This document shows positions 1 through 57,729 of a stretch of 57,729 bases of DNA, piece by piece; the stretch's first letter is position 1, and each line of letters starts with the position of its first letter. Both the position numbers and the translations under genes were made by a program. The stretch is from a virus. The notes beneath the pieces were generated by a model. That model was not told where the DNA came from. It saw only the letters and a list, made by a program, of their open reading frames with translations, and did not search any database. The DNA lies in IMG/VR virus record IMGVR_UViG_3300008261_000142, positions 1 to 57,729 of that record, one strand, 5' to 3'.

Positions 1-114
1 TTTTGTATTCCGGAAATCGAAGCCTCGATTTTCGGAATGTACCAGGTTTGTAACATTTCTGTCATTCCGGAAATCGATGCTTCGATTTTCGAAATGTACC
101 AGGTTTGTAACATT
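1..114. repeat. Left copy of 114-bp terminal direct repeat
   Basis: Bases 1-114 are identical to bases 57616-57729 at the other end. This is what an assembler leaves when a circular or circularly permuted genome is opened, so the unit is about 57,615 bp. A true short terminal repeat is possible but less likely, because the repeat boundaries cut through 57-bp internal repeat units. Confidence 0.9.
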
Positions 115-152
115 TCTGTCATTCCGGAAATCGATGCTTCGATTCTCGGAAA
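7..152. repeat. 57-bp tandem repeats, each holding a hairpin
   Basis: Units start at 7, 64 and 121; the third is partial. Each begins ATTCCGGAAATCGA and contains an imperfect inverted repeat. In unit 1 the arms are 8-20 and 25-37 with loop AGCC and one mismatched pair out of 13; unit 2 has two mismatches. Both flanks have TTTGTAACATTT. The unit is 19 codons long and stays open in several frames, but nothing suggests it is translated. Repeated hairpins beside iterons suggest an origin or a replication-protein binding site (inference). Confidence 0.7.
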
Positions 153-190
153 ACCAGGCGTTAGCCTAACTTTCACCTAATACGGTGCAG

Positions 191-205
191 CCGAACCAGG
201 TTCGG
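191..205. promoter_or_regulatory. Perfect palindrome CCGAACC-A-GGTTCGG
   Basis: Seven-base arms with a one-base spacer, perfectly inverted. It lies between the hairpin repeats and a second, longer palindrome, so a dimeric protein site (operator or origin element) is likely. No promoter can be assigned with confidence. Confidence 0.5.
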
Positions 206-229
206 TCGGAGCGTATCGGGAAATTTTGC

Positions 230-250
230 GTACGTCATCGGATGACGTAC
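230..250. promoter_or_regulatory. Perfect 21-bp palindrome before the iterons
   Basis: GTACGTCATC-G-GATGACGTAC: ten-base arms with a one-base spacer, ending ten bases before the first iteron. This is the form of a binding site for a symmetric dimer. The position suggests a role in replication initiation or control of the rightward genes (inference). Confidence 0.55.
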
Positions 251-260
251 ACCGTCGCGC

Positions 261-340
261 GCTTGCGTTCGCTTGCGTTCGCTTGCGTTCGCTTGCGTTC
301 GCTTGCGTTCGCTTGCGTTCGCTTGCGTTCGCTTGTGTCG
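261..340. repeat. Seven 10-bp iterons GCTTGCGTTC plus one decayed copy
   Basis: Seven exact head-to-tail copies of GCTTGCGTTC occupy 261-330; 331-340 (GCTTGTGTCG) is an eighth, degenerate copy. A ten-base period places each copy on the same helix face, as in iteron origins. Related sequences recur inside the next gene in both orientations (near 506, 540 and 1085). With the adjacent palindromes and hairpin repeats this is the best origin candidate in the genome. No DnaA box was seen. Confidence 0.65.
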
Positions 341-467
341 CGCGCTTGTGCTCCCTTAGTGCACGAATGTAGATAGCCGGGCTTCACTTTCTTCACTTTT
401 TGTGCGATGATTCCCTCGTCGGCTGGCGCATCCCGCGCCGGCCTCCGCCTCAAGGAAGCACCTAACG

Positions 468-1430
468 ATGTCTATCTCGAATCCGATCTCTCCCGCGATG
501 CGCGCGCGCTTGCGCTCGCTTCGCATCGCCGAGACCGCCCGCTTGCGCTCGCTCGCTGGCGTCGCCCGATTCATCCCCGCCGAGGGGAATACGGTAGGAC
601 CGCAAAACGACGTCAAGGGCGCCGTGGCCGCCGGAACGTGGACGGCGTCGCGGCCCGACGAAGCATGGCTCGCCATGCCCACCGACCTTCATGCGGCGGC
701 AATGCTTCACGCGCTTCGTCATGCCGCGCGGGGGCGCATCGTCGGCATTCTGGGGCGCAAGGGATCGCCAACGGTCGACGTCGCGCTTCCCGATCCTCAC
801 TTCGTGGAAGACCGCGAAGCGGCTGCCGATGCCGTGGCGTTCGTCTGGCGAGCAATGCAGATGGGCAAAGTGAAGGGCAACCCGTTGCCCTTCCTTTGCG
901 GCGTCGCACGAAGAATGGGCAAGCGGCGCGAACAGCATCGGATCCGTGAGCGAAGCAACATCACCGAGGGTGCAACGGACCGCACCGTTCCGGACGATTG
1001 TCTCGCCTTGAGCGACGCGGAACTGGCGACGCGAACGGAAGGCACCCTTCGTGCTTCTTTCGGCCATCGTTTCGTGCGCGCCGCGAGCGCAAGCGAACGG
1101 AAGCGCGCGGCGAAGGAAGCGCAAACCCGATGGCGTCGCCGTTCGATCGATCCGGCGGAGCTGGAACGCTTGCGCGAAGTGAACGCTCGCGCCGATGCAA
1201 CGGATGAGCCGTGGGGCCTGGCCGTGCACAATCCATGCCACAAGAAAAAAAGAAAAAAAAAGCGCAACAAACGTGTCGCATCGGGACCGCTACGTCGGCA
1301 CCGGACGCCCTGGCCAACTCTGGCACCTCACTATAAACCCCAACTTTTCCGCCCAGGCAAAAATAACCTACCAAAAAAGAGACTTGATTTTTGCCCCCAG
1401 GCCCTTTACGAAGGGCAAAAATACTCATGA
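468..1430 (+). CDS. Arg/Lys-rich origin-proximal protein, function unknown
   Basis: I do not recognise this 320-residue protein. It is the first plus-strand gene after the iteron region. A central stretch (about 60-230) looks like ordinary folded protein; the start has two RLRSL segments and there is a SERKR segment near 210, all encoded by DNA resembling the iterons. A tract of Lys and Arg (about 259-269) is encoded by A7-G-A9 near 1243-1261 and includes the slippery heptamer A-AAA-AAG. The zero-frame tail after it looks non-protein-like, whereas a -1 shift would end after about 24 residues at TAA near 1334. AAGGAA lies about 10 bases before the ATG. A DNA-binding or initiator role is only suggested by position and charge. 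Confidence 0.5.
   Translation: MSISNPISPAMRARLRSLRIAETARLRSLAGVARFIPAEGNTVGPQNDVKGAVAAGTWTASRPDEAWLAMPTDLHAAAMLHALRHAARGRIVGILGRKGSPTVDVALPDPHFVEDREAAADAVAFVWRAMQMGKVKGNPLPFLCGVARRMGKRREQHRIRERSNITEGATDRTVPDDCLALSDAELATRTEGTLRASFGHRFVRAASASERKRAAKEAQTRWRRRSIDPAELERLREVNARADATDEPWGLAVHNPCHKKKRKKKRNKRVASGPLRRHRTPWPTLAPHYKPQLFRPGKNNLPKKRLDFCPQALYEGQKYS
1356..1416. other. Nested inverted and direct repeats before gene 1427
   Basis: GGCAAAAAT (1356-1364) and ATTTTTGCC (1387-1395) form a perfect 9-bp inverted repeat. GCCCTT-TACG-AAGGGC (1401-1416) is a second hairpin, and GGCAAAAATA recurs after it. The second hairpin holds the AAGG that could act as ribosome-binding site for the ATG at 1427, so folding could mask it. 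No U tract follows either hairpin, so they are not convincing terminators. Confidence 0.4.
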
Positions 1431-1972
1431 AGATCCGAAAGCTCGCCAAGTACAACCCCGTGGTCCGCATCAACGGCATCTACCTTGATGGCACCGAACG
1501 CGAACTCCGCCGATGTGGGATGCTGCCCGACCTCTTCTCTGACCGGGACGGCAACCTCTACCGACTCTCCCGCGTGCGCCCAAGCAGCCTTGGAGGCCAC
1601 CCGGTCATCAAGTACCGAGGCAACAGCGTCATGGTGCGGCACCTCGTCATGGATGCCTGGAGCCCCGGCTGGGAAGAGGAAGGCAGCCTCGTGACACCGG
1701 TCAACGGCAACGAATTCGAGACCGGCTTCGACAACCTCGAGATCATCGACAAGGGCCGCGGTCGGCCTCGCAGCAACATGGCGATGAAGCAACTCATGGC
1801 AGTCGAGTTGATCCAGATGACCCAGGGCGATATCGAAGCTGTATGCGAAGAGCTCAGCGTCCCGCCCCTCTTCGTCGAGAAGGCAATCAAGGCATGGGCT
1901 CCTTGGCTATTGGAAGACCAGAACAGCCGCTTCAACCGACTTCCGGTTGACGTGGAAACGGAAGATGACTAG
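1427..1972 (+). CDS. HNH-like protein with degenerate active site
   Basis: The predicted 181-residue protein resembles the small HNH endonucleases common in phages: a beta-rich segment, a conserved HLVMDAW helix like the HRLVAEAF helix of that family, then a loop ending NGNEFETGFDNLEII, which matches the NGDKTDNRVENLEWV pattern. The usual catalytic VNHI before NG is TPVN here, so the key histidine seems lost and nuclease activity is doubtful. The C-terminal 60 residues look helical and may form an HTH. I chose the ATG at 1427 because the longer reading runs through the hairpins before it. It sits near the terminase genes, where HNH proteins often occur. Confidence 0.55.
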   Translation: MKIRKLAKYNPVVRINGIYLDGTERELRRCGMLPDLFSDRDGNLYRLSRVRPSSLGGHPVIKYRGNSVMVRHLVMDAWSPGWEEEGSLVTPVNGNEFETGFDNLEIIDKGRGRPRSNMAMKQLMAVELIQMTQGDIEAVCEELSVPPLFVEKAIKAWAPWLLEDQNSRFNRLPVDVETEDD

Positions 1973-1981
1973 CATCCTGAT

Positions 1982-2302
1982 ATGCGTCACATTCTTTCTC
2001 TGGCACTTTTGGCTGCTCTTCCGGCTTGCTTCTGCTCTCCTCAACAGGTGGAGCCCGCTGCTCGCAGCGCAGCCGAGCTCCGCGTCCTGTTTGATCGTGA
2101 GCAGGCGGTCAACCGCGCTCTGGTCGAGGCCAGCAACCCGCAGCCCGCGACGCTGCAGGTCTACATCGCTGCCCAGGGCGAAACGAAGCAGGCGTTCATG
2201 GCGGTCTTCAACGCCCACCTCGCCCACCTCGCCAGCCTCGGTCAGGTCTCGCCGGAGTCGATCACCAAGATCATTGACGCGGCTGCGCCGCTGGTGAAGT
2301 GA
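1982..2302 (+). CDS. Small lipoprotein
   Basis: A 106-residue protein starting with a basic residue, a hydrophobic core and the lipobox LPAC, so signal peptidase II should cut before Cys16. The mature part is about 90 residues, mostly helical, with no membrane segment. It precedes a short helical protein by a TGATG overlap at 2302. Outer-membrane lipoproteins in phages serve as outer spanins or in superinfection exclusion; I cannot decide between these. It lacks the proline-rich stretch usual in outer spanins, and a unimolecular spanin candidate exists at 33706. Confidence 0.65.
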   Translation: MRHILSLALLAALPACFCSPQQVEPAARSAAELRVLFDREQAVNRALVEASNPQPATLQVYIAAQGETKQAFMAVFNAHLAHLASLGQVSPESITKIIDAAAPLVK

Positions 2303-2502
2303 TGGACATCCAACTCGATCTCAGCAACGTCTCGCCAGAAGCGTTCATCGCCAAGCTACCGAAGCTCGATAAGGAGCGAATCGAGCTTTTGGTGGCTGAG
2401 CTGGAAGCCATCACGAAGGCCAACATCGACACCGCCGCCAAGTGGAACTCCTTCCTAACGCTGCTGCACACCGCCCTCGTCGTAGCAAGCAAGACGGCTT
2501 GA
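2302..2502 (+). CDS. Small helical protein, unknown
   Basis: The ATG at 2302 overlaps the preceding stop (TGATG), giving 66 residues. A GTG one codon earlier is possible. The protein is acidic and helical, with repeated Leu spacing (PKLDKERIELLVAELEAI), and ends TALVVASKTA. No family recognised. The stop overlaps a TTG that probably starts the next gene (TTGA), so the three genes look translationally coupled. Confidence 0.55.
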   Translation: MDIQLDLSNVSPEAFIAKLPKLDKERIELLVAELEAITKANIDTAAKWNSFLTLLHTALVVASKTA

Positions 2503-3281
2503 TCCTCGATGCCGATGACCCAGACTTCCTGGGTCATCGGTTCCTTCGAGCCGCCTACCGCACGACCCGAGCCCTGCTCATTTGCAAGGAGCTCCTCAAC
2601 CCCGGCCAAAGCCTCCACGAGGCGGTCTTGAGCCGAGTAGACGGCGACGTTTTGGCTACTCGAGCCCGGATCTCGTCGGCTTCGGTGTTCTCGGACATCT
2701 CAAGCGAAGCAGGCATCCTCCCAACCGCCCCGCAAGACGACTCATCGCCCGAAGAGGTCGAAAAGATCGCTACCAGCCACGGGTACGCTGCCATCGAACT
2801 CGGCTACGAGCCCGAGGATCCCTGCCTGCACTGGTTCAAGGCAGACCAGATCCAAGAGTTCTTCCCATCTACCCAAGCCCTCATCGAGTTTGAGGTAGAG
2901 CTGATCGAAGCGGCAGGAAAGAGCCTAGTCCGAGACGGGAGAATCGCAGCGGCTCAGCGCATCAAAAACGCCCTAGGAACCCCCTCGGTCATGGAGCGGA
3001 AGGACTGGACCGCCCTGCCGGCTTCCTACCTCAGGGACTACAGCAGCCTGCCTACAGAAGACGACCGAGCCCTAATGCTCGCCAGACTCGAGCGAATCGC
3101 CGCCAAAGCCCGCGAAAGCCTAGATATCCGAACAGAACTGTCCGCCATGAATGCCATGGCTAGGGTCCAAGGCCTCACCTTTGCAGACGACACCAAATCA
3201 CAGCGCGAACTGGTCTTGCTTCTTGGAAACCGGGGCGGGAGGCCCGATGCCCCCATCCCAAAACTGCCCCCGGCAAGCTAA
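2499..3281 (+). CDS. Possible small terminase subunit
   Basis: The frame is open from 2442, but the TTG at 2499 overlaps the upstream stop as TTGA, so I start there (260 residues). The protein is helical throughout. Residues about 205-240 have the pattern of a C-terminal oligomerisation helix followed by ARVQGLTFADD, reminiscent of small terminases and their regulators. It lies two genes before the large terminase, the usual place for the small subunit. No clear N-terminal HTH is visible, so the call rests mainly on position. Confidence 0.4.
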   Translation: MILDADDPDFLGHRFLRAAYRTTRALLICKELLNPGQSLHEAVLSRVDGDVLATRARISSASVFSDISSEAGILPTAPQDDSSPEEVEKIATSHGYAAIELGYEPEDPCLHWFKADQIQEFFPSTQALIEFEVELIEAAGKSLVRDGRIAAAQRIKNALGTPSVMERKDWTALPASYLRDYSSLPTEDDRALMLARLERIAAKARESLDIRTELSAMNAMARVQGLTFADDTKSQRELVLLLGNRGGRPDAPIPKLPPAS

Positions 3282-3297
3282 GATACCGCCTACGCAC

Positions 3298-3582
3298 ATG
3301 GTCATATGCTCAGCGGTCCTTAGTTCCTCAGCCCTTTTGGGCATGCTCGGCTACGGTGCTCTCATGCTCGGACAAGAAAGCACTGCTCAAGACTGGACCG
3401 TCCTCGGCATCCTAGGTGCCGTGGTGGTAGGGATCGGCAGCCGAATGGTGGTTGCGGTAGAGAAGAATACCCAGACCCTAGCTGACGTGACAAGTTCTTT
3501 GAAGTTGTTGCTTCACGCCCACTCTTCCCACAAGGAAGAACTTCGAGATGCGGTCGAACGCATCCCCTGCCATAAGAAGTGA
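3298..3582 (+). CDS. Two-helix membrane protein, holin candidate
   Basis: Starting at the ATG at 3298 the protein has 94 residues. Two hydrophobic helices (about 2-24 and 33-53) are joined by a short loop, followed by a polar tail rich in His and charged residues. Small size, two helices and a charged C-terminus fit class II holins but also other phage membrane proteins. The stop overlaps the GTG of the large terminase (GTGA). Upstream reading is open to 3151 but overlaps the preceding gene. Confidence 0.5.
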   Translation: MVICSAVLSSSALLGMLGYGALMLGQESTAQDWTVLGILGAVVVGIGSRMVVAVEKNTQTLADVTSSLKLLLHAHSSHKEELRDAVERIPCHKK

Positions 3583-4979
3583 AGCAGTTCTATCGCGACC
3601 TCGATCGAAGCCTCAGCGACATCCACAAGTTCGCTAGAGACATCCTCCGCTTCAAGCCCACGGATCAGCAGGCTCAGCTGTTCGACCTGATCCAGTTCGA
3701 GACCTTCGCACCCCAAGCAGACCGCAAGAAGGGCATCTGCGTCAAATCGGGCCAAGGCCCAGGCAAGACCTCTGCAGCAACCGTAGCTGCACTCTTCCGG
3801 CTCATGCAGACGCCTGGCCGGCTCGTGCTGGTCACCTCCCCAACCCGCCGGCAGGTCGAAGACATCTGGGTAGCCGAGCTCCAACGCCGCGTCAGCCAAG
3901 CACCGCCAGAGTTCCAGACGCTGCTGGATGTCCAGAAGCAGAAGATCCGCGTCGCCGGCTTCAATAAGTGGGAAATCGTGACCGCAACGTCGGTCAAGCC
4001 CGAGAACGTCCAGGGCTACCACGAGGCGGGCATGACCGTCATCGTCGACGAGGCATCCGGCATCGAACGCAAGATCTGGGGAACGCTCAAGGGCACCATC
4101 ACCGGCCCAGACAACCTCCTTGTCGCCATCGGCAACCCGAACGACCGCGACACGGAGTTCTTCGACATGTTCAACAAGGACAAGCACCTCTACCACCGCT
4201 TGACTTGGAACGCCGAAGACAGCCCGAACGTCGATCGCCGCCACATCGATCGCATGGCAGCCGAGTACGGTCGCGACAGCGACGTGTTCCGCGTGCGCGT
4301 GCTCGGTGAGTTTCCTCGAGAGAGCCCGAACGTCGTCATCCGCTACGAGGACCTGCTCTACGCTTGCCGCGAGAAGCCGTTCCTCCAAGCCTTCCAAGAG
4401 CTGGCACCGTACGACAACGGCCAGCGAAAGCAGATCGGCATCGACTTGGCCCGCTTCGGTGGCGACGAGTCGGTTGTCGTGGCGCGCTACAACTGCGCGA
4501 TGGTCGGCAAGCTGCAGTTCAGCAAGCGAGAGCCGTCAGACGTAGTAGAGGCGGCTTTCCGCTACCAGAGAGAGCTCGGCTGGGACGACGCCTCGACGGT
4601 GTACTGCGTCGACGCTGGAGGCATGGGTCAAGGCGTCCTGCACATGTTTTATGAGCAGGGAAAGCGAGTCTTTGAGTTTCACTCAAACGGCAAGAGCTTT
4701 GAGCCTCGTGTCTACAACGACGCGATCACCGAAGCGTACTTCCATCTTCGCCTGCTCACGCGCGAGCGTCGCCTGCACCTGAAGGAGGACATGAACTCCT
4801 TCCAACAGCTGGTCAGCCGGCAGTATCGCTATGATCAGGGGCTCTTTCGGCTAGAATCGAAGGACGAGTTCCTTAGGCGTGTTGGAACCGAGGAATTCAC
4901 CAGCCCAGATCGAGCAGACGCTACCGCCCTAGCTTTTTACCCCTACGCCAACGCCGGAATGAGCTCGGTGACTGCATGA
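3579..4979 (+). CDS. terL: Terminase large subunit
   Basis: The packaging ATPase/nuclease that drives DNA into the prohead. Of 466 residues, the N-terminal ATPase has Walker A at 57-66 (SGQGPGKTSA, Lys63), Walker B at 153-160 (TVIVDEAS, Asp157/Glu158) and a coupling region near 185 (AIGNPNDRD). The C-terminal RNase H-like nuclease has the expected acidic residues Asp289 (GIDLARFGGDES), Asp345 (VDAGGMG) and Asp447 (DRADATAL). Length and motif order are normal. The start is GTG, overlapping the previous stop; its end overlaps the next gene (ATGA). It is far from the portal gene (31740), which is unusual. Confidence 0.95.
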   Translation: MKQFYRDLDRSLSDIHKFARDILRFKPTDQQAQLFDLIQFETFAPQADRKKGICVKSGQGPGKTSAATVAALFRLMQTPGRLVLVTSPTRRQVEDIWVAELQRRVSQAPPEFQTLLDVQKQKIRVAGFNKWEIVTATSVKPENVQGYHEAGMTVIVDEASGIERKIWGTLKGTITGPDNLLVAIGNPNDRDTEFFDMFNKDKHLYHRLTWNAEDSPNVDRRHIDRMAAEYGRDSDVFRVRVLGEFPRESPNVVIRYEDLLYACREKPFLQAFQELAPYDNGQRKQIGIDLARFGGDESVVVARYNCAMVGKLQFSKREPSDVVEAAFRYQRELGWDDASTVYCVDAGGMGQGVLHMFYEQGKRVFEFHSNGKSFEPRVYNDAITEAYFHLRLLTRERRLHLKEDMNSFQQLVSRQYRYDQGLFRLESKDEFLRRVGTEEFTSPDRADATALAFYPYANAGMSSVTA

Positions 4980-5203
4980 AGTGTCCTAACTGCCCCGAAG
5001 AGCACATGTGCGTCACGCATGTCTACTCTGCCGGCGATCGTGCTGAGTCCCGAAACCTGCGTTGCCCGACCTGCGGCTTCAAGTCCAGCTCGATTACCTT
5101 CCTGATCGAGCGACCCCAGGGGCGGAAGTACGGCCTTGGAGGCCAGGCACTCGCCAGCAAGATCCTCTCAGGCAAGATCCAGAAGCCTAATCTGCCCAGT
5201 TAG
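4976..5203 (+). CDS. Zinc-ribbon protein
   Basis: A 75-residue protein that begins MKCPNCPEEH and has a second pair, RCPTCGF, at about 29-34, giving a CxxC...CxxC zinc ribbon resembling the N-terminus of NrdR-type regulators. The C-terminus is basic. It overlaps the terminase stop by four bases (ATGA) and its own end overlaps the convergent gene 5187-5624 by 17 bp. A nucleic-acid-binding role is likely; the target is unknown. Confidence 0.65.
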   Translation: MKCPNCPEEHMCVTHVYSAGDRAESRNLRCPTCGFKSSSITFLIERPQGRKYGLGGQALASKILSGKIQKPNLPS

Positions 5204-5624
5204 CATCCTCGTAGATGCTTTTGAACTGTGACTGGTCGATAAGTTCCCTTTTTCGACACCGTCTTCCGTATCTGGCAATTTCGATGCATTCGAGGATTTC
5301 TCCTCGAATAGACCACCTAGCCAGAGTCGAAAAATTGAGCTTTTTTGACTCTGAAAAGCTCAAACAGGCCCTCCAGAGGCCCTTATAGCCTGCCTGAAAC
5401 AGGTCTTCCGGCTCAATTCCAGCCGCTCTGGCACGCCAAATTCCGAGTTTTTTGACCCAAGTAGGTACCAATCTTCGATACTTTTCGAAGAGTTCGTAGT
5501 GACTTTCTTTGGGTATTTTGAGTGCTTTTTTGGCTTCTTTTAAGCACTTTCCGCACCAAAGCTGGGCATTTTTAGGCGTTCCGTGCCTAAAATTCGCCCC
5601 GCAGGAGGTGCATCGAGGTTTCAC
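5187..5624 (-). CDS. Mini sigma factor: zinc ribbon plus sigma-70 region 2
   Basis: A predicted 145-residue protein. I start it at the GTG at 5624, which overlaps the previous stop as GTGA. Residues 4-27 hold CTSC and CGKC, a zinc ribbon. Residues about 40-112 match sigma-70 region 2: a helix like LVPTWVKKLG, then GIEPEDLFQAGYKGLWRA, corresponding to the core-binding LxxEDLIQEGxIGLxRA pattern, then NFSTLARWSIRGEIL, corresponding to FSTYAxWWIRxAI, which reads the -10 element. There is no region 4. As the last gene of the late operon it could redirect host polymerase to phage promoters, but an inactive or decoy role is also possible. The base composition is visibly more AT-rich than the neighbours. 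Confidence 0.7.
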   Translation of the reverse strand: MKPRCTSCGANFRHGTPKNAQLWCGKCLKEAKKALKIPKESHYELFEKYRRLVPTWVKKLGIWRARAAGIEPEDLFQAGYKGLWRACLSFSESKKLNFSTLARWSIRGEILECIEIARYGRRCRKRELIDQSQFKSIYEDANWAD

Positions 5625-5860
5625 GGCACCAGAGAGACCTCTTTCCAAGCCCCGCCCTGGCTGAACCAGAGCTTCGCGGGGCTCACGGTGGCGACGATGC
5701 ACCGGTCGTAGCTGCCTGCGGCTGGCAGAGCCGCTACGTCGGCAACCTCATGCACTGGAAACGGTGCCTTGAGAGCGGCGTTTAGCAGATCTCGAAGCAG
5801 GGCATCCCACGCTTCGAGCTTGTTGACCAAAAGAGACGGGTTGGGGTTAGGACGGCTCAT
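5621..5860 (-). CDS. Small virion-associated protein
   Basis: A 79-residue protein. The last 30 residues (CIVATVSPAKLWFSQGGAWKEV) have the short beta pattern found at the ends of phage head-fibre and tail proteins, where a ligand is displayed as xLWYSDGGxW. The first half is helical. It overlaps the long tail protein upstream (ATGA) and the sigma-like gene downstream (GTGA), so it is part of the tail operon. A structural role is inferred from these two facts. Confidence 0.5.
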   Translation of the reverse strand: MSRPNPNPSLLVNKLEAWDALLRDLLNAALKAPFPVHEVADVAALPAAGSYDRCIVATVSPAKLWFSQGGAWKEVSLVP

Positions 5861-8800
5861 ACTGGGTACAGAGTAAGCGAAGCCTTTTCAGAAGTATAGG
5901 CTCCCTTGACGTGTGTCACTTCGATGATCCACGAACTCATCGTCTCAAGTCCAAGGTCTCCGCGATAGAGATCAGACATCACCACTTCGTTCTCTTCAGT
6001 GGTGAACACGGAGATCTTGTTGAGGGTTGTGCCGTTGATCAGGGTGACTTGGAAGTACCCTTGGACACCGCTGGTGCCTACTGCGTTCCCGAGAGGCTGC
6101 ATGCCGAGCCCCGTGTTCGGGAACTCGTTGCTCTCGTAGCACCAAACGATCTTGAGCTGGCCCCCGTAGGACGGGTAGCTTGTCTTGAACGTCTCGAGGC
6201 GCAGCCCTCCCGGCTTCATGGGAGTGAAAGCCTTGGCAGAGATCGTCGTTGTCTTGGCGTCGATCGCAGTGATGTCCGAGCTTCGAAGCATCGAACCTGC
6301 CTGTCCCTTGTAGTAGACCTGTACGCCGGCTGCGTAGATGAGCGATTTGGTCCCCGTGAGCCGGTAGTAGGGCACCACGTAGAACGGCGTTCCTACAGGG
6401 TACGAGGCGGGAGAGGTGCCAAAGCGGCCTCGGATCATTCCGACCAGCTCGTCAGGGTACCCGTTCTTCAAGAAGATGATCTCGTTGCCGATCAGCAACA
6501 GCTGGCGACCAGAACGCCATGCAGCGGCATCCAGAGTGAGGTCCTCGATGACAGCTAGGTCGGGTTGGTAGTCAGCCAGGATGCTGACCGGCTGTTCGTA
6601 GATCATCTCCGTAGTAGCAGGCAGCTCCTCGGCGAGCGTCCCTCGCACAGCGAGGATGCCATCGCCGAGGAAGCTGTAGGCGGTTCCGTCCCTCGAACCC
6701 CAGATAGCCGATTTGACAATCTTGGAACTGGGTCGCGAGGTCAGGAAGGCCACAGAGATCTCCGAGCCAAACGGAATCTCGAAGGCTTGGAAGTCCAGCA
6801 AAGCAGGCACGATCTCCGTAGAGCTCGGGGACGTTACCGGGAGGTCGTCCAGGCCTGGCGTGCTGTCCGTAAACTCGAGGAGAGGCGGGTTGTAGGTATC
6901 GACCATGGCCTCGATCTCGATCTTGCTCGAGTTGACGAAGCGACGGACGTTCATGATCAGGAACTGAAGGCCCTCGCCCTCGAATTCGCTGACCTTGAAA
7001 CGAGAACCCGGCACGGCCATCTGGCAGCCGTGGTTCATTTCGAAGTTGAAGCTGGAGAGGTTGGTGAGCCCTTCCTGCTGCCGGCGAGGGGCAATTCGAG
7101 AAATCGAGTCTCGGTCCTTGGTGATCTCGATCGGGACTTTCTGAGCCCTCTGAGTCTCGTACTCGGAGATCTGTCCGCTGTCGATCACCTTGATCGGCAC
7201 CTCTCGGTAGTTGCGATCACGGTCCTTGTAGGTGAACGCGACAACGTCGATCGGGCGGTCGCCCTGGACTGCCGTCATCGACGGTTCTTTGAGTACCAAG
7301 TCCTTGGGGATATCGAGGCCGGTTGCCTCGTATCGGATCAGTCGGAACACGTACTTTCCGACCGACACATCCCAAGCGATCATCAAGCCGGCGTCTTGGA
7401 GGATGGGGGAGAGTGCGCTCTCCAAGCCCTCGCCATCGAAGATGGCAATGCTGCCTCGAATCTTTTCCTTCTGCATCTGCTCTGCAGCTGCTTCGATCGA
7501 TCTGGTGTCGAACTTGCTGCGGTCGCGACCTGCTCCGTACGGGAACTTGGCGAACAGCAGCTGATCAATCATGTGGATTGGATTGACACCGTCGGTGCCC
7601 GTAGTGCTGCAGGGGCTTACGTAGCAAAAAATGCTGGGAGACGTTATTGCTCCAGAAACTCCCGGAGATCTCAGTACAGGGATACTGATATTTGAGTATG
7701 TTTGCTTGATATATTCGTCCAAAACCTCAGGCCCCAAAAATACTTCTAGGCATCCGCGAGTAGAAAGCGTACCAGCACTGGTTTGATTTTGCGTAAACGA
7801 AGTGGAGCTGTCCTGCACTGCTTTAGCAATCCAAAAATACTTCCATACATTGTTTTGATAAAATAGCCCAGGAAGGCGTGTATAGTCTAGGCAGTAGATT
7901 CCAATGATGCCTCCAGCAAAAATAATCTGATTTAAAGCTTCAATTCTTTGATTTGTGGGTGTTGGAAGTATGTCTGACCAAAGAACTCGAGTGTTGCTAG
8001 CAGGAGCACCCTGGCCGGTGTCCATGCAAAGTCTGTCTAGGACAGTTAACTTTCTTTCTAACTGTGTGTAAGAATAGGCCGACAAAATCATGGCACTATC
8101 ATCGCTGCCAGTCCAAGAACTTACAGGCCCAAAATTGCCTCCATATAGATTTCCGGCAAATATAAACCCGTTATGCAAATAGCCTTTTCTAGAGATTGGA
8201 GAATTGTTAATAGTGTCGTCGTACCATTCTTTATAAGAGGGCTTAGACTTATCTCCAACTAGAGGCGTCTCGAACGCCGATGAGGTGATCTCGCTGTAGC
8301 AAGGACATGTCACCTCGTATTCGAGACGAGGCCAATTTCGAGACTGTCCAAGATTCTTGTCTTCCCAGACAATCTTTGTTGCTAGCGGAAAACGGGTATC
8401 GACCGGCAGGCCAGAGATCACTGGGTCGTCTCTGAATCCCCAGTAGATGCGGAACGTTCCCTCAGACTGGCTGCTTCCTTGAGCGTTCTGAAGCGTGATT
8501 GAAGATCCCGAAGGGTGGCTGCCTGGCGAGATGTCGCCGCTCCAGATCAACTCGCCGTTCTGCCAGATGGCCGATAGCTTTGATGCAGGGCCTACGCAGA
8601 GAGCATGCACAGCACGCTCCCAGATCTGAGGCGGCTCGGGAACACCGCCTCCGCCCTTTCCCAGCTCAGGTGGGGTGTCTACCCCACCCCCAAGATCGGT
8701 GAATGCGGTGGCGTCCTCGACCCACAGAAACACGGGACCCACACGCTCACGACCGATGACCAGAGGGATGTAGGCCCCCATGGTCGCGCTAGAGCCCAAG

Positions 8801-8913
8801 AAGTCATCTAGCGGAGCCGCCTTCGGCTTCTTCATCGACAGCAGCGTGCCCGCTGTCAGCAGAAGGGAGGCGATGGCGAGGTAGAGAGCGATTTCACCGC
8901 CGGTAGCTAGCAT
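5857..8913 (-). CDS. Tail hub/tip protein, gene-transfer-agent host-specificity type
   Basis: About 1,018 residues, starting at the ATG at 8913 (AAGGAG 11 bases upstream; a TTG at 8922 is less well placed). A membrane-like helix lies at the N-terminus, then beta-rich domains. The middle and end (for example FDTRSIEAAAEQMQ, ISRIAPRRQQEG, LLLIGNEIIFLKNG, LVGMIRGRFGT) fit the baseplate hub proteins that follow the NlpC/P60 gene in gene transfer agents and related siphophages. It should close the tail tip and carry the receptor-facing domains. Residues of roughly 215-435 are encoded by clearly more AT-rich DNA (about 7620-8270), suggesting an acquired or variable module. It overlaps both neighbours, as expected in a tail operon. 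Confidence 0.75.
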   Translation of the reverse strand: MLATGGEIALYLAIASLLLTAGTLLSMKKPKAAPLDDFLGSSATMGAYIPLVIGRERVGPVFLWVEDATAFTDLGGGVDTPPELGKGGGGVPEPPQIWERAVHALCVGPASKLSAIWQNGELIWSGDISPGSHPSGSSITLQNAQGSSQSEGTFRIYWGFRDDPVISGLPVDTRFPLATKIVWEDKNLGQSRNWPRLEYEVTCPCYSEITSSAFETPLVGDKSKPSYKEWYDDTINNSPISRKGYLHNGFIFAGNLYGGNFGPVSSWTGSDDSAMILSAYSYTQLERKLTVLDRLCMDTGQGAPASNTRVLWSDILPTPTNQRIEALNQIIFAGGIIGIYCLDYTRLPGLFYQNNVWKYFWIAKAVQDSSTSFTQNQTSAGTLSTRGCLEVFLGPEVLDEYIKQTYSNISIPVLRSPGVSGAITSPSIFCYVSPCSTTGTDGVNPIHMIDQLLFAKFPYGAGRDRSKFDTRSIEAAAEQMQKEKIRGSIAIFDGEGLESALSPILQDAGLMIAWDVSVGKYVFRLIRYEATGLDIPKDLVLKEPSMTAVQGDRPIDVVAFTYKDRDRNYREVPIKVIDSGQISEYETQRAQKVPIEITKDRDSISRIAPRRQQEGLTNLSSFNFEMNHGCQMAVPGSRFKVSEFEGEGLQFLIMNVRRFVNSSKIEIEAMVDTYNPPLLEFTDSTPGLDDLPVTSPSSTEIVPALLDFQAFEIPFGSEISVAFLTSRPSSKIVKSAIWGSRDGTAYSFLGDGILAVRGTLAEELPATTEMIYEQPVSILADYQPDLAVIEDLTLDAAAWRSGRQLLLIGNEIIFLKNGYPDELVGMIRGRFGTSPASYPVGTPFYVVPYYRLTGTKSLIYAAGVQVYYKGQAGSMLRSSDITAIDAKTTTISAKAFTPMKPGGLRLETFKTSYPSYGGQLKIVWCYESNEFPNTGLGMQPLGNAVGTSGVQGYFQVTLINGTTLNKISVFTTEENEVVMSDLYRGDLGLETMSSWIIEVTHVKGAYTSEKASLTLYPV

Positions 8914-9410
8914 GGCTTCCAAAGCTCCTTTTTAAAGGAGCGGTAAATGCCTACAAGAACTTGAGACTGTGTGATGCCGTAACCCGTGTAGCATACTCTT
9001 GGTGAAGAGGCGTGCCAAAGCCTTCCTTGCGAGCCGGCAACCATCAAGTGGGATGCAGTAGCAGTCGAGCGGGGTCCCGTGATCACCAGGTCGCCGGCCT
9101 GAAGGCAGTCTCCGTGGTACCGTTCCATGCCAGGGAAGTAGGTCATGAGGGCTCGAACTGCGGCAGCCACGCCCTCTCGGTTGTGGACGCAGGCGTCCGG
9201 AGCAAGACTCTTCAAGCTGGCAGAGATGGAGCTGCCGTAGAGGTCGTCCAGTACAGCAGCGGCGAAGTGCAGGCAGTCGACGCCGATGCCCTTGAAGTGC
9301 TTACCATGCCGGTAAGGGGTGCCTTCCCACGAAGCGCAGGATCGCTCGACGGTCTCGTCCCAAGCTGTCTCTTGAAACGACAGCTGAAGGTTCTGCGTCC
9401 GATTAACCAC
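8907..9410 (-). CDS. NlpC/P60 family tail peptidase
   Basis: A cysteine peptidase fold with the signature GVDCLHFAAAVLDDLYG (catalytic Cys) followed about 75 residues later by SHLMVAG...LWHAS with the His. It corresponds to the NlpC/P60 protein of gene transfer agent tails, which locally opens peptidoglycan during DNA entry. I prefer the GTG at 9410, which overlaps the upstream stop by eight bases (GTGGTTAA), giving 167 residues; the longer ATG form at 9446 overlaps the previous gene by 44 bases. This is the only peptidoglycan-cleaving enzyme recognised in the window. Confidence 0.8.
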   Translation of the reverse strand: MVNRTQNLQLSFQETAWDETVERSCASWEGTPYRHGKHFKGIGVDCLHFAAAVLDDLYGSSISASLKSLAPDACVHNREGVAAAVRALMTYFPGMERYHGDCLQAGDLVITGPRSTATASHLMVAGSQGRLWHASSPRVCYTGYGITQSQVLVGIYRSFKKELWKPC

Positions 9411-10371
9411 GAATTTCCAGAGTCGGGTTATAGGCAGGAATTCCAATGCCCATGCCCCCGAAGTTGGCTGTGTTTTGCCTCAGCTGGCAGTCATAAAGAG
9501 ACTTCGCACAGTCGGGAACGAGCTCTAAACGAGAGTTTGCCCAAGACTCTGGCGGGATGCGGTTCAGTACGAACAGCCCCGAGCCGGTTTTCCATTGCTG
9601 AATCGTGATGCGAAGACCGTCCTTCTCCAGAAACGAACGCAGCCACCAGCCGGGGGACTGTGCTCGGATGTAGAGCTGGATCTGGTTGTCAGGGGTGCCC
9701 ACCAGAGTTGAGTGTTCCGGAGCGGTGAGATCAAACCGCAGCTCTACTTCTCTAGAGTTGGCTTGAGCTGCCGGAATCATCACTACTTTAGTTCTGCGAA
9801 TCTTGTTTACATAGCTGAGGGACTGCGCTGGCGGCCCATCGCTCAGGGTCCAGTACTGGCTTCTGGACAGGCCGCATCCGTTTGATGCAAAAATGAAATC
9901 GCATTCGGGATCGCACCTGCGCCCGAGCGTGATGTCCTTCAGACCAGTGGACAGCTCGCTCTCGAACTCAAGTCTGACAAGAGAGGCCTTTCCGTCCGGG
10001 TTTCGAACCACCCTGACAAGTCGACCTTCGTACAGGTACAGCGGCTTGAAGTCGTTGCCGTTCTTGAGCAGGTTGATGACGCTCAGCTGGGTCCTAGGGA
10101 CGCTCCTAGGCTTGCTCATCTGAATAGCCATCGAGGCTAGTTCGGGATTTACAGAGGACCGCAGGGTGGGCAACTCGATCCGGGCAGCCTCTTCGGACAG
10201 CCCGCCGCCCTGACGCGGGAACTCGCATTCGATGGCTGGCTCAGGCTTGTAGGTCTCGCCCTTCCAGATCACCGGACTTTTGGCTGTCGTAGCCGTGACT
10301 ACGGACGTGCCGAACTCGAACCGAAATAGAGGCAGGGACTCCTTAAACGGTTGAAGTAGGGTAAAGCTCAT
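9403..10371 (-). CDS. Tail tip protein, DUF2163 / BR0599 family
   Basis: 322 residues. The C-terminus (DCAKSLYDCQ...NTANFGG) is the diagnostic end of the DUF2163/BR0599 family, whose relatives include lambda gpL and the gene transfer agent protein before the NlpC gene. Cysteines at about 153, 157 and 166 (RRCDPEC, NGCG) plus the two C-terminal ones could hold a metal or iron-sulfur cluster, as reported for gpL. It assembles between the tape measure and the tail hub. It overlaps the preceding gene by ATGA. Confidence 0.75.
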   Translation of the reverse strand: MSFTLLQPFKESLPLFRFEFGTSVVTATTAKSPVIWKGETYKPEPAIECEFPRQGGGLSEEAARIELPTLRSSVNPELASMAIQMSKPRSVPRTQLSVINLLKNGNDFKPLYLYEGRLVRVVRNPDGKASLVRLEFESELSTGLKDITLGRRCDPECDFIFASNGCGLSRSQYWTLSDGPPAQSLSYVNKIRRTKVVMIPAAQANSREVELRFDLTAPEHSTLVGTPDNQIQLYIRAQSPGWWLRSFLEKDGLRITIQQWKTGSGLFVLNRIPPESWANSRLELVPDCAKSLYDCQLRQNTANFGGMGIGIPAYNPTLEIRG

Positions 10372-12635
10372 GCGTAGATGGTAACCGGCTCAACTGTGGT
10401 TTTGTACATGGTGCCGATGATATTATGTACTTGGTCTATTTCTGCTGCAGAAAGAGCTCTACCGTAAGAAGCTACTAGATTTGCAGCAGCCGAAACACCG
10501 TAGTTAGTTGCTATCCACGAAGAGTTTGTTGTGACATTCTTCCAAAAACCAGTAAACCAGCTACTGGTCGTATAGTTGCTAGCTGTCCATTTGGTAAAAT
10601 CGTTCGAGGTAGAAAAGGCCTTTTGGCCGTTCACCCAAACTCGGATCTTGGCTGGAGATGCTGCGAAGTTGAGCTGCAGGGTCACTACAGTCGGAACGTC
10701 GGATGAAAGCGAGTAGGTCAGAGGCCACGTCTGCGATGCAAGCCCTGTGGGCAAGTTGACCACCCGACCTCGCGCTGCACCGCTAGTCGGGGAATCGAAA
10801 CGGAATACCAGTCGTCCTTCTGGGCTAACGATATCGAACAGGTCTCTATTCGTGCCTGGGTCAGGGCCGTAGGTCTCGGGTGAGAAGCACAGGAAGAGCG
10901 TCCAGCCCAAAGCAAGATCAGGATCCCACATGTGGCGGTTTCTGATCGGGATAGACGAGTTTGTCTGGTACTCGTACGAGAAGTAGGGATCCTTGATCGA
11001 CAGCTCTCCCCCGTTTTGAAACGGGATAGCCCACCGAATTACGCTAGTGTTCGTGGTTCCCCCGGAAAGCTGCACAAACCTACGCTTTCCGTAAAGGGTC
11101 GATTCTGACCGAGCTACTAGCCTGCTCTCGTCTTCCCAAGAAGAAACTCTCTGGGGAATCTGCGGAAAGGCCCCCACCCTAGTAACCACCCCGTTTACTG
11201 TCGTGTAGCAGCCCACGCCGGCCTTCAGCAGCAGGTTGCACCCTGACACTCCGAGAAATCCGGGGGATTCTTCAGAGTAGCCGATGTTGGCTACAGTTCC
11301 GACTGTTCCGTAGTTGGGCTCTTCTACGATCGAAAGCTGAAAAGCCGGCACAGTCGAAGTATTTGCCCAACGCTCTACGAGATCGTCCTGCTCGAAAGAG
11401 CAAAGCAGGATCGGCTGCACCTCAACAAAGTTGAAGTCGGGCAGGGCCGAGTCGAGGTCTACTCGGAAAAGGCCTCCGGACAGCCTGCTGGCGTCCACAG
11501 CCACTCGCGTGACCTTCTCTCCGTTCGCCCTGATGAACACGAGCTTTTTGAAGTGCGAGTAGACGCCGTAGGAGCTGCCTACCGCCTTAATCAGGATGCG
11601 AGTGCTGGTCACAAACGACCCCAGAGTCCAGGGTCGATGGGGGTGGATCATGTAGAAGCTTCCCGCGCGCCCGCGCATGGCGTCGAAGAAGCGAACTACC
11701 TTCCAACAAGCCTCTCGGTCGTAGCCCATCACCGAGAGTTCGATGGCGTGGTAGGGCACGCCGTAGGGATCCTGAACCGAGGTTCTTCCGATGCGATCCC
11801 TGCTCACATCCTTCCGCATCTCAATCTGCACGCCCTCCGACCAGTCGGGGCTGAGCGGGAAGATCGGCAAGTTGTCCAGGATCTCGCAAAGCGGCGCGAT
11901 CGTCTCAGCGTTGTCAGGCATCACCGCCGGCCAGGTGCCCGGAAGCGCACTGGCTCCATCGAGTTCCTGCCAGGTAAGAGAGAGGCGATAGACACTATCG
12001 GTAAGGTTGACGCCTGTGAGCCTTTCGGCCATCTCGACATCCATGCACGGGATGACCGAGTCTAGAACCGTCACCGTTCGGTAGGCAGCCGTGATGAACT
12101 GCACAAGCATTTCTTCAGGACCCAGTTCTAGGATCGTCCCGAAGATGACGCTGTTCTGGCCTGTGTCGGGGTTGACCTGCAGGGGCATGAAGCAGACTCT
12201 GCCCCCGATGAAGAACCGGCGGTACCTGAAGTCGCCCGTTACCCGACCGGTCGCAGTCCCTGAGTCGTAGGTAAACCCGGTGACCACCGAGGCATCCGGG
12301 TAAATCGGCGCGGGAAAGCCGATGCGCGTTGAGTAGTCAAACGCGGATTGCAGCAGGGCGAAGCTCTCTTCTCTAGACGCACCAACAACCGAGACTTCAA
12401 GCGAGCGCGACGGGCGGGAAAGCAGCGACCACTTTTCAGGCTTGCTCGAGGCGTGAGCTCTCGTGATGTCTGTTTCCCACCGAGAAGACAGCGACACCTC
12501 CATGCCCCAGTCGTTCGGGAACAGCATGGGGTTGATCGGAACCGCGCCTGCTCCGACCGGGAACGGAATCGGCTCCGGCCTCTCGGCTGTGCGTACGAGG
12601 GTGTCGAACTCGAGGGCGGAGATTCTAAGGCTCAT
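10368..12635 (-). CDS. Tail protein with duplicated N-terminal domain and LamG-like C-terminus
   Basis: 755 residues. The first 350 contain two related segments: one around 38-105 with WGMEVSLSSRWETDITRA, one around 260-335 with WSEGVQIEMRKDVSRDRIG. Each ends in a conserved helix (ESFALLQSAFDYSTR and ACWKVVRFFDAMRGR). This is like the distal tail (DUF2460-like) fold fused in tandem. The C-terminal 250 residues, with DPDLALGWTLFLCFSPE, IRVWVNGQKAFS and the final AEIDQVHNIIG, look like a concanavalin/LamG-type carbohydrate-binding domain. The position between the DUF2163 gene and an SGNH protein supports a distal tail role with sugar binding. Confidence 0.6.
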   Translation of the reverse strand: MSLRISALEFDTLVRTAERPEPIPFPVGAGAVPINPMLFPNDWGMEVSLSSRWETDITRAHASSKPEKWSLLSRPSRSLEVSVVGASREESFALLQSAFDYSTRIGFPAPIYPDASVVTGFTYDSGTATGRVTGDFRYRRFFIGGRVCFMPLQVNPDTGQNSVIFGTILELGPEEMLVQFITAAYRTVTVLDSVIPCMDVEMAERLTGVNLTDSVYRLSLTWQELDGASALPGTWPAVMPDNAETIAPLCEILDNLPIFPLSPDWSEGVQIEMRKDVSRDRIGRTSVQDPYGVPYHAIELSVMGYDREACWKVVRFFDAMRGRAGSFYMIHPHRPWTLGSFVTSTRILIKAVGSSYGVYSHFKKLVFIRANGEKVTRVAVDASRLSGGLFRVDLDSALPDFNFVEVQPILLCSFEQDDLVERWANTSTVPAFQLSIVEEPNYGTVGTVANIGYSEESPGFLGVSGCNLLLKAGVGCYTTVNGVVTRVGAFPQIPQRVSSWEDESRLVARSESTLYGKRRFVQLSGGTTNTSVIRWAIPFQNGGELSIKDPYFSYEYQTNSSIPIRNRHMWDPDLALGWTLFLCFSPETYGPDPGTNRDLFDIVSPEGRLVFRFDSPTSGAARGRVVNLPTGLASQTWPLTYSLSSDVPTVVTLQLNFAASPAKIRVWVNGQKAFSTSNDFTKWTASNYTTSSWFTGFWKNVTTNSSWIATNYGVSAAANLVASYGRALSAAEIDQVHNIIGTMYKTTVEPVTIYA

Positions 12636-14461
12636 AGCGTCTCGATCTTGATGGTATTGAAGCTGACGCTTTCAGGGAACGCTATCTGGCTTGCCGTGGA
12701 GTGATAAGCAGCCTGGACACCAGACTCCGCTACAAGAGTGCCTGGAACTTGGACGGGTCCTAGCGAGAACGAGACCGTGTACGGCAAGTCGATCCCGTCG
12801 CCCAGAGAGATCGAGTCCGCATGGAACTTGCAGTTCACGGAAAGCACTGGCGAGTTGGTCAAATCTATCTTGTATCTCTTATCTGAGTTAAACAGTATAG
12901 ACTTTTGTGTTCCTCCCGATACAAAAAGGGAGTCTACTGCAGAGAGAGTAAAGTAATCGTTGAGGTAAGATGCCAGGGGCAGGCTGCTCTTCCACACCTC
13001 AAAATACTTTTCTCCAAGGGCGTTGTATCCTTGGTTCGTAAAGTGGATCGAGTCTTGTAGGGGGAACTCGTCCATCTCAAGCAAGCTTCCAGGGATGTAA
13101 CTTGAAGAAAGGATGCTCCTGACCCTGTCGATTTCGTAGTAGGTGGGTGAGGTGATTCTACTTGACAGCAAAACCCTAGTAAATCTAATTGTTGCTGGGA
13201 TGTCTGTTTGAAGCTTGTTGAACAGGTTTTTAGTCAGGTTAGCCAGCACCGAGACCCCTTCTGAGGTAAGGGATTCCGTTTCGCCTTGGTGCCAGAAGAA
13301 GTCAATCGAGTCGATAGCAGGCCAGCCCCCCAAGGCTGTTACAGCCGCGTTGATCTGAGTGAGGCTTTGCTGGTAGAGGCTGCCTGTTTGTGTTGGCAGC
13401 CAGCTGTACTGCGGAGATTTGTCGACCTCGTCCAGGAGGCTCGAGTCTTGGCAAAGCTTGATCAGCCTGATGTTCGGGGAGGGCAACTCCTCTGCGCTCT
13501 CGAAGAGGCTTGCGATCTTCTCTGCAAGCATCATCTCCGGACCCCAGTAGGCTGGCGGAACCCCGGTCAAGAAGAAGCCGTAGGTGTTGACCCCCGCCTG
13601 CAGAGGGGCAAAGCCGTAGGAGGCTCCCGAACGCCGCCAAATCTGCACTGCCGAGTTGGTCGTACGCCAAGGCGGGGTTACGCCCACCGAGTACTGCCCT
13701 CGCCCGTGGTTGTTGTTAGAGCCCGCAAGGATGATCAGCCGGTACTTGCCACCGAACTGCGGTGCTGGTGCCCACGACGTGTTGGAGGCCGTTGAGGACA
13801 CCGCCATGCGGCTTCCCATGACCTTGCCTAGGGGCTTTGAGAAGGTCTTCTTGCCGGTCTCCAGGACAGCGTCGGCGATGTAGAGGTCGGCGATGCGGGC
13901 GTACGAGTTCAAGCCAGAGCTGGCTGGGATGATCTGTACTTGAGACCAGTACGAAGAGACGTTTGGCTGAGTGTTTACAAAATTTGCTCTACTGTCGATA
14001 GTTCCGTCGATGTAGAGCTCGATGGAGCCCGAGTTTCCGATCTTTACAACTATTTCGATATACTTTGGAGTGGTGAAGTCTATCGGAGAAGACTCGTGAA
14101 GCAGCTCTTGGTCGTTGGCTCGCATGAACCGCAGCACCGTCTTTCCGTTGACCGGCACAGCTCTGACGCGGACTTGGACAGCTGCTCCAGAGGTTCGAAT
14201 GTCGATAAATGCGAAGCCGGTTGCCGTCGGGTACAGCGTGGCCCAGAACAGAAAGCCGACGATGCAGGTTTCTGCGCCGAAGGCGTTGGGATCCGGCTGA
14301 CTGACTTGCTTGACAAGTGTTCCGATGGTTGCGGTAGTCTGAAGGGACTTCTTGCCCGACTGAGGGTGCAGCCCAGTCATCGTGAAGCCGCTCGCAGTGA
14401 AGTAGCGAGAGGCCAGCAGTGCTGTGGATCGGTAGTCGAGGCTGTCGTGCCAGAGCAACAT
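12632..14461 (-). CDS. Tail protein with LamG-like and SASA-type esterase domains
   Basis: 609 residues. The N-terminus (about 1-215) is LamG-like. From about 240 the sequence matches sialate-O-acetylesterase (SASA) SGNH hydrolases: LIILAGSNNNHGRG for the GQSN block, FFWHQGETES for the WHQGE block and DSIHFTNQGYNALGEKYF for the catalytic Asp-His block. In the first block the usual Gln-Ser is Ser-Asn, so the nucleophile is displaced or lost. If active it would deacetylate host surface polysaccharide during adsorption. It overlaps both neighbours. Confidence 0.65.
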   Translation of the reverse strand: MLLWHDSLDYRSTALLASRYFTASGFTMTGLHPQSGKKSLQTTATIGTLVKQVSQPDPNAFGAETCIVGFLFWATLYPTATGFAFIDIRTSGAAVQVRVRAVPVNGKTVLRFMRANDQELLHESSPIDFTTPKYIEIVVKIGNSGSIELYIDGTIDSRANFVNTQPNVSSYWSQVQIIPASSGLNSYARIADLYIADAVLETGKKTFSKPLGKVMGSRMAVSSTASNTSWAPAPQFGGKYRLIILAGSNNNHGRGQYSVGVTPPWRTTNSAVQIWRRSGASYGFAPLQAGVNTYGFFLTGVPPAYWGPEMMLAEKIASLFESAEELPSPNIRLIKLCQDSSLLDEVDKSPQYSWLPTQTGSLYQQSLTQINAAVTALGGWPAIDSIDFFWHQGETESLTSEGVSVLANLTKNLFNKLQTDIPATIRFTRVLLSSRITSPTYYEIDRVRSILSSSYIPGSLLEMDEFPLQDSIHFTNQGYNALGEKYFEVWKSSLPLASYLNDYFTLSAVDSLFVSGGTQKSILFNSDKRYKIDLTNSPVLSVNCKFHADSISLGDGIDLPYTVSFSLGPVQVPGTLVAESGVQAAYHSTASQIAFPESVSFNTIKIETL

Positions 14462-17400
14462 TAGACACCTCCCTCCATGCCCAAGGCTTGGCGGTAGGCA
14501 GCCCTGTTCACACGCGCGAAGCGGAGGGTCGCCTTACTGCCCGCAGCCAGCGCACGATCCATGGTCTGCTCGTCGTTGAACTGCAGCACGAACGGCGGCG
14601 TGGAAGAGCCCTCCGATCGCGCCGGCATGGCCCCGACAGGGCCGCCCGTGGCAAAGGAAGATCTCGGAGCAACCTTCGGGGCTGCAGAGCGTCCCTTGGC
14701 GATGGCCGAGACAGCCGAAAGGGCACCAGGGTTCAACTGGCCCTTGTTGAGCATGTCCATGAACCCGTTGCCGTACTTTCGGACGGACTCTGGGCGGATG
14801 ACCCACTCGCCTGGCCGCAGCCATGCAGGGATCGTATCGCGGGCATCGATGCCAAGCGGCTTGCGCGCACGCGCGCCGCGAGCGAATCCCTGCACAGCAC
14901 CGCCCATGGCGAAGGGGCTAGCACCGGGGATCATCCTCATCTTGTCGACAGAGCCGCCTCGAGCTGCGGCAGTTCCTGCGCTAGCAACAGCAAGAAGTGC
15001 AGCAGCATCGGCGATAGCCGCTGCGCCCCCGAACAGCGCAAGCTCCATGTTGAGGGCTGATGCGTTTACGGAAGTGCTAAATGCCGCAGTTGCCGTACCG
15101 ATAGAGACGCTAAACGCTCCGCCAGCCGCAGTGACTGCCGTTGAGAATGCCGCACCCTGAGCCGCGCCCTCAGCCGCGCCCTTGCCTGCGCCTCCCAACA
15201 CATCGATGCCTAGACCGGTGATGGCCTCTGCAAGCAGCTTCTTAAGAACGTCCGTGATCAGCTGCTGGCCGAGCCCGAACAGCAGGCTGCCTGCCGCAGC
15301 CTTCAGGTCGAAGTTGCGGTTGGGATCGAACGCAGAAGCGACCGCCTCGCTGAGGGCCGTTCCGCCGAAGGTGGTAATCGAGTTGGCGAGGTCGTTGCCG
15401 AAGTTCTCGCCGATCTGGAACGTGCTCTGGTTCTCGGCAGCAAACCGCTCAAGCCCGAAGCCCACGCCTTGGGTGATCGAGCCGCTCTCACGCAGCTTAG
15501 CGAGACGGGCCTCGAGCTCTGCACGGGCCTTGCGGGCTCGGTACAGGCGTTCTTCGAAGGCCAGTTCGCTGTTGAGGTTTTCTAGCTGCTTTGCTAGTTC
15601 GCGCGAATTTTGACTTTCAGCGTTGCCACTTCGATCCTTTTCAAGGTTGATAAGCTCTTCAAGACTCAGTCGAGCTTTCGTTGCTTCTGCCTGCTTGATT
15701 TGGAACTGAGCATCTATTCTGGAGCTTTCAGCCTGCTTTGAAAGTACATCTGCCTGCAGCTTTCCAAGTTCGGTAGCGGCCAGAGCAGCAGCAGTGGCAG
15801 CTTGGAGGTCCGAGTCAAAAAGCTTGGAGCGGTTTTCAAAATCAAAATTGCTAACGATCGCCTTTCCTAGAATTTGATTTCTGGCAATCTCATAAGACTT
15901 CCTTTCCTGTTCTGTAATTTGTGCCTGAATATCTGCCCTTTTTTCTAGGAGAATGTTTCTCTTTGCCTCTACCTTAAGCTGCTCTTCAACAGCAGTGTTG
16001 AATTCTTCTAGGCTATTAAGATACTCATCGTTAATAATAGACCCTCTTTGATCTGAAAAAGACTTCAAGACGTTTTTAATTGTCTCAATTCTTTGCTTTA
16101 CATCATCGGTTTCTTGCTGAGTTAGAGATTTTCCAACTACAGACCCAAGAAGTTCTTGGTTCTTTTTAAGCTCTTCTGAAAGTTCAGAGACCTTAGACTT
16201 GTAGTTTTCAAAAGTCTTTACGGTGTTTATTAGCTTTTGACCTGCCTTTCCGGTGGTCTCTTGATACTTCTCTACGACCTTATCGGCCTCTTTAATGGCA
16301 GCTGACTGCCTTTGAATTTCTAGCGACGCTTCAAAGGTGCTTTCAGAAAGTCTCTGCTGCGTATCCAGCAAGGAGTTGATTTGGTCTGCAATTTCGGATG
16401 GCAGGCCTAGGGTCGCTTGAGATTTCTTCAGCTCTGCCGCGCTTTGCCTAATCGACTTCTTCAGATCTTCTCCGACTTCTTGGAGGTCTGAAGAGATCTG
16501 GCGGAAGTCGTTGGCAAGAAGGCCGAGCGAGGTGTCGGAGGCTTCAGTCGCGCTTTCCTTCAGGCCACCAAGGCCGCCAAGCATCTTGTCCAACTGATCG
16601 TTGAGGTACCCAAAGACCGTTGCGATGCCTTCAACGATTGTGAATTTAGAACCCAGAGACTCTAGGGCGAAATCGATCAGTGTGATTCCTGCGACCACCC
16701 CGAGCACGGGAAGCAGCAGCAGCCCGAAAGTCTTCCTAAGAGCAGCACCCGCCTTAGCCGCCAGCGAGAGGTTTGTAGCAAGTGCGGCTGACGCACCCTT
16801 AGAAATGCCTAGAGCAACACCGATGCTCTTGATTCCCAGGTAAGCTCTTTCGACCGCCTTCCTGATTAGCCCCCAAACCTTGAAGAAAAGTACAGCCTTA
16901 GCCGTGAGTAGGACAAAGCTTGCTAGCAGGCTGAGGAGCCCCCCGGCCACCCCAGAAGAGTCTCGAATGACCGAGACGATCTTGTTTAACGCCTTCAGGA
17001 GGTTCGCAACAAGCTGAAGGATCGGCGATGCTAGGTTGAACGCGATGGAGAACGCATTCGCGATGCCTGAAGCGATTAGGCCGAGCGTCTCACCGACCGC
17101 AGCGAGCGTGTCGGCAAACCCTTGAGCATCGATGTCGCGAAAAGCGGCACGGATGCCCTGAACGCCGGTAGCAAGGCCATCGAACAAGCCCTTGAAGGCT
17201 GTAATCGCGGCTGGGTTGAAGACAACCGCTTCTTCAGTGGTCTGAAAGATAGCCTGCTGAATCTCAGCCAGCGAGGCCTTCAACTGCGCGAAGAGGGGCT
17301 CGCTCGACGTAGCGAGCAGTTGCTGGAACGCATCCGATGCGTTGCTGAGCTGGCCCGTGAAGGTGCCCATCAGCTGCTTTCCAGTCGAAGCGATGGCAGC

Positions 17401-18798
17401 AAACCGACGGTCGAGGAACTCGAAAAGCCTTCCGGTTTCCTTGGCTCTCCGGATGTCCTCGTTGGAAATGCCCAGAGCCGTGGCGATTCGGGTGTTTCTC
17501 GCCGAGATCGTGCCCTGGAAGATCGAGCGGATTTCTTCGGCCAGTTGGTCTTGGGCAAGACCAAGGCCGGTAGCTGCCTGCGAGATGTTGACCGTCAGCT
17601 GCCGGATCTGATCGACGGTCAGGTTTGCTTGAATGCCCGGAGCAACGGCTGTCTGGAACGCTTGCGAAAGCTGCTCGTAGCTCGCGGCTGTCTCAAGCGC
17701 GTCCTTGCGGAGCTGCTTGAACTGGTCGATGGCAATGTCCTGCGCCCGCAAAACCTGCTGGTCAATCTCGAGCACGCCGCCGAACGGGTCTCGGACCTCA
17801 GCGGAGGCGGCGATCAGGCCTGCAAGACCAACGCGGCTCGACTCGATCGATGCGTTGAACCTGATCGCCGAAGCGATCATGTTGTTGAACTCGCGAACAA
17901 CAACGCGGGCGACCGTGAATGCCGCCATGATCCCGATGAGGCGGCGGAACGTGAACGAGATCCGGTTGAATACGCTCTGCGTCTTCTCGCCAGTAGTCGT
18001 GAGCTTTCGAAGCTCTTCCTCCGCCTTCTTGATTTTCTGAGCGTTCTCGATGTAGGCAGAGTTCTGACTCAGCAGCTGGAGAGTCTTGAGCTTGAGGGCA
18101 GCCTCTTCGGCTCGGCGTTGGGCGGTATCTTCAGCGGTCTGCCTACCCTCGGCAGTGAGCTTGCCCCTGACTGAAAGAGGGGCCTGGAGCGGCTTTCCAC
18201 CCGCATCCAGGCCCATTTGACGCAGCTTCTCAGTAACCGCCAGCTCGTTCTGCGCCTTGGCAGCCCGCTTGGCAGCTTCTTCCTCTGCGTTGAACTGCTT
18301 GACCTTCTTCTTGCCAATCTCGATGCCAGCCTCAGCGGCCAGTCTTTCGTACTCCCGCTGAGTGGCAATCCTGGTCAGCTCTTTCGTGAGCTTTTGAATA
18401 GCCCCCGCTTCGGCCCGCAGCTTGATGATCTGCGGGTCCTTCTTCAGCTGAAGCTGCTCAAGAGTCTTGAGTTCGCTGGCACGCAGTACAGCGAGCTTGT
18501 TCGTCTCTCGAACGAGGCGATTCTGCGCCTTGCCGATGATCGCTGACGAGTCGGCAAGGCGTACTTGGTTCTCTCGGAGGGCGTCGAACGCTTCTGCGCT
18601 TTCTCGGGCAGCACCCGAGAGCTTCTCCATCTCAGCAGCCGGTCGCTTGAACTTGGCCTTGGACGCCTCAAAGCCGGCTGCTAGCTCAGCCCAGTCCTTC
18701 TTGGAGTCATCGATCGCCTTCGACAGCTTTTTCAGTTCCTCCCGGTAGTTGCCCTGGAGGTTGATTTGATAGATGTCTTGGATCGTGTTGGTAGCCAT
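14461..18798 (-). CDS. Tail tape measure protein
   Basis: 1,445 residues, the longest gene, right after the tail chaperone pair as is standard. The first 270 residues are charged coiled coil; FRRLIGIMAAFTVARVVVREF and the SSRVGLAGLIAAS stretch are typical of tape measures. Hydrophobic helices lie around 575-720 (for example LLSLLASFVLLTAKAVLFF). A long coiled coil at about 800-1150 is encoded by more AT-rich DNA (about 15600-16330). Its length sets tail length, suggesting a tail of roughly 200 nm if the usual rise per residue holds. The stop overlaps the next start (TAATG). Confidence 0.9.
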   Translation of the reverse strand: MATNTIQDIYQINLQGNYREELKKLSKAIDDSKKDWAELAAGFEASKAKFKRPAAEMEKLSGAARESAEAFDALRENQVRLADSSAIIGKAQNRLVRETNKLAVLRASELKTLEQLQLKKDPQIIKLRAEAGAIQKLTKELTRIATQREYERLAAEAGIEIGKKKVKQFNAEEEAAKRAAKAQNELAVTEKLRQMGLDAGGKPLQAPLSVRGKLTAEGRQTAEDTAQRRAEEAALKLKTLQLLSQNSAYIENAQKIKKAEEELRKLTTTGEKTQSVFNRISFTFRRLIGIMAAFTVARVVVREFNNMIASAIRFNASIESSRVGLAGLIAASAEVRDPFGGVLEIDQQVLRAQDIAIDQFKQLRKDALETAASYEQLSQAFQTAVAPGIQANLTVDQIRQLTVNISQAATGLGLAQDQLAEEIRSIFQGTISARNTRIATALGISNEDIRRAKETGRLFEFLDRRFAAIASTGKQLMGTFTGQLSNASDAFQQLLATSSEPLFAQLKASLAEIQQAIFQTTEEAVVFNPAAITAFKGLFDGLATGVQGIRAAFRDIDAQGFADTLAAVGETLGLIASGIANAFSIAFNLASPILQLVANLLKALNKIVSVIRDSSGVAGGLLSLLASFVLLTAKAVLFFKVWGLIRKAVERAYLGIKSIGVALGISKGASAALATNLSLAAKAGAALRKTFGLLLLPVLGVVAGITLIDFALESLGSKFTIVEGIATVFGYLNDQLDKMLGGLGGLKESATEASDTSLGLLANDFRQISSDLQEVGEDLKKSIRQSAAELKKSQATLGLPSEIADQINSLLDTQQRLSESTFEASLEIQRQSAAIKEADKVVEKYQETTGKAGQKLINTVKTFENYKSKVSELSEELKKNQELLGSVVGKSLTQQETDDVKQRIETIKNVLKSFSDQRGSIINDEYLNSLEEFNTAVEEQLKVEAKRNILLEKRADIQAQITEQERKSYEIARNQILGKAIVSNFDFENRSKLFDSDLQAATAAALAATELGKLQADVLSKQAESSRIDAQFQIKQAEATKARLSLEELINLEKDRSGNAESQNSRELAKQLENLNSELAFEERLYRARKARAELEARLAKLRESGSITQGVGFGLERFAAENQSTFQIGENFGNDLANSITTFGGTALSEAVASAFDPNRNFDLKAAAGSLLFGLGQQLITDVLKKLLAEAITGLGIDVLGGAGKGAAEGAAQGAAFSTAVTAAGGAFSVSIGTATAAFSTSVNASALNMELALFGGAAAIADAAALLAVASAGTAAARGGSVDKMRMIPGASPFAMGGAVQGFARGARARKPLGIDARDTIPAWLRPGEWVIRPESVRKYGNGFMDMLNKGQLNPGALSAVSAIAKGRSAAPKVAPRSSFATGGPVGAMPARSEGSSTPPFVLQFNDEQTMDRALAAGSKATLRFARVNRAAYRQALGMEGGV

Positions 18799-18801
18799 CC
18801 C

Positions 18802-19715
18802 TTATCCCCCGAACAGCTTCTTCAGCTTGTCATGGCCGTCCGCGATCTTGCGTTCTTGGATCGCTTCCTTCTGAGTAACCGGCAGAAGGCTTTCGAAGAA
18901 CTCTTCGAACTGCTTCTGGTCTCCGTTGAAGGCGACTCTCATGGCAACGGCGTTCTCACGCAATTCCGAATTCTTGGCATCGTGAGCTCGACCGAGAAGC
19001 CGGTCGAAAGACACGATGTCTAGGTCGAGCAGGAAGTCTAACGGAAAGTGGTGTGAGGACACGGCGACAATCACAGCAAGCTCGAAGTCTTGCCAGAGTG
19101 CATCGTCGCCGTCCTTGCCTGCGCCTGCTGCGGCGCGGCTGGCTACGTTCCGTCGGCTGCCAGAGCCTCGTCCCGCAGACGCGCCACCGCCCCCTTCAGG
19201 GTGGCGGAGATCTCCGTCACCCGATCCTTCAAAGGGTCGAAAAGCTTCCTGTTGGCCTTGGAGACGCCAACCAGCATCTCGATCATCTTCTCAGCCGGCA
19301 TCTCTGCGACGAACTTGCTGAGGTCTGCAGCAGAGGGGTTGCGCGGGAAGTCGTCGCGCATGCTGTCGACCACCAGAAGAGCCAGCATCGACGAGGCACC
19401 ATCGCTCATCAGTTGCTCGATCAGCTGATCGAGCGTGGTGGCCCGCTGATCGAAGCGGGTCTTTGCCAGGCTGTCCGAGATCGGCTGGATGGTGGTGCGG
19501 AGCTGGCGACCACCATCCGGAGCCTGAACCTCCACCGACTCCCGCCCGATGTCGTTCTGCTGCGAAGTCAGTAGAGCGGCGATGCCCTTTGCAAGCGGCT
19601 TCGCCAAACCACGCAGCTGAAACAGCACCTTCGTGCTGATCGGGTAAAACTTGCAGACCTTTTCGCCGACCGGATGTTCGACGAAAGACGGAGTCAGGAA
19701 GGGAGTGAGGTTCAT
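18802..19715 (-). CDS. Tail assembly chaperone GT fusion, made by -1 frameshift
   Basis: The frame downstream of the first chaperone gene begins with a GTG at 19074, but it is open back to at least the G run at 19194-19190 in the -1 frame. Reading it gives a Gly/Ser/Arg-rich linker, then AGKDGDDALWQDFELAVIV joined to SSHHFPLDFLLDLDIVSFD. That is the usual T-type extension with a high-identity DDALWQDF-like helix. So 18802-19190 is probably expressed as a C-terminal extension of the 19143-19715 protein, as in lambda G/GT. The site is AAG-GGG-GCG, where tRNA on GGG can re-pair one base back. The product would assist tape measure folding and tail assembly. Confidence 0.7.
19143..19715 (-). CDS. 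Tail assembly chaperone G
   Basis: The ATG at 19715 overlaps the upstream stop (TGATG), giving 190 residues; an earlier start at 19748 would intrude on the tail tube gene. It is helical, with an N-terminal beta segment ending VCKFYPISTKVLFQLRG, as in other short tail chaperones that lie between tail tube and tape measure genes. The C-terminus (KGAVARLRDEALAADGT) is replaced in the frameshifted product. Confidence 0.7.
   Translation of the reverse strand: MNLTPFLTPSFVEHPVGEKVCKFYPISTKVLFQLRGLAKPLAKGIAALLTSQQNDIGRESVEVQAPDGGRQLRTTIQPISDSLAKTRFDQRATTLDQLIEQLMSDGASSMLALLVVDSMRDDFPRNPSAADLSKFVAEMPAEKMIEMLVGVSKANRKLFDPLKDRVTEISATLKGAVARLRDEALAADGT
19190..19194 (-). other. Putative -1 frameshift site (G run)
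   Basis: On the minus strand the zero-frame codons are CTG AAG GGG GCG GTG. The five-G run allows a one-base slip back. The -1 frame from here is open into the T extension with no stop. The heptamer is not a classical X-XXY-YYZ site; a P-site slip on GGG is the simplest model. Confidence 0.5.
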
Positions 19716-20716
19716 CAGGTCGTCGAGTATGCCGTGCGGCCCACCCAACGTCCATAGGCAGACGCGCCCGGAGGCGGATTCGTGATCGACTCAAGAGCTC
19801 CCGTGAAACTGAGAGCCGCCCAGTCGTCACCAATGCCTGCGAACTCGCCGTCTGGCTTGAGCTTCACCTTGAAAAGCTCAAGAGCCGCTTGGCTGTCGCT
19901 GTCGTTCGGATTCTCACTGATGAACATCAGCGAGACCGAGACGCCCGACGTGGTCAGCGGCTTGATCATGAACAGCTTGTCGTCCGCCATCGAGGTCGCG
20001 CTCTTCGGCGTCGTCGGGGCAGCCCAACGGACAAGGAACGTGTCGCCCAGCTGGAGACCGCCCGCACCAGAGCTGATGAATCGGATTCGACCCATCTTGC
20101 GGTCGAGCTCGTAGTGGGTGCCCTCGGTGAGAAGCGTGCCGCCCGAGATGTCCGTGTTGTTGGTGACCGCCTTACGGACGGTGATGGCTTGGGAGGCGTT
20201 CGCTTCGAAGTCGATCGCTCGGTACAGGCCGGCAGTAATGCTGCCTGAGGTCGGCAGGTTGAGCTCCAGGTTGTACCACATGTCGTACACCTGATGCGTC
20301 GTGGCGGTGTCGACGAAGAAGTTGCGGTTGCCAGAGGCAATCGAAGAATCATCGCTGGCGATGGCCGAGGCGTTTGCCAGCACATAGCCCAGCTCCGAGG
20401 TCAGCAGCTCGCCGCTGAAGAAGCGAGCGAGGTTGTGCTGGTTGATCTCATCCACCGCAAAGGTGACGATCATCTTCTGCGAGACCGGCACCTCGAGGTC
20501 GACGATCTGGATGCCCGAAAGCGACGAGCGGTGCTCCTTCGTCTCCGACTCTTGCGAGATCGTGAAGTTCGTGACGTTGCCCACGTCACGCCAGCCGGTC
20601 GAAGCCGTTTGAGCCACGCCGCCCGAATAGCGAGTGACATCGCCCTGGACGTACAAACGCCCACGGCCAAGCAGGTAGGTGAACGGCTTACCGCCGCGCG
20701 TATCGAAGAGCACCAT
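19715..20716 (-). CDS. Major tail tube protein, copy 2
   Basis: 333 residues, with the same architecture as the next gene upstream (20719-21573). Shared signatures are YLLGRGRLYV near the start, the SQESETKEHRSSLSG segment (compare VESEKLEHQNSRSG), then EVPVSQKMIVTFAVDEINQHNLARFFSG and the end PDGEFAGIGDDWAALSFTGALE. These are tail tube/sheath-like beta proteins. With two genes, one may form the tube and the other a cap, decoration or alternative subunit; which is the abundant one cannot be told from sequence. Confidence 0.75.
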   Translation of the reverse strand: MVLFDTRGGKPFTYLLGRGRLYVQGDVTRYSGGVAQTASTGWRDVGNVTNFTISQESETKEHRSSLSGIQIVDLEVPVSQKMIVTFAVDEINQHNLARFFSGELLTSELGYVLANASAIASDDSSIASGNRNFFVDTATTHQVYDMWYNLELNLPTSGSITAGLYRAIDFEANASQAITVRKAVTNNTDISGGTLLTEGTHYELDRKMGRIRFISSGAGGLQLGDTFLVRWAAPTTPKSATSMADDKLFMIKPLTTSGVSVSLMFISENPNDSDSQAALELFKVKLKPDGEFAGIGDDWAALSFTGALESITNPPPGASAYGRWVGRTAYSTT

Positions 20717-20718
20717 GG

Positions 20719-21573
20719 TTACGCATCCTCGTGGAAGTAGATTCGACCGACAGGCGCGGTCGGATAGCCGGTCTCGTTGCGTTCCGCGACACCGACCAGG
20801 GAAAGCGTGGCAAACTCTTCGCCGATCATCGGCAGTTCACCGTCCGCAGAAAGCGAAACCGAGTGCAGGTCCAAAAGCACTTCCTTGTCGCTGTTGGCGG
20901 GGTTGATGCCGACAAAGCGGAGGAACACCGACTGCTTCGACTGCGTCAGCATCGTCACCTGATCGACGGTCTTCTCGCCGCCCGGAGACGTATAGCTGAA
21001 CCAGAGGTTGTTGCCGTCGACGTGGGCACCCGTGCCAGTCAGGAAGATCATGCCCCACTTGGCATCGATCTCGTAGTCCGTGCCAGCGGTAAGCGTGCTA
21101 GCCGAGCCGACCGCGCCGGAGCCGCTCTTGACGACCAAGCCGCCAGTCGCGATGTCGTACAGTCGGCCACCCGAGCTGTTCACCAGCTCGTAGCTGCGCG
21201 TCTTCAGAGCATCGGCATGAATGAGGATGTCCGTCAGCGTCGCGCCCGTCGCCGAGTTGGTGACATCCTTGGAGGCGGTGCCGCTGAAGAAGTAGGCGAG
21301 GTTCTCTGCGTTGAGGACCTCATCGAGCGTCAGCGTGACGCCGACCTTCTGAGAAAGCGTGATCTCGCGGTCGATGGCCTTGACGCCCGATCGCGAGTTC
21401 TGGTGTTCCAGCTTCTCCGACTCGACATTCATCGAGAATGCCGTGGAGTTGCCGACGTGACGGAAGTGCGTCGGCCTCTGGGTGGTCGAGTCGAGAGAAG
21501 CCAGGTACACGCGACCGCGACCCAAGAAGATGTCGCGCGTGTCTGGCTTGCCGGTTCTGTTGATGCCTGGCAT
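20719..21573 (-). CDS. Major tail tube protein, copy 1
   Basis: 284 residues, paralogous to 19715-20716. It has FLGRGRVYLASLD, VESEKLEHQNSRSGVKAIDREITLSQKVGVTLTLDEVL and ADGELPMIGEEFATLSLVG in the same order. It is shorter by about 50 residues through the middle and C-terminus. Position before the chaperone and tape measure genes supports a tail tube role. Confidence 0.75.
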   Translation of the reverse strand: MPGINRTGKPDTRDIFLGRGRVYLASLDSTTQRPTHFRHVGNSTAFSMNVESEKLEHQNSRSGVKAIDREITLSQKVGVTLTLDEVLNAENLAYFFSGTASKDVTNSATGATLTDILIHADALKTRSYELVNSSGGRLYDIATGGLVVKSGSGAVGSASTLTAGTDYEIDAKWGMIFLTGTGAHVDGNNLWFSYTSPGGEKTVDQVTMLTQSKQSVFLRFVGINPANSDKEVLLDLHSVSLSADGELPMIGEEFATLSLVGVAERNETGYPTAPVGRIYFHEDA

Positions 21574-21576
21574 GAA

Positions 21577-22971
21577 CTACTTCCTCAAGGTGTCGGGGAC
21601 GATCTCGAATACAAAGGTTACAGTCGTCCCTCTGTTGGGTGACTGCTCTGGCGGGTGATCGTAATCACTATCGGCCAACCGTGCAAGCAACGCTCTCTGT
21701 TCTGGTGCGCCGATTGCTGGAGGAATCTTGATACCTACAGCAGTGGCTGCTTCCTCAAACTCTTCGCAAGCAACTTCTTCAGAGAATTGGACTCTGGCAT
21801 TCCAAAGCCACTGACTCAGTTCACCCGCGCCAAAGCTCCTCTTGTTGCGAAGTGCCTCTTTGAAAGATGAGCTGATTTCTTTGATCGAAACGCCTGTCGG
21901 CTTGATGTTTCGATCCACGTCGATTGTCATCTGGCCTGTCTTGGGGTTGATCGAACACGGGTAGTAAGGACCCGTCTTGATCAGAGCCAAGAGCGTGTTG
22001 TGGATGCGTTGCTTCATGAGGACCTTCTTGACAACTGTAACCTTTTGAGGAGTTACAGTTACCTGATAAATAACTGCTGCCGAGCTGCCCACAACAGCCA
22101 CGACACTCGAGGCAGAGGCAGTTACGCCAGAGATATCGGAAGCGTATCCAGTTACGACGACGATCGTCTGAGCGGTCGCTGTCGTGGATACCGAGGCAGC
22201 AGACGTTCCAGTAGTCGAAGCACTTCCCGAGGCACTTGCCGACACCGCTGCGCTTCCGGGCGCAGATGCAGAGCCGGTTACCGACGCTGTTCCGGATGCC
22301 TCGCAGTCGTAAGAGAACCGTCCGGAGACAGTGCCTGACGTGCTCGCATCACCGCTAGCGGTAGCGGTGATCGAGGACTGCCCCGTGGAACTGCCAGTCG
22401 TGTTGGCGTCACCGCTCGCGGTAGCGGTGATCGTAGATTGGCCGGATGAGCTGCCTGTAGTAGCTGCTTGTCCTGAAGCAGTGGCTACTAGGCCAGCATC
22501 GGCTACGGCTTCCGCACTGCCGGTCGTGTTCGCTTCACCGCTAGCGGTAGCGGTGATCGAAGACTGCCCCGTGGAGCTTCCGGTCGTGTTCGCGTCACCG
22601 CTTGCCGTAGCGGTGATCGAAGACTGCCCCGTGGAGCTTCCGGTCGTGTTCGCGTCACCGCTAGCGGTAGCGGTGATCGAGGACTGCCCCGTGGAACTGC
22701 CAGTCGTGTTCGCATCGCCGCTGGCAGTAGCGGTGATCGAGGACTGCCCCGTGGAGCTGCCAGTCGTGTTCGCGTCACCGCTGGCAGTGAAGATCGATAC
22801 TTCACCGATCTCAGCGTCGACCGCGGTGATCGCCGAGAGGGTCAGCGATGCCGAGACTAGGACCTCAGTAGTCGAGGATCCGGTTACGCCTACCGTTCCG
22901 GTAGCGGTGGCCGTCTGTGGCGCAGGCGGCTGCGCGGCAAAAGCCGCTGAACTGTGCCACAGAAACGACAT
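21577..22971 (-). CDS. Tail protein with Ser/Thr/Gly repeat array and structured C-terminal domain
   Basis: 464 residues. From about 62 to 215 it consists of a 20-residue repeat (SGDANTTGSSTGQSSITATA), with four near-identical copies then degenerate ones; similar Thr/Ser-rich beta segments continue to about 300. The final 160 residues (from KKVLMKQRIHNTLLALIKTG) form an unrelated, apparently globular domain. Its place next to the tail tube genes suggests a tail terminator or completion role for that domain, with the repeats as a flexible surface fibre or decoration (inference). No SD is obvious before the ATG. Confidence 0.55.
   Translation of the reverse strand: MSFLWHSSAAFAAQPPAPQTATATGTVGVTGSSTTEVLVSASLTLSAITAVDAEIGEVSIFTASGDANTTGSSTGQSSITATASGDANTTGSSTGQSSITATASGDANTTGSSTGQSSITATASGDANTTGSSTGQSSITATASGEANTTGSAEAVADAGLVATASGQAATTGSSSGQSTITATASGDANTTGSSTGQSSITATASGDASTSGTVSGRFSYDCEASGTASVTGSASAPGSAAVSASASGSASTTGTSAASVSTTATAQTIVVVTGYASDISGVTASASSVVAVVGSSAAVIYQVTVTPQKVTVVKKVLMKQRIHNTLLALIKTGPYYPCSINPKTGQMTIDVDRNIKPTGVSIKEISSSFKEALRNKRSFGAGELSQWLWNARVQFSEEVACEEFEEAATAVGIKIPPAIGAPEQRALLARLADSDYDHPPEQSPNRGTTVTFVFEIVPDTLRK
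22340..22790. repeat. 60-bp tandem repeat array inside a tail gene
   Basis: Units begin at 22340, 22400, 22460, 22526, 22586, 22646, 22706 and 22766 (last partial). All are 60 bp except 22460-22525, which is 66 bp and divergent. Units at 22526-22765 are nearly identical. All lengths are multiples of three, so copy number can change without breaking the frame. Confidence 0.85.
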
Positions 22972-22980
22972 GCTTTAATG

Positions 22981-23331
22981 CTAGCCGATCAAGCGGATGG
23001 AGGCATCGAAGGCTCTGTCGGTGCCTGAGATCTTCTGGATTCGGAAGTCCCAGGAGTTCAGCATCGCAAGCGGCGGAGCTACGAACACCTCGCTCTGAGC
23101 TCCCTGCAAAAAGGCAGTGAAAGCCAGTCGAGTTGTGCCGCCAGTTCCTTCGACTTTCTCGTAAGCAGAGATCTCGAAAACGTCTCCCTTCTGCATGTTG
23201 GAGCAGTCCACCCAGAGCTGGTAGACGCCTGCTGCATCAGACGCGCCCGGCGTGGTGGTGCCGGTGATGATCGAGACTTCGGTGGCACCGACCGTAACTC
23301 CGTCCAGTTCGTAAACCTGAGTAACTGCCAT
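22981..23331 (-). CDS. Small beta-rich virion protein
   Basis: 116 residues with alternating beta pattern and few charges: TQVYELDGVTVGATEVSI, then QLWVDCSNMQKGDVFEI. No family recognised. Order in the operon, between fibre-like and tail proteins, implies a capsid- or tail-surface component. Confidence 0.55.
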   Translation of the reverse strand: MAVTQVYELDGVTVGATEVSIITGTTTPGASDAAGVYQLWVDCSNMQKGDVFEISAYEKVEGTGGTTRLAFTAFLQGAQSEVFVAPPLAMLNSWDFRIQKISGTDRAFDASIRLIG

Positions 23332-23334
23332 GGT

Positions 23335-24111
23335 TTAGCTGATCGCGTGGATCACTCCGTTGTATGCACCGTCGTTTGTTCCGTTATTGGAAGCTCTCAG
23401 TGCGAGTCTAGTTCCGGAAGGATACCGACAGAAGTGCGGCCATACAGACCCGCCCATTTCTTCGTTTCCTGTAGTGCAGAAAAGCCAGTCTGCGGCGATA
23501 GTGTCTTCGGTAGCTGCGCCTACACCGAGATCTAGCTTGATATAGCGAAGGTTTGTTGTGGTATCGCCTGAGACCTGAAATGATGGAATGAAGGCAAAGT
23601 GATCGCTGGTGGTGCTTGCAGTGATCTGCGTGTAAGAACCCTCGGCACCAGACGCACCCGGCGTGATCGAGGTGCCGTTAGGCAGCGTGCTCATCCCGTA
23701 GGTAGTTACTAGGCTGCCGACTTGAAACGGCGCACCTGCAGGGAAGCCGATGCAGCGGACTTGGACGCTAAAGGCTGTGCTGACTCGAGCACCGGCTGCT
23801 TGAGCGGAGATTCTGGTTCCTGCAGGCACGTAGACCGGAAAGAACCAAGTCTTGACACCTGCGTGGCCTCCCAAAAGGTTTGGGATCAGGACCGATTCCG
23901 TTGCACCCCCTACAAGGATGTCAAAGCACATCTGCGATGCGGCTGCCGCAAGCGCGTAGTTGTAGGCGGTGACAACCAGCAAGTGAGTGTCGCGGGCGGT
24001 GCTAGCGATGATCTGCGAGACGGCTCCCTTGGTCGTCGCAGCCGCTCCGGTGGTAACGGATGCCTCTGCAACTTCAGTGACCGTGCATCCCTTAGTAGGC
24101 GACCAGAGCAT
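23335..24111 (-). CDS. Virion surface protein, beta-rich
   Basis: I start at the ATG at 24111, two bases after the previous stop, giving 258 residues; reading is open to 24297 but overlaps the neighbour. The sequence is low in charge, rich in Ala, Gly and Thr, with two similar halves: a HLLVVTAYNYALAAAAS segment and a DHFAFIPSFQVSGD segment, each preceded by QIIAST/QITAST. This is a duplicated beta domain, as in phage decoration proteins. Function unknown. Confidence 0.55.
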   Translation of the reverse strand: MLWSPTKGCTVTEVAEASVTTGAAATTKGAVSQIIASTARDTHLLVVTAYNYALAAAASQMCFDILVGGATESVLIPNLLGGHAGVKTWFFPVYVPAGTRISAQAAGARVSTAFSVQVRCIGFPAGAPFQVGSLVTTYGMSTLPNGTSITPGASGAEGSYTQITASTTSDHFAFIPSFQVSGDTTTNLRYIKLDLGVGAATEDTIAADWLFCTTGNEEMGGSVWPHFCRYPSGTRLALRASNNGTNDGAYNGVIHAIS

Positions 24112-24113
24112 GG

Positions 24114-25178
24114 CTAGTAGGAAGAGATGGTAGCCGTTGAGACGGCAAATGTCTGACCGGAAAAGATGGACAGGTTGTCGAGCACCATGTCTCCACCCCC
24201 TCCTGCGGTCGAAATCGACCCCTGGATGTGGCAAGTCCCGCCTTGCTTGATGCGGAAGTGTCCTGCGGTTCCGGTAGCGGACGCGCTTGCGGACCAAGTG
24301 CCCGACTTGCTCTTGCTGCCGGCAGAGGCGTTGCTCATCCAGTCGCTTGGGAGCGTGACCGATACCAGAAGCGTGCCTGTGTCGGATGCCGCGCAGTCTG
24401 CCGGCTGCGTACCGGTGCGGATTTGGAGTACTGGCGAGGTCGAGACGGTGCTCTCGATCGAGTCAAGCCACGCATTCCTCACTGAGGTGCTGAAGTCGGC
24501 TGGGTAGATTACAGCTGGAAACAGCTGACCGGCGGCAGTCGGCCTAAAGGCTACCGGCGGTGGATCTTCTGAAGAGTAGCTTGCCGGGGCCGTAAAGTCG
24601 GTTGCCAGGGAGCCGTAGTCCTTGAGCGGGCTGGTCGAGAGGGCTGGGTACCAGTAGGCCGCACGGGTCACGGGCCTGTTGGATCTCATCTCCCTCTTCA
24701 GCTGCTCGATGCTTAGAGCAGCATTCCACATTTTGATGGCCCAGACTCGACCGTTCAAGAAGTACTGACTTAGAGAGTCTACGCCGATTCTGCGGTACTG
24801 CGAGTTTCCAAACACCCAACCAGATCCGTCGTAGTCTGTCGAAGCAGCATCCAGGGTGCCGTTCAAAAAGCACTCAATCTTGGAAGACGTGCTTCTGACT
24901 ACCGAAACATGGTACCAAGTTCCAGTAGATAGGGATGCACTGCCAGTTGTCGCTTTAGATCCCCCGCTATCTCCGACGAACAACTCTAGACTTGTGCCAT
25001 TCACATACAGGTCGCTGAACTCTGCAAAGTCGTTAGATATCGAGATCAGGCCGCTGTTAGCTGGGAAGCTGACGAAGTACACCCAAAAACAGATGGTGTA
25101 CGGGCCTTGTGGATCCAAGCCCTGAGACGAATCAATGTCTAGGTACTGGCTGCTCGCAGATGTCAGTCGAATAGCCAT
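24114..25178 (-). CDS. LamG-domain surface protein
   Basis: 354 residues. The first 215 form a LamG/concanavalin-like lectin domain: LDPQGPYTICFWVYF, LSTGTWYHVSVVRS, IECFLNGTLD, then IKMWNAALSIEQLKREM. The last 120 residues (FSTSVRNAWLDSIESTV to the end) are homologous to the whole of the next-but-one protein (25688-26089), with shared VTLPSDWM, GTAGHFRI and TCHIQGS. So a carbohydrate-binding domain has been fused to a common particle-binding or oligomerising domain. Likely a fibre or decoration protein that binds host or environmental glycans. Confidence 0.65.
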   Translation of the reverse strand: MAIRLTSASSQYLDIDSSQGLDPQGPYTICFWVYFVSFPANSGLISISNDFAEFSDLYVNGTSLELFVGDSGGSKATTGSASLSTGTWYHVSVVRSTSSKIECFLNGTLDAASTDYDGSGWVFGNSQYRRIGVDSLSQYFLNGRVWAIKMWNAALSIEQLKREMRSNRPVTRAAYWYPALSTSPLKDYGSLATDFTAPASYSSEDPPPVAFRPTAAGQLFPAVIYPADFSTSVRNAWLDSIESTVSTSPVLQIRTGTQPADCAASDTGTLLVSVTLPSDWMSNASAGSKSKSGTWSASASATGTAGHFRIKQGGTCHIQGSISTAGGGGDMVLDNLSIFSGQTFAVSTATISSY

Positions 25179-25684
25179 CAGGCATCGCTGTACTCAAGCA
25201 CAACTCCGACGAGCTGCGCGTCCCCTGAAAGCGTGTCTGACCCGTTAGTGCCCAGCCGCTGAATCCGCAGCGACAGGTAGTCGCCGGCAGCGATGGAGTC
25301 TAGGTTGCTGATGGTGATCGAGGCCTCGTGCAGCCGCTGGGCGGTGGTGCCGAGGTGAGCGTCGGTAACCGTGTTCTCGGTAGCCCAGGCATCCGTTTCG
25401 ATGTCCTGAGTGTCGGTCTCCGGCGTGATGCATGCGATGGAAGCCCCCCAGACCACACTGCCGGTGGTTGCCGTGTCGGCGTACCACCGGAGTTTGCAGG
25501 TCAGGTTGCCGCTGCCATAGCTGCCTACGTAGGGCAGAACGAACTGGATGCCTTCGGTCGCGCCAGCGTCAAATGAGTAGCTGGCGACGGCGATGTTGGT
25601 GCCGGCCTGCTTGTACTCAGGAAAGGCAACCGAAGGCAGGGGCAGAGCCAGGTCTGCCGTAAGCACTACCCTAACGGTACCCAC
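25178..25684 (-). CDS. Beta-sandwich virion protein
   Basis: 168 residues with the pattern of small jelly-roll head-fibre proteins: FDAGATEGIQFVLPYVGSY, LRWYADTATTGSVVWG, then DYLSLRIQRLG and a terminal VGVVLEY strand. These proteins occur near capsid genes of many siphophages as trimeric surface spikes. Overlaps the LamG protein start by one base. Confidence 0.6.
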   Translation of the reverse strand: MGTVRVVLTADLALPLPSVAFPEYKQAGTNIAVASYSFDAGATEGIQFVLPYVGSYGSGNLTCKLRWYADTATTGSVVWGASIACITPETDTQDIETDAWATENTVTDAHLGTTAQRLHEASITISNLDSIAAGDYLSLRIQRLGTNGSDTLSGDAQLVGVVLEYSDA

Positions 25685-25687
25685 GGA

Positions 25688-26089
25688 TCACGCGCCGCCT
25701 GCGTTCAGCGTAAAGGCGGTAACCGTGATCTGCTGACCGCTGGCGATGCTGGTGTTCTGCACGATCATGTCGGCAGCGGAAGTGTTGACCGAGCCTTGGA
25801 TGTGGCAGGTCGTGCCGCCACTGTCGTAGACGCGGAAGTGGCCTGCCGTGCCCGAGGCGTTCGCACTCAGGTCTTGCCAAGTGCCCGAAATGCTCTTCGA
25901 GCCGCCCGTGGCATTAGCCATCCAGTCGGAAGGCAGCGTCATCTCGGCCAGCACGGTGCCGGTGTCAGCATCGCCGCAGGCTGCCGGAGCAGCTCCGGAA
26001 CGGATGCGAAGGATTGCAGAGGTGCCGATCGTCGTTTCGATCTGATCGAGCCACGCGTTGCGAACTGTCGTCGAGAATTGAAAGGCCAT
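25688..26089 (-). CDS. Virion protein, stand-alone copy of a shared domain
   Basis: 133 residues, homologous over its whole length to the C-terminal part of 24114-25178 (FSTTVRNAWLDQIETTIG, MTLPSDWMANA, GTAGHFRVYD, TCHIQGSVN). The domain occurs in phages as a small structural protein. Having it free and as a fusion suggests the fusion docks on the same partner. Confidence 0.65.
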   Translation of the reverse strand: MAFQFSTTVRNAWLDQIETTIGTSAILRIRSGAAPAACGDADTGTVLAEMTLPSDWMANATGGSKSISGTWQDLSANASGTAGHFRVYDSGGTTCHIQGSVNTSAADMIVQNTSIASGQQITVTAFTLNAGGA

Positions 26090-26102
26090 GTTTCTAGCTT
26101 CC

Positions 26103-28091
26103 TTAGAGCACGTTCAGGACAGTCTCGCCGGGGGCAATGGTGTCATCCGGCTTCACGATGTCCACAGAGATGTTGGTGCTGTCGACAAACGAGGCAGAGT
26201 ACAGCACCGCAAGGTTTTGACGAATCTCTTCGTCGAGCCTTCTAATCTCTTCTCGAGTTGCGAGAAAGCTGCCCTCACGGAAGGCTGACTTGATCTTCTC
26301 CTCGCCAAGGTTGCGGAAGAAGCCTGCCTTGACCGCCTGGACCGCGCTGTCGATCATCGACAGCGCATCGTTGTCTTGGCCGAGCTTGGACAGGCGCAGA
26401 GCCTTTCGGAGTTCGATCATGGAAGACATGAACATCGGCTGCACGGAAGAGACTTGAGTCTGCTTCCAGGCCGAGTAGATGTCCTGAGCAAGCTTGATCT
26501 GGCTCGCACCCGTCAGAATCGTGCCTGAAGGCACGGTCGCGTAGCTCGAGAGATCGATCGTAGAGACGTTCTCGACGGTCTCAGGAATCGCAAGAAGCGA
26601 GTCGCGCACCGTCCCAAGAAGCGTCTCATCGGCTTGCATCGAAGCCGAAGGGACACAGACCACAAAGCGAGGCGTGCCGGAGATGCTTAGGTCTTCGACC
26701 AGCTTCTGTACGCTGGCAATGGCCTGACGGACGGTGGCAGCCACCTGATCAGCAAGGGCATCATCCTCAAGCAGGTCGGAGTGGCCGAGGCAGATCACAA
26801 CTAGCTCAAGCTTCGGACGCTTGCTCTGCTTGCGGAGCAGGTCGACAGCCGAGACCAGCCAGCCTCGAACGCTGAGTTCCCACAGCTGGTTTCGCGCAGC
26901 GGGCGACCAGCTGACCATCGTGCGGTCGTAGTGAGGCGGGTTGGCAGTCGGCTGCGTGCCGAGGTAAATGCTGCCGAACGCCCCAATCGCAGACCCCTTC
27001 ACGAGCCAAATGTCCCCTGAACCTCGCATCTCACTTGCGAGGATAACCTCTGGCCCAAATCCGGCTGGAGCGTTCGGCAGCGAGGTAAGGTTGTTGACGC
27101 CGACTTGAAGCGTCTGAAAGTCGCCTTGGTTTGGACGCCAGATGCTGGCACCCGAGATGGCTCCCTGCAGATGGTCAGGGAGATCCGAGAGCACGCCCGC
27201 GCCCGGCACCGTGGAGCCAGAGTAGCCCTCGCAAACGCTGTCCGAGATGATCAGGGCGATGCGACCATCAGGGTTGGCAAGGTCGTTGGGTGCTTCTGGC
27301 TCAAGAAGCGACTTCGCAACGTCCGTCGCCATCGAAACCATCGAAGCCGACGAGAAAGAGATGCTGTCTGTGCAGGTCTCGGCGTGCGTGCGGATGACCG
27401 AGATTCGCTCATCGTTGCTGGCAAGAGCCTGCGCCTGCATTCGGCAGAGGTTCAACTGCCCACGGGCAGCAGTCGACATGCCCGTGTACTTGTAGTGCGG
27501 CTCGATTACGGCTACCGGAATTGCGTTGCCGTCAGCTCGGAAGGTGCCGGCAGTGCAGTAGGGGATGCTGCTCACCGCTGACCGGACAGCGTCGATGACC
27601 GATCGAAGCAAGCCACCGTAGCTGCGCCAGCTCGACAGATTCCAGTCATCGGTCTGCACCGAGATGACGATGCCGTCGATGCTCAAGGTGTCGCCAGCAA
27701 GGTTCGCTGCGGCAGCAGCGTTGGTGATCTGAGCGATCGTCAACGCATAGGCATTGCCGGCGATGCCTGGAGTCCAGCTAGGCTTGGAGCCCGTGTGCGT
27801 CAGGACTGAATCCAGCGAGTACTTGATAACGTACAGGTTGCCGGTAGGAAACTCCGACCGCATCGCTTCACGGAAGCGAGACTCGTACGACCAGCGGTCA
27901 CTTCCAAGCACCGCCGAATTGGTGTTGGTGCCTGGCGTGAGGCTCTGCCAGACCTGCGACTGGATGTTCCAGATGAAGCAGTCCGCTTGCGGATCGTCGT
28001 ACGACGAGTTGATGGCGTTGAGTTCCGACACAGGTCGGTTGCCCGCTGCCGTCACGTCGCCAACGATCAAAAGTGTCTTGCGGACTGCCAT
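26103..28091 (-). CDS. Tandem SGNH-like surface protein, probably inactive
   Basis: 662 residues with two SGNH-hydrolase-like halves and a helical C-terminal extension (about 545-640). Half 1 starts LLIVGDVTAAGN and half 2 ALIISDSVCEGYSG; GDS of the family is GDV and SDS. The GxND block appears as CLGHSDL, and the terminal DxxH block is replaced (SISFSSASMVS and GTILTGASQIKL), lacking His. So half 2 keeps a possible Ser but not the full triad. It may have become a carbohydrate-binding fibre. It lies between head and tail fibre genes and is related in plan to 46091-48250. Confidence 0.55.
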   Translation of the reverse strand: MAVRKTLLIVGDVTAAGNRPVSELNAINSSYDDPQADCFIWNIQSQVWQSLTPGTNTNSAVLGSDRWSYESRFREAMRSEFPTGNLYVIKYSLDSVLTHTGSKPSWTPGIAGNAYALTIAQITNAAAAANLAGDTLSIDGIVISVQTDDWNLSSWRSYGGLLRSVIDAVRSAVSSIPYCTAGTFRADGNAIPVAVIEPHYKYTGMSTAARGQLNLCRMQAQALASNDERISVIRTHAETCTDSISFSSASMVSMATDVAKSLLEPEAPNDLANPDGRIALIISDSVCEGYSGSTVPGAGVLSDLPDHLQGAISGASIWRPNQGDFQTLQVGVNNLTSLPNAPAGFGPEVILASEMRGSGDIWLVKGSAIGAFGSIYLGTQPTANPPHYDRTMVSWSPAARNQLWELSVRGWLVSAVDLLRKQSKRPKLELVVICLGHSDLLEDDALADQVAATVRQAIASVQKLVEDLSISGTPRFVVCVPSASMQADETLLGTVRDSLLAIPETVENVSTIDLSSYATVPSGTILTGASQIKLAQDIYSAWKQTQVSSVQPMFMSSMIELRKALRLSKLGQDNDALSMIDSAVQAVKAGFFRNLGEEKIKSAFREGSFLATREEIRRLDEEIRQNLAVLYSASFVDSTNISVDIVKPDDTIAPGETVLNVL

Positions 28092-28095
28092 GAGC

Positions 28096-28380
28096 TTACC
28101 AGAGGGCTAGAACGCTATTAGCAGGGGCGGTAGTGCCGGCTGAATTGAAACGCCGAACTCGAATCGGCAACAAAGTACCGGGATTGACTGCAGTGATGAC
28201 CACAGTCGAGCCATCCCCGTCCATCACGACCGAGATGGCGTGATTCGTGCCGCCGCCATGCGAGAAGTAGAACCCTCGGCAAGGCGTAGTCAGGTTGGTG
28301 CTGTCACTAAACGTCACGACCTCAGCGTGCGTATAGCACGGGCCTGACGAGCTCTCTCGAATGGTGGTTGGCGCGGCCAT
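28096..28380 (-). CDS. Head spike base-like protein
   Basis: 94 residues resembling the head spike base family of gene transfer agents: a segment like TTPCRGFYFSHGGGTNHAI in place of the RALYVGGAGD pattern, then VVITAVNPGTLLPIRVRRF matching TFxxVPAGxxLPVRVRRV, ending VLALW. Such proteins sit on the capsid and anchor a fibre. Position next to the major capsid gene fits. Confidence 0.65.
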   Translation of the reverse strand: MAAPTTIRESSSGPCYTHAEVVTFSDSTNLTTPCRGFYFSHGGGTNHAISVVMDGDGSTVVITAVNPGTLLPIRVRRFNSAGTTAPANSVLALW

Positions 28381-28382
28381 GA

Positions 28383-28730
28383 CTATTCCTTGTCCTTGCT
28401 AAGCCAGAAAATCGCTTCTTCCTCGGTCTCAAACGGAGCGATCGGAGCCATGCCGTACTTCTTGACATGCTCGGCGATCATCATGTTGAGGACTTCAATA
28501 CCCTTGCCCTCAAGCGTCTTCGGATCGTAAGCCCACCTGCTGGGATCCAAGACTTCCTGATTCATCGGCGATTCCACAGCAGCAGGAACCTGCGTGGTGA
28601 ACTCTCGAACGGCACCCTTTTGGATAAGCCGTTCGAGAGTCGCCTTGTCGAGGAGCCCGTCGCGGATACGGACTCCGGGCTGGATGTCGATGTTGCCGAC
28701 TCGAAGGACATGAACAGCGAAGTAGCTCAT
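28383..28730 (-). CDS. Small capsid-region protein, unknown
   Basis: 115 residues, acidic to neutral. It starts with a beta segment containing VRIRDGLLDKATLERLIQKG (typical of small proteins that bound a viral head gene) and ends in a helical tail. No domain recognised; probable head or connector accessory, from operon position only. Confidence 0.5.
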   Translation of the reverse strand: MSYFAVHVLRVGNIDIQPGVRIRDGLLDKATLERLIQKGAVREFTTQVPAAVESPMNQEVLDPSRWAYDPKTLEGKGIEVLNMMIAEHVKKYGMAPIAPFETEEEAIFWLSKDKE

Positions 28731-28757
28731 GCATCTATCCTAGCCGGCAACCTCAAA

Positions 28758-29861
28758 TCAGCCATTCACATCCAGAACAAAAACCGCATTCGGCTGACGC
28801 AGGAACGGCAGCGGGCGGCTCTGCATCAGCTGGACGTAGACCGACGGGTCGTTCTCCTTCCAGCTCTTGGCAAAGCGGCGACCGACGAACAGGCCGCCGT
28901 CGAAGGCGTCGTGGTCCGGGATCGCGCCGTACATGATCTCGGCGTCCGAGAAGGCCGTCTGGCCCGCCAGGAACACCACGCGGCCATCGCCGCCCGAGGT
29001 GCCGCCCAGGAAGACCTTCGTGGTGCCATCCTCGTCGACGTACTCGCGCGAGTACTCCCAGCACTCGATGCCCATGAAGCGGCCAAGGTAGATCGCGCCC
29101 TGCTCGTTGAACTGCTCCTGCAGCTCAAGCGTGCCGGCGTTGACGTTCTTGCGGTCGAGCAGCGTCTTCACCGAATCAAGCTTCAGGAACGCATCGGCAG
29201 CGACCGGATCCATGATCGCCAGACGAGCGGTGTTGTTGATCTTCTTGCTGAAGAACCGCTTCGCCTTGTGGAAGTCGCCGATGACATCCGGAGCCGAATC
29301 GGTCCAGCGAGCCGTCGAAGTCAGCGTCACCGTGGCGTCCGACGAGCGCGGCAGACGGACGCGCCAGTTCGCCTTCTCAGCGACTTGGTACGACAACGTC
29401 ATGTTGCCCGAGGTCTTGTCGGCAATCATGTTGCCGACCATCCACTCAACACGGTTGGCGATCAGGTCCATCATGTACTGCGTGTCTTCGGCGATAGCCA
29501 ACTGACGCGCAGCAGCGACGGCATCGCCGCCCGTGATGAAGATGTCCGACCCCGGCTGACGCCGGTTGAACACGTTGTACGCCTCCATCGGACGCTTGAT
29601 GCGGATGTTCGGCGTGCTGACGTTCGCGAACGTGACATCGCGCGCGCCGACGGTCACCGCTTCCGCGTTGACCTCGACAAACGGAGCCAGCAGACGCTCG
29701 CCTTCGCGGAACGACATCTCGACCGACTCGGTCGGCAGGGCGCGCTCGCGGCCACCGAAAACGATGCTGGTCAGGAAGCCGCTCGGCGTCTTCGTGCGGT
29801 TGGTGAAGCCGGTCTGGTAAGCCCAGCCGAGCCAATTCTGAGTCAAGACAGGAGTAGGCAT
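28758..29861 (-). CDS. Major capsid protein, lambda gpE type
   Basis: 367 residues fitting the gpE-like branch of HK97-fold capsid proteins: an N-terminal arm, RALPTESVEMSFREGERLLAPFV (the P-loop region), an Arg-rich RLAIMDPVAADAF domain, VFLAGQTAFSDAEIMYGAIPDHDA and the typical end SVYVQLMQSRPLPFLRQPNAVFVLDV. It forms the icosahedral shell. The decoration protein and protease genes lie upstream in transcription order. Confidence 0.9.
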   Translation of the reverse strand: MPTPVLTQNWLGWAYQTGFTNRTKTPSGFLTSIVFGGRERALPTESVEMSFREGERLLAPFVEVNAEAVTVGARDVTFANVSTPNIRIKRPMEAYNVFNRRQPGSDIFITGGDAVAAARQLAIAEDTQYMMDLIANRVEWMVGNMIADKTSGNMTLSYQVAEKANWRVRLPRSSDATVTLTSTARWTDSAPDVIGDFHKAKRFFSKKINNTARLAIMDPVAADAFLKLDSVKTLLDRKNVNAGTLELQEQFNEQGAIYLGRFMGIECWEYSREYVDEDGTTKVFLGGTSGGDGRVVFLAGQTAFSDAEIMYGAIPDHDAFDGGLFVGRRFAKSWKENDPSVYVQLMQSRPLPFLRQPNAVFVLDVNG

Positions 29862-29880
29862 TGGAGTGTTCCTCTAGAGA

Positions 29881-30336
29881 TCAGGTCAGACTGGCGTTGC
29901 CGCCAGCCTTGGTGAGGCCTTCGACCATCAGGCCCTTGGACTGGACAGCGGGCTTACGCAGCATGTCCTTCAGCTGCTGCTCCGTGCCCGTGAGCTGGAC
30001 CAGGTGGGCCGAGACCACGCTGTAGGGCAGCGAGCCCTTCACCATGACCGTGCCGATGACCGTGTCCGTGGTCGAGCTGCGCGAAATCGGCAGCGGCCAG
30101 ACAAAACCGTAGACCTCGAGCTCGTGCAGGTTGGTCGAGGTCTGATCCGGGTCGCAAGCATCGACCAAGCCGGTGGTCGGGACCACGCAGACCGGGAAAC
30201 CGACCGGGAGCGTGTCGACCGAGCCGGGGGCGGTGAACTCGCGAATGACAACCGCGCCGGGACCAACGTCCGGTTGGATAGCAGCCAGCGGGCTGCGCGT
30301 CGATTCGCTGTAGAGATCGTTGTTGACAAGAGCCAT
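29881..30336 (-). CDS. Head decoration protein, gpD-like
   Basis: 151 residues, next to the major capsid gene. ALVNNDLYSESTRSPLAA at the start and a beta-rich body fit the lambda gpD-type stabilisation protein that trimerises on the shell. The C-terminal extension is helical. The call relies on gene order plus fold pattern more than on exact motifs. Confidence 0.6.
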   Translation of the reverse strand: MALVNNDLYSESTRSPLAAIQPDVGPGAVVIREFTAPGSVDTLPVGFPVCVVPTTGLVDACDPDQTSTNLHELEVYGFVWPLPISRSSTTDTVIGTVMVKGSLPYSVVSAHLVQLTGTEQQLKDMLRKPAVQSKGLMVEGLTKAGGNASLT

Positions 30337-30347
30337 GTTCGGTTACC

Positions 30348-31424
30348 TCACTTGATGGTCGCGGTCTTCGCGACGCGGGACTTCTGGAACGACTCGGCCA
30401 GTTCCGCGCCAGCGGCGAGGAGATCCTGATCCGACTTAGCGACACCGATTGCCGTCAGGTGCGACTGCTCGGCCTTGCCTTCGGCAGGACCAGCCTTGCG
30501 AACCTGCTTCTGCTGAACAGCCGACTCCTCGACGACGCCGGCAGCATCGTCGGCTTCCTTCCACTCCGCCTTCAGCACGCTGACGGCTTCGCGGTAGGTG
30601 CGAATCGACTCGGCATCGTCCCACTTCACCGCCTTCTTCAGGTGGTGCAGCTGGACGGCGCGAGCGTGCAGTTCCAAGTGACGGTCGTTCGACGCATCAC
30701 CCTTGAAGACCGGCGTATCGTCAGCCGGCTTGGCGTCAGCCTTCTTCGTCTCAACAGTCGGGACGATGGCCTTAGCCAGAGAATCAAAACCCTCCTTGAG
30801 GGCGGTCTTGAGGACCTCGAGATCTTGCGGAGTCATGGATGGTTGCTGGTTGGTGGTGGGCGGGTTGATCGCCTTCGTCAGAAGCTCCACGAGCTTCTCT
30901 ACGTCGGCCTTCTCCTGCTCGACGATGGCGGTGCCGCCCATCGACACGCCTGCCCAATCGCCGTTCTTGTACTTCTTGCGGAGATCCGGATCGTCGATCT
31001 TGATCACGGTCGCCCATGCGCCCGAGAGATCGATCGGGTTGCCGTCGCGATCTGCCCAACCGTGGAACCGCTCGTCGGTCTTCTGCACGATGAACGTCTC
31101 AGCGACGCGCGCACGGTCATGAGTGACCGGCTTGTTGTCGTGGTTGATGTCGATGCTCGCCCCGTTGGCGATGAAGTCGTAGGCCATCTGCTTGACGACT
31201 TCGGCATCCGCAACATCGCCCTGCGAATCGCGCATGTTCGGCGCGTACACAACTGCCGTGAGCTCGCCCTTCTCCTCGAGAGCGTCTGCCTTGATCAGCG
31301 TGCCAAAGGACACGCTTCCGTCCGACTTGTAGACGGGCTCGATCCTGTTCGCCCCTGCGGGAACGAGCGAGATGAACTTGATGCTGGCCTTCTTGATGCG
31401 GCGCATGCTGGAAAACTCTCTCAT
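30348..31424 (-). CDS. Prohead protease, XkdF type
   Basis: 358 residues. The N-terminal half matches the XkdF serine protease family: AVVYAPNMRDSQGDVADAEVV, then a SIDINHDNKPV segment containing the catalytic His, and GDWAGVSMGGTA with the Ser. The C-terminal half (about 190-358) is charged and helical and may serve as scaffold. Protease-scaffold fusion is common before a major capsid gene. First gene of the late operon; a second ATG six codons in is possible. Confidence 0.8.
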   Translation of the reverse strand: MREFSSMRRIKKASIKFISLVPAGANRIEPVYKSDGSVSFGTLIKADALEEKGELTAVVYAPNMRDSQGDVADAEVVKQMAYDFIANGASIDINHDNKPVTHDRARVAETFIVQKTDERFHGWADRDGNPIDLSGAWATVIKIDDPDLRKKYKNGDWAGVSMGGTAIVEQEKADVEKLVELLTKAINPPTTNQQPSMTPQDLEVLKTALKEGFDSLAKAIVPTVETKKADAKPADDTPVFKGDASNDRHLELHARAVQLHHLKKAVKWDDAESIRTYREAVSVLKAEWKEADDAAGVVEESAVQQKQVRKAGPAEGKAEQSHLTAIGVAKSDQDLLAAGAELAESFQKSRVAKTATIK

Positions 31425-31530
31425 CTACGCTCTTTCGTCAAGGAGGCATATTCGAGGTTTGTGGATAGGGGCCTCAGTATTGCATCAGATTCCTTGTGCT
31501 TTTCAGCAGTCTGTGCAGAATCCAGGCTGC
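31425..31530. promoter_or_regulatory. Divergent intergenic region
   Basis: This 106-bp gap separates the leftward capsid-tail operon from the rightward portal genes, so both late promoters should lie here. It contains TTTGTGGATAGG and TATTGCATCAG, but I see no certain -35/-10 pair. Confidence 0.45.
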
Positions 31531-31740
31531 ATGACGCAAGAAGAGACTTACTGCTGCTCGATGCGCCGACACTTTCTGGTCGGCATTGTTGGTGAGAGGT
31601 CTAACGAAGAGGCACCTATTGACGTTGCCGATTTCATGATGTCGTTCGACCCGCCTATCGTGTCGATCAAGTACTGTCCCTTCTGCGGAAAGATGATCGA
31701 CAGCAGCCAATCTCTGCGAACCGGAACGAGGATTGAGTGA
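31531..31740 (+). CDS. Small zinc-binding protein
   Basis: 69 residues from the ATG at 31531 (reading is open to 31372 but inside the divergent protease gene). Two clusters, CC near residue 8-9 and YCPFCGK near 47-53, with a His at 14, make a likely zinc site. The stop overlaps the portal ATG (TGATG), so it may be translationally coupled to the portal. Function unknown. Confidence 0.5.
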   Translation: MTQEETYCCSMRRHFLVGIVGERSNEEAPIDVADFMMSFDPPIVSIKYCPFCGKMIDSSQSLRTGTRIE

Positions 31741-33167
31741 TGACAGACCCGAAGGATGTGTTTGGTTTCATCGGCATGGAGTCGGTCCCGATCTTTGAAT
31801 ACAAGATCGCCGACATCAGGAAGGCTCTCACGCCTTCGATGGTCTCGAATCAAGGCCGAGCGGTCGGGCGTGTCATGCGACCGATCAACTTTGATGCTGC
31901 CCATCAGACCACGATGGCGGTGACGACACACGCCGTCTGCATCGCCACCAAGCGAGATGCCATCGTCGGCCTCGGCTTTGAGACCGAGGAAGAGCGGGTC
32001 GCACGGCAGCGAAAGAAGGAGCTTGACGATCAAATGGCCGCTTTGACCGCTGCTGCAGGGCCGCCTCAGGCCCCCGCAGCCGCTAAGAAGCCGGTTTCGA
32101 CCGCCAAGCAAGAGCATCTTGGCGAAGAGGAAGAAGGTCTTCAAGAGCTGCCTGAAGATGTCGAAGGCGAGATGCTGACGGGTGCCCGTCCCAAGAGCAA
32201 GGTCTCGGAGATCCTCGACCCTCTGTGCGAGGACGGCTTCCAGTCCCTCCTTGATCAGGTTGGTGAGGACTACGAAACCACCGGCAACGGCTACATCGAA
32301 GTCGTTCGTGAGGGAGACGACGGCAAGATTGTCGCTCTCTGGCACATGCCTGCGGGCGCGGTCTCGGTGGTCAACGAGGACACCAAGCCCCTCACGCACT
32401 TCGAGGTCGACGACTACGGCGGCACGCTCAAGTACGCCAACTTCGGAGATGCCGGCGCGATGCGCGCTCGTCTGCAATCGCAGCAGAAGCAGATCACCGA
32501 GCTGATCCACTTCAAGTATCCGACGGCGAAGAATCCCAAGTACGGCATGCCTGGCTGGCTCTCGTGCGTGCCGTGGCTCGAGCTGGCTCAGATGCTGGTT
32601 CAGTACAACTTCGACTACTTCCAGAATCGAGCCGTTCCCGACCTCCTTCTGATGATCACCGGGGCGAAGGTTCCTCCGGCGGACATGGAGAAGCTGACTA
32701 GCCAGCTGAAGATGACCGTCGGTGCGAACCAGCGGTTTCGCACGGTTGTCGGCAACATCCCGTTCCCTGAAGCAAAGGTTCAGCTCGATCGGCTCAGCTC
32801 GGACAACCGCGAGCGTTTCACCGACCTCTGGCAGACGATTGAACTGGAGATCGTCTCGGCTCACCGAGTGCCGCCTCTACTGGCCGGCGTTGTTCTTCCT
32901 GGCAAGATGGCTGCTGCGAACGAGCTGCCGAACGCTCTGATCGCGTTCCAGACGCTGTACGTCGCTCAGCATCAACAGGTCTTCGAGCTCAAGCTCGGCC
33001 AGACCTTGGGCATGGCCGGCATCGGCCTGCAGCCGACAGACTTCCTGCTCAAGAAGATCACTGACTACTACGACATGGGCCAGGTCGAGACGATGTCGCG
33101 CATGCGCGAGACGGCTGTCGAGGCTCAGGCTCGTGGGAGGGATTTGAAGGATGGCCTCGAGGACTAA
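31740..33167 (+). CDS. Portal protein, PBSX/SPP1-like
   Basis: About 475 residues. It starts at the ATG at 31740, overlapping the previous stop. Portal signatures include FQSLLDQVGEDYETTGNGYIEVVR, the LIHFKYPTAKNPKYGMPGWLS block, LVQYNFDYFQNRAVPDLLL and the HRVPPLLAGVV...AANELPNALIAF stem region. A Pro/Ala/Lys-rich linker with acidic stretches lies at about 105-145. It forms the dodecameric vertex through which DNA is packaged. It is on the strand opposite to the capsid genes and 26 kb from the large terminase, an atypical arrangement. Confidence 0.9.
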   Translation: MTDPKDVFGFIGMESVPIFEYKIADIRKALTPSMVSNQGRAVGRVMRPINFDAAHQTTMAVTTHAVCIATKRDAIVGLGFETEEERVARQRKKELDDQMAALTAAAGPPQAPAAAKKPVSTAKQEHLGEEEEGLQELPEDVEGEMLTGARPKSKVSEILDPLCEDGFQSLLDQVGEDYETTGNGYIEVVREGDDGKIVALWHMPAGAVSVVNEDTKPLTHFEVDDYGGTLKYANFGDAGAMRARLQSQQKQITELIHFKYPTAKNPKYGMPGWLSCVPWLELAQMLVQYNFDYFQNRAVPDLLLMITGAKVPPADMEKLTSQLKMTVGANQRFRTVVGNIPFPEAKVQLDRLSSDNRERFTDLWQTIELEIVSAHRVPPLLAGVVLPGKMAAANELPNALIAFQTLYVAQHQQVFELKLGQTLGMAGIGLQPTDFLLKKITDYYDMGQVETMSRMRETAVEAQARGRDLKDGLED

Positions 33168-33702
33168 GCCGACCCTAAAGCTGCGCCTTGCTGCCGAGGA
33201 GCCCAACTCCCCGGCAAGGCAGGTAGCCATCGTGCGCGACATCGCGCAGCTGGCGCAGCAAGCGATCATCTCGTTCATCCCGACAGTTCAGTACGGGCGA
33301 CTTCGCAAGTCGATTCGATTCATCGCCACGCGCGATCGAATCATCATCTACTCGTACTACTACTGGGCAAAATTCGTCAACGACGGTCGAAAGGCAGTTA
33401 AGGGCGACCCGCTGCTGATCTACTTCAAGGATCCAAGTAAGGACCCGCGAATCTCTCTCGACTATCCAAGAAAGCCGGGGGATATTAAAAAGCTAACTAA
33501 AAAGCAGTTCAAAAATGCTCGCGCTAACGACGAGCTAATCATCGTCAAAAAGGTCGGGCCATCGAAGCCTCTACGGTTTATCGAGCAGGGCGTCGAGCTG
33601 ACCCGCAACGAGGTCCCGACTGCCTTTCGCCAGTTCCTACGCGGCTCGGTTAAGAAGATGATCCGCCGGGACACCAACAAGATCACCGTAGTGATCGGGT
33701 AG
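33151..33702 (+). CDS. Neck / head-tail connector, HK97 gp10-like
   Basis: 183 residues, overlapping the portal end by 17 bases, with GGAGGGAT ahead of its ATG. The pattern TVQYGRLRKSIRF...YSYYYWAKFVNDGRKAV...KPLRFIEQGVELT matches HK97 gp10-like tail completion/neck proteins (small, basic, YxxxVxxGT-like). It should link head and tail. Position after the portal supports this. Confidence 0.65.
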   Translation: MASRTKPTLKLRLAAEEPNSPARQVAIVRDIAQLAQQAIISFIPTVQYGRLRKSIRFIATRDRIIIYSYYYWAKFVNDGRKAVKGDPLLIYFKDPSKDPRISLDYPRKPGDIKKLTKKQFKNARANDELIIVKKVGPSKPLRFIEQGVELTRNEVPTAFRQFLRGSVKKMIRRDTNKITVVIG

Positions 33703-33705
33703 GCC

Positions 33706-34161
33706 ATGCGCTGCTTGCTCTCTGCTCTTCTTATGCTTGCGTCTTGCGGAGCTCTGCCAGACGAGGTCTCTGTCTCCGGCTTCAGCAGCGAGTACGACTT
33801 TCTGGGCGGAGACGATCTAAAAGGCCTGGGATCAGAAGACGGGACTTCAACAGGCGCAATGGTTACGGCAACCTACAAACTTAAGCCGACGCAAATTCAG
33901 ATAGTGCAGCAGCCAATACCGCCAATTCAAATTCCGAAGAACCTAGATGCCCAGGGGCTGCTGGAGACAGCTAGAGCCGAAGCAGATAAAGCGGTCAAAG
34001 GCGCGACAAAGGATTTTGAGCAGTTTTCGATCCAGAAAATTGAGGATCTTCTGGGAGTTCCAATAAGCAGCTTTACTTCGGGCAGCTTGCTAATAGTAGT
34101 GATCTTGCTGCTGCTCGTGCTTCTTCTCCGAAGGAAGAATCACTCAACCAAGCCCGAGTGA
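33706..34161 (+). CDS. Unimolecular spanin candidate
   Basis: 151 residues. The N-terminus is a lipoprotein signal with lipobox LASC (Cys14); the C-terminus is a single strongly hydrophobic helix (about 124-142) followed by RRKNHSTKPE. The middle has a Pro/Ile/Gln-rich stretch and a helix. A lipid anchor in the outer membrane plus a helix in the inner membrane is the defining design of u-spanins, which fuse the two membranes in the last step of lysis. It overlaps the convergent resolvase gene by 22 bp. An adhesion-like lipoprotein cannot be excluded. Confidence 0.65.
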   Translation: MRCLLSALLMLASCGALPDEVSVSGFSSEYDFLGGDDLKGLGSEDGTSTGAMVTATYKLKPTQIQIVQQPIPPIQIPKNLDAQGLLETARAEADKAVKGATKDFEQFSIQKIEDLLGVPISSFTSGSLLIVVILLLLVLLLRRKNHSTKPE

Positions 34162-34685
34162 ACTAGGTCTGCGCCAAATCGGGCTAGGCCGATCGCATCG
34201 GTCACGTGCTTCCAGTCGGAGTTCTTCAAAGCAGAGGCACCGACGACCTGCGCGATCTTGCTGCATCCTGCAGGCCGGCAGTACTCGCGCTCTTCGACGG
34301 CTAGGATGCCGTAGTGCTGGAAGATGCGCTTGTGGTGGATCGGCTTGGGGACCTGACCCTTCCACTCGCGGGGAACCGGCAAGCACAGCTTCGTGGTCGG
34401 GCAGACGGCTGAAAGGATGCCGAGAATGCCGCCTGCGACGTGGGCAAGCTTAAGAATATCGGCAGGAGGTGCCTTGCCCTGATAATGGATTTCTTGCGAT
34501 TCTACTACCGCTATTTCGGCTGAGCGAATAGTAGGGATTGCCAGCGAGGCGTTTCGAAGCATCTCCGAAACAGAGCCGCTAGAGCTGCGGACAACGCCGA
34601 CAGCATAGATCGTGTGGCGGTCGGCAAGAGCCCAAGCAAGAGCCTTGGTGTCCGGATCGATGCCAAGAGCTAGAGGGTTAGCCAC
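34140..34685 (-). CDS. RuvC-like Holliday junction resolvase
   Basis: 181 residues with an RNase H-like fold: LALGIDPDTKALAWAL supplies Asp10, AVVESQEIHYQG supplies Glu62, and HVTDAIGLARFG supplies Asp163 (with His160). This order fits RuvC-type resolvases that cut branched DNA before packaging. The start is GTG with GAGG seven bases upstream, overlapping the kinase end by 16 bases. Last gene of the replication operon. Confidence 0.75.
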   Translation of the reverse strand: MANPLALGIDPDTKALAWALADRHTIYAVGVVRSSSGSVSEMLRNASLAIPTIRSAEIAVVESQEIHYQGKAPPADILKLAHVAGGILGILSAVCPTTKLCLPVPREWKGQVPKPIHHKRIFQHYGILAVEEREYCRPAGCSKIAQVVGASALKNSDWKHVTDAIGLARFGADLVHSGLVE

Positions 34686-35233
34686 TTCTCTACCTCAAGA
34701 AGAAGGTCGGAGGTCACTTTGTGCTTCAGCTCTTTGATGTTCGGGCAATCGTTGTCGAATTCGACGAAGCCGATGCTGGGGTGGTCCCATGTCGACCGGC
34801 TGTCTCCATGGTAGGAGCAGCCTCGGCGGGACAGGCGGATCTGCAAGATGTTGCCCTTGCCGACATGGGCAAGGACTGGCACTGCCTCAGCCAGAAAGCC
34901 GCTATCAGTGAAGATCGCGACCTTCTGCCGCTCCTGAGTTCGACGAATCACCTGCTCAACGGCACACTTCCCAAACACATCGTGCCCCCAGAGCGGCTTG
35001 GCAAAGCCTTCGGAGTAGCGGATGGCTACCTGCCGAGGCGTCCTGCCCAGCAACTTTGGGTGCGGATGATCCTTCTCAACCGACTCCATGCGAATGTCAA
35101 AATTCTTGTGCATGAAGTCGACGATCGGCTGAGCGAACTTCTCAAGACAGGAGTTGGCGACGCTCTCCCAGAGCATCTTGCCAACCGTGTCTTTGCCGCT
35201 GCCGGGAGGGCCGTTGAGCAGTAAGACTTTCAT
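34670..35233 (-). CDS. Nucleotide (deoxynucleoside monophosphate) kinase
   Basis: 187 residues starting at the ATG at 35233, one base after the previous stop. It has LLLNGPPGSGKDTVGK (Walker A, Lys14) at the N-terminus, a lid-like Arg-rich region (SRRGCSYHGDSRS) and LQIRLSR, as in phage T4 gp1-type and adenylate-like kinases. Likely supplies dNTPs for phage DNA synthesis. The substrate cannot be fixed from sequence. Confidence 0.7.
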   Translation of the reverse strand: MKVLLLNGPPGSGKDTVGKMLWESVANSCLEKFAQPIVDFMHKNFDIRMESVEKDHPHPKLLGRTPRQVAIRYSEGFAKPLWGHDVFGKCAVEQVIRRTQERQKVAIFTDSGFLAEAVPVLAHVGKGNILQIRLSRRGCSYHGDSRSTWDHPSIGFVEFDNDCPNIKELKHKVTSDLLLEVEKWLTL

Positions 35234-35234
35234 C

Positions 35235-35540
35235 TCACCAAGCTGCGCTGATGCCGAACTTGTTGCCCTCAAGGACGCGGATGCGAACCTTGAACTTGGC
35301 CTTCGGGTTCAGCTTGCCGAGCGAGCGGTGCATCGCAGCGTAGACCTGGCTGCGGTAGCGAACGATGTCGCGGTCTGCCGGGACCTCGAACACGACAGCC
35401 TTGTTCGGATTGTCGGCTTCGTACAGGGCCTTGGCGATGGGATCGAACTGCGAGGCGCGGACCTTGCGCGGAGCGACCTTGAGATCGTCGATGTGGACGA
35501 CAGAGACGGAAACGGGCTTCTTCACGGTTTTGGTTGCCAT
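35235..35540 (-). CDS. Small replication-operon protein, unknown
   Basis: 101 residues, basic, with a DADRDIVRYRSQVY-like helix and a beta end (KAKFKVRIRVLEGNKFGI). It overlaps the polymerase end by 19 bases and precedes the kinase by one base. A DNA-binding accessory is plausible; nothing more is visible. Confidence 0.55.
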   Translation of the reverse strand: MATKTVKKPVSVSVVHIDDLKVAPRKVRASQFDPIAKALYEADNPNKAVVFEVPADRDIVRYRSQVYAAMHRSLGKLNPKAKFKVRIRVLEGNKFGISAAW

Positions 35541-37672
35541 ACAGAAAGACGGTTGTTGGAATCGAAGACTGCTTCAGCCTTCTTGTTCCATCGGTACATC
35601 AGTGCCGGCTCTGCGCCGACCTTGACGCGGCTCATGACCTGGGACATTCCCTCGCGCATGACTCGAGCGACTTCGTAGGCTCGCTCATGCATGAGATGGT
35701 CTTCAGGAATCTCGACGATCACCTCGTCATGAATAAACGCGACTAGGTGACAGCCAAGCAAACAGCTCTCTAGGCTAGCGTCGTGCGTTGCTCGCGCAAG
35801 ATTCCAGAGAGATATTTTTGCTCCTTCTGCGGTAGGAGTCTGCAAAGCAGCACCGTTTGTTGCCTCGGTATACATGCAGTTCCGACGGATCATGCCGTGC
35901 GGGCTTGCGTACACATACCGAGGATCCTGCGGGGAAGACCACTCAAGATCCTCGCACTGGCTGCTGACCCAGTGAAAGTACTTCTCCATCTCAGGGTAGG
36001 TGCGCTTCCACTGATCCTTGAGGGACCGTGCAAGCTCTTCGGCAGCCTGAGGACTACCGGCCATCTTCACGATGTCGACACCGAAGGTGCTCTTGGCGTA
36101 GCCGATGAAACGAGCCGCCCCTAGCCCACCAGGGAATCCAAGGCCGGTGGGCTTGGCAAGCGTTCTCCACTTGTCGTACCTCGGCCTGTCGGTCTTCTTG
36201 AGAGCCAGGAAGCTTTCGTAGGTCACTCGGCCCTGAAGATCAGGATCGAGAACATCCGCGATGCCGGCACCGAGGTAGGCGTGCGGGTCGTAGCCGGCGT
36301 TGATCTTCTCGGCTAGGACGCTTTCGTCGAACAGGTCGAGGCACTTCTGAGCGACGCTGACGAGCTCGATGAAGTTGTAGTCGACCGAGCAGAGCACATG
36401 GCCTGGAGTAGCCACGTAGGCATGACGCACTCGAGGGTCTATCTGCTGGATGTTTACTGCTGGGTAGGCAGGCTCCTTGTCCTTCTTGCTGTTGCCAAAG
36501 CTGCTGGTGCGCCCGGTCTTCTTGAGAATGTCGTACTTCGGGTGGACGCGCCCTGCTCGCATGCGCGGCAGTTCGGTAGTCACCAGCTTTCGAATCTCGT
36601 TGCGGTCAATGTACTCATCGATGCCGGAGTCGAGGCCCTTCAAGGTCTCCTGCATCTCTTGGTCAGTAGAGACCTGTCCCGACTCGGTCATCTTGGGATC
36701 GATGCCGGAGTTCTTGCAGACTTGCTCGAAGAGCTGCTTGAGCTTGGTCGTGTCGTAGCTCGACTCCTTCGGCTCGGTGAACCGGATGCCCTTCTCCTCG
36801 AGAAGGGCGCGGTGCGGTTCCCAATTGATCGGAGAGAAACCCAAGGTCGAGACAGCTCTCGAAAGTTGGCTGCCGTAAGGCTTCGAAGCCACTGAGGGTC
36901 GAAGGATCCCCAGCTCTAGCAGCCGTCCGTAGGCAGGAGCAACGGTCCCATCGGGAAGTTGGATGGTCGCGTTCTCGTCGTACCTCTTCGAGAGCTCTGC
37001 AAAAAGCCGTTCGACCTCCTCGTGATCCACGGCAAAGCCCCAGCAGCTGGAAAGCTGTAGAGCAAGCGCGGCCCGAACGCTGATGCTCTGAGCAGCCAGA
37101 GCATCGTACGCTTGCTGCTTGTTGCGGCTCTCCTGGGCATGGAAGAGTCGCAGGGCATTTACCGCGTCGGCAAGAGAGTAGGCGAAGGCTTCTTGCGGGT
37201 ACTCCTTGGCCGGCAAACCTTTCAGGGCGATGTAGTTTGACCGCCAAGCATCCTCGTCTTCCTTGTCGGCAGACCGATCGATGTTGAGGTACCTCTTCTC
37301 CAGCGTAGCTTGGCTGAACGACAGCTTCTGCTTTGCGCCGTTCGGGAGAGTCTCGTACTCGAGATCGCCGGTATCCGCGAGCATCAACAGCTTCTCGCGA
37401 ATAGAGAGATCCTGAACGCGGGCGTCTTCGTAGGCCTGCCACACAAGCGGGGCTAGGCTAGGTCGGTGAGCAAGCACCACCGACATGTCGAATGCGATGT
37501 TGGTATTGACCTGCTCACTGCTCAAGCAGTGGGCAAGGATCTCATCAAACTCGGGCTCGCACGCGGCTACCACAAGCCTGTTGCCGTCATCGTCTGCCAT
37601 CGACAAGCAGATCGGCTCAGGTGCGAGGTTAGAGGGACCGAAACGATCTGTTTCGAGATCCCAACTAAGCAT
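35522..37672 (-). CDS. DNA polymerase, family A, with 3'-5' exonuclease
   Basis: 716 residues. The exonuclease has Exo I WDLET (Asp5, Glu7), Exo II NIAFDM (Asp62) and Exo III Y165-SLAD169. The polymerase has motif A SVDYNFIE (Asp431, where DYSQIE is usual), motif B RTLAKPTGLGFPGG (Lys507) and motif C HDE (648-650). Aligned with E. coli Pol I, the position of Phe762 is Leu511 and that of Tyr766 is Gly, so the O-helix is atypical. It replicates the phage genome together with the primase-helicase. The ATG is preceded by a structured leader and a short overlapping upstream ORF (37665-37724). Confidence 0.9.
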   Translation of the reverse strand: MLSWDLETDRFGPSNLAPEPICLSMADDDGNRLVVAACEPEFDEILAHCLSSEQVNTNIAFDMSVVLAHRPSLAPLVWQAYEDARVQDLSIREKLLMLADTGDLEYETLPNGAKQKLSFSQATLEKRYLNIDRSADKEDEDAWRSNYIALKGLPAKEYPQEAFAYSLADAVNALRLFHAQESRNKQQAYDALAAQSISVRAALALQLSSCWGFAVDHEEVERLFAELSKRYDENATIQLPDGTVAPAYGRLLELGILRPSVASKPYGSQLSRAVSTLGFSPINWEPHRALLEEKGIRFTEPKESSYDTTKLKQLFEQVCKNSGIDPKMTESGQVSTDQEMQETLKGLDSGIDEYIDRNEIRKLVTTELPRMRAGRVHPKYDILKKTGRTSSFGNSKKDKEPAYPAVNIQQIDPRVRHAYVATPGHVLCSVDYNFIELVSVAQKCLDLFDESVLAEKINAGYDPHAYLGAGIADVLDPDLQGRVTYESFLALKKTDRPRYDKWRTLAKPTGLGFPGGLGAARFIGYAKSTFGVDIVKMAGSPQAAEELARSLKDQWKRTYPEMEKYFHWVSSQCEDLEWSSPQDPRYVYASPHGMIRRNCMYTEATNGAALQTPTAEGAKISLWNLARATHDASLESCLLGCHLVAFIHDEVIVEIPEDHLMHERAYEVARVMREGMSQVMSRVKVGAEPALMYRWNKKAEAVFDSNNRLSVWQPKP

Positions 37673-37724
37673 GAAAGACCCCGACGCGATCTTGGGGTTG
37701 CTGGGGAGCGGGAAGCATGAACAT
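37665..37724 (-). CDS. Possible leader peptide upstream of the polymerase
   Basis: A 19-codon ORF starting at the ATG at 37724 and ending at TAG 37667-37665, overlapping the polymerase ATG by eight bases (ATGCTTAG). The product would be MFMLPAPQQPQ then DRVGVFHA. The polymerase start has no clear ribosome-binding site, and the region is covered by a 15-bp inverted repeat, so translation of this ORF could open the hairpin and deliver ribosomes. Eight-base overlaps of the same kind recur elsewhere in this genome. Speculative. Confidence 0.35.
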   Translation of the reverse strand: MFMLPAPQQPQDRVGVFHA

Positions 37725-37754
37725 CTCTCTACGGGTCAGAAGATCGCGTCGGGG
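37679..37754. promoter_or_regulatory. 15-bp inverted repeat in the polymerase leader
   Basis: CCCCGACGCGATCTT (37679-37693) is exactly inverted as AAGATCGCGTCGGGG (37740-37754), with 46 bases between. In the minus-strand RNA the 3' arm ends seven bases before the polymerase ATG. It could control its translation or serve as a protein binding site. Confidence 0.6.
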
Positions 37755-37768
37755 AGGTGTACGAAACA

Positions 37769-37786
37769 CCCCCGATTTCTCGGGGG
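37769..37786 (-). terminator. Hairpin with GAAA tetraloop, probable terminator
   Basis: In minus-strand RNA: CCCCCGA-GAAA-UCGGGGG, a perfect seven-pair stem with a stable GNRA loop, followed by UGUUUCGU. It follows the gene 37805-38335 by 18 bases and precedes the polymerase leader. The U tract is short, so termination may be partial. Confidence 0.55.
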
Positions 37787-37804
37787 AAGGGTCTTCAGCC
37801 GGGT

Positions 37805-38335
37805 TTAGTCGGCCTTCGACGTGTCGATCTTCAGCGACGCCAGAACCTCCGGCGGCACGTTGTTCTTCACCTCATCGCCCGACCAGCGGCGACGAGCCTT
37901 GATGACGGTGAACGGCATACCACGCTGCTTGGTCGTGATGATGCGGTTGTCCCATTCCACGTAGAAGCCGGTCATCGGCTGGTTGGCCGAAGCGAGCTGG
38001 TCACAGAATTCCTCGGTCACCTGATCCTCTCCGACCCCGGTGATCGCCTTAACAGCGGCCTTCAGGGAGGGCATGGTAGTGTCCTTGGTCAGCTGCATCA
38101 GCCAGCTCACGTTCTCGCCGACGCGATGCGCCCCCTTCGGGTCGTTCGCTGCAGCGGAAGCGTCCAGAACGGACACGATCGTCATCTCGAAGATGACGTT
38201 CGGCACGCCCTGACGGTTCTTGCTAGTGGTGAACCTCCGGATGTAGGTCAGGTAACGACCTCCACGGAAGTACTCGCTCTCTCGGGATGCCTTGGCGGCA
38301 CTGATGCCCGCAAACGGGCTCTTGCTATTGCTCAT
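37805..38335 (-). CDS. Possible single-strand DNA-binding or recombination protein
   Basis: Starting at the ATG at 38335 (overlapping the helicase end by 11 bases) it has 176 residues; an earlier Met lies deep in the helicase gene. A helical, Ser/Ala-rich start is followed by YLTYIRRFTTSKNRQGVPNV and several beta strands (EMTIVSVLDA; GFYVEWDNRIIT; MPFTVIKARRRW), consistent with an OB-like fold. It lies between helicase and polymerase, a usual place for SSB or recombinase partners. Not confirmed by a clear motif. Confidence 0.4.
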   Translation of the reverse strand: MSNSKSPFAGISAAKASRESEYFRGGRYLTYIRRFTTSKNRQGVPNVIFEMTIVSVLDASAAANDPKGAHRVGENVSWLMQLTKDTTMPSLKAAVKAITGVGEDQVTEEFCDQLASANQPMTGFYVEWDNRIITTKQRGMPFTVIKARRRWSGDEVKNNVPPEVLASLKIDTSKAD

Positions 38336-40430
38336 TGTTTCCTTGGAATCTCTCGCGCAACAACTGCTGTTGACGAGCTGTGAGAAGGGTAGCTTGGGCT
38401 CCTGCACGAATCAATACTTCGCTTCCAAAAGTTGTGGGCATCGGGTTCCACGAAGCGATCAGTACCTTTCGAGGCGAGTTCATCGTCTCTCGAACGTAGA
38501 TCGCGTCGTTGAGGATGGCACCCAAGGCCATTCGATCATGGTCTGAACTAATCAGCGTGGTGATGACGACCTCATCAGCGGTCTGGCCCTTGCGGTGAGT
38601 GCGCCCGATGGCCTGCTCCATCGAGAGCTCGTTTACCGGCAGCTGCGCGAAGATCTGATCGGTCATGAACTGCAGATTCTTGCCGGTGCCGTGAGCAGCG
38701 ATCGAGCAGATCAGCACCTTCTTCTTGCACCGATCAGCCGCTCCTTCGGAGGTGAGAAAGTCGTTTGCCTGCTTTCCAGCAGGGCAGTGAACGACATCCA
38801 CGCCCGCAGCCGACAGCTTCTCGAACAGCCAATCGCCCATGACTTGGTGCCAGTACCACACGATGCCCTGATCGCGTTCCTTGGCCCAGCTGATCGCCTT
38901 CTGGATCTTGTAGTCGCAGACTCGCATCGGGACCGACTGCCGCTCAATCCGACCTTGGAAATCAGCAGACTCCTTGAGCCTCCAAGCGTCGTAGAGCACG
39001 GTGCCGACATCCCTAGAGCCGTGCTTAGCCATGCTGGAGCCGACCAGCATCGGCGTGTCCAGACCGGGGCGGTGAGGGTGCGACGAGAACCACTGCCGCA
39101 GGACCCGGTGGTACTCCTGCTGCAGGCGATGGTACTCCCTGCTACGGGCAAGAAGATCCTCGGCGAAGGCTACTGAGATGTTGCGGCTCTCGGAGACCTT
39201 CCCTGCATCAGGCCAGACCAAGGCGTTGTAGATGCCTGCCGTCAGCTCGTTGTTGCACTTCCAAACCTGCATGGCGTGATCGAGCTCGTCTCCGCTTGGA
39301 GACACCCAGTCGTTGTTTAGCCGGTCTAGAAGGCTGGTCAGGTTTGCGCCGCCTTCAGAGGCCATCCGGTCAGCTTGCAGGTTCTCGACAACAATCGAAG
39401 TGCCGAGCGCATCCGGCGGGGAGGACACGACGCCAGGCGATGTCAAAAGGCGATTCTGGAACGCATGACGGAAGCCAGGCACATCGAACTGCAGCTGAGT
39501 CGCCGGGAAGTTGTCGTTGCTCCAGTTGATCAGCGGGCGTAGCGGGCCTGCAGAAGTGCGAGGCTTGTGCCACTCTTCGGTGTTGGCTTGCTCGCTGTCC
39601 AAGGTCGCTGCCCACTCCTGCACCATGTTGGCTTCGAGAGGTACTGGAGCACCTTGGCCTAGCGACATCATCAGGAGGTGCGCGTAGTCGTTGAGCGACT
39701 TAGCAGTCATCGTTCCCGAAAGGCAGATGCACTTCGGGCGGTACTTGCGCCAGTAGGTGCGGATGCGCTTCGTGCGCGCCGAATCGCGGTTCTTCAGATG
39801 GTGCGCCTCGTCGAAGATCATCAGCTCGGGGCGGATCTTCTCCAAAAGCGTGTAGCTGTCCTGAGTGGAGAGCAGCGAGTACGGAATGATCCAGCACCCC
39901 CTGCGACCGCCTGCGAGCTCGAGCCGCCTAGCAGGGCTCTTCCCACCCATCTGGTAGAAGGAGGTCCCTAGAGGTACTCGGCGACGCGCCCAAGCGATGT
40001 CGTGGTTGACCAGCTGGCTATAGACCTGACTCGGCACGAAGAGGCAGATGCGCTGGATGCCCTGCTCGACAGCGATGCCGACGCAGCGCAGCGAAATCAG
40101 CGTCTTGCCGCCACCGACTTGAATCGGCGCGAATAGGCCACCAGTCTCGATGAAAAACTGCAGTGCCTCGACCTGCACACGCTGCAGACGGAAGCCGTCC
40201 TCGTAAGCCTGCTCTTTTACATGGACTCGTTGAAGAGCATCGACCTCGGCATCGCTGAGCGGCTCTGCGATGGGAAGAGAGCAGATGCGCCCGATCTCTG
40301 TCTGTTCTTGCGGGCGATCCTGCATGACTCGAGACACGACCCAATCCATGCCCTGAGCCGGAGGCGGCGTAGGGACAGCTTCAGACGGCGAAGAGCCTCT
40401 GGCAAGAATGGCGGCTACACGGGGATCCAT
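38325..40430 (-). CDS. SNF2-type helicase
   Basis: 701 residues of a superfamily 2 ATPase. Walker A is VGGGKT (105-110), DEAH box 207-210, motif III SGT (238-240), and near 605 SMEQAIGRTHRKGQ is the QxxGRxHRxGQ motif VI of SNF2-like enzymes. Insertions lengthen the region between the two RecA lobes. Such proteins in phages move along DNA during replication or recombination. It overlaps the methyltransferase end by 16 bases. Confidence 0.85.
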   Translation of the reverse strand: MDPRVAAILARGSSPSEAVPTPPPAQGMDWVVSRVMQDRPQEQTEIGRICSLPIAEPLSDAEVDALQRVHVKEQAYEDGFRLQRVQVEALQFFIETGGLFAPIQVGGGKTLISLRCVGIAVEQGIQRICLFVPSQVYSQLVNHDIAWARRRVPLGTSFYQMGGKSPARRLELAGGRRGCWIIPYSLLSTQDSYTLLEKIRPELMIFDEAHHLKNRDSARTKRIRTYWRKYRPKCICLSGTMTAKSLNDYAHLLMMSLGQGAPVPLEANMVQEWAATLDSEQANTEEWHKPRTSAGPLRPLINWSNDNFPATQLQFDVPGFRHAFQNRLLTSPGVVSSPPDALGTSIVVENLQADRMASEGGANLTSLLDRLNNDWVSPSGDELDHAMQVWKCNNELTAGIYNALVWPDAGKVSESRNISVAFAEDLLARSREYHRLQQEYHRVLRQWFSSHPHRPGLDTPMLVGSSMAKHGSRDVGTVLYDAWRLKESADFQGRIERQSVPMRVCDYKIQKAISWAKERDQGIVWYWHQVMGDWLFEKLSAAGVDVVHCPAGKQANDFLTSEGAADRCKKKVLICSIAAHGTGKNLQFMTDQIFAQLPVNELSMEQAIGRTHRKGQTADEVVITTLISSDHDRMALGAILNDAIYVRETMNSPRKVLIASWNPMPTTFGSEVLIRAGAQATLLTARQQQLLRERFQGNNEQ

Positions 40431-41275
40431 TCGAACCTCCGGAGCAGCTGCTCAAACGCGACAGCCGCGCACAGGGGGACCTGAGCGTTGCCTAAGGCTT
40501 TAAGTCGGTCCACCCGTCCGGGATGCCCATCAACCACTCGACCCACCGAGGGTTCAGAAGCCCACCAACTACTTCTGCCAATTGCGGAGAGTGCCCGTTC
40601 GGCTTCCTGCCCTTGCCGCTGCGAAAGTCCCGAGCTGCCGGCGACGGCCACATCCTTACCGCGAGAGACAGCGGCGGAGTGCCCACCGAGCGTTCGTGAA
40701 ATCTGCGCTTCCAAGACTCGGCGTGCTCCGAGGAAGTCTTCTCGGAACGAGGCGTCGGCCAGAGCGCGAGCCGTCCTGTCTGGGTGCGCTCCGAGAATCC
40801 ACATACGGTCTCTCCGGTGAACGGCCCCAATACTGGCTGCGCTAAGCAGACTCCACTCCGCATCAAACCCGCTTTCGGCCAGTCCTTGGAGGACGCTGTC
40901 GAGCCCTCGATGTCGGAGGGCAGCAGCATTTTCCACGAAGACGAAGAGGGGCTCCACTGCGCGCACCACTCGCAGCATTTCGAACCAGAGCCCGCTGCGG
41001 TCTCCTGAGAGTCCCTTGCCCTCGCCAGCGAGCGAGATGTCTTGGCAGGGGAATCCCCCTGAGATGACATCGACCTTTCCTCGCCACTCGTGTCCATCAA
41101 ACGCCTTTACATCTTCGAAAATGGGAAAGCGCGGAAGGCTGCCATCATCCTGACGCGCTTTCAAGACTTGCCGGCAGTAGGGGTTGATCTCGACAGCTGC
41201 CACTGGCTCATGGCCCAGTAGCATGCTGCCCAAGATGCCGCCGCCGATTCCGGCGAACAGGTGTAGTTCACGCAC
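40415..41275 (-). CDS. DNA (cytosine-5) methyltransferase
   Basis: Starting at the GTG at 41275 it has 286 residues; GGAG lies eight bases upstream and the start overlaps the previous stop by eight bases. An ATG at 41332 is possible. Motifs run in canonical order: I (LFAGIGGG), IV (GGFPCQDIS, catalytic Cys), VI (ENAAAL), VIII (RRDRMW) and X (LKALGNAQVP). It probably modifies phage DNA to escape host restriction. No cognate restriction enzyme is visible. The target site is unknown. Confidence 0.9.
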   Translation of the reverse strand: MRELHLFAGIGGGILGSMLLGHEPVAAVEINPYCRQVLKARQDDGSLPRFPIFEDVKAFDGHEWRGKVDVISGGFPCQDISLAGEGKGLSGDRSGLWFEMLRVVRAVEPLFVFVENAAALRHRGLDSVLQGLAESGFDAEWSLLSAASIGAVHRRDRMWILGAHPDRTARALADASFREDFLGARRVLEAQISRTLGGHSAAVSRGKDVAVAGSSGLSQRQGQEAERALSAIGRSSWWASEPSVGRVVDGHPGRVDRLKALGNAQVPLCAAVAFEQLLRRFEWIPV

Positions 41276-41732
41276 TCTTGCGTCTCCGACCGCCGTGCGG
41301 TTGTGAGCCCAGAACCCTGCGGATTCGGGCACTAATGGTGTTGTGGTTCATCTTTAGAATCTTGCTGATCTCTTTGGCTGTAAGACCCTTGCGGTGCAGT
41401 CGCACGCACAGGGCTGTCTTAGGGTCGTCTAGGACTGTTTTTGTCTTTACCTCAATTCCCCTGCTGCGGAGCACTCGAATGATAGACCCTCGGCTGACTC
41501 CGAAAATCTTGGCGATCTTTGGAGTGCCGACGCCGTCTTTGTAGAGAGCTTCGCAGCGGAGGGCTGAGACCTTGTAGCTTCCCGGCCTGCGTCGAGGCAG
41601 GCCGAGCTGCATGCATCGATGGCTCACGCAAGAGTCGGTGACTCCGAAAGCCTTGCCCATCTCAACCATGGACTTGCCTTGCTGCCACATCTGCAGCAAC
41701 AAGGCGTCATCGATGTTGGCCTTCTCGGCCAT
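41268..41732 (-). CDS. Triple helix-turn-helix DNA-binding protein
   Basis: 154 residues composed of three successive HTH units, each starting with a helix, then a -turn- and a recognition helix: GKSMVEMGKAFGVTDSCVSH, GVGTPKIAKIFGVSRGSIIR and GLTAKEISKILKMNHNTISA. This resembles the HTH arrays of resolvases and transposases without any catalytic domain. The ATG overlaps the upstream stop (TGATG). Likely a regulator or DNA-structuring protein; its end overlaps the methyltransferase start. Confidence 0.7.
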   Translation of the reverse strand: MAEKANIDDALLLQMWQQGKSMVEMGKAFGVTDSCVSHRCMQLGLPRRRPGSYKVSALRCEALYKDGVGTPKIAKIFGVSRGSIIRVLRSRGIEVKTKTVLDDPKTALCVRLHRKGLTAKEISKILKMNHNTISARIRRVLGSQPHGGRRRKSA

Positions 41733-43561
41733 CAGAGCAGTGCCCCGGTGATCACCGTCGTCGCGTGAGGCATCAGCGAAGACATCAGGTTGCTGACATC
41801 CGGATCACGGAACTTCTGAACGATCACGAGGTTTTGCAGTTCCTTCAGCAGCGCGCCATCGGGGCTGTTGACCGCCGAACGCACGGCGTCGCGTCGACGG
41901 AACGCCGCATGAGAGTCGTAGACGCCGCCCTGGATCGTGTCCCAGTAGCCTGGGATCTTGTTCAGCACTGCTTCAGCAGTGGTCACCAGTGCCCCCGGCC
42001 AAGCCGTGACATCTGCGCCGATGACCAAGACCAATCCCGGCTTAACCGGCTCGGGCTTGACCGTCGGCTCGGCCTTGACCGTCGGCTCTGGCTGGGCCAC
42101 GGTCTCCTGAGGTTGCGGGTTCTTGCGGGGACGCCCTGGGCCTCGCTTGACCTGCTGCTGCGGCTCCGGCTGCGGCTCCGGCTGCGGCTGCGGCTGCGGC
42201 TCCGGCTGCGGCTCCGGCTGCGGCTCCGGGTTCGCAGCATCGATGAGCTCGTCCAGCCGGCTCTCAGCAGCTGCGTTCACGATCGCCAGCTCAGCCGAGT
42301 CTTCGCCCAAGGACTTGGTTGCTTCGACAACAGCTTGGCTGACCTGCTCGGGCGAGCTGCAAGCCTTGACCATGGCGATGAAATCTGGAGAGGTGTAGGC
42401 AGTCTTCGAGCCGTTGTCCTGAGCCTTGGCAGTCTGCACTTCCATGACCGGAGCCTTCTCGCCCTTCTTCCACCACACGATGCGACCGTCGCCGGCTGCC
42501 TGCCACTCGTAGTTGTCCGGGGAGTGCTTCGTCGTTGCGACGCAGATGCGGCACGGAGCCTTCTTCTCGTTCCAGCCGGGGGTGGGCTTCTTGGAGCACA
42601 TCGGGCACTGCGCCCACCGCCAAGGCGGCGGCGGTGCGGTCACCTCGACAGCGGCGGCTTGAGCAAGCTGGGGCGGAGGCGGAGGGTTCACGGAGGGAGC
42701 TGACGCCGAAGGGGCGTTGGAGCGGCGAGAAAGAAAATCGTTGGGGGACATCGAGGTCATGGGTTGTGGGTCGGAAACAGTAGCGAATTTTTTCTTGTAG
42801 GTCAAGCGGTCTTCTGCACCAGAGCAGACGCTCATAAAAGTGCATCCGCCGAAGGAGTTGCACGCGGAGGCCTCAGGGTCTGGAATGGCAAAAGGGTCTT
42901 CGATCTTTCTGGTCTCTTCTTGTTTCTCAACGAGCTGCAGCACCACGTCTTGGTAGAACTCGTCGATCTCTCGGGGGGTGACCTCAGCCGATCGCTGTTG
43001 AGTTGCGGGGTGGTCGAAGTCTTTGAGGAACTGGTTGTGGACTAGGGTGATGATGGGAGGGGGCATGAGCCCCTTCTTGCGCCACTGGCTCTCGATCAGC
43101 CACTTGGCATAGATCTGCATCTGCAGGTTCTTCTTGAGTGCTTCTGTGCTCTTGAAGTAGCGCGGGCTCTTGGAGTGCTTGTGGTCTTCGACGCGAACGG
43201 GCATCAGATGGTCGATCTTGCCCACGATCTTGACGCTCTCGGTGGCGTCGAGCTCAAAAGCCACTTCCACTTGGCTGTCGACTCGACGCTCCAGATGGCC
43301 CGCATCGATCGCTTCTTGGATCAGCACCTGAACCAAAGCGGCCTCTGCCGGCAGCAGCCGCTTGTTGGTCTCGCGGTCGTAGTCCCATCCGGCAGGCCAC
43401 ATCTCTTGACCAAGCAGGAAACGCTCGCATGCGCCGTGCAGGATCGTGCCAAAGCCGAAGTGGTCTTTCTTCTGCTCAGGCATCTTGTCGACATACTTGA
43501 ACCACCACTTCCTGGCGCAGAGAGAAAGAGTCTCAAGCTGTGTTGCGGAGGTCTTCTTCAC
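41732..43561 (-). CDS. RecB-like nuclease with iron-sulfur cluster and AT-hook tail
   Basis: 609 residues. The first 250 form a PD-(D/E)XK nuclease of the Cas4/Dna2/AddB type: His42 (GTILHGACERF), Asp117 (GKIDH), VEDHK with Asp126 and Lys128, Gln147 (LQMQIYAKW) and four cysteines (15, 234, 240, 246) for an iron-sulfur cluster. A Pro-rich linker follows, then a zinc pair (CPMC...CRIC, about 336-357), then about 12 EPQP-type repeats, an AT-hook-like KRGPGRPRK and a C-terminal domain. Likely an exonuclease in recombination or host DNA breakdown. The fusion with extra DNA-binding parts is unusual. Confidence 0.75.
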   Translation of the reverse strand: MKKTSATQLETLSLCARKWWFKYVDKMPEQKKDHFGFGTILHGACERFLLGQEMWPAGWDYDRETNKRLLPAEAALVQVLIQEAIDAGHLERRVDSQVEVAFELDATESVKIVGKIDHLMPVRVEDHKHSKSPRYFKSTEALKKNLQMQIYAKWLIESQWRKKGLMPPPIITLVHNQFLKDFDHPATQQRSAEVTPREIDEFYQDVVLQLVEKQEETRKIEDPFAIPDPEASACNSFGGCTFMSVCSGAEDRLTYKKKFATVSDPQPMTSMSPNDFLSRRSNAPSASAPSVNPPPPPQLAQAAAVEVTAPPPPWRWAQCPMCSKKPTPGWNEKKAPCRICVATTKHSPDNYEWQAAGDGRIVWWKKGEKAPVMEVQTAKAQDNGSKTAYTSPDFIAMVKACSSPEQVSQAVVEATKSLGEDSAELAIVNAAAESRLDELIDAANPEPQPEPQPEPQPQPQPEPQPEPQQQVKRGPGRPRKNPQPQETVAQPEPTVKAEPTVKPEPVKPGLVLVIGADVTAWPGALVTTAEAVLNKIPGYWDTIQGGVYDSHAAFRRRDAVRSAVNSPDGALLKELQNLVIVQKFRDPDVSNLMSSLMPHATTVITGALL

Positions 43562-46032
43562 GAGACACCGTTGGCGGTAAGGCGCAGGGCGGTCAGGTCT
43601 GCGATGCTCAGACCTTGGTTAGCGGCACAGAAGATCAGCTTGTCCATGTCGACCATCACTTGAGTGGTCAGGTCTGTGGGTGAGGTGCGGGTAAAGTTGG
43701 TCAGGAAGCGGTCCAGAGCAGTGGCAAACGCTTCAGCTCTCGAAGCACCGCTGGCCGAGATGGCGAACTTCGTGAACGGACGCTTCTTGATCCACACGCA
43801 GCCGTTGACGATCTCGACGCTGCGGTACAGGTCCACAGCCGCCTTCTTGTGGTAGACGCGGCTGATCGCGGAGGTGAGCTCGTCGACAACTTCGCGGCCC
43901 ATGCCGCTGAGATCGAACGAAAGGGTGAAGGCTTGGTGCGGCTTGCCTTGAACAAGCATTCGACCGTCGCGAGCAAACTGCTGCTCGCAAAAGTAATCCA
44001 AGTACAGCTTGATCAAATGGCGAGCTAGGCGGCACTCTCCCCCTAGCCAAGAGCCCCTAGCACTCTCTCGGGTGAAGGTCATCGCTCCTCGGCTGTCAAG
44101 GAAGTCTGCTGGGCGTTGACCGGTCTCGATGACGAGGATGCGTTCGCGGAACGCCTCGCGGTCTTGAGTAGCCAGCGTTCTCTTGCCGACTAGCGTCCGA
44201 ACCATGTCGAACGAGTTGGCGGAGAAGATGACTCGATAGGGCACGCTCGACGTGATCTGGTCCATGAACTTCTTCTGCGTCGAGACCGCGCTGCCGGTCA
44301 CGAGCGAGCGGAACACGTCAGCAGTGTCAGAGCCAGAGAGCCGGATCGGTAGACCTTCGTCGACCATCACGACGGGCGATTCGAGAAGGCGTCCGTTGAA
44401 GTCGCTGAAAGCTTGCTGCCCAGGCACCGGATCTGATCCGAAGCACTCGGCGATAGCCATAGCAAGCATCGACTTGCCCACACGAGCAGGCCCGTAGAGG
44501 TAGCAAGCGGCTGTAGGCCCCCGGTCCAAAGCCAGAGCGGAAGCAAGCCAACGCTTCAACGTGTTGCTGTCGTGGAAGGTCTCGAGCCAGTCGGCAATGT
44601 CAGGGTCGTACTCGGCCCGATCAAGCAGGTCCTTTCGGATGCCAAAAGGGGAGATGCGAAGCAGTCGCTTGTTGCCTAGAGAGCACAAGCGCACGCCTAC
44701 GTCCCTGTCGGCTACGAACTGCACATCGTCGATGTTCGTCGAATAGCGGTTCATGATCTCGTAGCCAGACATCGGCTTGCCGTCACGAGTACGAAAGCCG
44801 CCCTCAACGAGGCAGTGCAGCTCATCGTTGAAGTGTGCTGGCAGCTGCTGCGGCTTGAGAGCGTGCCTGAGGTACTGGCCGTCTCGAGCCACCACGTAGC
44901 AGCCGGCTGCTGTCTGAAGGCAGTAGTGCCTTTGCAGGTAGTCTCGCCTCTCAGGGTCCCCGTTAGGGACTTCGTCAGCCGGCAGTTGCTTGATCATCTC
45001 TTCGGTGATCACGTCGCGCTGCGTCTTGTCAGCAGCCTCCTGCTGCTGCCTGTCGGCTTCCTTCTTGGCCTCCTCGTTCCACGAGTGCCGCACCATGCGC
45101 CAGAGCTTGTCCTGCCACGGCTCACCGTCTTGCGTGAACTCCATGATGACCGGGGTCATCAAGCAGTAGATCTCTTCAGCACTGCTTTCAGGCACCGCCT
45201 TGAAGCACTTGCGGACTACCTCACCTGACATGGCAAGCAAGGTCTGGTCCCGTCGGCCTTGGGTGATCCGAGCGTCTTCAAAGATGTAGTCTCGGAATCT
45301 GCTGCTTTTCAGCACTCTTGCATAAAGCTTCTTTCTAGACTCCGGAAGATCATCGTCGTTCGCAGGCCGCTTCTCCTCAGCCTGCTGAGTCGTGCGCCCC
45401 CTCGAGTCCCAGGGGAGGCGATGCGCTCGCGGCTTGACCTCGGAAGGGTTGATCGATGCTTCCTCGGAGATCAGCGCATCGAAGTAGTAAGGCTCCTGCC
45501 ACGTCGGCCCTCTGGCCTTCTCATCGTCGCGGGTGACCTTGGGAAGGCGGAAGCACCGGCTCCACTGATCCGTAGTCGGATCAAGCTGCAGGCCGGTGAA
45601 GTGGACGAGGTCCATCGCCATTCCCCGCACGAGGGCTGGGTAATCCTCGGTAAGCACCGGCTCCGAGAGTCGGTAGACCAGACGCATCCCGCTCTTGGTG
45701 GGGTAGATCGCAGCAGCTCGGTAGAGGTAGTGATCCTCGGGAACCTGCTGCAGCCGATCCAGAATGGTCGCGTGATCGTTGCTGGCGTCGTAGTCCAGAA
45801 AGACCATTCCGCACAGGAACAAGCCATCTGTCTCGACCCTGCCGCCCGTGGAGCGAGCTCGTACTGCAGGAGCCAGCTCATCGTCGAAGTAGCGGACGTA
45901 GGGCCAGGCGTGTGCGTCGAAGTCGTGCTCTGTCGTGAAGACAGAAAGCCAGTGGTCGACTTGCAGAAGATCTCCCACCTCTCCCGGTTTGGGCGTCCGG
46001 GAGAAGCGGTGTCCGTAGGTGCAGAGCGTCAT
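43558..46032 (-). CDS. Primase-helicase (archaeo-eukaryotic primase plus SF3 helicase)
   Basis: 824 residues. The primase part has VFLDYD (Asp80, Asp82), TKSGMRLVYRL and DPTTDQWSRCFRLP (about 151-164), the AEP pattern. The helicase has Walker A GPARVGKS (514-521), Walker B VVMVDEG (554-560) and motif C RVIFSANS (Asn606), the SF3/D5 pattern. It is the expected initiator of leading-strand synthesis; with the family A polymerase it makes a self-sufficient replisome. The gap to the next gene upstream is only 58 bases. Confidence 0.85.
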   Translation of the reverse strand: MTLCTYGHRFSRTPKPGEVGDLLQVDHWLSVFTTEHDFDAHAWPYVRYFDDELAPAVRARSTGGRVETDGLFLCGMVFLDYDASNDHATILDRLQQVPEDHYLYRAAAIYPTKSGMRLVYRLSEPVLTEDYPALVRGMAMDLVHFTGLQLDPTTDQWSRCFRLPKVTRDDEKARGPTWQEPYYFDALISEEASINPSEVKPRAHRLPWDSRGRTTQQAEEKRPANDDDLPESRKKLYARVLKSSRFRDYIFEDARITQGRRDQTLLAMSGEVVRKCFKAVPESSAEEIYCLMTPVIMEFTQDGEPWQDKLWRMVRHSWNEEAKKEADRQQQEAADKTQRDVITEEMIKQLPADEVPNGDPERRDYLQRHYCLQTAAGCYVVARDGQYLRHALKPQQLPAHFNDELHCLVEGGFRTRDGKPMSGYEIMNRYSTNIDDVQFVADRDVGVRLCSLGNKRLLRISPFGIRKDLLDRAEYDPDIADWLETFHDSNTLKRWLASALALDRGPTAACYLYGPARVGKSMLAMAIAECFGSDPVPGQQAFSDFNGRLLESPVVMVDEGLPIRLSGSDTADVFRSLVTGSAVSTQKKFMDQITSSVPYRVIFSANSFDMVRTLVGKRTLATQDREAFRERILVIETGQRPADFLDSRGAMTFTRESARGSWLGGECRLARHLIKLYLDYFCEQQFARDGRMLVQGKPHQAFTLSFDLSGMGREVVDELTSAISRVYHKKAAVDLYRSVEIVNGCVWIKKRPFTKFAISASGASRAEAFATALDRFLTNFTRTSPTDLTTQVMVDMDKLIFCAANQGLSIADLTALRLTANGVS

Positions 46033-46090
46033 GCGGACGACCTACCCTACCAACAGCGGCTAGGAATCCCAGCCACTAGATGTTGGGGGG

Positions 46091-48250
46091 TCAGATCGAA
46101 GCGGCTACCAGAGCAGCCGTGAGGCGTCGACCTGCCGTGATCGAACCCTCGGGCGTCTCATGCACGTTGTCGATTCGATCGCGCTCGAGGTCATCGACAT
46201 CAACGACCCGGACCTGGGAGTCTTGCTTAGCAAGAGTTTCCAAAGCGTTTCGGATGACGATGAGCGAGTTCGGGTTGGACGAGGCAGCCAACGCCTGCGG
46301 CCTACGGAAGACAATCGGGAAGGGCTTGCCGCTAGTACGAGTGCTGAGATCGGCGCGCAGGTCGGAAACGAACGTGCCGACGCTCTGAGCGTACAAGTTG
46401 GCAAACGCGAGCGATTGAGAGGGAGTGGTGCCTGCGCTGTCGTTGTGGCCGAGGCTGAAAACAGCTCCACGGAAGTCGGCCTGCTTACCCAAGCTGTTGT
46501 TGATGTATTCGATCGCTGCTTCGATCGACTTCAGCATCGAAGGGTACTGCTCGCCCGCCGACTTGATAAACCGGCCTCCGGTTCCAGCCTGGCCGGGGCC
46601 GGAGGGGACGTAAGGATTCAAGTTACTGGAGAGCGTCGCTCCGTTTGCTGCGTGCTTGATGATTCCGAAGCCGTTGGGGTGCTGCTTTGCCAGCTCAGGG
46701 AACATAGACATCTCAGGACCGGCAGAAGCCCACACGCTGCCTGAGGTGTTGCTGTTCTCGTTGGGGTCGTAAGGCTCGAAAGAGTTGTTGAGGCGGTTGA
46801 AGATCAGCTCGTTTGCCGGCTTCACCGTGCCTGTGGGACCCGGCCCGATCAGGCTTAGAGAAGCGCAGTTGTCAGCCCATGCCGCTGGAATCGGTCCAAC
46901 AGCGATGGAGTCTCCAGCGAGCAAATAGATCGGGAAGCCAGTAGTCGGTTGGCCGGTGGGGAGTCCCGCAAGCTGTCGCTCAAAGAGAGACACGCTCTTG
47001 CTGGCGAAGCTTTGAGACTTCCCAAACAGGCTTTCTCTCGAGTAGTACTTTCTCTCGCCGGTCTGGTTGTTGACCTGAGGGCTTTCCGTCAGCGGAGCAA
47101 AGGATGCATCCGCCATGTCAATGAGAGCCACCCTCGGCGTATATTCGACGACCGATCGGTTCCAAGTGCGAATGGCTCCAGCGGCCAAAGGTGCTGCGAC
47201 TCCCCACAGATCCGGATGAGGATGGCTTACTTGAGCGTGGATGTTCGCGTTGCTGACGAAGTTGTACGGAGAAGCACTGTTTTGGAGTGCTGACGAGGAC
47301 CTGAGCCAGTTGATCAGGTCCACCATGTTGCCCGGATACTCGCCGATACGGGTGTTCACATACACCGGCTGCTGTACGGGATCCGAGGCAACAGACGCCA
47401 CTTGTGCGAGGTCTTCATCGGAAACATCGATGATCACAAGCTGCCATTGGATGACGTTTCCTTGTTCGGCAGCAGCTGCAGAGACTTCTTGAAGAAGGGC
47501 CAGCAGGCCAGTTCGTGAGCCGCCGCCGGTTCGAAAGCCGCTGTAGAGACCCTCCGGCTGCGCGTACTTGACGAAGTAGAAGTAGGGCGCGCTGTTGTAG
47601 ATTCGCCGGCTGATCTCCGGCACCATCCTGGCGTCCGGGCCGATGCCATAGCCAAAGGCAGCCCAAGTACTGCCGCCGCTGCTGTTGCCGTTCAACGTGC
47701 CGGGGATCGCGGCATACTGAGTGAACCGACCAGTGCCGATAACGACCCGCGTCACTGGGTTCGGCGGCAATGCGTGCGGGAGTGTGACAAAGGGATCAGA
47801 AAGGGTAAGAGTGTTCGAGGTGTTTGAAACAATTCTTCGAACAATACGAGTTACCAGATTTCTGTTTTCGTAAGCGTATGGGTAAAAAGCAATATTTGGC
47901 GAGAAGATAAGGCCAGAATATGCACCACTACCGTTGATGAGCGTTGCGGTCTTGTTGGCCCACTGATTTGTCGTCCAGCCGGGGTTTGGAGTTACTACAA
48001 CATTTGAAGCAGTGCATGCTGCTTCGTCCAATTCGAAAAACTCACCTGTACGGTTTGCAGTTCCATCATACCACGGGTAGAAAGTGCCAGTAGGAACGCC
48101 GGCACTGGTTTGAGGAACAACTGTCATCAGTTCCCTGTCGTTGAGAACTGAAGCAAAGTCGCTCTGGAGAGAAGTTCCAGAAGGGATCGAAGGGTTGCCA
48201 CCGTTACCCATCGCTGTGGTGACGTACAGAATGCCAGGGACTGTTGCCAT
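46091..48250 (-). CDS. Tandem SGNH protein, second domain complete
   Basis: 719 residues made of two related halves. The second has a full SGNH set: LLAGDSIAVGP (catalytic Ser), FSLGHNDS (GxND) and DNVHETPEG (Asp/His). The first has VVIGTGRFTQYA in place of GDS, and HAQVSHPHPDLWG near its end, so it has probably lost activity. It is related in plan to 26103-28091. Despite lying in the early gene strand, the domains and the Ser/Thr/Gly composition suggest a particle or secreted esterase acting on acetylated sugar. DNA around 47810-48130 is more AT-rich than the rest. Confidence 0.6.
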   Translation of the reverse strand: MATVPGILYVTTAMGNGGNPSIPSGTSLQSDFASVLNDRELMTVVPQTSAGVPTGTFYPWYDGTANRTGEFFELDEAACTASNVVVTPNPGWTTNQWANKTATLINGSGAYSGLIFSPNIAFYPYAYENRNLVTRIVRRIVSNTSNTLTLSDPFVTLPHALPPNPVTRVVIGTGRFTQYAAIPGTLNGNSSGGSTWAAFGYGIGPDARMVPEISRRIYNSAPYFYFVKYAQPEGLYSGFRTGGGSRTGLLALLQEVSAAAAEQGNVIQWQLVIIDVSDEDLAQVASVASDPVQQPVYVNTRIGEYPGNMVDLINWLRSSSALQNSASPYNFVSNANIHAQVSHPHPDLWGVAAPLAAGAIRTWNRSVVEYTPRVALIDMADASFAPLTESPQVNNQTGERKYYSRESLFGKSQSFASKSVSLFERQLAGLPTGQPTTGFPIYLLAGDSIAVGPIPAAWADNCASLSLIGPGPTGTVKPANELIFNRLNNSFEPYDPNENSNTSGSVWASAGPEMSMFPELAKQHPNGFGIIKHAANGATLSSNLNPYVPSGPGQAGTGGRFIKSAGEQYPSMLKSIEAAIEYINNSLGKQADFRGAVFSLGHNDSAGTTPSQSLAFANLYAQSVGTFVSDLRADLSTRTSGKPFPIVFRRPQALAASSNPNSLIVIRNALETLAKQDSQVRVVDVDDLERDRIDNVHETPEGSITAGRRLTAALVAASI

Positions 48251-48290
48251 CTCACTAACCTATTGCTTTTGCAGGTATGTTCAAGCAGTC

Positions 48291-49010
48291 TCAAAGCTGC
48301 TGAGCGAAAACTAGCCTATTTCTGATAGCCATAGCTGAAGAAGCCTCTTCAGGAGTCCTCATCAGCGCAGGCCAGGTTGGCGTAGTAGCGACTTGAACGA
48401 TATCGCCATGGCTAGCAGCATAGCCTGCCGGCAAGACCAGCTCGCTGTAGGTTCCCCAGACCAGGACAAGAGGCTGTGCTAGGGAGTATTGAAGAGCCGG
48501 GTGGGCGAAGTCGGCAGCCCTGATGCTGACAGTTGCTTGGGCGAACCCCTGGGTTTCCGGGTACCAAACGAACTCAAGGGTGGCATGCCAGACCTGAGCG
48601 TGGCTCGCATGGCACTTCCAGCGAACGCCTGCGCCATCCACAGCGTAGTCCGACCAGTGAAAGTACGAGTCGTTCAGCTTGGGCATGCCGCCCCAGCCGG
48701 CTACAGGCTCGAGAGGAAGCCTAGGCAGCGGACGAGTGACCGGAGCCATCGGCGGCAACGAAACGTCCCGAACCTGGCCGGCGGGGAGGGAAAGCCTGAT
48801 GTCCAAAGGCCACTCGCCTTCGTTGACCTGCTGCCCAACGACCCAAACCACATCGAAGCTGTTGACAGTCCAGCCTGCCGAGTACGGAGGGGGAGTAGTA
48901 AGGACAGTCCGAAGCCATCCATGCCACGGATGGCTGCTCTGGTTTGAGACCCTGACGGTCTGAGCTGCCGCACAAGCGGCCAGAAGCAGTGCAGTAAGCA
49001 AGTGCCGCAT
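48291..49010 (-). CDS. Secreted protein with signal peptide, function unknown
   Basis: 239 residues. The start is a signal sequence (MRHLLTALLLAACAAAQ); LAAC could be a lipobox, or signal peptidase I could cut after AAA. The mature protein has many beta strands and Trp residues (YFHWSDYAVDGAGVRWKCH). It lies between an SGNH protein and the small-gene cluster. Perhaps a periplasmic or outer-membrane factor such as a superinfection block. No endolysin motifs are visible. Confidence 0.55.
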   Translation of the reverse strand: MRHLLTALLLAACAAAQTVRVSNQSSHPWHGWLRTVLTTPPPYSAGWTVNSFDVVWVVGQQVNEGEWPLDIRLSLPAGQVRDVSLPPMAPVTRPLPRLPLEPVAGWGGMPKLNDSYFHWSDYAVDGAGVRWKCHASHAQVWHATLEFVWYPETQGFAQATVSIRAADFAHPALQYSLAQPLVLVWGTYSELVLPAGYAASHGDIVQVATTPTWPALMRTPEEASSAMAIRNRLVFAQQL

Positions 49011-49072
49011 GGCGGCATCTTACTGCAGACCGGAAACCTCCAGAAGTCCCTGCTCTGAGTAGGTCGACTCGC

Positions 49073-49282
49073 TCAGTTCGCCGGTCGGCTTTTCGAGCTC
49101 TTGCACAGAACCTCCAAGGCAGTTTGGGCGTGCAGCAGGCTGAGGTCGCTTTGCGACCGCAGGTGGTTTGAAACAGCAGCTACCACGTTTTCGAGTTTGA
49201 TGATCTGGAGCTGCAGATCCTGATTCTCTACACGCAGCTCTGCAATGGCTCGAGTTAGAGAGATTTCTTTGTCAGTCATCAT
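49073..49282 (-). CDS. Short coiled-coil protein
   Basis: 69 residues with a clear heptad pattern (RAIAELRVENQDLQLQIIKL). Two adjacent ATGs (49282, 49279) overlap the end of the tiny gene upstream (ATGATGACTGA). Probably a dimeric regulator or scaffold; no other feature. Confidence 0.55.
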   Translation of the reverse strand: MMTDKEISLTRAIAELRVENQDLQLQIIKLENVVAAVSNHLRSQSDLSLLHAQTALEVLCKSSKSRPAN

Positions 49283-49355
49283 CGCGTTTTACTGCTCTTG
49301 ACCAAAACAGCACGAAAACCGGCTGCATGGCTAAGTATACCAAAAGCAGTTTCAC
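49272..49355 (-). CDS. Tiny membrane peptide
   Basis: A 27-residue ORF starting at a GTG that overlaps the previous stop (GTGA). The product has a single hydrophobic stretch (LLLVYLAMQPVFVLFW) followed by a charged end (RAVKRDDD), so it could insert in the inner membrane. The overlaps at both ends support translation. Too short for a firm call. Confidence 0.45.
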   Translation of the reverse strand: MKLLLVYLAMQPVFVLFWSRAVKRDDD

Positions 49356-49498
49356 GGAACAACTGGGCCTTGTGCAAGTGTCCATTCTCCGCAGTTCTGG
49401 CATCCGAACCAGAGTCCTTCGTGGTTGACGAAAATGGAGAAGTGGTGCCTGTGCCACCAGCAGTGCAGCTTCCAACGAAGCTTGATGCGGTTAACCAC
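49352..49498 (-). CDS. Zinc-ribbon-like small protein
   Basis: 48 residues from the GTG at 49498, which is preceded by AAGGAGG at ideal spacing and overlaps the previous stop by eight bases (GTGGTTAA). The protein has HCWWHRHHFS followed by a FGCQNCGEW pair, a likely zinc knuckle with a His-rich first half. The unmodified longer reading frame from 49579 lacks such a site. Confidence 0.6.
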   Translation of the reverse strand: MVNRIKLRWKLHCWWHRHHFSIFVNHEGLWFGCQNCGEWTLAQGPVVP

Positions 49499-49814
49499 GG
49501 GACACCTCCTTGTGCTTCGCCAGCAGTTTGCCGTAGCGGCAGTTCCAGTCGGCGGCGTCTCCCCGCGTGATCCAGTCACGCGGCTGACCGTGCGCTCGCA
49601 GCAGTCCCATGGCCTCCCGCAGATCGGCCCGCAGCCGCTCGACCTCGGCGGGCGGCTGCGGCTGCGGCTGCTCGGGCGCGGATGACAGGAACTTGTCTGC
49701 CAACGCCCAGGCGTACTCTGGCAACTTGTACGGATCGCCCCGGTAACCGATCGCCATCCTCAGCATCAGCTTCTCCGCAATGCGCTCGCGGCGGGCGTTC
49801 AGAGACTCAGCCAC
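49491..49814 (-). CDS. Small protein, unknown
   Basis: 107 residues from the GTG at 49814, with GGAGG six bases upstream and an eight-base overlap with the previous stop (GTGGCTGA). Helical, with a Pro/Gln-rich link (EQPQPQPP) near the middle and DWITRGDAADWNCRYGKLL at the end. No family known. Confidence 0.55.
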   Translation of the reverse strand: MAESLNARRERIAEKLMLRMAIGYRGDPYKLPEYAWALADKFLSSAPEQPQPQPPAEVERLRADLREAMGLLRAHGQPRDWITRGDAADWNCRYGKLLAKHKEVSRG

Positions 49815-49977
49815 GGGCCACCTCCCGCAGCACGCGGCGGACAACATCAGCAAACCGCTCTTCGTTCTTGCGCCAGTTTCGGGCTTGGCTGCCGGTTTGA
49901 TCGAAGATGAAACGCCAAGCGGCGTCAGTGATGCGCTTCACGGGGGAACTAGGCTTGCGAGGCTTTTTCTTGGTCAC
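49807..49977 (-). CDS. Small basic protein
   Basis: 56 residues from the GTG at 49977, preceded by AAGGAG seven bases away. The start is Lys/Arg/Pro-rich (TKKKPRKPSSPVKR), the rest helical (ERFADVVRRVLREVA). The charge suggests nucleic acid binding. The longer frame to 50052 overlaps the previous gene. Confidence 0.55.
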   Translation of the reverse strand: MTKKKPRKPSSPVKRITDAAWRFIFDQTGSQARNWRKNEERFADVVRRVLREVARG

Positions 49978-50002
49978 GTTGGATCTCCTTGAGTAAGAGT
50001 TT

Positions 50003-50269
50003 TTACCTTGCCCTGAAGTGCTCGTAAATCGCTTCAGCGATCGTACAGACAAGCTCCTGGGTCCACTCCTCTTCTGTCTTTTTCGACTTTACGATTCTGA
50101 GCACCAGCTCGTCGAACTGGGGGTTAGGGAACAACATCGGTTCGATGGTGAGCCAGGGCGTGATTCGGATGCTGACCTCCCTCTTTCCTACATGGAGGTC
50201 GAGCTCGAACACCCTCCTGACTACCTCTTCCCGCAGAGCAGAATCAGGAATCCCAGGATGATCAGCCAT
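50003..50269 (-). CDS. Small protein, unknown
   Basis: 88 residues from the ATG at 50269, which overlaps the preceding stop by eight bases (ATGGCTGA); a GTG at 50278 is the alternative. Mixed strands and helices, ending in a helix (ELVCTIAEAIYEHFRAR). No domain recognised. Confidence 0.5.
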   Translation of the reverse strand: MADHPGIPDSALREEVVRRVFELDLHVGKREVSIRITPWLTIEPMLFPNPQFDELVLRIVKSKKTEEEWTQELVCTIAEAIYEHFRAR

Positions 50270-50660
50270 CCAAGCCACTCGTCGGAGTTGGAATTGTTTC
50301 GATTTTGTGCCATTCTTGCTCTGCGTATTGCCTCATGGTTGGAAGTAGAGGGCCAAAGCGGCCTCGTAGATGCTTCTGTACGTTTTGTGGGTGCTTGTCG
50401 AACTTGGCGAGCGCGTATGCGAACAGCGTCGCTACTTGGATCTTCAGAGTCTTGTAGTCTTCTGGCTCTTTGTTGAAGAAGCAGAGGTTTGCAATGAGTG
50501 CGTTGAACGGCAAAGGGACGCAGATCTTGATGTCCCAGTCGATCAACCAGCAGTCGTAGAAGAAGCGGTCGCCGATCTCGTCGACGAGCAGGCAGCCGTA
50601 GGCTGGAATCTCACAGCCGTAGGCGTCCTTGATGGTGTTGAAGAAGGTTTTTTGGTCCAT
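50262..50660 (-). CDS. Small hypothetical phage protein
   Basis: 132 residues from the ATG at 50660 with GAGGAAAG upstream. It holds a central DWDIKICVPLPFNAL segment, EPEDYKTLKIQVATLFAYAL and a basic end (KHLRGRFGPLLP). Six cysteines in the first half could bind metal. No function assigned. Confidence 0.5.
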   Translation of the reverse strand: MDQKTFFNTIKDAYGCEIPAYGCLLVDEIGDRFFYDCWLIDWDIKICVPLPFNALIANLCFFNKEPEDYKTLKIQVATLFAYALAKFDKHPQNVQKHLRGRFGPLLPTMRQYAEQEWHKIETIPTPTSGLDG

Positions 50661-50791
50661 CAGCTTTCCTCGACAACTTGCACGCTTTCGTCGTGGCGGA
50701 GCAGCAGAAGCTGGTGCCAGTCCCACTTGTGTGGCTCGATGCTGCAGGTGCTGTCGTAGATGATGCGCAGGGTAACTGTCGCCTCCGTCAT
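50660..50791 (-). CDS. Very small protein with conserved EPxKWDW-like motif
   Basis: 43 residues from the ATG at 50791, overlapping the previous stop (ATGA). A better ribosome site (GAGGA) precedes an ATG at 50812 inside the upstream gene, giving 50 residues. It begins with a beta strand (ATVTLRIIYDS), then EPHKWDWHQLLLLRHDES, a pattern I know from small phage hypothetical proteins. Its function is not known. Confidence 0.5.
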   Translation of the reverse strand: MTEATVTLRIIYDSTCSIEPHKWDWHQLLLLRHDESVQVVEES

Positions 50792-51117
50792 CCCAGGGTT
50801 TGGATCTTGCATAGTTCCTCTTCGATGTCGCGTGTGATGGCCCAGAACGCTGAGCCGGATAGAACTTCCCAAAGGTTGGACTTGCTGTTGAGCTCGATGA
50901 GGCCCTCGTCCCATCCAACATCAGCGTTGGTGGAGTACATCAGGACCATAACAGCCTTCTTGTGGTAGATGTACCACTCGCTGCTTTCTGCAAACTGATG
51001 GATGATCTCGCTTTCTTCAAGCTTCGGATCTTCCTTCATGCACTGCCGCACTTCGTCGGCCATCGATTTGATGCACCGACGGTAGTCTTGTAGAGAGGGC
51101 TCTGTGTTAGATGTCAT
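50788..51117 (-). CDS. Small acidic protein
   Basis: 109 residues, helical, with VRQCMKEDPKLEESEIIHQF, WYIYHKKAVMVLMYSTNADVGWDEG and AFWAITRDIEEEL. Similar proteins of about 100 residues are common in phages. The ATG overlaps the end of the upstream gene by 11 bases. Function unknown. Confidence 0.6.
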   Translation of the reverse strand: MTSNTEPSLQDYRRCIKSMADEVRQCMKEDPKLEESEIIHQFAESSEWYIYHKKAVMVLMYSTNADVGWDEGLIELNSKSNLWEVLSGSAFWAITRDIEEELCKIQTLG

Positions 51118-51349
51118 GGTATTCGTCGAAGCTGAAGTGGTCGTGAAGGTTCTTGAAGACCTCCTTGGCGGCCTCGTCCATGATCTTTTTCTCGTTGAGC
51201 GACGCCATGAGGTGCTCGAGCAGGTAGCAGACGCGCATGCGTACGCCGCGCCACTCGGTGTCCGAGAACTCCTTGCAGATGATCTCGGATGTCTTGAGGT
51301 TGCAGTATGGGTCGATGACCCGGATATCCACGGTTTCCTTCTGGCTCAT
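51107..51349 (-). CDS. Small protein, unknown
   Basis: 80 residues from the ATG at 51349, with AAGGAG six bases before it. IRVIDPYCNLKTSEIICKEF, RMRVCYLLEHLMASL and DEAAKEVFKNLHDHFSF make it helical. A longer open frame runs through the gene before it, but the middle becomes unnaturally Arg-rich, so this is a separate gene. Confidence 0.65.
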   Translation of the reverse strand: MSQKETVDIRVIDPYCNLKTSEIICKEFSDTEWRGVRMRVCYLLEHLMASLNEKKIMDEAAKEVFKNLHDHFSFDEYHDI

Positions 51350-51351
51350 GT

Positions 51352-51910
51352 TTACTCCTTGTTGGTGAGGTTCTTGATGATCGCTGCTGCCAGCCGCTCG
51401 TAGCTCATCTCTTCGAGCATGAGCCGTGCGAGGTCGTTGAGGTCGATGTTCTCGGCGGCCTTGTCGACGATCTCGCTTACGTCGACGTTTTCGGTGAGCT
51501 GGTCGATGTCGACGGCGTCGACAACACGACTCTCGATGTCGGAGGTGTCCAGGTTGCTGACAACCTCGTCGACGCTCTGTGGATGCCAGGATCTTGTCGA
51601 GAGCTTCGGATGCCTTGGCCTTGATGGCTGAGGCTTCCTCGTCACCGACACTCATCGACTCTTCGACGATCGATTCGATCGTTGCCGAGTTGAGCTTGCT
51701 GAGGGCCTTGGCAAGCAAGGCCCATGGGTTGGCTGCAGCCGCGACGCGCTGTCGGTAGGCCGAGCCCTTCTTGATCGCGCCTGCGATGCGGATGGTGGTG
51801 TCGACCACCATCGTCGTGTTCTCAGGTAGCTCGAGCGACAGGCTCTTGTAGAGCTTATCGTCGATCACCTTGGCCGTTGCGATCTTCGCTGCGGTTTCGT
51901 GGTTGATCAT
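51352..51910 (-). CDS. Small protein interrupted by a frameshift
   Basis: The first 110 residues are read from the ATG at 51910 (AAKIATAKVIDDKLYKSL to EALDKILAST). After about 51575 this frame becomes Arg-rich nonsense, while the +1 frame continues with an acidic helical sequence (VDEVVSNLDTSDIESR to AAAIIKNLTNKE) ending at TAA 51354-51352. So one coding sequence of roughly 185 residues appears split by one base near 51575-51590. Possible causes are sequencing error, mutation or programmed shift at GAG-CGT-CGA. An SD for the next gene immediately follows its end. Confidence 0.55.
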
Positions 51911-52230
51911 AGGTAGTGGAAGTTGCGGAAGAGTTTTCCGGCGCGTGAGATGGCATCCTTGCCATGGAACTCTCGCACCCAGAAGTACTCGTCGACCCAG
52001 ACAGGGCCGACTCCGTCGATGAAGGCGATGTCGTCGCGCTCGAACATGTCTTCGGTCTGCTCTTCAGCCGGGACAGGGTCGCAGAAACGGGCGTGGTACT
52101 CTTCCCACGCTTCTTCTACGGTGCCGCCGACCTGCAGAAGCATCGGGCCGAACTGGCAGCCTACTACGTAGGCCAGGTCGGTTCGGAAACGGCTGGAGAT
52201 CTGGAGGTCTTTGTTCAAGAGTTTTGGCAT
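51907..52230 (-). CDS. Small phage protein, unknown
   Basis: 107 residues, acidic, with QVGGTVEEAWEEYHARFCD, DDIAFIDGVGPVWVDEYFW and a basic end. Its end overlaps the next start (ATGA) and its own ATG overlaps the previous stop (TAATG). No function recognised. Confidence 0.6.
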   Translation of the reverse strand: MPKLLNKDLQISSRFRTDLAYVVGCQFGPMLLQVGGTVEEAWEEYHARFCDPVPAEEQTEDMFERDDIAFIDGVGPVWVDEYFWVREFHGKDAISRAGKLFRNFHYL

Positions 52231-52457
52231 TACTGCACCTTGAGGAAGGCTGTCTTTTGCAGCCGGCTGTAGCGGATGCGGATCGTCTTCATGCCGATCT
52301 GGGCAAGCTCATCGATGTTGATGTACTTGCCGGAAGGCGTCATGAAGTCCAGCTTCTTGTCGAGGTCCGCCTGGGCTTGCTTGATGGTCGTGTAGTCACG
52401 ACCGTAGGCAGGCACCAGAGGCTCGAGACCACGAAGGTCGATTTCGTAGATGCTCAT
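52230..52457 (-). CDS. Small protein downstream of ribozyme A
   Basis: 75 residues starting MSIYEIDLRGLEPLVPAYG; later KTIRIRYSRLQKTAFLKV. Its ATG follows directly after the last base of hammerhead A, so there is no classical leader; an AGGG in ribozyme stem II lies nine bases from the ATG. Function unknown. Confidence 0.6.
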   Translation of the reverse strand: MSIYEIDLRGLEPLVPAYGRDYTTIKQAQADLDKKLDFMTPSGKYINIDELAQIGMKTIRIRYSRLQKTAFLKVQ

Positions 52458-52510
52458 GCGGTTTCGCCCTGCTGGGGCTCATCAGGCACCGAGCTATACG
52501 GTGCGACCGC
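52458..52510 (-). ncRNA. Type III hammerhead ribozyme A
   Basis: Minus-strand RNA: stem III GCGG/CCGC; U then C17 (cleavage between 52505 and 52504); stem I GCACCG-loop UAUAGCU-CGGUGC; core CUGAUGA; stem II GCCC-CAGCA-GGGC; core GAAA. All pairs are perfect. It fills the whole space between the stop at 52511-52513 and the ATG at 52457. After cleavage the ribozyme stays on the downstream mRNA as a 5'-OH end. Confidence 0.9.
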
Positions 52511-52753
52511 TCAGGAGGACTTCTCAAGCTGATCGGCAAGGTTGGCGATCAGGCCAGAGACGCCCATCAAGTGGCTGGCGTACACAGGATCGTGCTCGTC
52601 GTGTGTGTTGGCCTCGTATTCGATGTGTTGTGCCAGCTCGATGAGTTGCTTGACCGCTACGTCAAGCTCCTCCGTGTTCAGGTACTTGCGGCTGAGGTGG
52701 AGCTGGAAGAACAAGCCCGATGGCTGCCCTGAAGGCGTCGATTGGTCGGTCAT
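52511..52753 (-). CDS. Small protein, unknown
   Basis: 80 residues from the ATG at 52753; helical second half (VKQLIELAQHIEYEAN, LIANLADQLEKSS). No SD is seen, and the start overlaps the next gene by 92 bases, so a later TTG start is possible. The stop touches hammerhead A directly. Confidence 0.5.
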   Translation of the reverse strand: MTDQSTPSGQPSGLFFQLHLSRKYLNTEELDVAVKQLIELAQHIEYEANTHDEHDPVYASHLMGVSGLIANLADQLEKSS

Positions 52754-52880
52754 AGAGTTCTGTGGTTGAAGGGAACTGGCTCTTGCGAGCCACGGTGATG
52801 ACACCGCGCCACTTGTCGCGGTCTGGGATCACCGCGACTCGGTAGTTGCCGATGGTGGCTTTGTAGACTAGCTCGGGCAT
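52662..52880 (-). CDS. Small protein, unknown
   Basis: 72 residues from the ATG at 52880, preceded by GGAGAG. Starts with a beta segment (MPELVYKATIGNYRVAVI) followed by RDKWRGVITVAR, and a Pro-rich end. No family. Confidence 0.5.
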   Translation of the reverse strand: MPELVYKATIGNYRVAVIPDRDKWRGVITVARKSQFPSTTELYDRPIDAFRAAIGLVLPAPPQPQVPEHGGA

Positions 52881-53098
52881 TCGAATGTCTCTCCGGTGAC
52901 GAAGTCTTGCGGATGGTCTCCGCAGTTGTCGCAGTAGAAGCACTCTTCAAAGTCTGCGAGCGAGCATGCTTCCATGAAGCCGGATTGCCAGCCGTCCCTG
53001 CGGACGAGCTGGAGATCGACGTACATGAAGGCCTTTTGCCGCAACACGCTGTTGCAGCTAGCACAAAGGTAGTGCTGAACTCGGTTTTGTGGGTCCAT
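52868..53098 (-). CDS. Zinc-ribbon protein
   Basis: 76 residues from the ATG at 53098, overlapping the stop upstream (TGATG). CASC at 12-15 and CDNC at 56-59, with further Cys, suggest zinc binding. It overlaps the next gene by 13 bases. Nucleic acid binding is the probable role. Confidence 0.65.
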   Translation of the reverse strand: MDPQNRVQHYLCASCNSVLRQKAFMYVDLQLVRRDGWQSGFMEACSLADFEECFYCDNCGDHPQDFVTGETFECPS

Positions 53099-53262
53099 CA
53101 GGGAGTCCTGAGAACGATCTCGCAGATCGGTTCGTGGAGCCTGCAGATCCATAGGTAGCCGTGCTGTCCTTCCTTGGAGTTCTCGGCCTCTTCGACCGAG
53201 TCGAATGGTCCGACGAAGTCGAAGCCTGAGCCGATGTCTCCCATCACTAGTAGGTACTTCAT
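53098..53262 (-). CDS. Overlooked 54-residue protein
   Basis: The ORF is shorter than common gene-finder limits. ATG 53262-53260 overlaps the upstream stop (ATGA) and its own stop overlaps the next ATG (TGATG), so it is embedded in a coupled gene chain. It contains DFVGPFDSVEEAENSKE and QHGYLWICRLHEPICEIVL, a strand-helix-strand pattern. No family recognised. Confidence 0.65.
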   Translation of the reverse strand: MKYLLVMGDIGSGFDFVGPFDSVEEAENSKEGQHGYLWICRLHEPICEIVLRTP

Positions 53263-53951
53263 GCGTGTTGTAGTTCATCGTGGTCGATGAACTCGATGGG
53301 GAGTTCGACGGACCAGCAGAGACCGCAAGTCAGACACGACTCGGTCTTGCCGGTTTGCTCGGGGCAGGTCACAGCACCGGGGACGGATCCCTGCGTGGTT
53401 GCGACGATCTGACCCTTGATGCGCTTGTTGGTGCTGAAGCGCACCCACCAGCGGTCAGGGAAGTCTTTTCGCATGTCGGTGAGGCACTTCCAGCCCTCAC
53501 GGGCGGTGTAGCCGTAGACATGCAGGTTGGTGTGTCGAACGATCAGCTTGCGCCACATCTTGACGTAGCCGTCGGAGTAGAAGTCGCCGAGGATGTGCAG
53601 GCGCACAGCGAAGCCGTGCGGATGCATCCGTGCGAGCTCGGCAACTTCGCTTTGGATCTTGGCCTCGAGTTCGGGGCCATGTTGGAACCGATGTGCGAAC
53701 GGCATTGAGTTGCCGTAGCACTCGGCCCATCTGAGGCAGGTAGACGGGCAGGTTGCTCGCTCTTCGAGCGTGATGCTGAAGAGTGGGAACCCGCGCCACC
53801 GACCCTTGAGGATGGTGCCCTTGCCCTTGCCGAGCTTGCTGTTGTTCGCAACCGGCTTGAGGACATCGCGGCTGTCATCGACAGTGCGACGGCCCTTCGG
53901 ATGGATCGTGCGAGCTTCGGCCAGAGCAGGGTTGCCTGGCTTGAGTTTCAT
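53259..53951 (-). CDS. Conserved Cys-rich phage protein
   Basis: 230 residues. Cys patterns include ATCPSTCLRWAECYG and, near the end, VTCPEQTGKTESCLTCGLCW; between them is RLHILGDFYSDGYVKMWRKL and an HVYGYTAR segment. I recall closely similar uncharacterised proteins in phages of Alphaproteobacteria. The cysteines may hold an iron-sulfur cluster or zinc. The ATG follows directly after hammerhead B. Enzymatic role unknown. Confidence 0.65.
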   Translation of the reverse strand: MKLKPGNPALAEARTIHPKGRRTVDDSRDVLKPVANNSKLGKGKGTILKGRWRGFPLFSITLEERATCPSTCLRWAECYGNSMPFAHRFQHGPELEAKIQSEVAELARMHPHGFAVRLHILGDFYSDGYVKMWRKLIVRHTNLHVYGYTAREGWKCLTDMRKDFPDRWWVRFSTNKRIKGQIVATTQGSVPGAVTCPEQTGKTESCLTCGLCWSVELPIEFIDHDELQHA

Positions 53952-54004
53952 GCGGTTTCGCCCTGCTGGGGCTCATCAGTCGGCGCGATATACGCCGAGA
54001 CCGC
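53952..54004 (-). ncRNA. Type III hammerhead ribozyme B
   Basis: Stem III GCGG/CCGC; U-C17 with cleavage between 53999 and 53998; stem I UCGGCG-loop UAUAUCG-CGCCGA; core CUGAUGA; stem II GCCC-CAGCA-GGGC; GAAA. Stem I differs from copy A at several pairs, each compensated. It fills the gap from the stop at 54005-54007 to the ATG at 53951. Confidence 0.9.
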
Positions 54005-54211
54005 TCAGTCATCACGCTCGATGCCAGTGAACTCTACAGATTCACGATCGAGCTCTTCGGATATGCTGACTGTTTCGGGGAAGATCATCTCTTCATGGAT
54101 GATCTTTCTTGCCTGTTCAAGAGTCAGGTTCGGGTTGTCGTGCTCGAAAGAATATTCGAGCTCTTCCCACACCCTGACTACGCGGCTGCCGTAGACGGTG
54201 TACTTGGGCAT
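54005..54211 (-). CDS. Small acidic protein
   Basis: 68 residues from the ATG at 54211, which overlaps the previous stop (TGATG). YTVYGSRVVRVWEELEYSF then NLTLEQARKIIHEEM and acidic end. A common small phage fold; no function known. The stop touches hammerhead B. Confidence 0.6.
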   Translation of the reverse strand: MPKYTVYGSRVVRVWEELEYSFEHDNPNLTLEQARKIIHEEMIFPETVSISEELDRESVEFTGIERDD

Positions 54212-54420
54212 CAGCAGGCATCCTCCTCGGGCTGTCGTGAAGTGCTGTGGCGAGCGTGGCAATCGCGGAAGAACTGCGAGGACTTGCGGTAGATGTCCCT
54301 GAGCAGATCGACCGATTCCTTGTCTGCGATCAGGTACATCGTTTCCAGAGCAGCCCAGGCTGCGTTGGACAGAGCGATGCTCTGCTGGTACGCGATGGCG
54401 TACTTGGTCTTGTTTTCCAT
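54211..54420 (-). CDS. Small helical protein downstream of ribozyme C
   Basis: 69 residues from the ATG at 54420 (a longer frame runs into the ribozyme). Helical: AIAYQQSIALSNAAWAALET, DKESVDLLRDIYRKS, then CHARH. No family. Two bases separate the ATG from stem III of hammerhead C. Confidence 0.6.
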   Translation of the reverse strand: MENKTKYAIAYQQSIALSNAAWAALETMYLIADKESVDLLRDIYRKSSQFFRDCHARHSTSRQPEEDAC

Positions 54421-54422
54421 GT

Positions 54423-54475
54423 TCGGTTTCGCCCTTCTGGGGCTCATCAGCCGGCGGACTTTACGCCGGGACCGA
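54423..54475 (-). ncRNA. Type III hammerhead ribozyme C
   Basis: Stem III UCGG/CCGA, changed from GCGG/CCGC with compensation; U-C17, cleavage between 54470 and 54469; stem I CCGGCG-loop UAAAGUC-CGCCGG, again compensated; core CUGAUGA; stem II GCCC-CAGAA-GGGC; GAAA. The 3' end is two bases before the ATG at 54420. The stop of the small gene upstream lies within its stem I loop. Confidence 0.9.
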
Positions 54476-54580
54476 GCACTGGTCCGCGCCGCAGTTGCGG
54501 CAACGGAACCAGTGCAGGTTGCCGAGCTGCCCTAGGAAGAACAGTTCGCCGTAGCAGTGCTTGCAGGTGTCAGGAGTCAT
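54461..54580 (-). CDS. 39-residue zinc-ribbon protein ending inside a ribozyme
   Basis: From the ATG at 54580 to TAA 54463-54461. It has CKHC at 6-9 and CRNC at 27-30, a classic small zinc ribbon. The last codons (TGC TCG GTC CCG GCG TAA) are also the 5' part of hammerhead C, and the predicted cut falls exactly after the GTC codon, upstream of the stop. So a self-cleaved mRNA would have no stop codon. The start overlaps the previous gene by 11 bases; no SD is seen. Confidence 0.5.
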   Translation of the reverse strand: MTPDTCKHCYGELFFLGQLGNLHWFRCRNCGADQCSVPA

Positions 54581-54887
54581 GTCGCACTGCTACGTGGACG
54601 TACTTGGCACCTGGCCGTACTTGCTCGCCCTTCCACACCACGGTGTGCGGGGAGTAGTTGTACGAATCGGTCATGCCATCGAACGACCCGTAGGAGTAGT
54701 CGTTCATCAGGTCACGCCAGAACTCCAGCGGCCTGCTCCGATAGGTCTCGAGGTCCACTTCGATGTAGACGCTCGAACCCATGGAGTAGGTGCTGGAACG
54801 GACGGACAGCGGCTTGATGCCGCTGTCCTTGAGATACGACCGGATCGCCTTGGCGGTCTCAGTCGTACTGAGCATTGTAACAGTCAT
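54570..54887 (-). CDS. LPD29-like protein
   Basis: 105 residues from the ATG at 54887 with GAGGA upstream. The pattern TAKAIRSYLKDSGIKPLSVRSSTYSMGSSVYIEVDL...GSFDGMTDSYNYS matches the LPD29 type found in phages and polyvalent proteins (RTALKAAFPG..FSVRS..YSGGSSI..FDGM). LPD domains often act in anti-restriction or are delivered with DNA; the exact function is unknown. Confidence 0.6.
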   Translation of the reverse strand: MTVTMLSTTETAKAIRSYLKDSGIKPLSVRSSTYSMGSSVYIEVDLETYRSRPLEFWRDLMNDYSYGSFDGMTDSYNYSPHTVVWKGEQVRPGAKYVHVAVRHDS

Positions 54888-55086
54888 GTTCCTCTTCGAT
54901 GATGTCCACCAGACCGGCGATGAGCAGTTGCTCGTTGCCGTAGACCGCGTTCGCACCGCAGGTCTCGCACTTGTACTTTCGAGCATCGGGCTCAACTGCG
55001 AACGCTTGCGCGCCGCAGTTGATGCAATGCCCTTCGTTGCTGTCGAACAGTTCGTGTTCGTACAGCTTGAAGCGTTTCTTGATCAT
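54859..55086 (-). CDS. Zinc-ribbon protein
   Basis: 75 residues. CINC at 21-24 and CETC at 40-43 make a zinc ribbon; EEEHDC at the end. It overlaps the next gene by 29 bases. Typical for small phage regulators; the target is unknown. Confidence 0.65.
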   Translation of the reverse strand: MIKKRFKLYEHELFDSNEGHCINCGAQAFAVEPDARKYKCETCGANAVYGNEQLLIAGLVDIIEEEHDCYNAQYD

Positions 55087-55094
55087 GCTGTTGA

Positions 55095-55763
55095 TCAGTA
55101 GAACAACTCCCTGATCGCATCGGACGGAGTGTCCGACTCGAGGTGGAGTCTGTAGTTGAGCGGATCGTTGATCCCGGCAGGCGGGAACGTGATCAGCTTG
55201 AAGCTCACCGTACGATCGACCGGGTACATCCAGGTTTGGTGAAGCGGCGGTCGTTCGTACTCGGGCAAGTTTGCCGGCTCGCTGGCTCGGACCACTTTGC
55301 GGTAGCCGATCTTGGCGAGCGGGTAGAGGTGCTCGGGAATGATCAGGGACAGCAACAGAATCCTGCTGCCAGCCTTGACGAACCAGTTGAGCGTGGCCGG
55401 GAGGATCGGGTCATTCACTTCGATGTAGACCGGACCAACCCTTTCGGTGGGCCGGACCATCGAGGTGTACAACTCACCGAGACCCCCGATCGGGCACAGC
55501 AAGCTGTGCTGGAACAGCTGGATTGGCTCAGCCGGCAGTCGCGTTTCGGCGATCGCCAGCATGTGCGAAGGCTGAAGATTCCGCCCGAAGCCGACGGTGA
55601 ACTGGTAGCCGCAACCCTTGTAGCCCGAACCAATGTTCGCGCTCGTGGTCAGCCACTCAGGACAGCCGGCATCGATCAGATCGTCAGACACTTCGATGCG
55701 CTGATCGAGCTGCTCCCTTTCGCGCGCTTGCCGAGCAAGCAGATCGCGCATCAGGTGATGCAT
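55095..55763 (-). CDS. Hypothetical phage protein
   Basis: 222 residues. After a helical start (AREREQLDQRIEVSDDLIDA), beta segments such as YQFTVGFGRNLQPSHMLAIA and WFVKAGSRILLLSLIIPEHLYPL follow; no catalytic motif. GGAG lies seven bases before the ATG, and a perfect 8-bp hairpin lies upstream. Confidence 0.55.
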   Translation of the reverse strand: MHHLMRDLLARQAREREQLDQRIEVSDDLIDAGCPEWLTTSANIGSGYKGCGYQFTVGFGRNLQPSHMLAIAETRLPAEPIQLFQHSLLCPIGGLGELYTSMVRPTERVGPVYIEVNDPILPATLNWFVKAGSRILLLSLIIPEHLYPLAKIGYRKVVRASEPANLPEYERPPLHQTWMYPVDRTVSFKLITFPPAGINDPLNYRLHLESDTPSDAIRELFY

Positions 55764-55781
55764 AGGTACTCCTAGTGTAGC

Positions 55782-55804
55782 GAGCCGCCCAAAGTAGGCG
55801 GCTC
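55782..55804. other. Hairpin between two genes
   Basis: GAGCCGCC-loop-GGCGGCTC, perfect eight-pair stem with loop of seven. It follows the gene 55822-56196 and precedes the ribosome-binding site of 55095-55763. There is no U tract, so it is more likely an RNA processing or pausing structure than a terminator. Confidence 0.5.
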
Positions 55805-55821
55805 CCTTGCTAGGCGCACCC

Positions 55822-56196
55822 CTAGAAGAGCATCAGTTGACCCGGATGGTCAACCGGTCGCACGACCCACTCTAGGTGAGCCGTGGTTGCCCAGTCGATC
55901 GAGTGTGCCAGGTCGGCAATCTCGTGCAACAAACCGCACTGCTTGCAGCGGTCTCTTGCGACACGGATTTCTGACAGCTTCTCAGCCAGCTGGTCAGAAC
56001 CGTCTTGATTCAGTTGCCAGACGACGGCGGTCTCGCCGCTGTCGAGCACTATTGTTCGGTATTCGAGTTTGCTCCACTTGCCGATCTCGTCAGCTTGTGA
56101 CGAATAGCCGGTGGGAAAAACTAGAAATGCCGAACAATAATACGAGCCGTGGAAGGCGTGACGCCATTCCAGGTCGAGGATTATTTTTTCGGTCAT
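55822..56196 (-). CDS. Hypothetical phage protein, first of a gene string
   Basis: 124 residues beginning TEKIILDLEWRHAFHGSYY; CKQC near 84-87 and later HEIADLAHSIDW. No family recognised. The small palindrome TACGGT-GGT-ACCGTA (56202-56216) lies just before its ATG, covering the normal position of the ribosome site, so it may be an operator or RNA switch. Confidence 0.5.
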   Translation of the reverse strand: MTEKIILDLEWRHAFHGSYYCSAFLVFPTGYSSQADEIGKWSKLEYRTIVLDSGETAVVWQLNQDGSDQLAEKLSEIRVARDRCKQCGLLHEIADLAHSIDWATTAHLEWVVRPVDHPGQLMLF

Positions 56197-56859
56197 GAGA
56201 GTACGGTGGTACCGTAGCAGTCTCCATGCGAGTCGTTTTTGGCGAGCTCGCAGGATCGTCTAGGATCGACGATGGGGTAGGGGGGGCTATGGTGGGCCGT
56301 CCCTGTTGCCGATCGTCGATCCTAGCCAATGCCAGGCCGTCTACAAGACAGCCTTATGGAGGGATTCGAGTCGGTTGTTGCTGTTCGCAGAGGATTATTT
56401 GCCTTTGCGGGCAGAAACCGTTTTTCATTGCCGTTCGGTAAGCCCTTGTGAAACCTGGCTTTGTGAGAGTCAGGTCGAAAAAGGGCACTTTTGGCAAAAA
56501 TCCGTTACGCGAGGAGACATTTTTTGTGGAGAAATCCTCACATTTCCTCTTTTCAGTCGGAAATGTTTGTGCCTTTTACGGCAACCCCACCAAAAACATC
56601 TCCCGCGTAAGGGGGATTTGGGCACCTCTTATTTTCATTTTCGAAGAAATCGATGCAAACCCCACGGTTTACAAGGACTTACGACGAGCAATAAAAAAGG
56701 GGTACTTCCAAAAATCGATCGGCCTTTGTTTACAAGGACTTACGTCAAAAGTAGGGAAATCTTCTTTGCCCGAAAAGGTAAATGAAACCCTGGGCAATAA
56801 CTAACTTCCAGTACTCTCGGTTCGGTCCCCGTTAGGGTCCTCGATTTGCGAAAGAGTAG
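56197..56859. other. Non-coding region with inverted and direct repeats
   Basis: No convincing gene in this AT-richer stretch; two plus-strand ORFs (56306-56785, 56448-56804) lack codon bias, family likeness and ribosome sites. It contains a 14-bp perfect inverted repeat, CTAGGATCGACGAT at 56260-56273 and its inverse at 56312-56325, with a G-rich loop. It also has two copies of GTTTACAAGGACTTACG (56667-56683, 56728-56744), 61 bases apart, probably regulator binding sites or promoters. The small-gene operon may start from here. Confidence 0.5.
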
Positions 56860-56918
56860 CTTTCGGAAAAACTAAGTATGTCACCTAGTTTTTCCGAAAG
56901 CCGCTCCTTTTAGAGCGG
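56860..56918. terminator. Long hairpin pair downstream of gene 56927-57136
   Basis: A perfect 15-pair inverted repeat, CTTTCGGAAAAACTA (56860-56874) and TAGTTTTTCCGAAAG (56886-56900), and directly beside it CCGCTC-CTTTTA-GAGCGG (56901-56918). The pair lies eight bases after the stop of 56927-57136, so it probably ends that transcript, working in either direction. U/A tracts lie within the stem rather than after it. Confidence 0.5.
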
Positions 56919-56926
56919 TCGATCAG

Positions 56927-57136
56927 TCAGTCCTTCGGATTGACAGCGAACAATCGCTGGTCAACGTGGTCCATGAGGGACAGGATCTTGTCCTGCGCGT
57001 TGAAGAGGTCCTTGCGGATTTGGGAGACCTGGTCCACGAAATCGGAAGTCGACGGGCATGGCGTGACCATGATCGTCAGCTTCTGGATCGTGACCAGGTC
57101 GTCGTGCAGCATTTGCTGCAGTCGGATCGGGGTCAT
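56927..57136 (-). CDS. Small helical protein downstream of ribozyme D
   Basis: 69 residues from the ATG at 57136. The sequence AAGGAG lies eight bases before it and directly after hammerhead D. TPIRLQQMLHDDLVTIQKL then VDQVSQIRKDLFNAQDKIL make it helical. Function unknown. A longer frame to 57214 runs across the ribozyme. Confidence 0.6.
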   Translation of the reverse strand: MTPIRLQQMLHDDLVTIQKLTIMVTPCPSTSDFVDQVSQIRKDLFNAQDKILSLMDHVDQRLFAVNPKD

Positions 57137-57150
57137 GTCTCTGTCTCCTT

Positions 57151-57205
57151 GCGGTTTCGTCCTTGGCTGGGACTCGTCAGTACGTGGCACCACCACGTAG
57201 ACCGC
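57151..57205 (-). ncRNA. Type III hammerhead ribozyme D
   Basis: Stem III GCGG/CCGC; U-C17, cleavage between 57200 and 57199; stem I UACGUGG-loop UGGUG-CCACGUA (seven pairs); core CUGACGA, the permitted variant; stem II GUCC-CAGCCAA-GGAC; GAAA. Stems I and II both differ from copies A-C with full compensation. It lies between the stop of 57214-57486 and the SD of 56927-57136. Confidence 0.9.
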
Positions 57206-57213
57206 GCTCGGCA

Positions 57214-57486
57214 TCAGTTCGCGGCGAGCGGAGCTGCGACGGCGATGTGCGCCTGGATGGCTTCGACAATCGACGGCAGGACATCCGCCTCGGTGCGCTT
57301 CACATAACGCTCAACGTCGCGCTCTTCAGCGTGGAACGTCTCGACGATGCGAACACGCCAACAGTCCTGGCTGCGCGCACACGACGCGAACGCGCAGAAG
57401 GTGCGGCTGTCGCTCGTCACAGCGTGCACGATGATCGTCGTGCCGTTGTAGAAATTGCTTTGCTTGATGCTGGTGATGTAGGACAT
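57214..57486 (-). CDS. Small protein upstream of ribozyme D
   Basis: 90 residues from the ATG at 57486, preceded by GGAG. Begins SYITSIKQSNFYNGTTIIV, with paired cysteines in the middle (FCAFASCARSQDC), a charged helix and an Ala-rich end. It is the first gene left of the origin region, so perhaps the first expressed. Function unknown. Confidence 0.55.
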   Translation of the reverse strand: MSYITSIKQSNFYNGTTIIVHAVTSDSRTFCAFASCARSQDCWRVRIVETFHAEERDVERYVKRTEADVLPSIVEAIQAHIAVAAPLAAN

Positions 57487-57507
57487 ATCTCTCTCCGACG
57501 GCGAGGA

Positions 57508-57570
57508 CCAGTCCTCGGACCAGTCCTCCGTGCAGTCCTCGCGGCAGTCCTCCTGGGCGAAGTGCCCAGG
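57508..57570. repeat. Four 12-bp repeats and an adjoining hairpin
   Basis: CCAGTCCTCGGA-like units at 57508, 57520, 57532 and 57544 share CAGTCCTC with a 12-base period. The perfect inverted repeat CCTGGGC-GAAGT-GCCCAGG follows (57552-57570). TGTCGCAAA then occurs twice before the 57-bp repeats. Probably a regulator site for the leftward operon or part of the origin. Confidence 0.6.
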
Positions 57571-57615
57571 CGGATGTCGCAAATGTGTCGCAAAAATGTC
57601 ACAGATTTGTAACAT

Positions 57616-57729
57616 TTTTGTATTCCGGAAATCGAAGCCTCGATTTTCGGAATGTACCAGGTTTGTAACATTTCTGTCATTCCGGAAATCGATGCTTCGA
57701 TTTTCGAAATGTACCAGGTTTGTAACATT
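57616..57729. repeat. Right copy of 114-bp terminal direct repeat
   Basis: Exact copy of bases 1-114. Together with the left copy it indicates circularity. Anything annotated in 1-114 is the same DNA as here. Confidence 0.9.

Follow-up and report, generated by a model that had tools for sequence, protein, structure and literature searches.

Clusters of hammerhead ribozymes that flank genes within prophages were described by Perreault et al. (2011; PMC3088659), who proposed that the clusters process long transcripts. Three clusters were tested in vitro and one in E. coli: clustered hammerheads cleaved in vitro, and the A. tumefaciens cluster also cleaved in E. coli. In the haloviruses HF1 and HF2, a hammerhead lies 13 nt before the start codon of a helicase gene, and a mapped transcript 5' end lies no more than 3 nt from the cut (PMC3088659). 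The role of such elements was called open in a 2017 review (PMC6155905), and later work notes that neither the biological reason for the clustering of bacterial ribozymes nor their connection with Mu-like phages has yet been explained (PMC10085705). The locus analyzed here is a well-supported addition to this recurring, functionally unexplained pattern of hammerheads at phage gene starts.

The DNA analyzed (the window) is a virus record of 57,729 bases whose gene products include homologues of phage terminase, DNA polymerase, helicase, primase, and exonuclease; its source is a tailed-phage genome fragment. To locate hammerheads we used a stem-by-stem scan with four criteria, U-H at the cut, CUGANGA, GAAA, and three stems. 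The scan, carried out independently of an initial annotation that had reported four type III hammerheads, identified exactly four places, with the same intervals and the same predicted cuts as in that annotation:

52458 to 52510, minus strand: HHR1, type III hammerhead, predicted cut 52505/52504
53952 to 54004, minus strand: HHR2, type III hammerhead, predicted cut 53999/53998
54423 to 54475, minus strand: HHR3, type III hammerhead, predicted cut 54470/54469
57151 to 57205, minus strand: HHR4, type III hammerhead, predicted cut 57200/57199

They share the minus strand with a long run of genes and lie close to the right end of that run. Each copy contains U16.1-C17, CUGANGA, and GAAA, with all core residues present, and each has a stem III of 4 bp plus a U-A pair, a stem I of at least 6 bp, and a stem II of 4 bp, arranged as three helices in which loops close stems I and II and stem III is open. 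The window contains the core pattern CTGANGAG..CGAAAC 4 times, compared with 0.09 occurrences expected. In the four-copy alignment, 60 of 60 stem cells (100%) are paired, in agreement with the perfect pairing of three stems first reported for these copies, and sliding the partners by 1–3 columns reduces pairing to 29–50%. The compensatory changes between copies that had been pointed out are likewise borne out: two-sided changes are present in 7 of 15 pairs, a number that none of 500 shuffles reaches. HHR1 and HHR2 are near-duplicates (87% over 61 nt), and three pairs of stem I have changed on both sides between them, a pattern that points to selection on pairing. A covariation test on 46 sequences is partly circular, because the sequences had been picked for pairing, and the four-copy test is the fairer one. 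Minimum-free-energy folding reproduces the hammerhead for HHR1, HHR2, and HHR3; for HHR4 it yields an alternative, non-hammerhead fold, with the hammerhead pairing still available. We conclude that, as judged from sequence, identification of the four elements as genuine-looking type III hammerheads with compensatory evolution is well supported.

The four copies share topology, core, and stem sizes with Rfam model RF00008 (Hammerhead_3), but all score below its gathering score of 48.5 bits (range 22–47 bits), and a search of the window with Rfam at the gathering threshold returns zero hits. The individual scores are 46.7, 43.0, 37.2, and 22.2 bits (E = 4e-8, 5e-7, 2e-5, and 0.35). The initial annotation had proposed the Rfam type III model as a check, and the outcome is divided: three copies are clear matches, yet below gathering, whereas HHR4 is a weak match (22.2 bits, E = 0.35). 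Because all four score under the gathering cut-off, routine annotation would miss them. By contrast, a phage-hammerhead model with 46 training sequences (42 from other viral contigs plus these four) scores the copies at 65.8, 65.5, 64.1, and 56.5 bits (E = 1e-17 to 1e-14), and detects no fifth hammerhead in the window, where the next best place scores 12 bits. Across 12 viral loci (L011, L032, L093, L142, L150, L193, L238, L244, L254, L270, L289, and L305), Rfam at gathering reports one hammerhead, whereas the phage-specific model reports more than 30. The results indicate that current annotation misses most phage gene-start hammerheads.

The placement of the copies is defined by the following neighboring features:

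52230 to 52457, minus strand: 75-aa ORF downstream of HHR1, without family match
53259 to 53951, minus strand: 230-aa GP88-like protein downstream of HHR2 (PF17338; phrog_2554)
54211 to 54420, minus strand: 69-aa ORF downstream of HHR3, without family match
54461 to 54580, minus strand: 39-aa ORF with CxxC...CxxC, zinc-ribbon-like by eye, ending inside HHR3
56197 to 56926, minus strand: noncoding gap of ~730 nt between the gene of HHR4 and the rest, with lower GC (down to 45%)
56927 to 57136, minus strand: 69-aa ORF downstream of HHR4, without family match

Among the four directly downstream genes, only that of the GP88-like protein has a family match. HHR1 and HHR2 each constitute, to the base, the entire stop-to-start spacer: for HHR1, TGA at 52513–52511, ribozyme at 52510–52458, and ATG at 52457; for HHR2, TGA at 54007–54005, ribozyme at 54004–53952, and ATG at 53951. 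HHR3 has an ATG 2 nt downstream, at 54420, and its loop I contains the TAA (54463–54461) of the upstream 39-aa ORF; the TAA lies 3' of the predicted cut, and cleavage would therefore strip the upstream message of its stop codon. HHR4 is followed by AAGGAG and then by an ATG at 57136, 14 nt on.

Since clustered prophage hammerheads were reported in 2011, the arrangement is not new, and the window represents a further case of a described kind. As in the Perreault et al. clusters of Agrobacterium, Azorhizobium, and Clostridium scindens, several hammerheads lie close together on one strand of a phage genome (here four, on the minus strand), next to single genes or short gene blocks in phage-derived, here putative, operons; the role proposed, that long transcripts are processed, is also the same. 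The window differs from those clusters in that its four hammerheads are all type III and two of them fill a stop-to-start spacer exactly; in its accessible part, that report names neither this phage nor its genes. The window resembles the HF1/HF2 case in that a hammerhead lies shortly before the start codon of a gene (13 nt in the haloviruses); the HF1/HF2 element, however, has a variant core and occurs only once, in an archaeal virus, whereas the window has four copies with a canonical core. Judged by sequence position, what is distinctive here is the exact filling of two spacers and a predicted cut, in HHR3, that precedes the stop of the upstream gene.

To place the window among other viral contigs we used at least 333 loci, obtained by IMG/VR pattern scans plus one genome-contig match, with search patterns free of any start-codon requirement. 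The strict scan of these loci identified at least 115 hammerheads, at least 98 of them distinct, and identified none in the same sequences read backwards. Among the matches listed, 88 of 98 distinct hammerheads are followed, within 60 nt 3', by an ATG whose open frame either spans at least 40 codons or extends past the end of the contig, at a median distance of 20 nt; random positions on the same strand give 29, and the opposite strand gives 11. This orientation-specific placement favors a role in the 5' end of the downstream mRNA. A model search of whole records shows arrays of two to five hammerheads in many other, unrelated viral contigs: four each in G005, G022, G023, and G034, and, in an array larger than that of the window, five on one strand within 4.5 kb (L305, contig G054, 8491–12976). 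The near-exact zero-spacer layout of HHR1 and HHR2 was found, by pattern search, in no other viral contig. Two side observations concern cultured Pelagibacter phage HTVC142P, which has a hammerhead (48.8 bits) at 39624–39675 (L339 1979–2030), at the right end of the linear record, and HTVC031P, which has a similar sequence, detected by blastn, at its right end (L350 1501–1527).

According to the hypothesis that we favor, the four copies are cis-acting type III hammerheads situated in the 5' leaders of tailed-phage genes that are small and probably early. Each copy would fold in the minus-strand transcript and make one cut after C17, between the 5' strand of stem III and stem I. Cleavage would leave a 2',3'-cyclic phosphate on the upstream mRNA and a 5'-OH on the downstream mRNA, in which the stem I hairpin, the core, and the stem II hairpin would lead up to the start codon. 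The likely net effect is that one polycistronic transcript would yield several shorter mRNAs, each with a defined and structured 5' end, and that expression of the flanking genes would be uncoupled. A processing role predicted in this way from sequence is the best explanation for the locus: cis-cleavage probably splits a polycistronic phage mRNA at chosen junctions and yields downstream messages with structured 5'-OH ends.

Several points stand against the processing reading: ribozymes are present at some gene junctions only, the predicted cut in HHR3 would remove an upstream stop, folding favors a non-hammerhead structure for HHR4, and some hammerheads that match the consensus lack activity in vitro (Perreault et al., 2011; PMC3088659). 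The predicted released unit from HHR3 to HHR2 is 471 nt and holds 2 genes, the unit from HHR2 to HHR1 is 1494 nt and holds about 5 genes, and many gene junctions, for example ATGA overlaps, have no ribozyme; ribozymes thus do not mark every gene, and the proposal that they separate successive genes was overstated. The assignment of all four copies to one operon also went too far. HHR1, HHR2, and HHR3 do sit in a tightly packed gene run, but HHR4 lies beyond the ~730-nt gap, which contains a near-perfect, terminator-like hairpin (56859–56901; 43 nt, 20 bp); a single transcript for all four is therefore at most putative, and HHR4 may belong to another transcription unit. The gap is possibly a regulatory or terminator region. 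Within it, the 17-nt sequence GTTTACAAGGACTTACG is directly repeated, with copies at 56667 and 56728.

The exact stop-ribozyme-start packing of HHR1 and HHR2, and the overlap of HHR3 with the upstream ORF, suggest a serious, if unlikely, rival: that the ribozyme acts mainly by competing with ribosomes and so gates translation or mRNA turnover. Ribosomes at the upstream stop or at the abutting AUG would unfold the ribozyme, and untranslated mRNAs would fold, be cut, and be degraded or lose expression. In HHR1 and HHR2 the 3' strand of stem II includes an SD-like AGGG whose distance from the AUG is usable; direct contact with an ATG is also seen for four ribozymes of other contigs (one in L032, two in L238, and one in L270); and loss of the stop codon of the upstream ORF upon cleavage of HHR3 would fit such competition. 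However, the stem II 3' strands are not more SD-like in abutting than in distant ribozymes (−4.4 vs. −3.9 kcal/mol, p = 0.26), folding predictions show no clear rise in SD and AUG accessibility after cleavage, and most phage hammerheads have an ordinary SD downstream. For the start-abutting subset (HHR1, HHR2, HHR3, and the ribozymes of L032, L238, and L270; 0–2 nt), it is conceivable, although we consider it quite improbable, that the ribozyme, as the whole leader with the only SD-like sequence in the 3' strand of stem II, would act as a translational switch, natural and ribozyme-based, in which the RNA could either fold for catalysis or bind the ribosome, but not both. The packing of HHR1 and HHR2 provides a clean construct for effects on translation and mRNA stability.

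We also considered the embedded SD as a selected feature; this is unsupported by the comparison of abutting and distant ribozymes, and cleavage is not predicted to free the SD. L270 contains, in addition, a Pistol ribozyme at 8758–8824 (RF02679, 40.4 bits), ~2.7 kb from its start-abutting hammerhead.

The stem III strands are identical in HHR1, HHR2, and HHR4, and full pairing of 5' and 3' strands between copies is present in 26% of within-array combinations vs. 8% of combinations between contigs. These observations fit a reading in which the copies would be sites of RNA joining: once two of them had been cut, the GCGGUC>p end of one copy would dock on the ACCGC of another, and ligation would yield circular or recombined mRNAs. 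We regard this as very improbable: the shared strands are explained by recent duplication, stem III differs between copies in most other arrays, and Perreault et al. (2011; PMC3088659) sought spliced or circular products and detected none. As a sign of circularization, interchangeability of stem III is weak, since duplication accounts for the sharing.

That the copies are inert remnants or chance motifs is highly unlikely, for, although Perreault et al. (2011; PMC3088659) saw no in vitro activity in 4 of 18 hammerheads that conform to the consensus, the cores here are intact, the placement at gene starts is precise, and compensatory changes run across all four copies.

With respect to genome context, no close DNA match to the right-end 17.7 kb of the window was found among 50,697 phage records, and the DNA polymerase of the window has distant relatives only (26% identity), with none found in a search of viral contigs. 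Relatives of the GP88-like protein are encoded by L124 (44%), Sphingomonas phage Lucius, and Roseobacter phages, and, within the stretches searched, no hammerhead was found near them. At the right end of the window, repeats spaced 12 nt (CAGTCCTC...) lie immediately upstream of the first small gene (57509–57553), and the extreme contig end (57622–57729) contains two 51-nt copies of a sequence, 94% identical, with a 57-nt spacing and internal palindromes.

Follow-up and report, generated by a model that had tools for sequence, protein, structure and literature searches.

A type III hammerhead ribozyme of a tailed phage overlaps the end of a small zinc-ribbon open reading frame (ORF), and its predicted cut falls ahead of the stop codon of that ORF. 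The overlap of gene end and ribozyme is real and very rare, and a non-stop mRNA would follow from this anatomy if the ORF is translated. The ribozyme, referred to as copy C, is one of four copies (A to D), and the explanation favoured here, with moderate confidence, is that the four act as trimming sites on a polycistronic phage mRNA, one of which, at copy C, is overlapped by a small gene.

The window, the whole stretch of 57,729 nucleotides that was analysed, is the 57.7-kb virus record IMGVR_UViG_3300008261_000142, which is assigned to a tailed phage on the basis of its terminase, portal, major head and tape-measure genes. The right part of the window is occupied by a cluster of small genes directed leftward. 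The four type III hammerhead ribozymes all lie on the minus strand (Table 1). Repeats are also present: a long inverted repeat, whose 20 pairs look perfect, occupies 56859–56901 on the minus strand, within the non-coding stretch 56197–56926, and the record ends in a 51-nt tandem repeat (57622–57729), 94% identical, with an inner inverted repeat in each unit.

Table 1. Hammerhead ribozymes, neighbouring genes and elements around copy C, in window coordinates.
Feature	Coordinates	Strand	Remarks
Hammerhead A, type III	52456..52512	-	predicted cut 52505/52504; RF00008 37.2 bits; covariation
Hammerhead B, type III	53950..54006	-	predicted cut 53999/53998; RF00008 43.0 bits; covariation
Hammerhead C, type III	54421..54477	-	predicted cut 54470/54469; RF00008 46.7 bits; fold, covariation
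Hammerhead D, type III	57149..57207	-	predicted cut 57200/57199; RF00008 22.2 bits; fold, covariation
GP88-like gene (PF17338)	53259..53951	-	starts at end of B; 34.1 bits against cut-off 24.4
Gene downstream of C	54211..54423	-	start 2 nt past computed ribozyme end
Zinc-ribbon ORF, 39 aa (CKHC...CRNC)	54461..54580	-	phrog_33891, E 6.6e-4; Bordetella phage protein; spans cut of C
TAA stop of zinc-ribbon ORF	54461..54463	-	first 3 bases of loop I
In-frame TGC codon of C	54476..54478	-	aligns with TGA stop of A and B
Strong hairpin	54477..54514	-	inside zinc-ribbon coding sequence; ends one base before stem III of C
Upstream gene with LPD29 domain (PF18847)	54570..54887	-	29.1 bits against cut-off 27

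The core of every copy contains the GUC cleavage triplet, CUGAUGA or CUGACGA, and GAAA. Loops close stems I and II, and stem III is open-ended, in agreement with type III. Their scores against the Rfam family Hammerhead_3 (RF00008) are all below the gathering cut-off of 48.5 bits, and a default Rfam scan of the window gave no match for A to D, so that a permissive scan was needed to reveal them. In this respect they differ from the curated members of the family, with which they share the core, the three stems and the open stem III; the low score is a matter of detection threshold, and core, stems and covariation are intact in all of them. Folded alone, each copy adopts the canonical type III fold as its minimum free energy (MFE) structure (4/4), and in a predicted fold of a longer stretch around C (54390–54500), stems I and II form and stem III is lost to other pairings. 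In the alignment of the four copies, all 60 pair cells are standard and 7 of the 15 pairs show changes on both sides, a covariation that was matched by none of 500 shuffles. Because of these paired changes between copies, all four ribozymes, C included, appear to have been maintained, to the extent that a small sample of four related sequences can indicate this.

At copy C, the 3′ end of the ORF reads GAC CAG TGC TCG GTC^CCG GCG TAA, in which ^ marks the predicted cut. The first-pass annotation had placed the cut after the GTC codon and the TAA downstream in the stem I loop, and sequence and fold confirm both positions, loop I (54463–54457) opening with the TAA. The upstream cleavage product is predicted to carry a hairpin and a CUCGGUC end and to lack the zinc-ribbon stop. 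The upstream TGA ends at 52511 at copy A and at 54005 at copy B, adjoining stem III in both, and at D the upstream stop is separated from the ribozyme by 8 nt; these coordinates agree with the earlier description of stops that abut the ribozyme at A and B and precede it by eight bases at D. Copies A, B and D thus have, with genes on the same strand, the order of upstream stop, cut and downstream start. Copy C sits between genes, yet cuts ahead of the stop of the zinc-ribbon ORF. The core of C includes an ATG (54445–54447) in the frame of the downstream gene, to which it would add 8 residues; the corresponding ATG in A and B is not in the reading frame of the gene that follows.

The position of stop codons relative to hammerhead cuts was surveyed in a sample, rather than a census, of hammerheads on viral contigs and in a small number of bacterial genomes, collected with a descriptor that required core and stems. 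The set comprises at least 353 hammerheads (at least 263 of type I and at least 90 of type III) on at least 229 contigs, the four of the window included; genes were called with a home-made codon-usage caller, and the counts are approximate. The phage hammerheads listed lie between same-strand genes, almost always with the upstream stop first, then the cut, and then the next start. When only credible stops located before the cut and no more than 130 nt upstream are considered, ORFs reading across the cut being searched for separately, the median distance from stop to cut among the matches listed is 35 nt for type III (n = 55) and 46 nt for type I (n = 188). Among the same matches, the closest upstream stop lies 6 nt before the cut, and in most type III copies the downstream start comes some 20 nt later (median 19). 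Besides C, a single credible gene reads past the cut among the at least 353 hammerheads listed, namely a DUF7230 gene (34.3 bits against a cut-off of 27) at the type I hammerhead L286, whose stop is located 39 nt past the cut. Copy C is therefore a rare exception, not a unique one, and the survey upholds the view that a predicted cut removing a stop codon is exceptional among phage hammerheads.

Further ORFs with a stop apparently past the cut were set aside. Those at L022, L033, L059, L117, L090 and L210 were inspected and judged to be mis-called starts or doubtful ORFs, and those at L089, L102, L113, L115, L215 and L294 were dropped on the table alone, because they end 180–380 nt past the cut, as a downstream gene would if its start had been called too far upstream. 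In many copies of type I (e.g. L115, L038 and L048), the upstream stop ends 6–10 nt inside the ribozyme, so that the TGA of the core CTGATGA appears to act as the stop codon. Type I cuts are also found at tRNA genes. At L286 (IMGVR_UViG_3300025687_005299, + strand, 6871–6925), the cut is exactly at the 5′ end of tRNA-Tyr, the acceptor strand of the tRNA being the 3′ strand of stem I, and at L244 (IMGVR_UViG_3300001605_000031, + strand), the cut at 1502/1503 precedes the predicted 5′ end of tRNA-His by 1 nt and would leave this tRNA its extra G. Formation of tRNA 5′ ends is usually the job of RNase P, and L286 and L244 suggest that hammerheads form the 5′ ends of some phage tRNAs.

A strong hairpin, overlooked in the first-pass annotation, precedes the cut of copy C. 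The segment 54470–54514 has an MFE of -27.2 kcal/mol, and only 28 of 3000 synonymous recodings are equally stable. Stop-to-cut segments were tested for such folding in type III copies with a stop 15–90 nt before the ribozyme, by means of dinucleotide shuffles (p <= 0.05) and with gaps after other genes as controls; among the matches listed, 88% of 43 type III segments fold unusually well, compared with 25% of 252 control gaps. In type III loci, the hairpin directly precedes stem III, for example in L058, L067, L125 and L133. By the same folding test, copies A, B and D have no hairpin between stop and cut. Overlap of a gene end with the hairpin recurs, since in L058, L036 and L261 the stop codon itself is within the hairpin, and copy C is the extreme case of such overlap.

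The comparison between copies further suggests how the stop came to lie past the cut. At the site aligned in A, B and C, the codons are TGA, TGA and TGC, respectively, and the similarity of the zinc-ribbon product to the Bordetella phage protein ends at residue 34, one codon before the TGC. In the same frame, loop I has TAT in A and B and TAA in C. Replacement of TGA by TGC, together with the end of similarity just before it, fits a loss of the original stop in C, and termination has probably shifted to the TAA of loop I, as judged by comparison with paralogous copies and with a single distant protein match. A TAA in loop I is found in 8 of the 90 type III copies among the matches listed, and two of the three frames entering copy C reach a stop inside the ribozyme, so that selection is not required to account for the stop of C.

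The zinc-ribbon ORF is probably a real gene, judging from several features of its sequence. Two CxxC motifs, which it has, are present in only 2 of 98 spurious ORFs; it matches phrog_33891, and its residues 1–34 show 35% identity over 34 aa to the Bordetella phage protein (database E 0.1). In addition, its first 11 nt are also the last 11 nt of the LPD29 gene, and overlap of a start with the preceding stop is an arrangement typical of coupled translation. It is rather unlikely that the 39-aa ORF is untranslated, in which case the upstream gene would end at 54570, the stretch 54569–54471 would be a tail with the usual hairpin, and no stop would be removed. This alternative draws on the modest codon score of the ORF, which 7% of same-length spurious ORFs reach, and on the Shine-Dalgarno site, none being clear by eye; copy C would then conform to the typical order of phage type III copies, i.e. 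stop, hairpin and cut. However, stop and cut would then be 100 nt apart, a distance at the upper extreme of those measured for near stops in the survey, and the motifs, the protein matches and the coupled start all speak for translation.

According to the favoured reading, that of mRNA processing, A to D would divide a polycistronic phage transcript, which is read leftward, into shorter mRNAs. Cleavage at copy C would leave the upstream fragment with a 3′ end behind the strong hairpin and give the downstream fragment its 5′ end. The zinc-ribbon gene would overlap this processing site, its second half encoding the hairpin and its stop being placed beyond the cut, probably through the loss of the TGA. 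If the RNA is cut in the cell and the ORF is translated, the complete zinc-ribbon protein would come only from uncut RNA, chiefly from the first ribosomes behind the polymerase, and ribosomes that follow after the cut would reach the end of the RNA without a stop and require rescue. Rescue of ribosomes on non-stop RNA by tmRNA is established in bacteria. This reading is favoured because core and stems are intact with paired changes in all four copies, because the surveyed cuts fall between the upstream stop and the next start, and because type III copies usually have a hairpin before the cut, as C does. Against it stand the missing hairpins of A, B and D and the loss of stem III in the longer predicted fold around C; in addition, the starts after A to C adjoin stem III and have no clear ribosome-binding site outside stem II, so that the ribozymes may have a part in downstream initiation.

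It had also been proposed that the overlap is a self-limiting switch, i.e. that the stop past the cut was selected, that translating ribosomes unfold the ribozyme, and that ribosome-free RNA cuts, becomes non-stop and ends zinc-ribbon synthesis. The anatomy permits this, the arrangement is rare and yet the ribozyme is maintained, and L286 supplies a second, unrelated case. Moreover, a toy kinetic model with assumed parameters predicts that complete protein would fall by 20–90% at 0.1–5 cuts per minute, which makes an effect on the protein plausible under those rates. Nevertheless, a selected switch is improbable. The predicted cut before the stop is confirmed, but the signature of stop loss and the presence of TAA in loop I elsewhere count against selection. 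Mutual exclusion of ribosome and ribozyme is expected at C, as had been claimed, but is not particular to it: at A or B, too, a ribosome that terminates on the abutting TGA would, given the usual ribosome footprint, lie over stem III and the cut site. The same gene and ribozyme were found together in no relative. The search of the viral collection yielded no terminase relatives; the GP88-like gene had a single relative (L007) and the LPD29 gene had nine (L008–L016), with no hammerhead nearby in any of them; hence no orthologue of copy C is available, and conservation cannot speak for a selected switch. A processing site with a tolerated overlap explains the same facts as the switch with less.

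There is only a slim chance that the ribozyme serves as a timer, with the first ribosomes making complete protein before the cut turns the mRNA non-stop and the gene off; if this were true, decay of the whole upstream polycistronic fragment might also be triggered. It is highly improbable that the ribozymes mainly control the downstream gene, with folding, cutting and upstream translation setting its initiation: at B, A and C, the start is found 0, 0 and 2 nt, respectively, past the computed end of the ribozyme, abutting stem III, and the AGGG in stem II is the only SD-like sequence, but most phage type III starts lie further on, as the survey median indicates, and D has a separate AAGGAG.

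The favoured reading follows an earlier proposal that clustered phage hammerheads process long transcripts into operon- or gene-length mRNAs, which was supported by cleavage of three such clusters in vitro and of one in E. coli (Perreault et al. 2011, PMC3088659). Copies A to D resemble those clusters in that several same-strand phage hammerheads flank single genes or short gene blocks; they differ in that the cut of copy C is inside an ORF, before its stop, and the main text of that paper does not contain the term 'stop codon'. Theta ribozymes at the 3′ ends of phage tRNAs (PMC10879173) are likewise small phage ribozymes that act as RNA processing sites, but they have an HDV-like fold, cut at tRNA 3′ ends and remove no stop codon. 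No paper on a stop-removing hammerhead overlap was found in a search of the openly accessible literature. In blastn searches of copies B and C against annotated phages, only short, chance-like matches were obtained; the one in Mycobacterium phage Gengar falls in an annotated DnaQ-like gene. As ribozymes, the four copies are ordinary representatives of a known kind, and the stop-removing overlap is a rare variant.

The surveyed phage hammerheads follow a sharp anatomical rule, being placed after a stop and before the next start and, in type III, usually behind a hairpin, and this rule supports the formation of mRNA ends as the role of phage hammerheads. Copy C and L286 break the rule, which makes them natural test objects for ribozyme processing versus translation at one stop codon.
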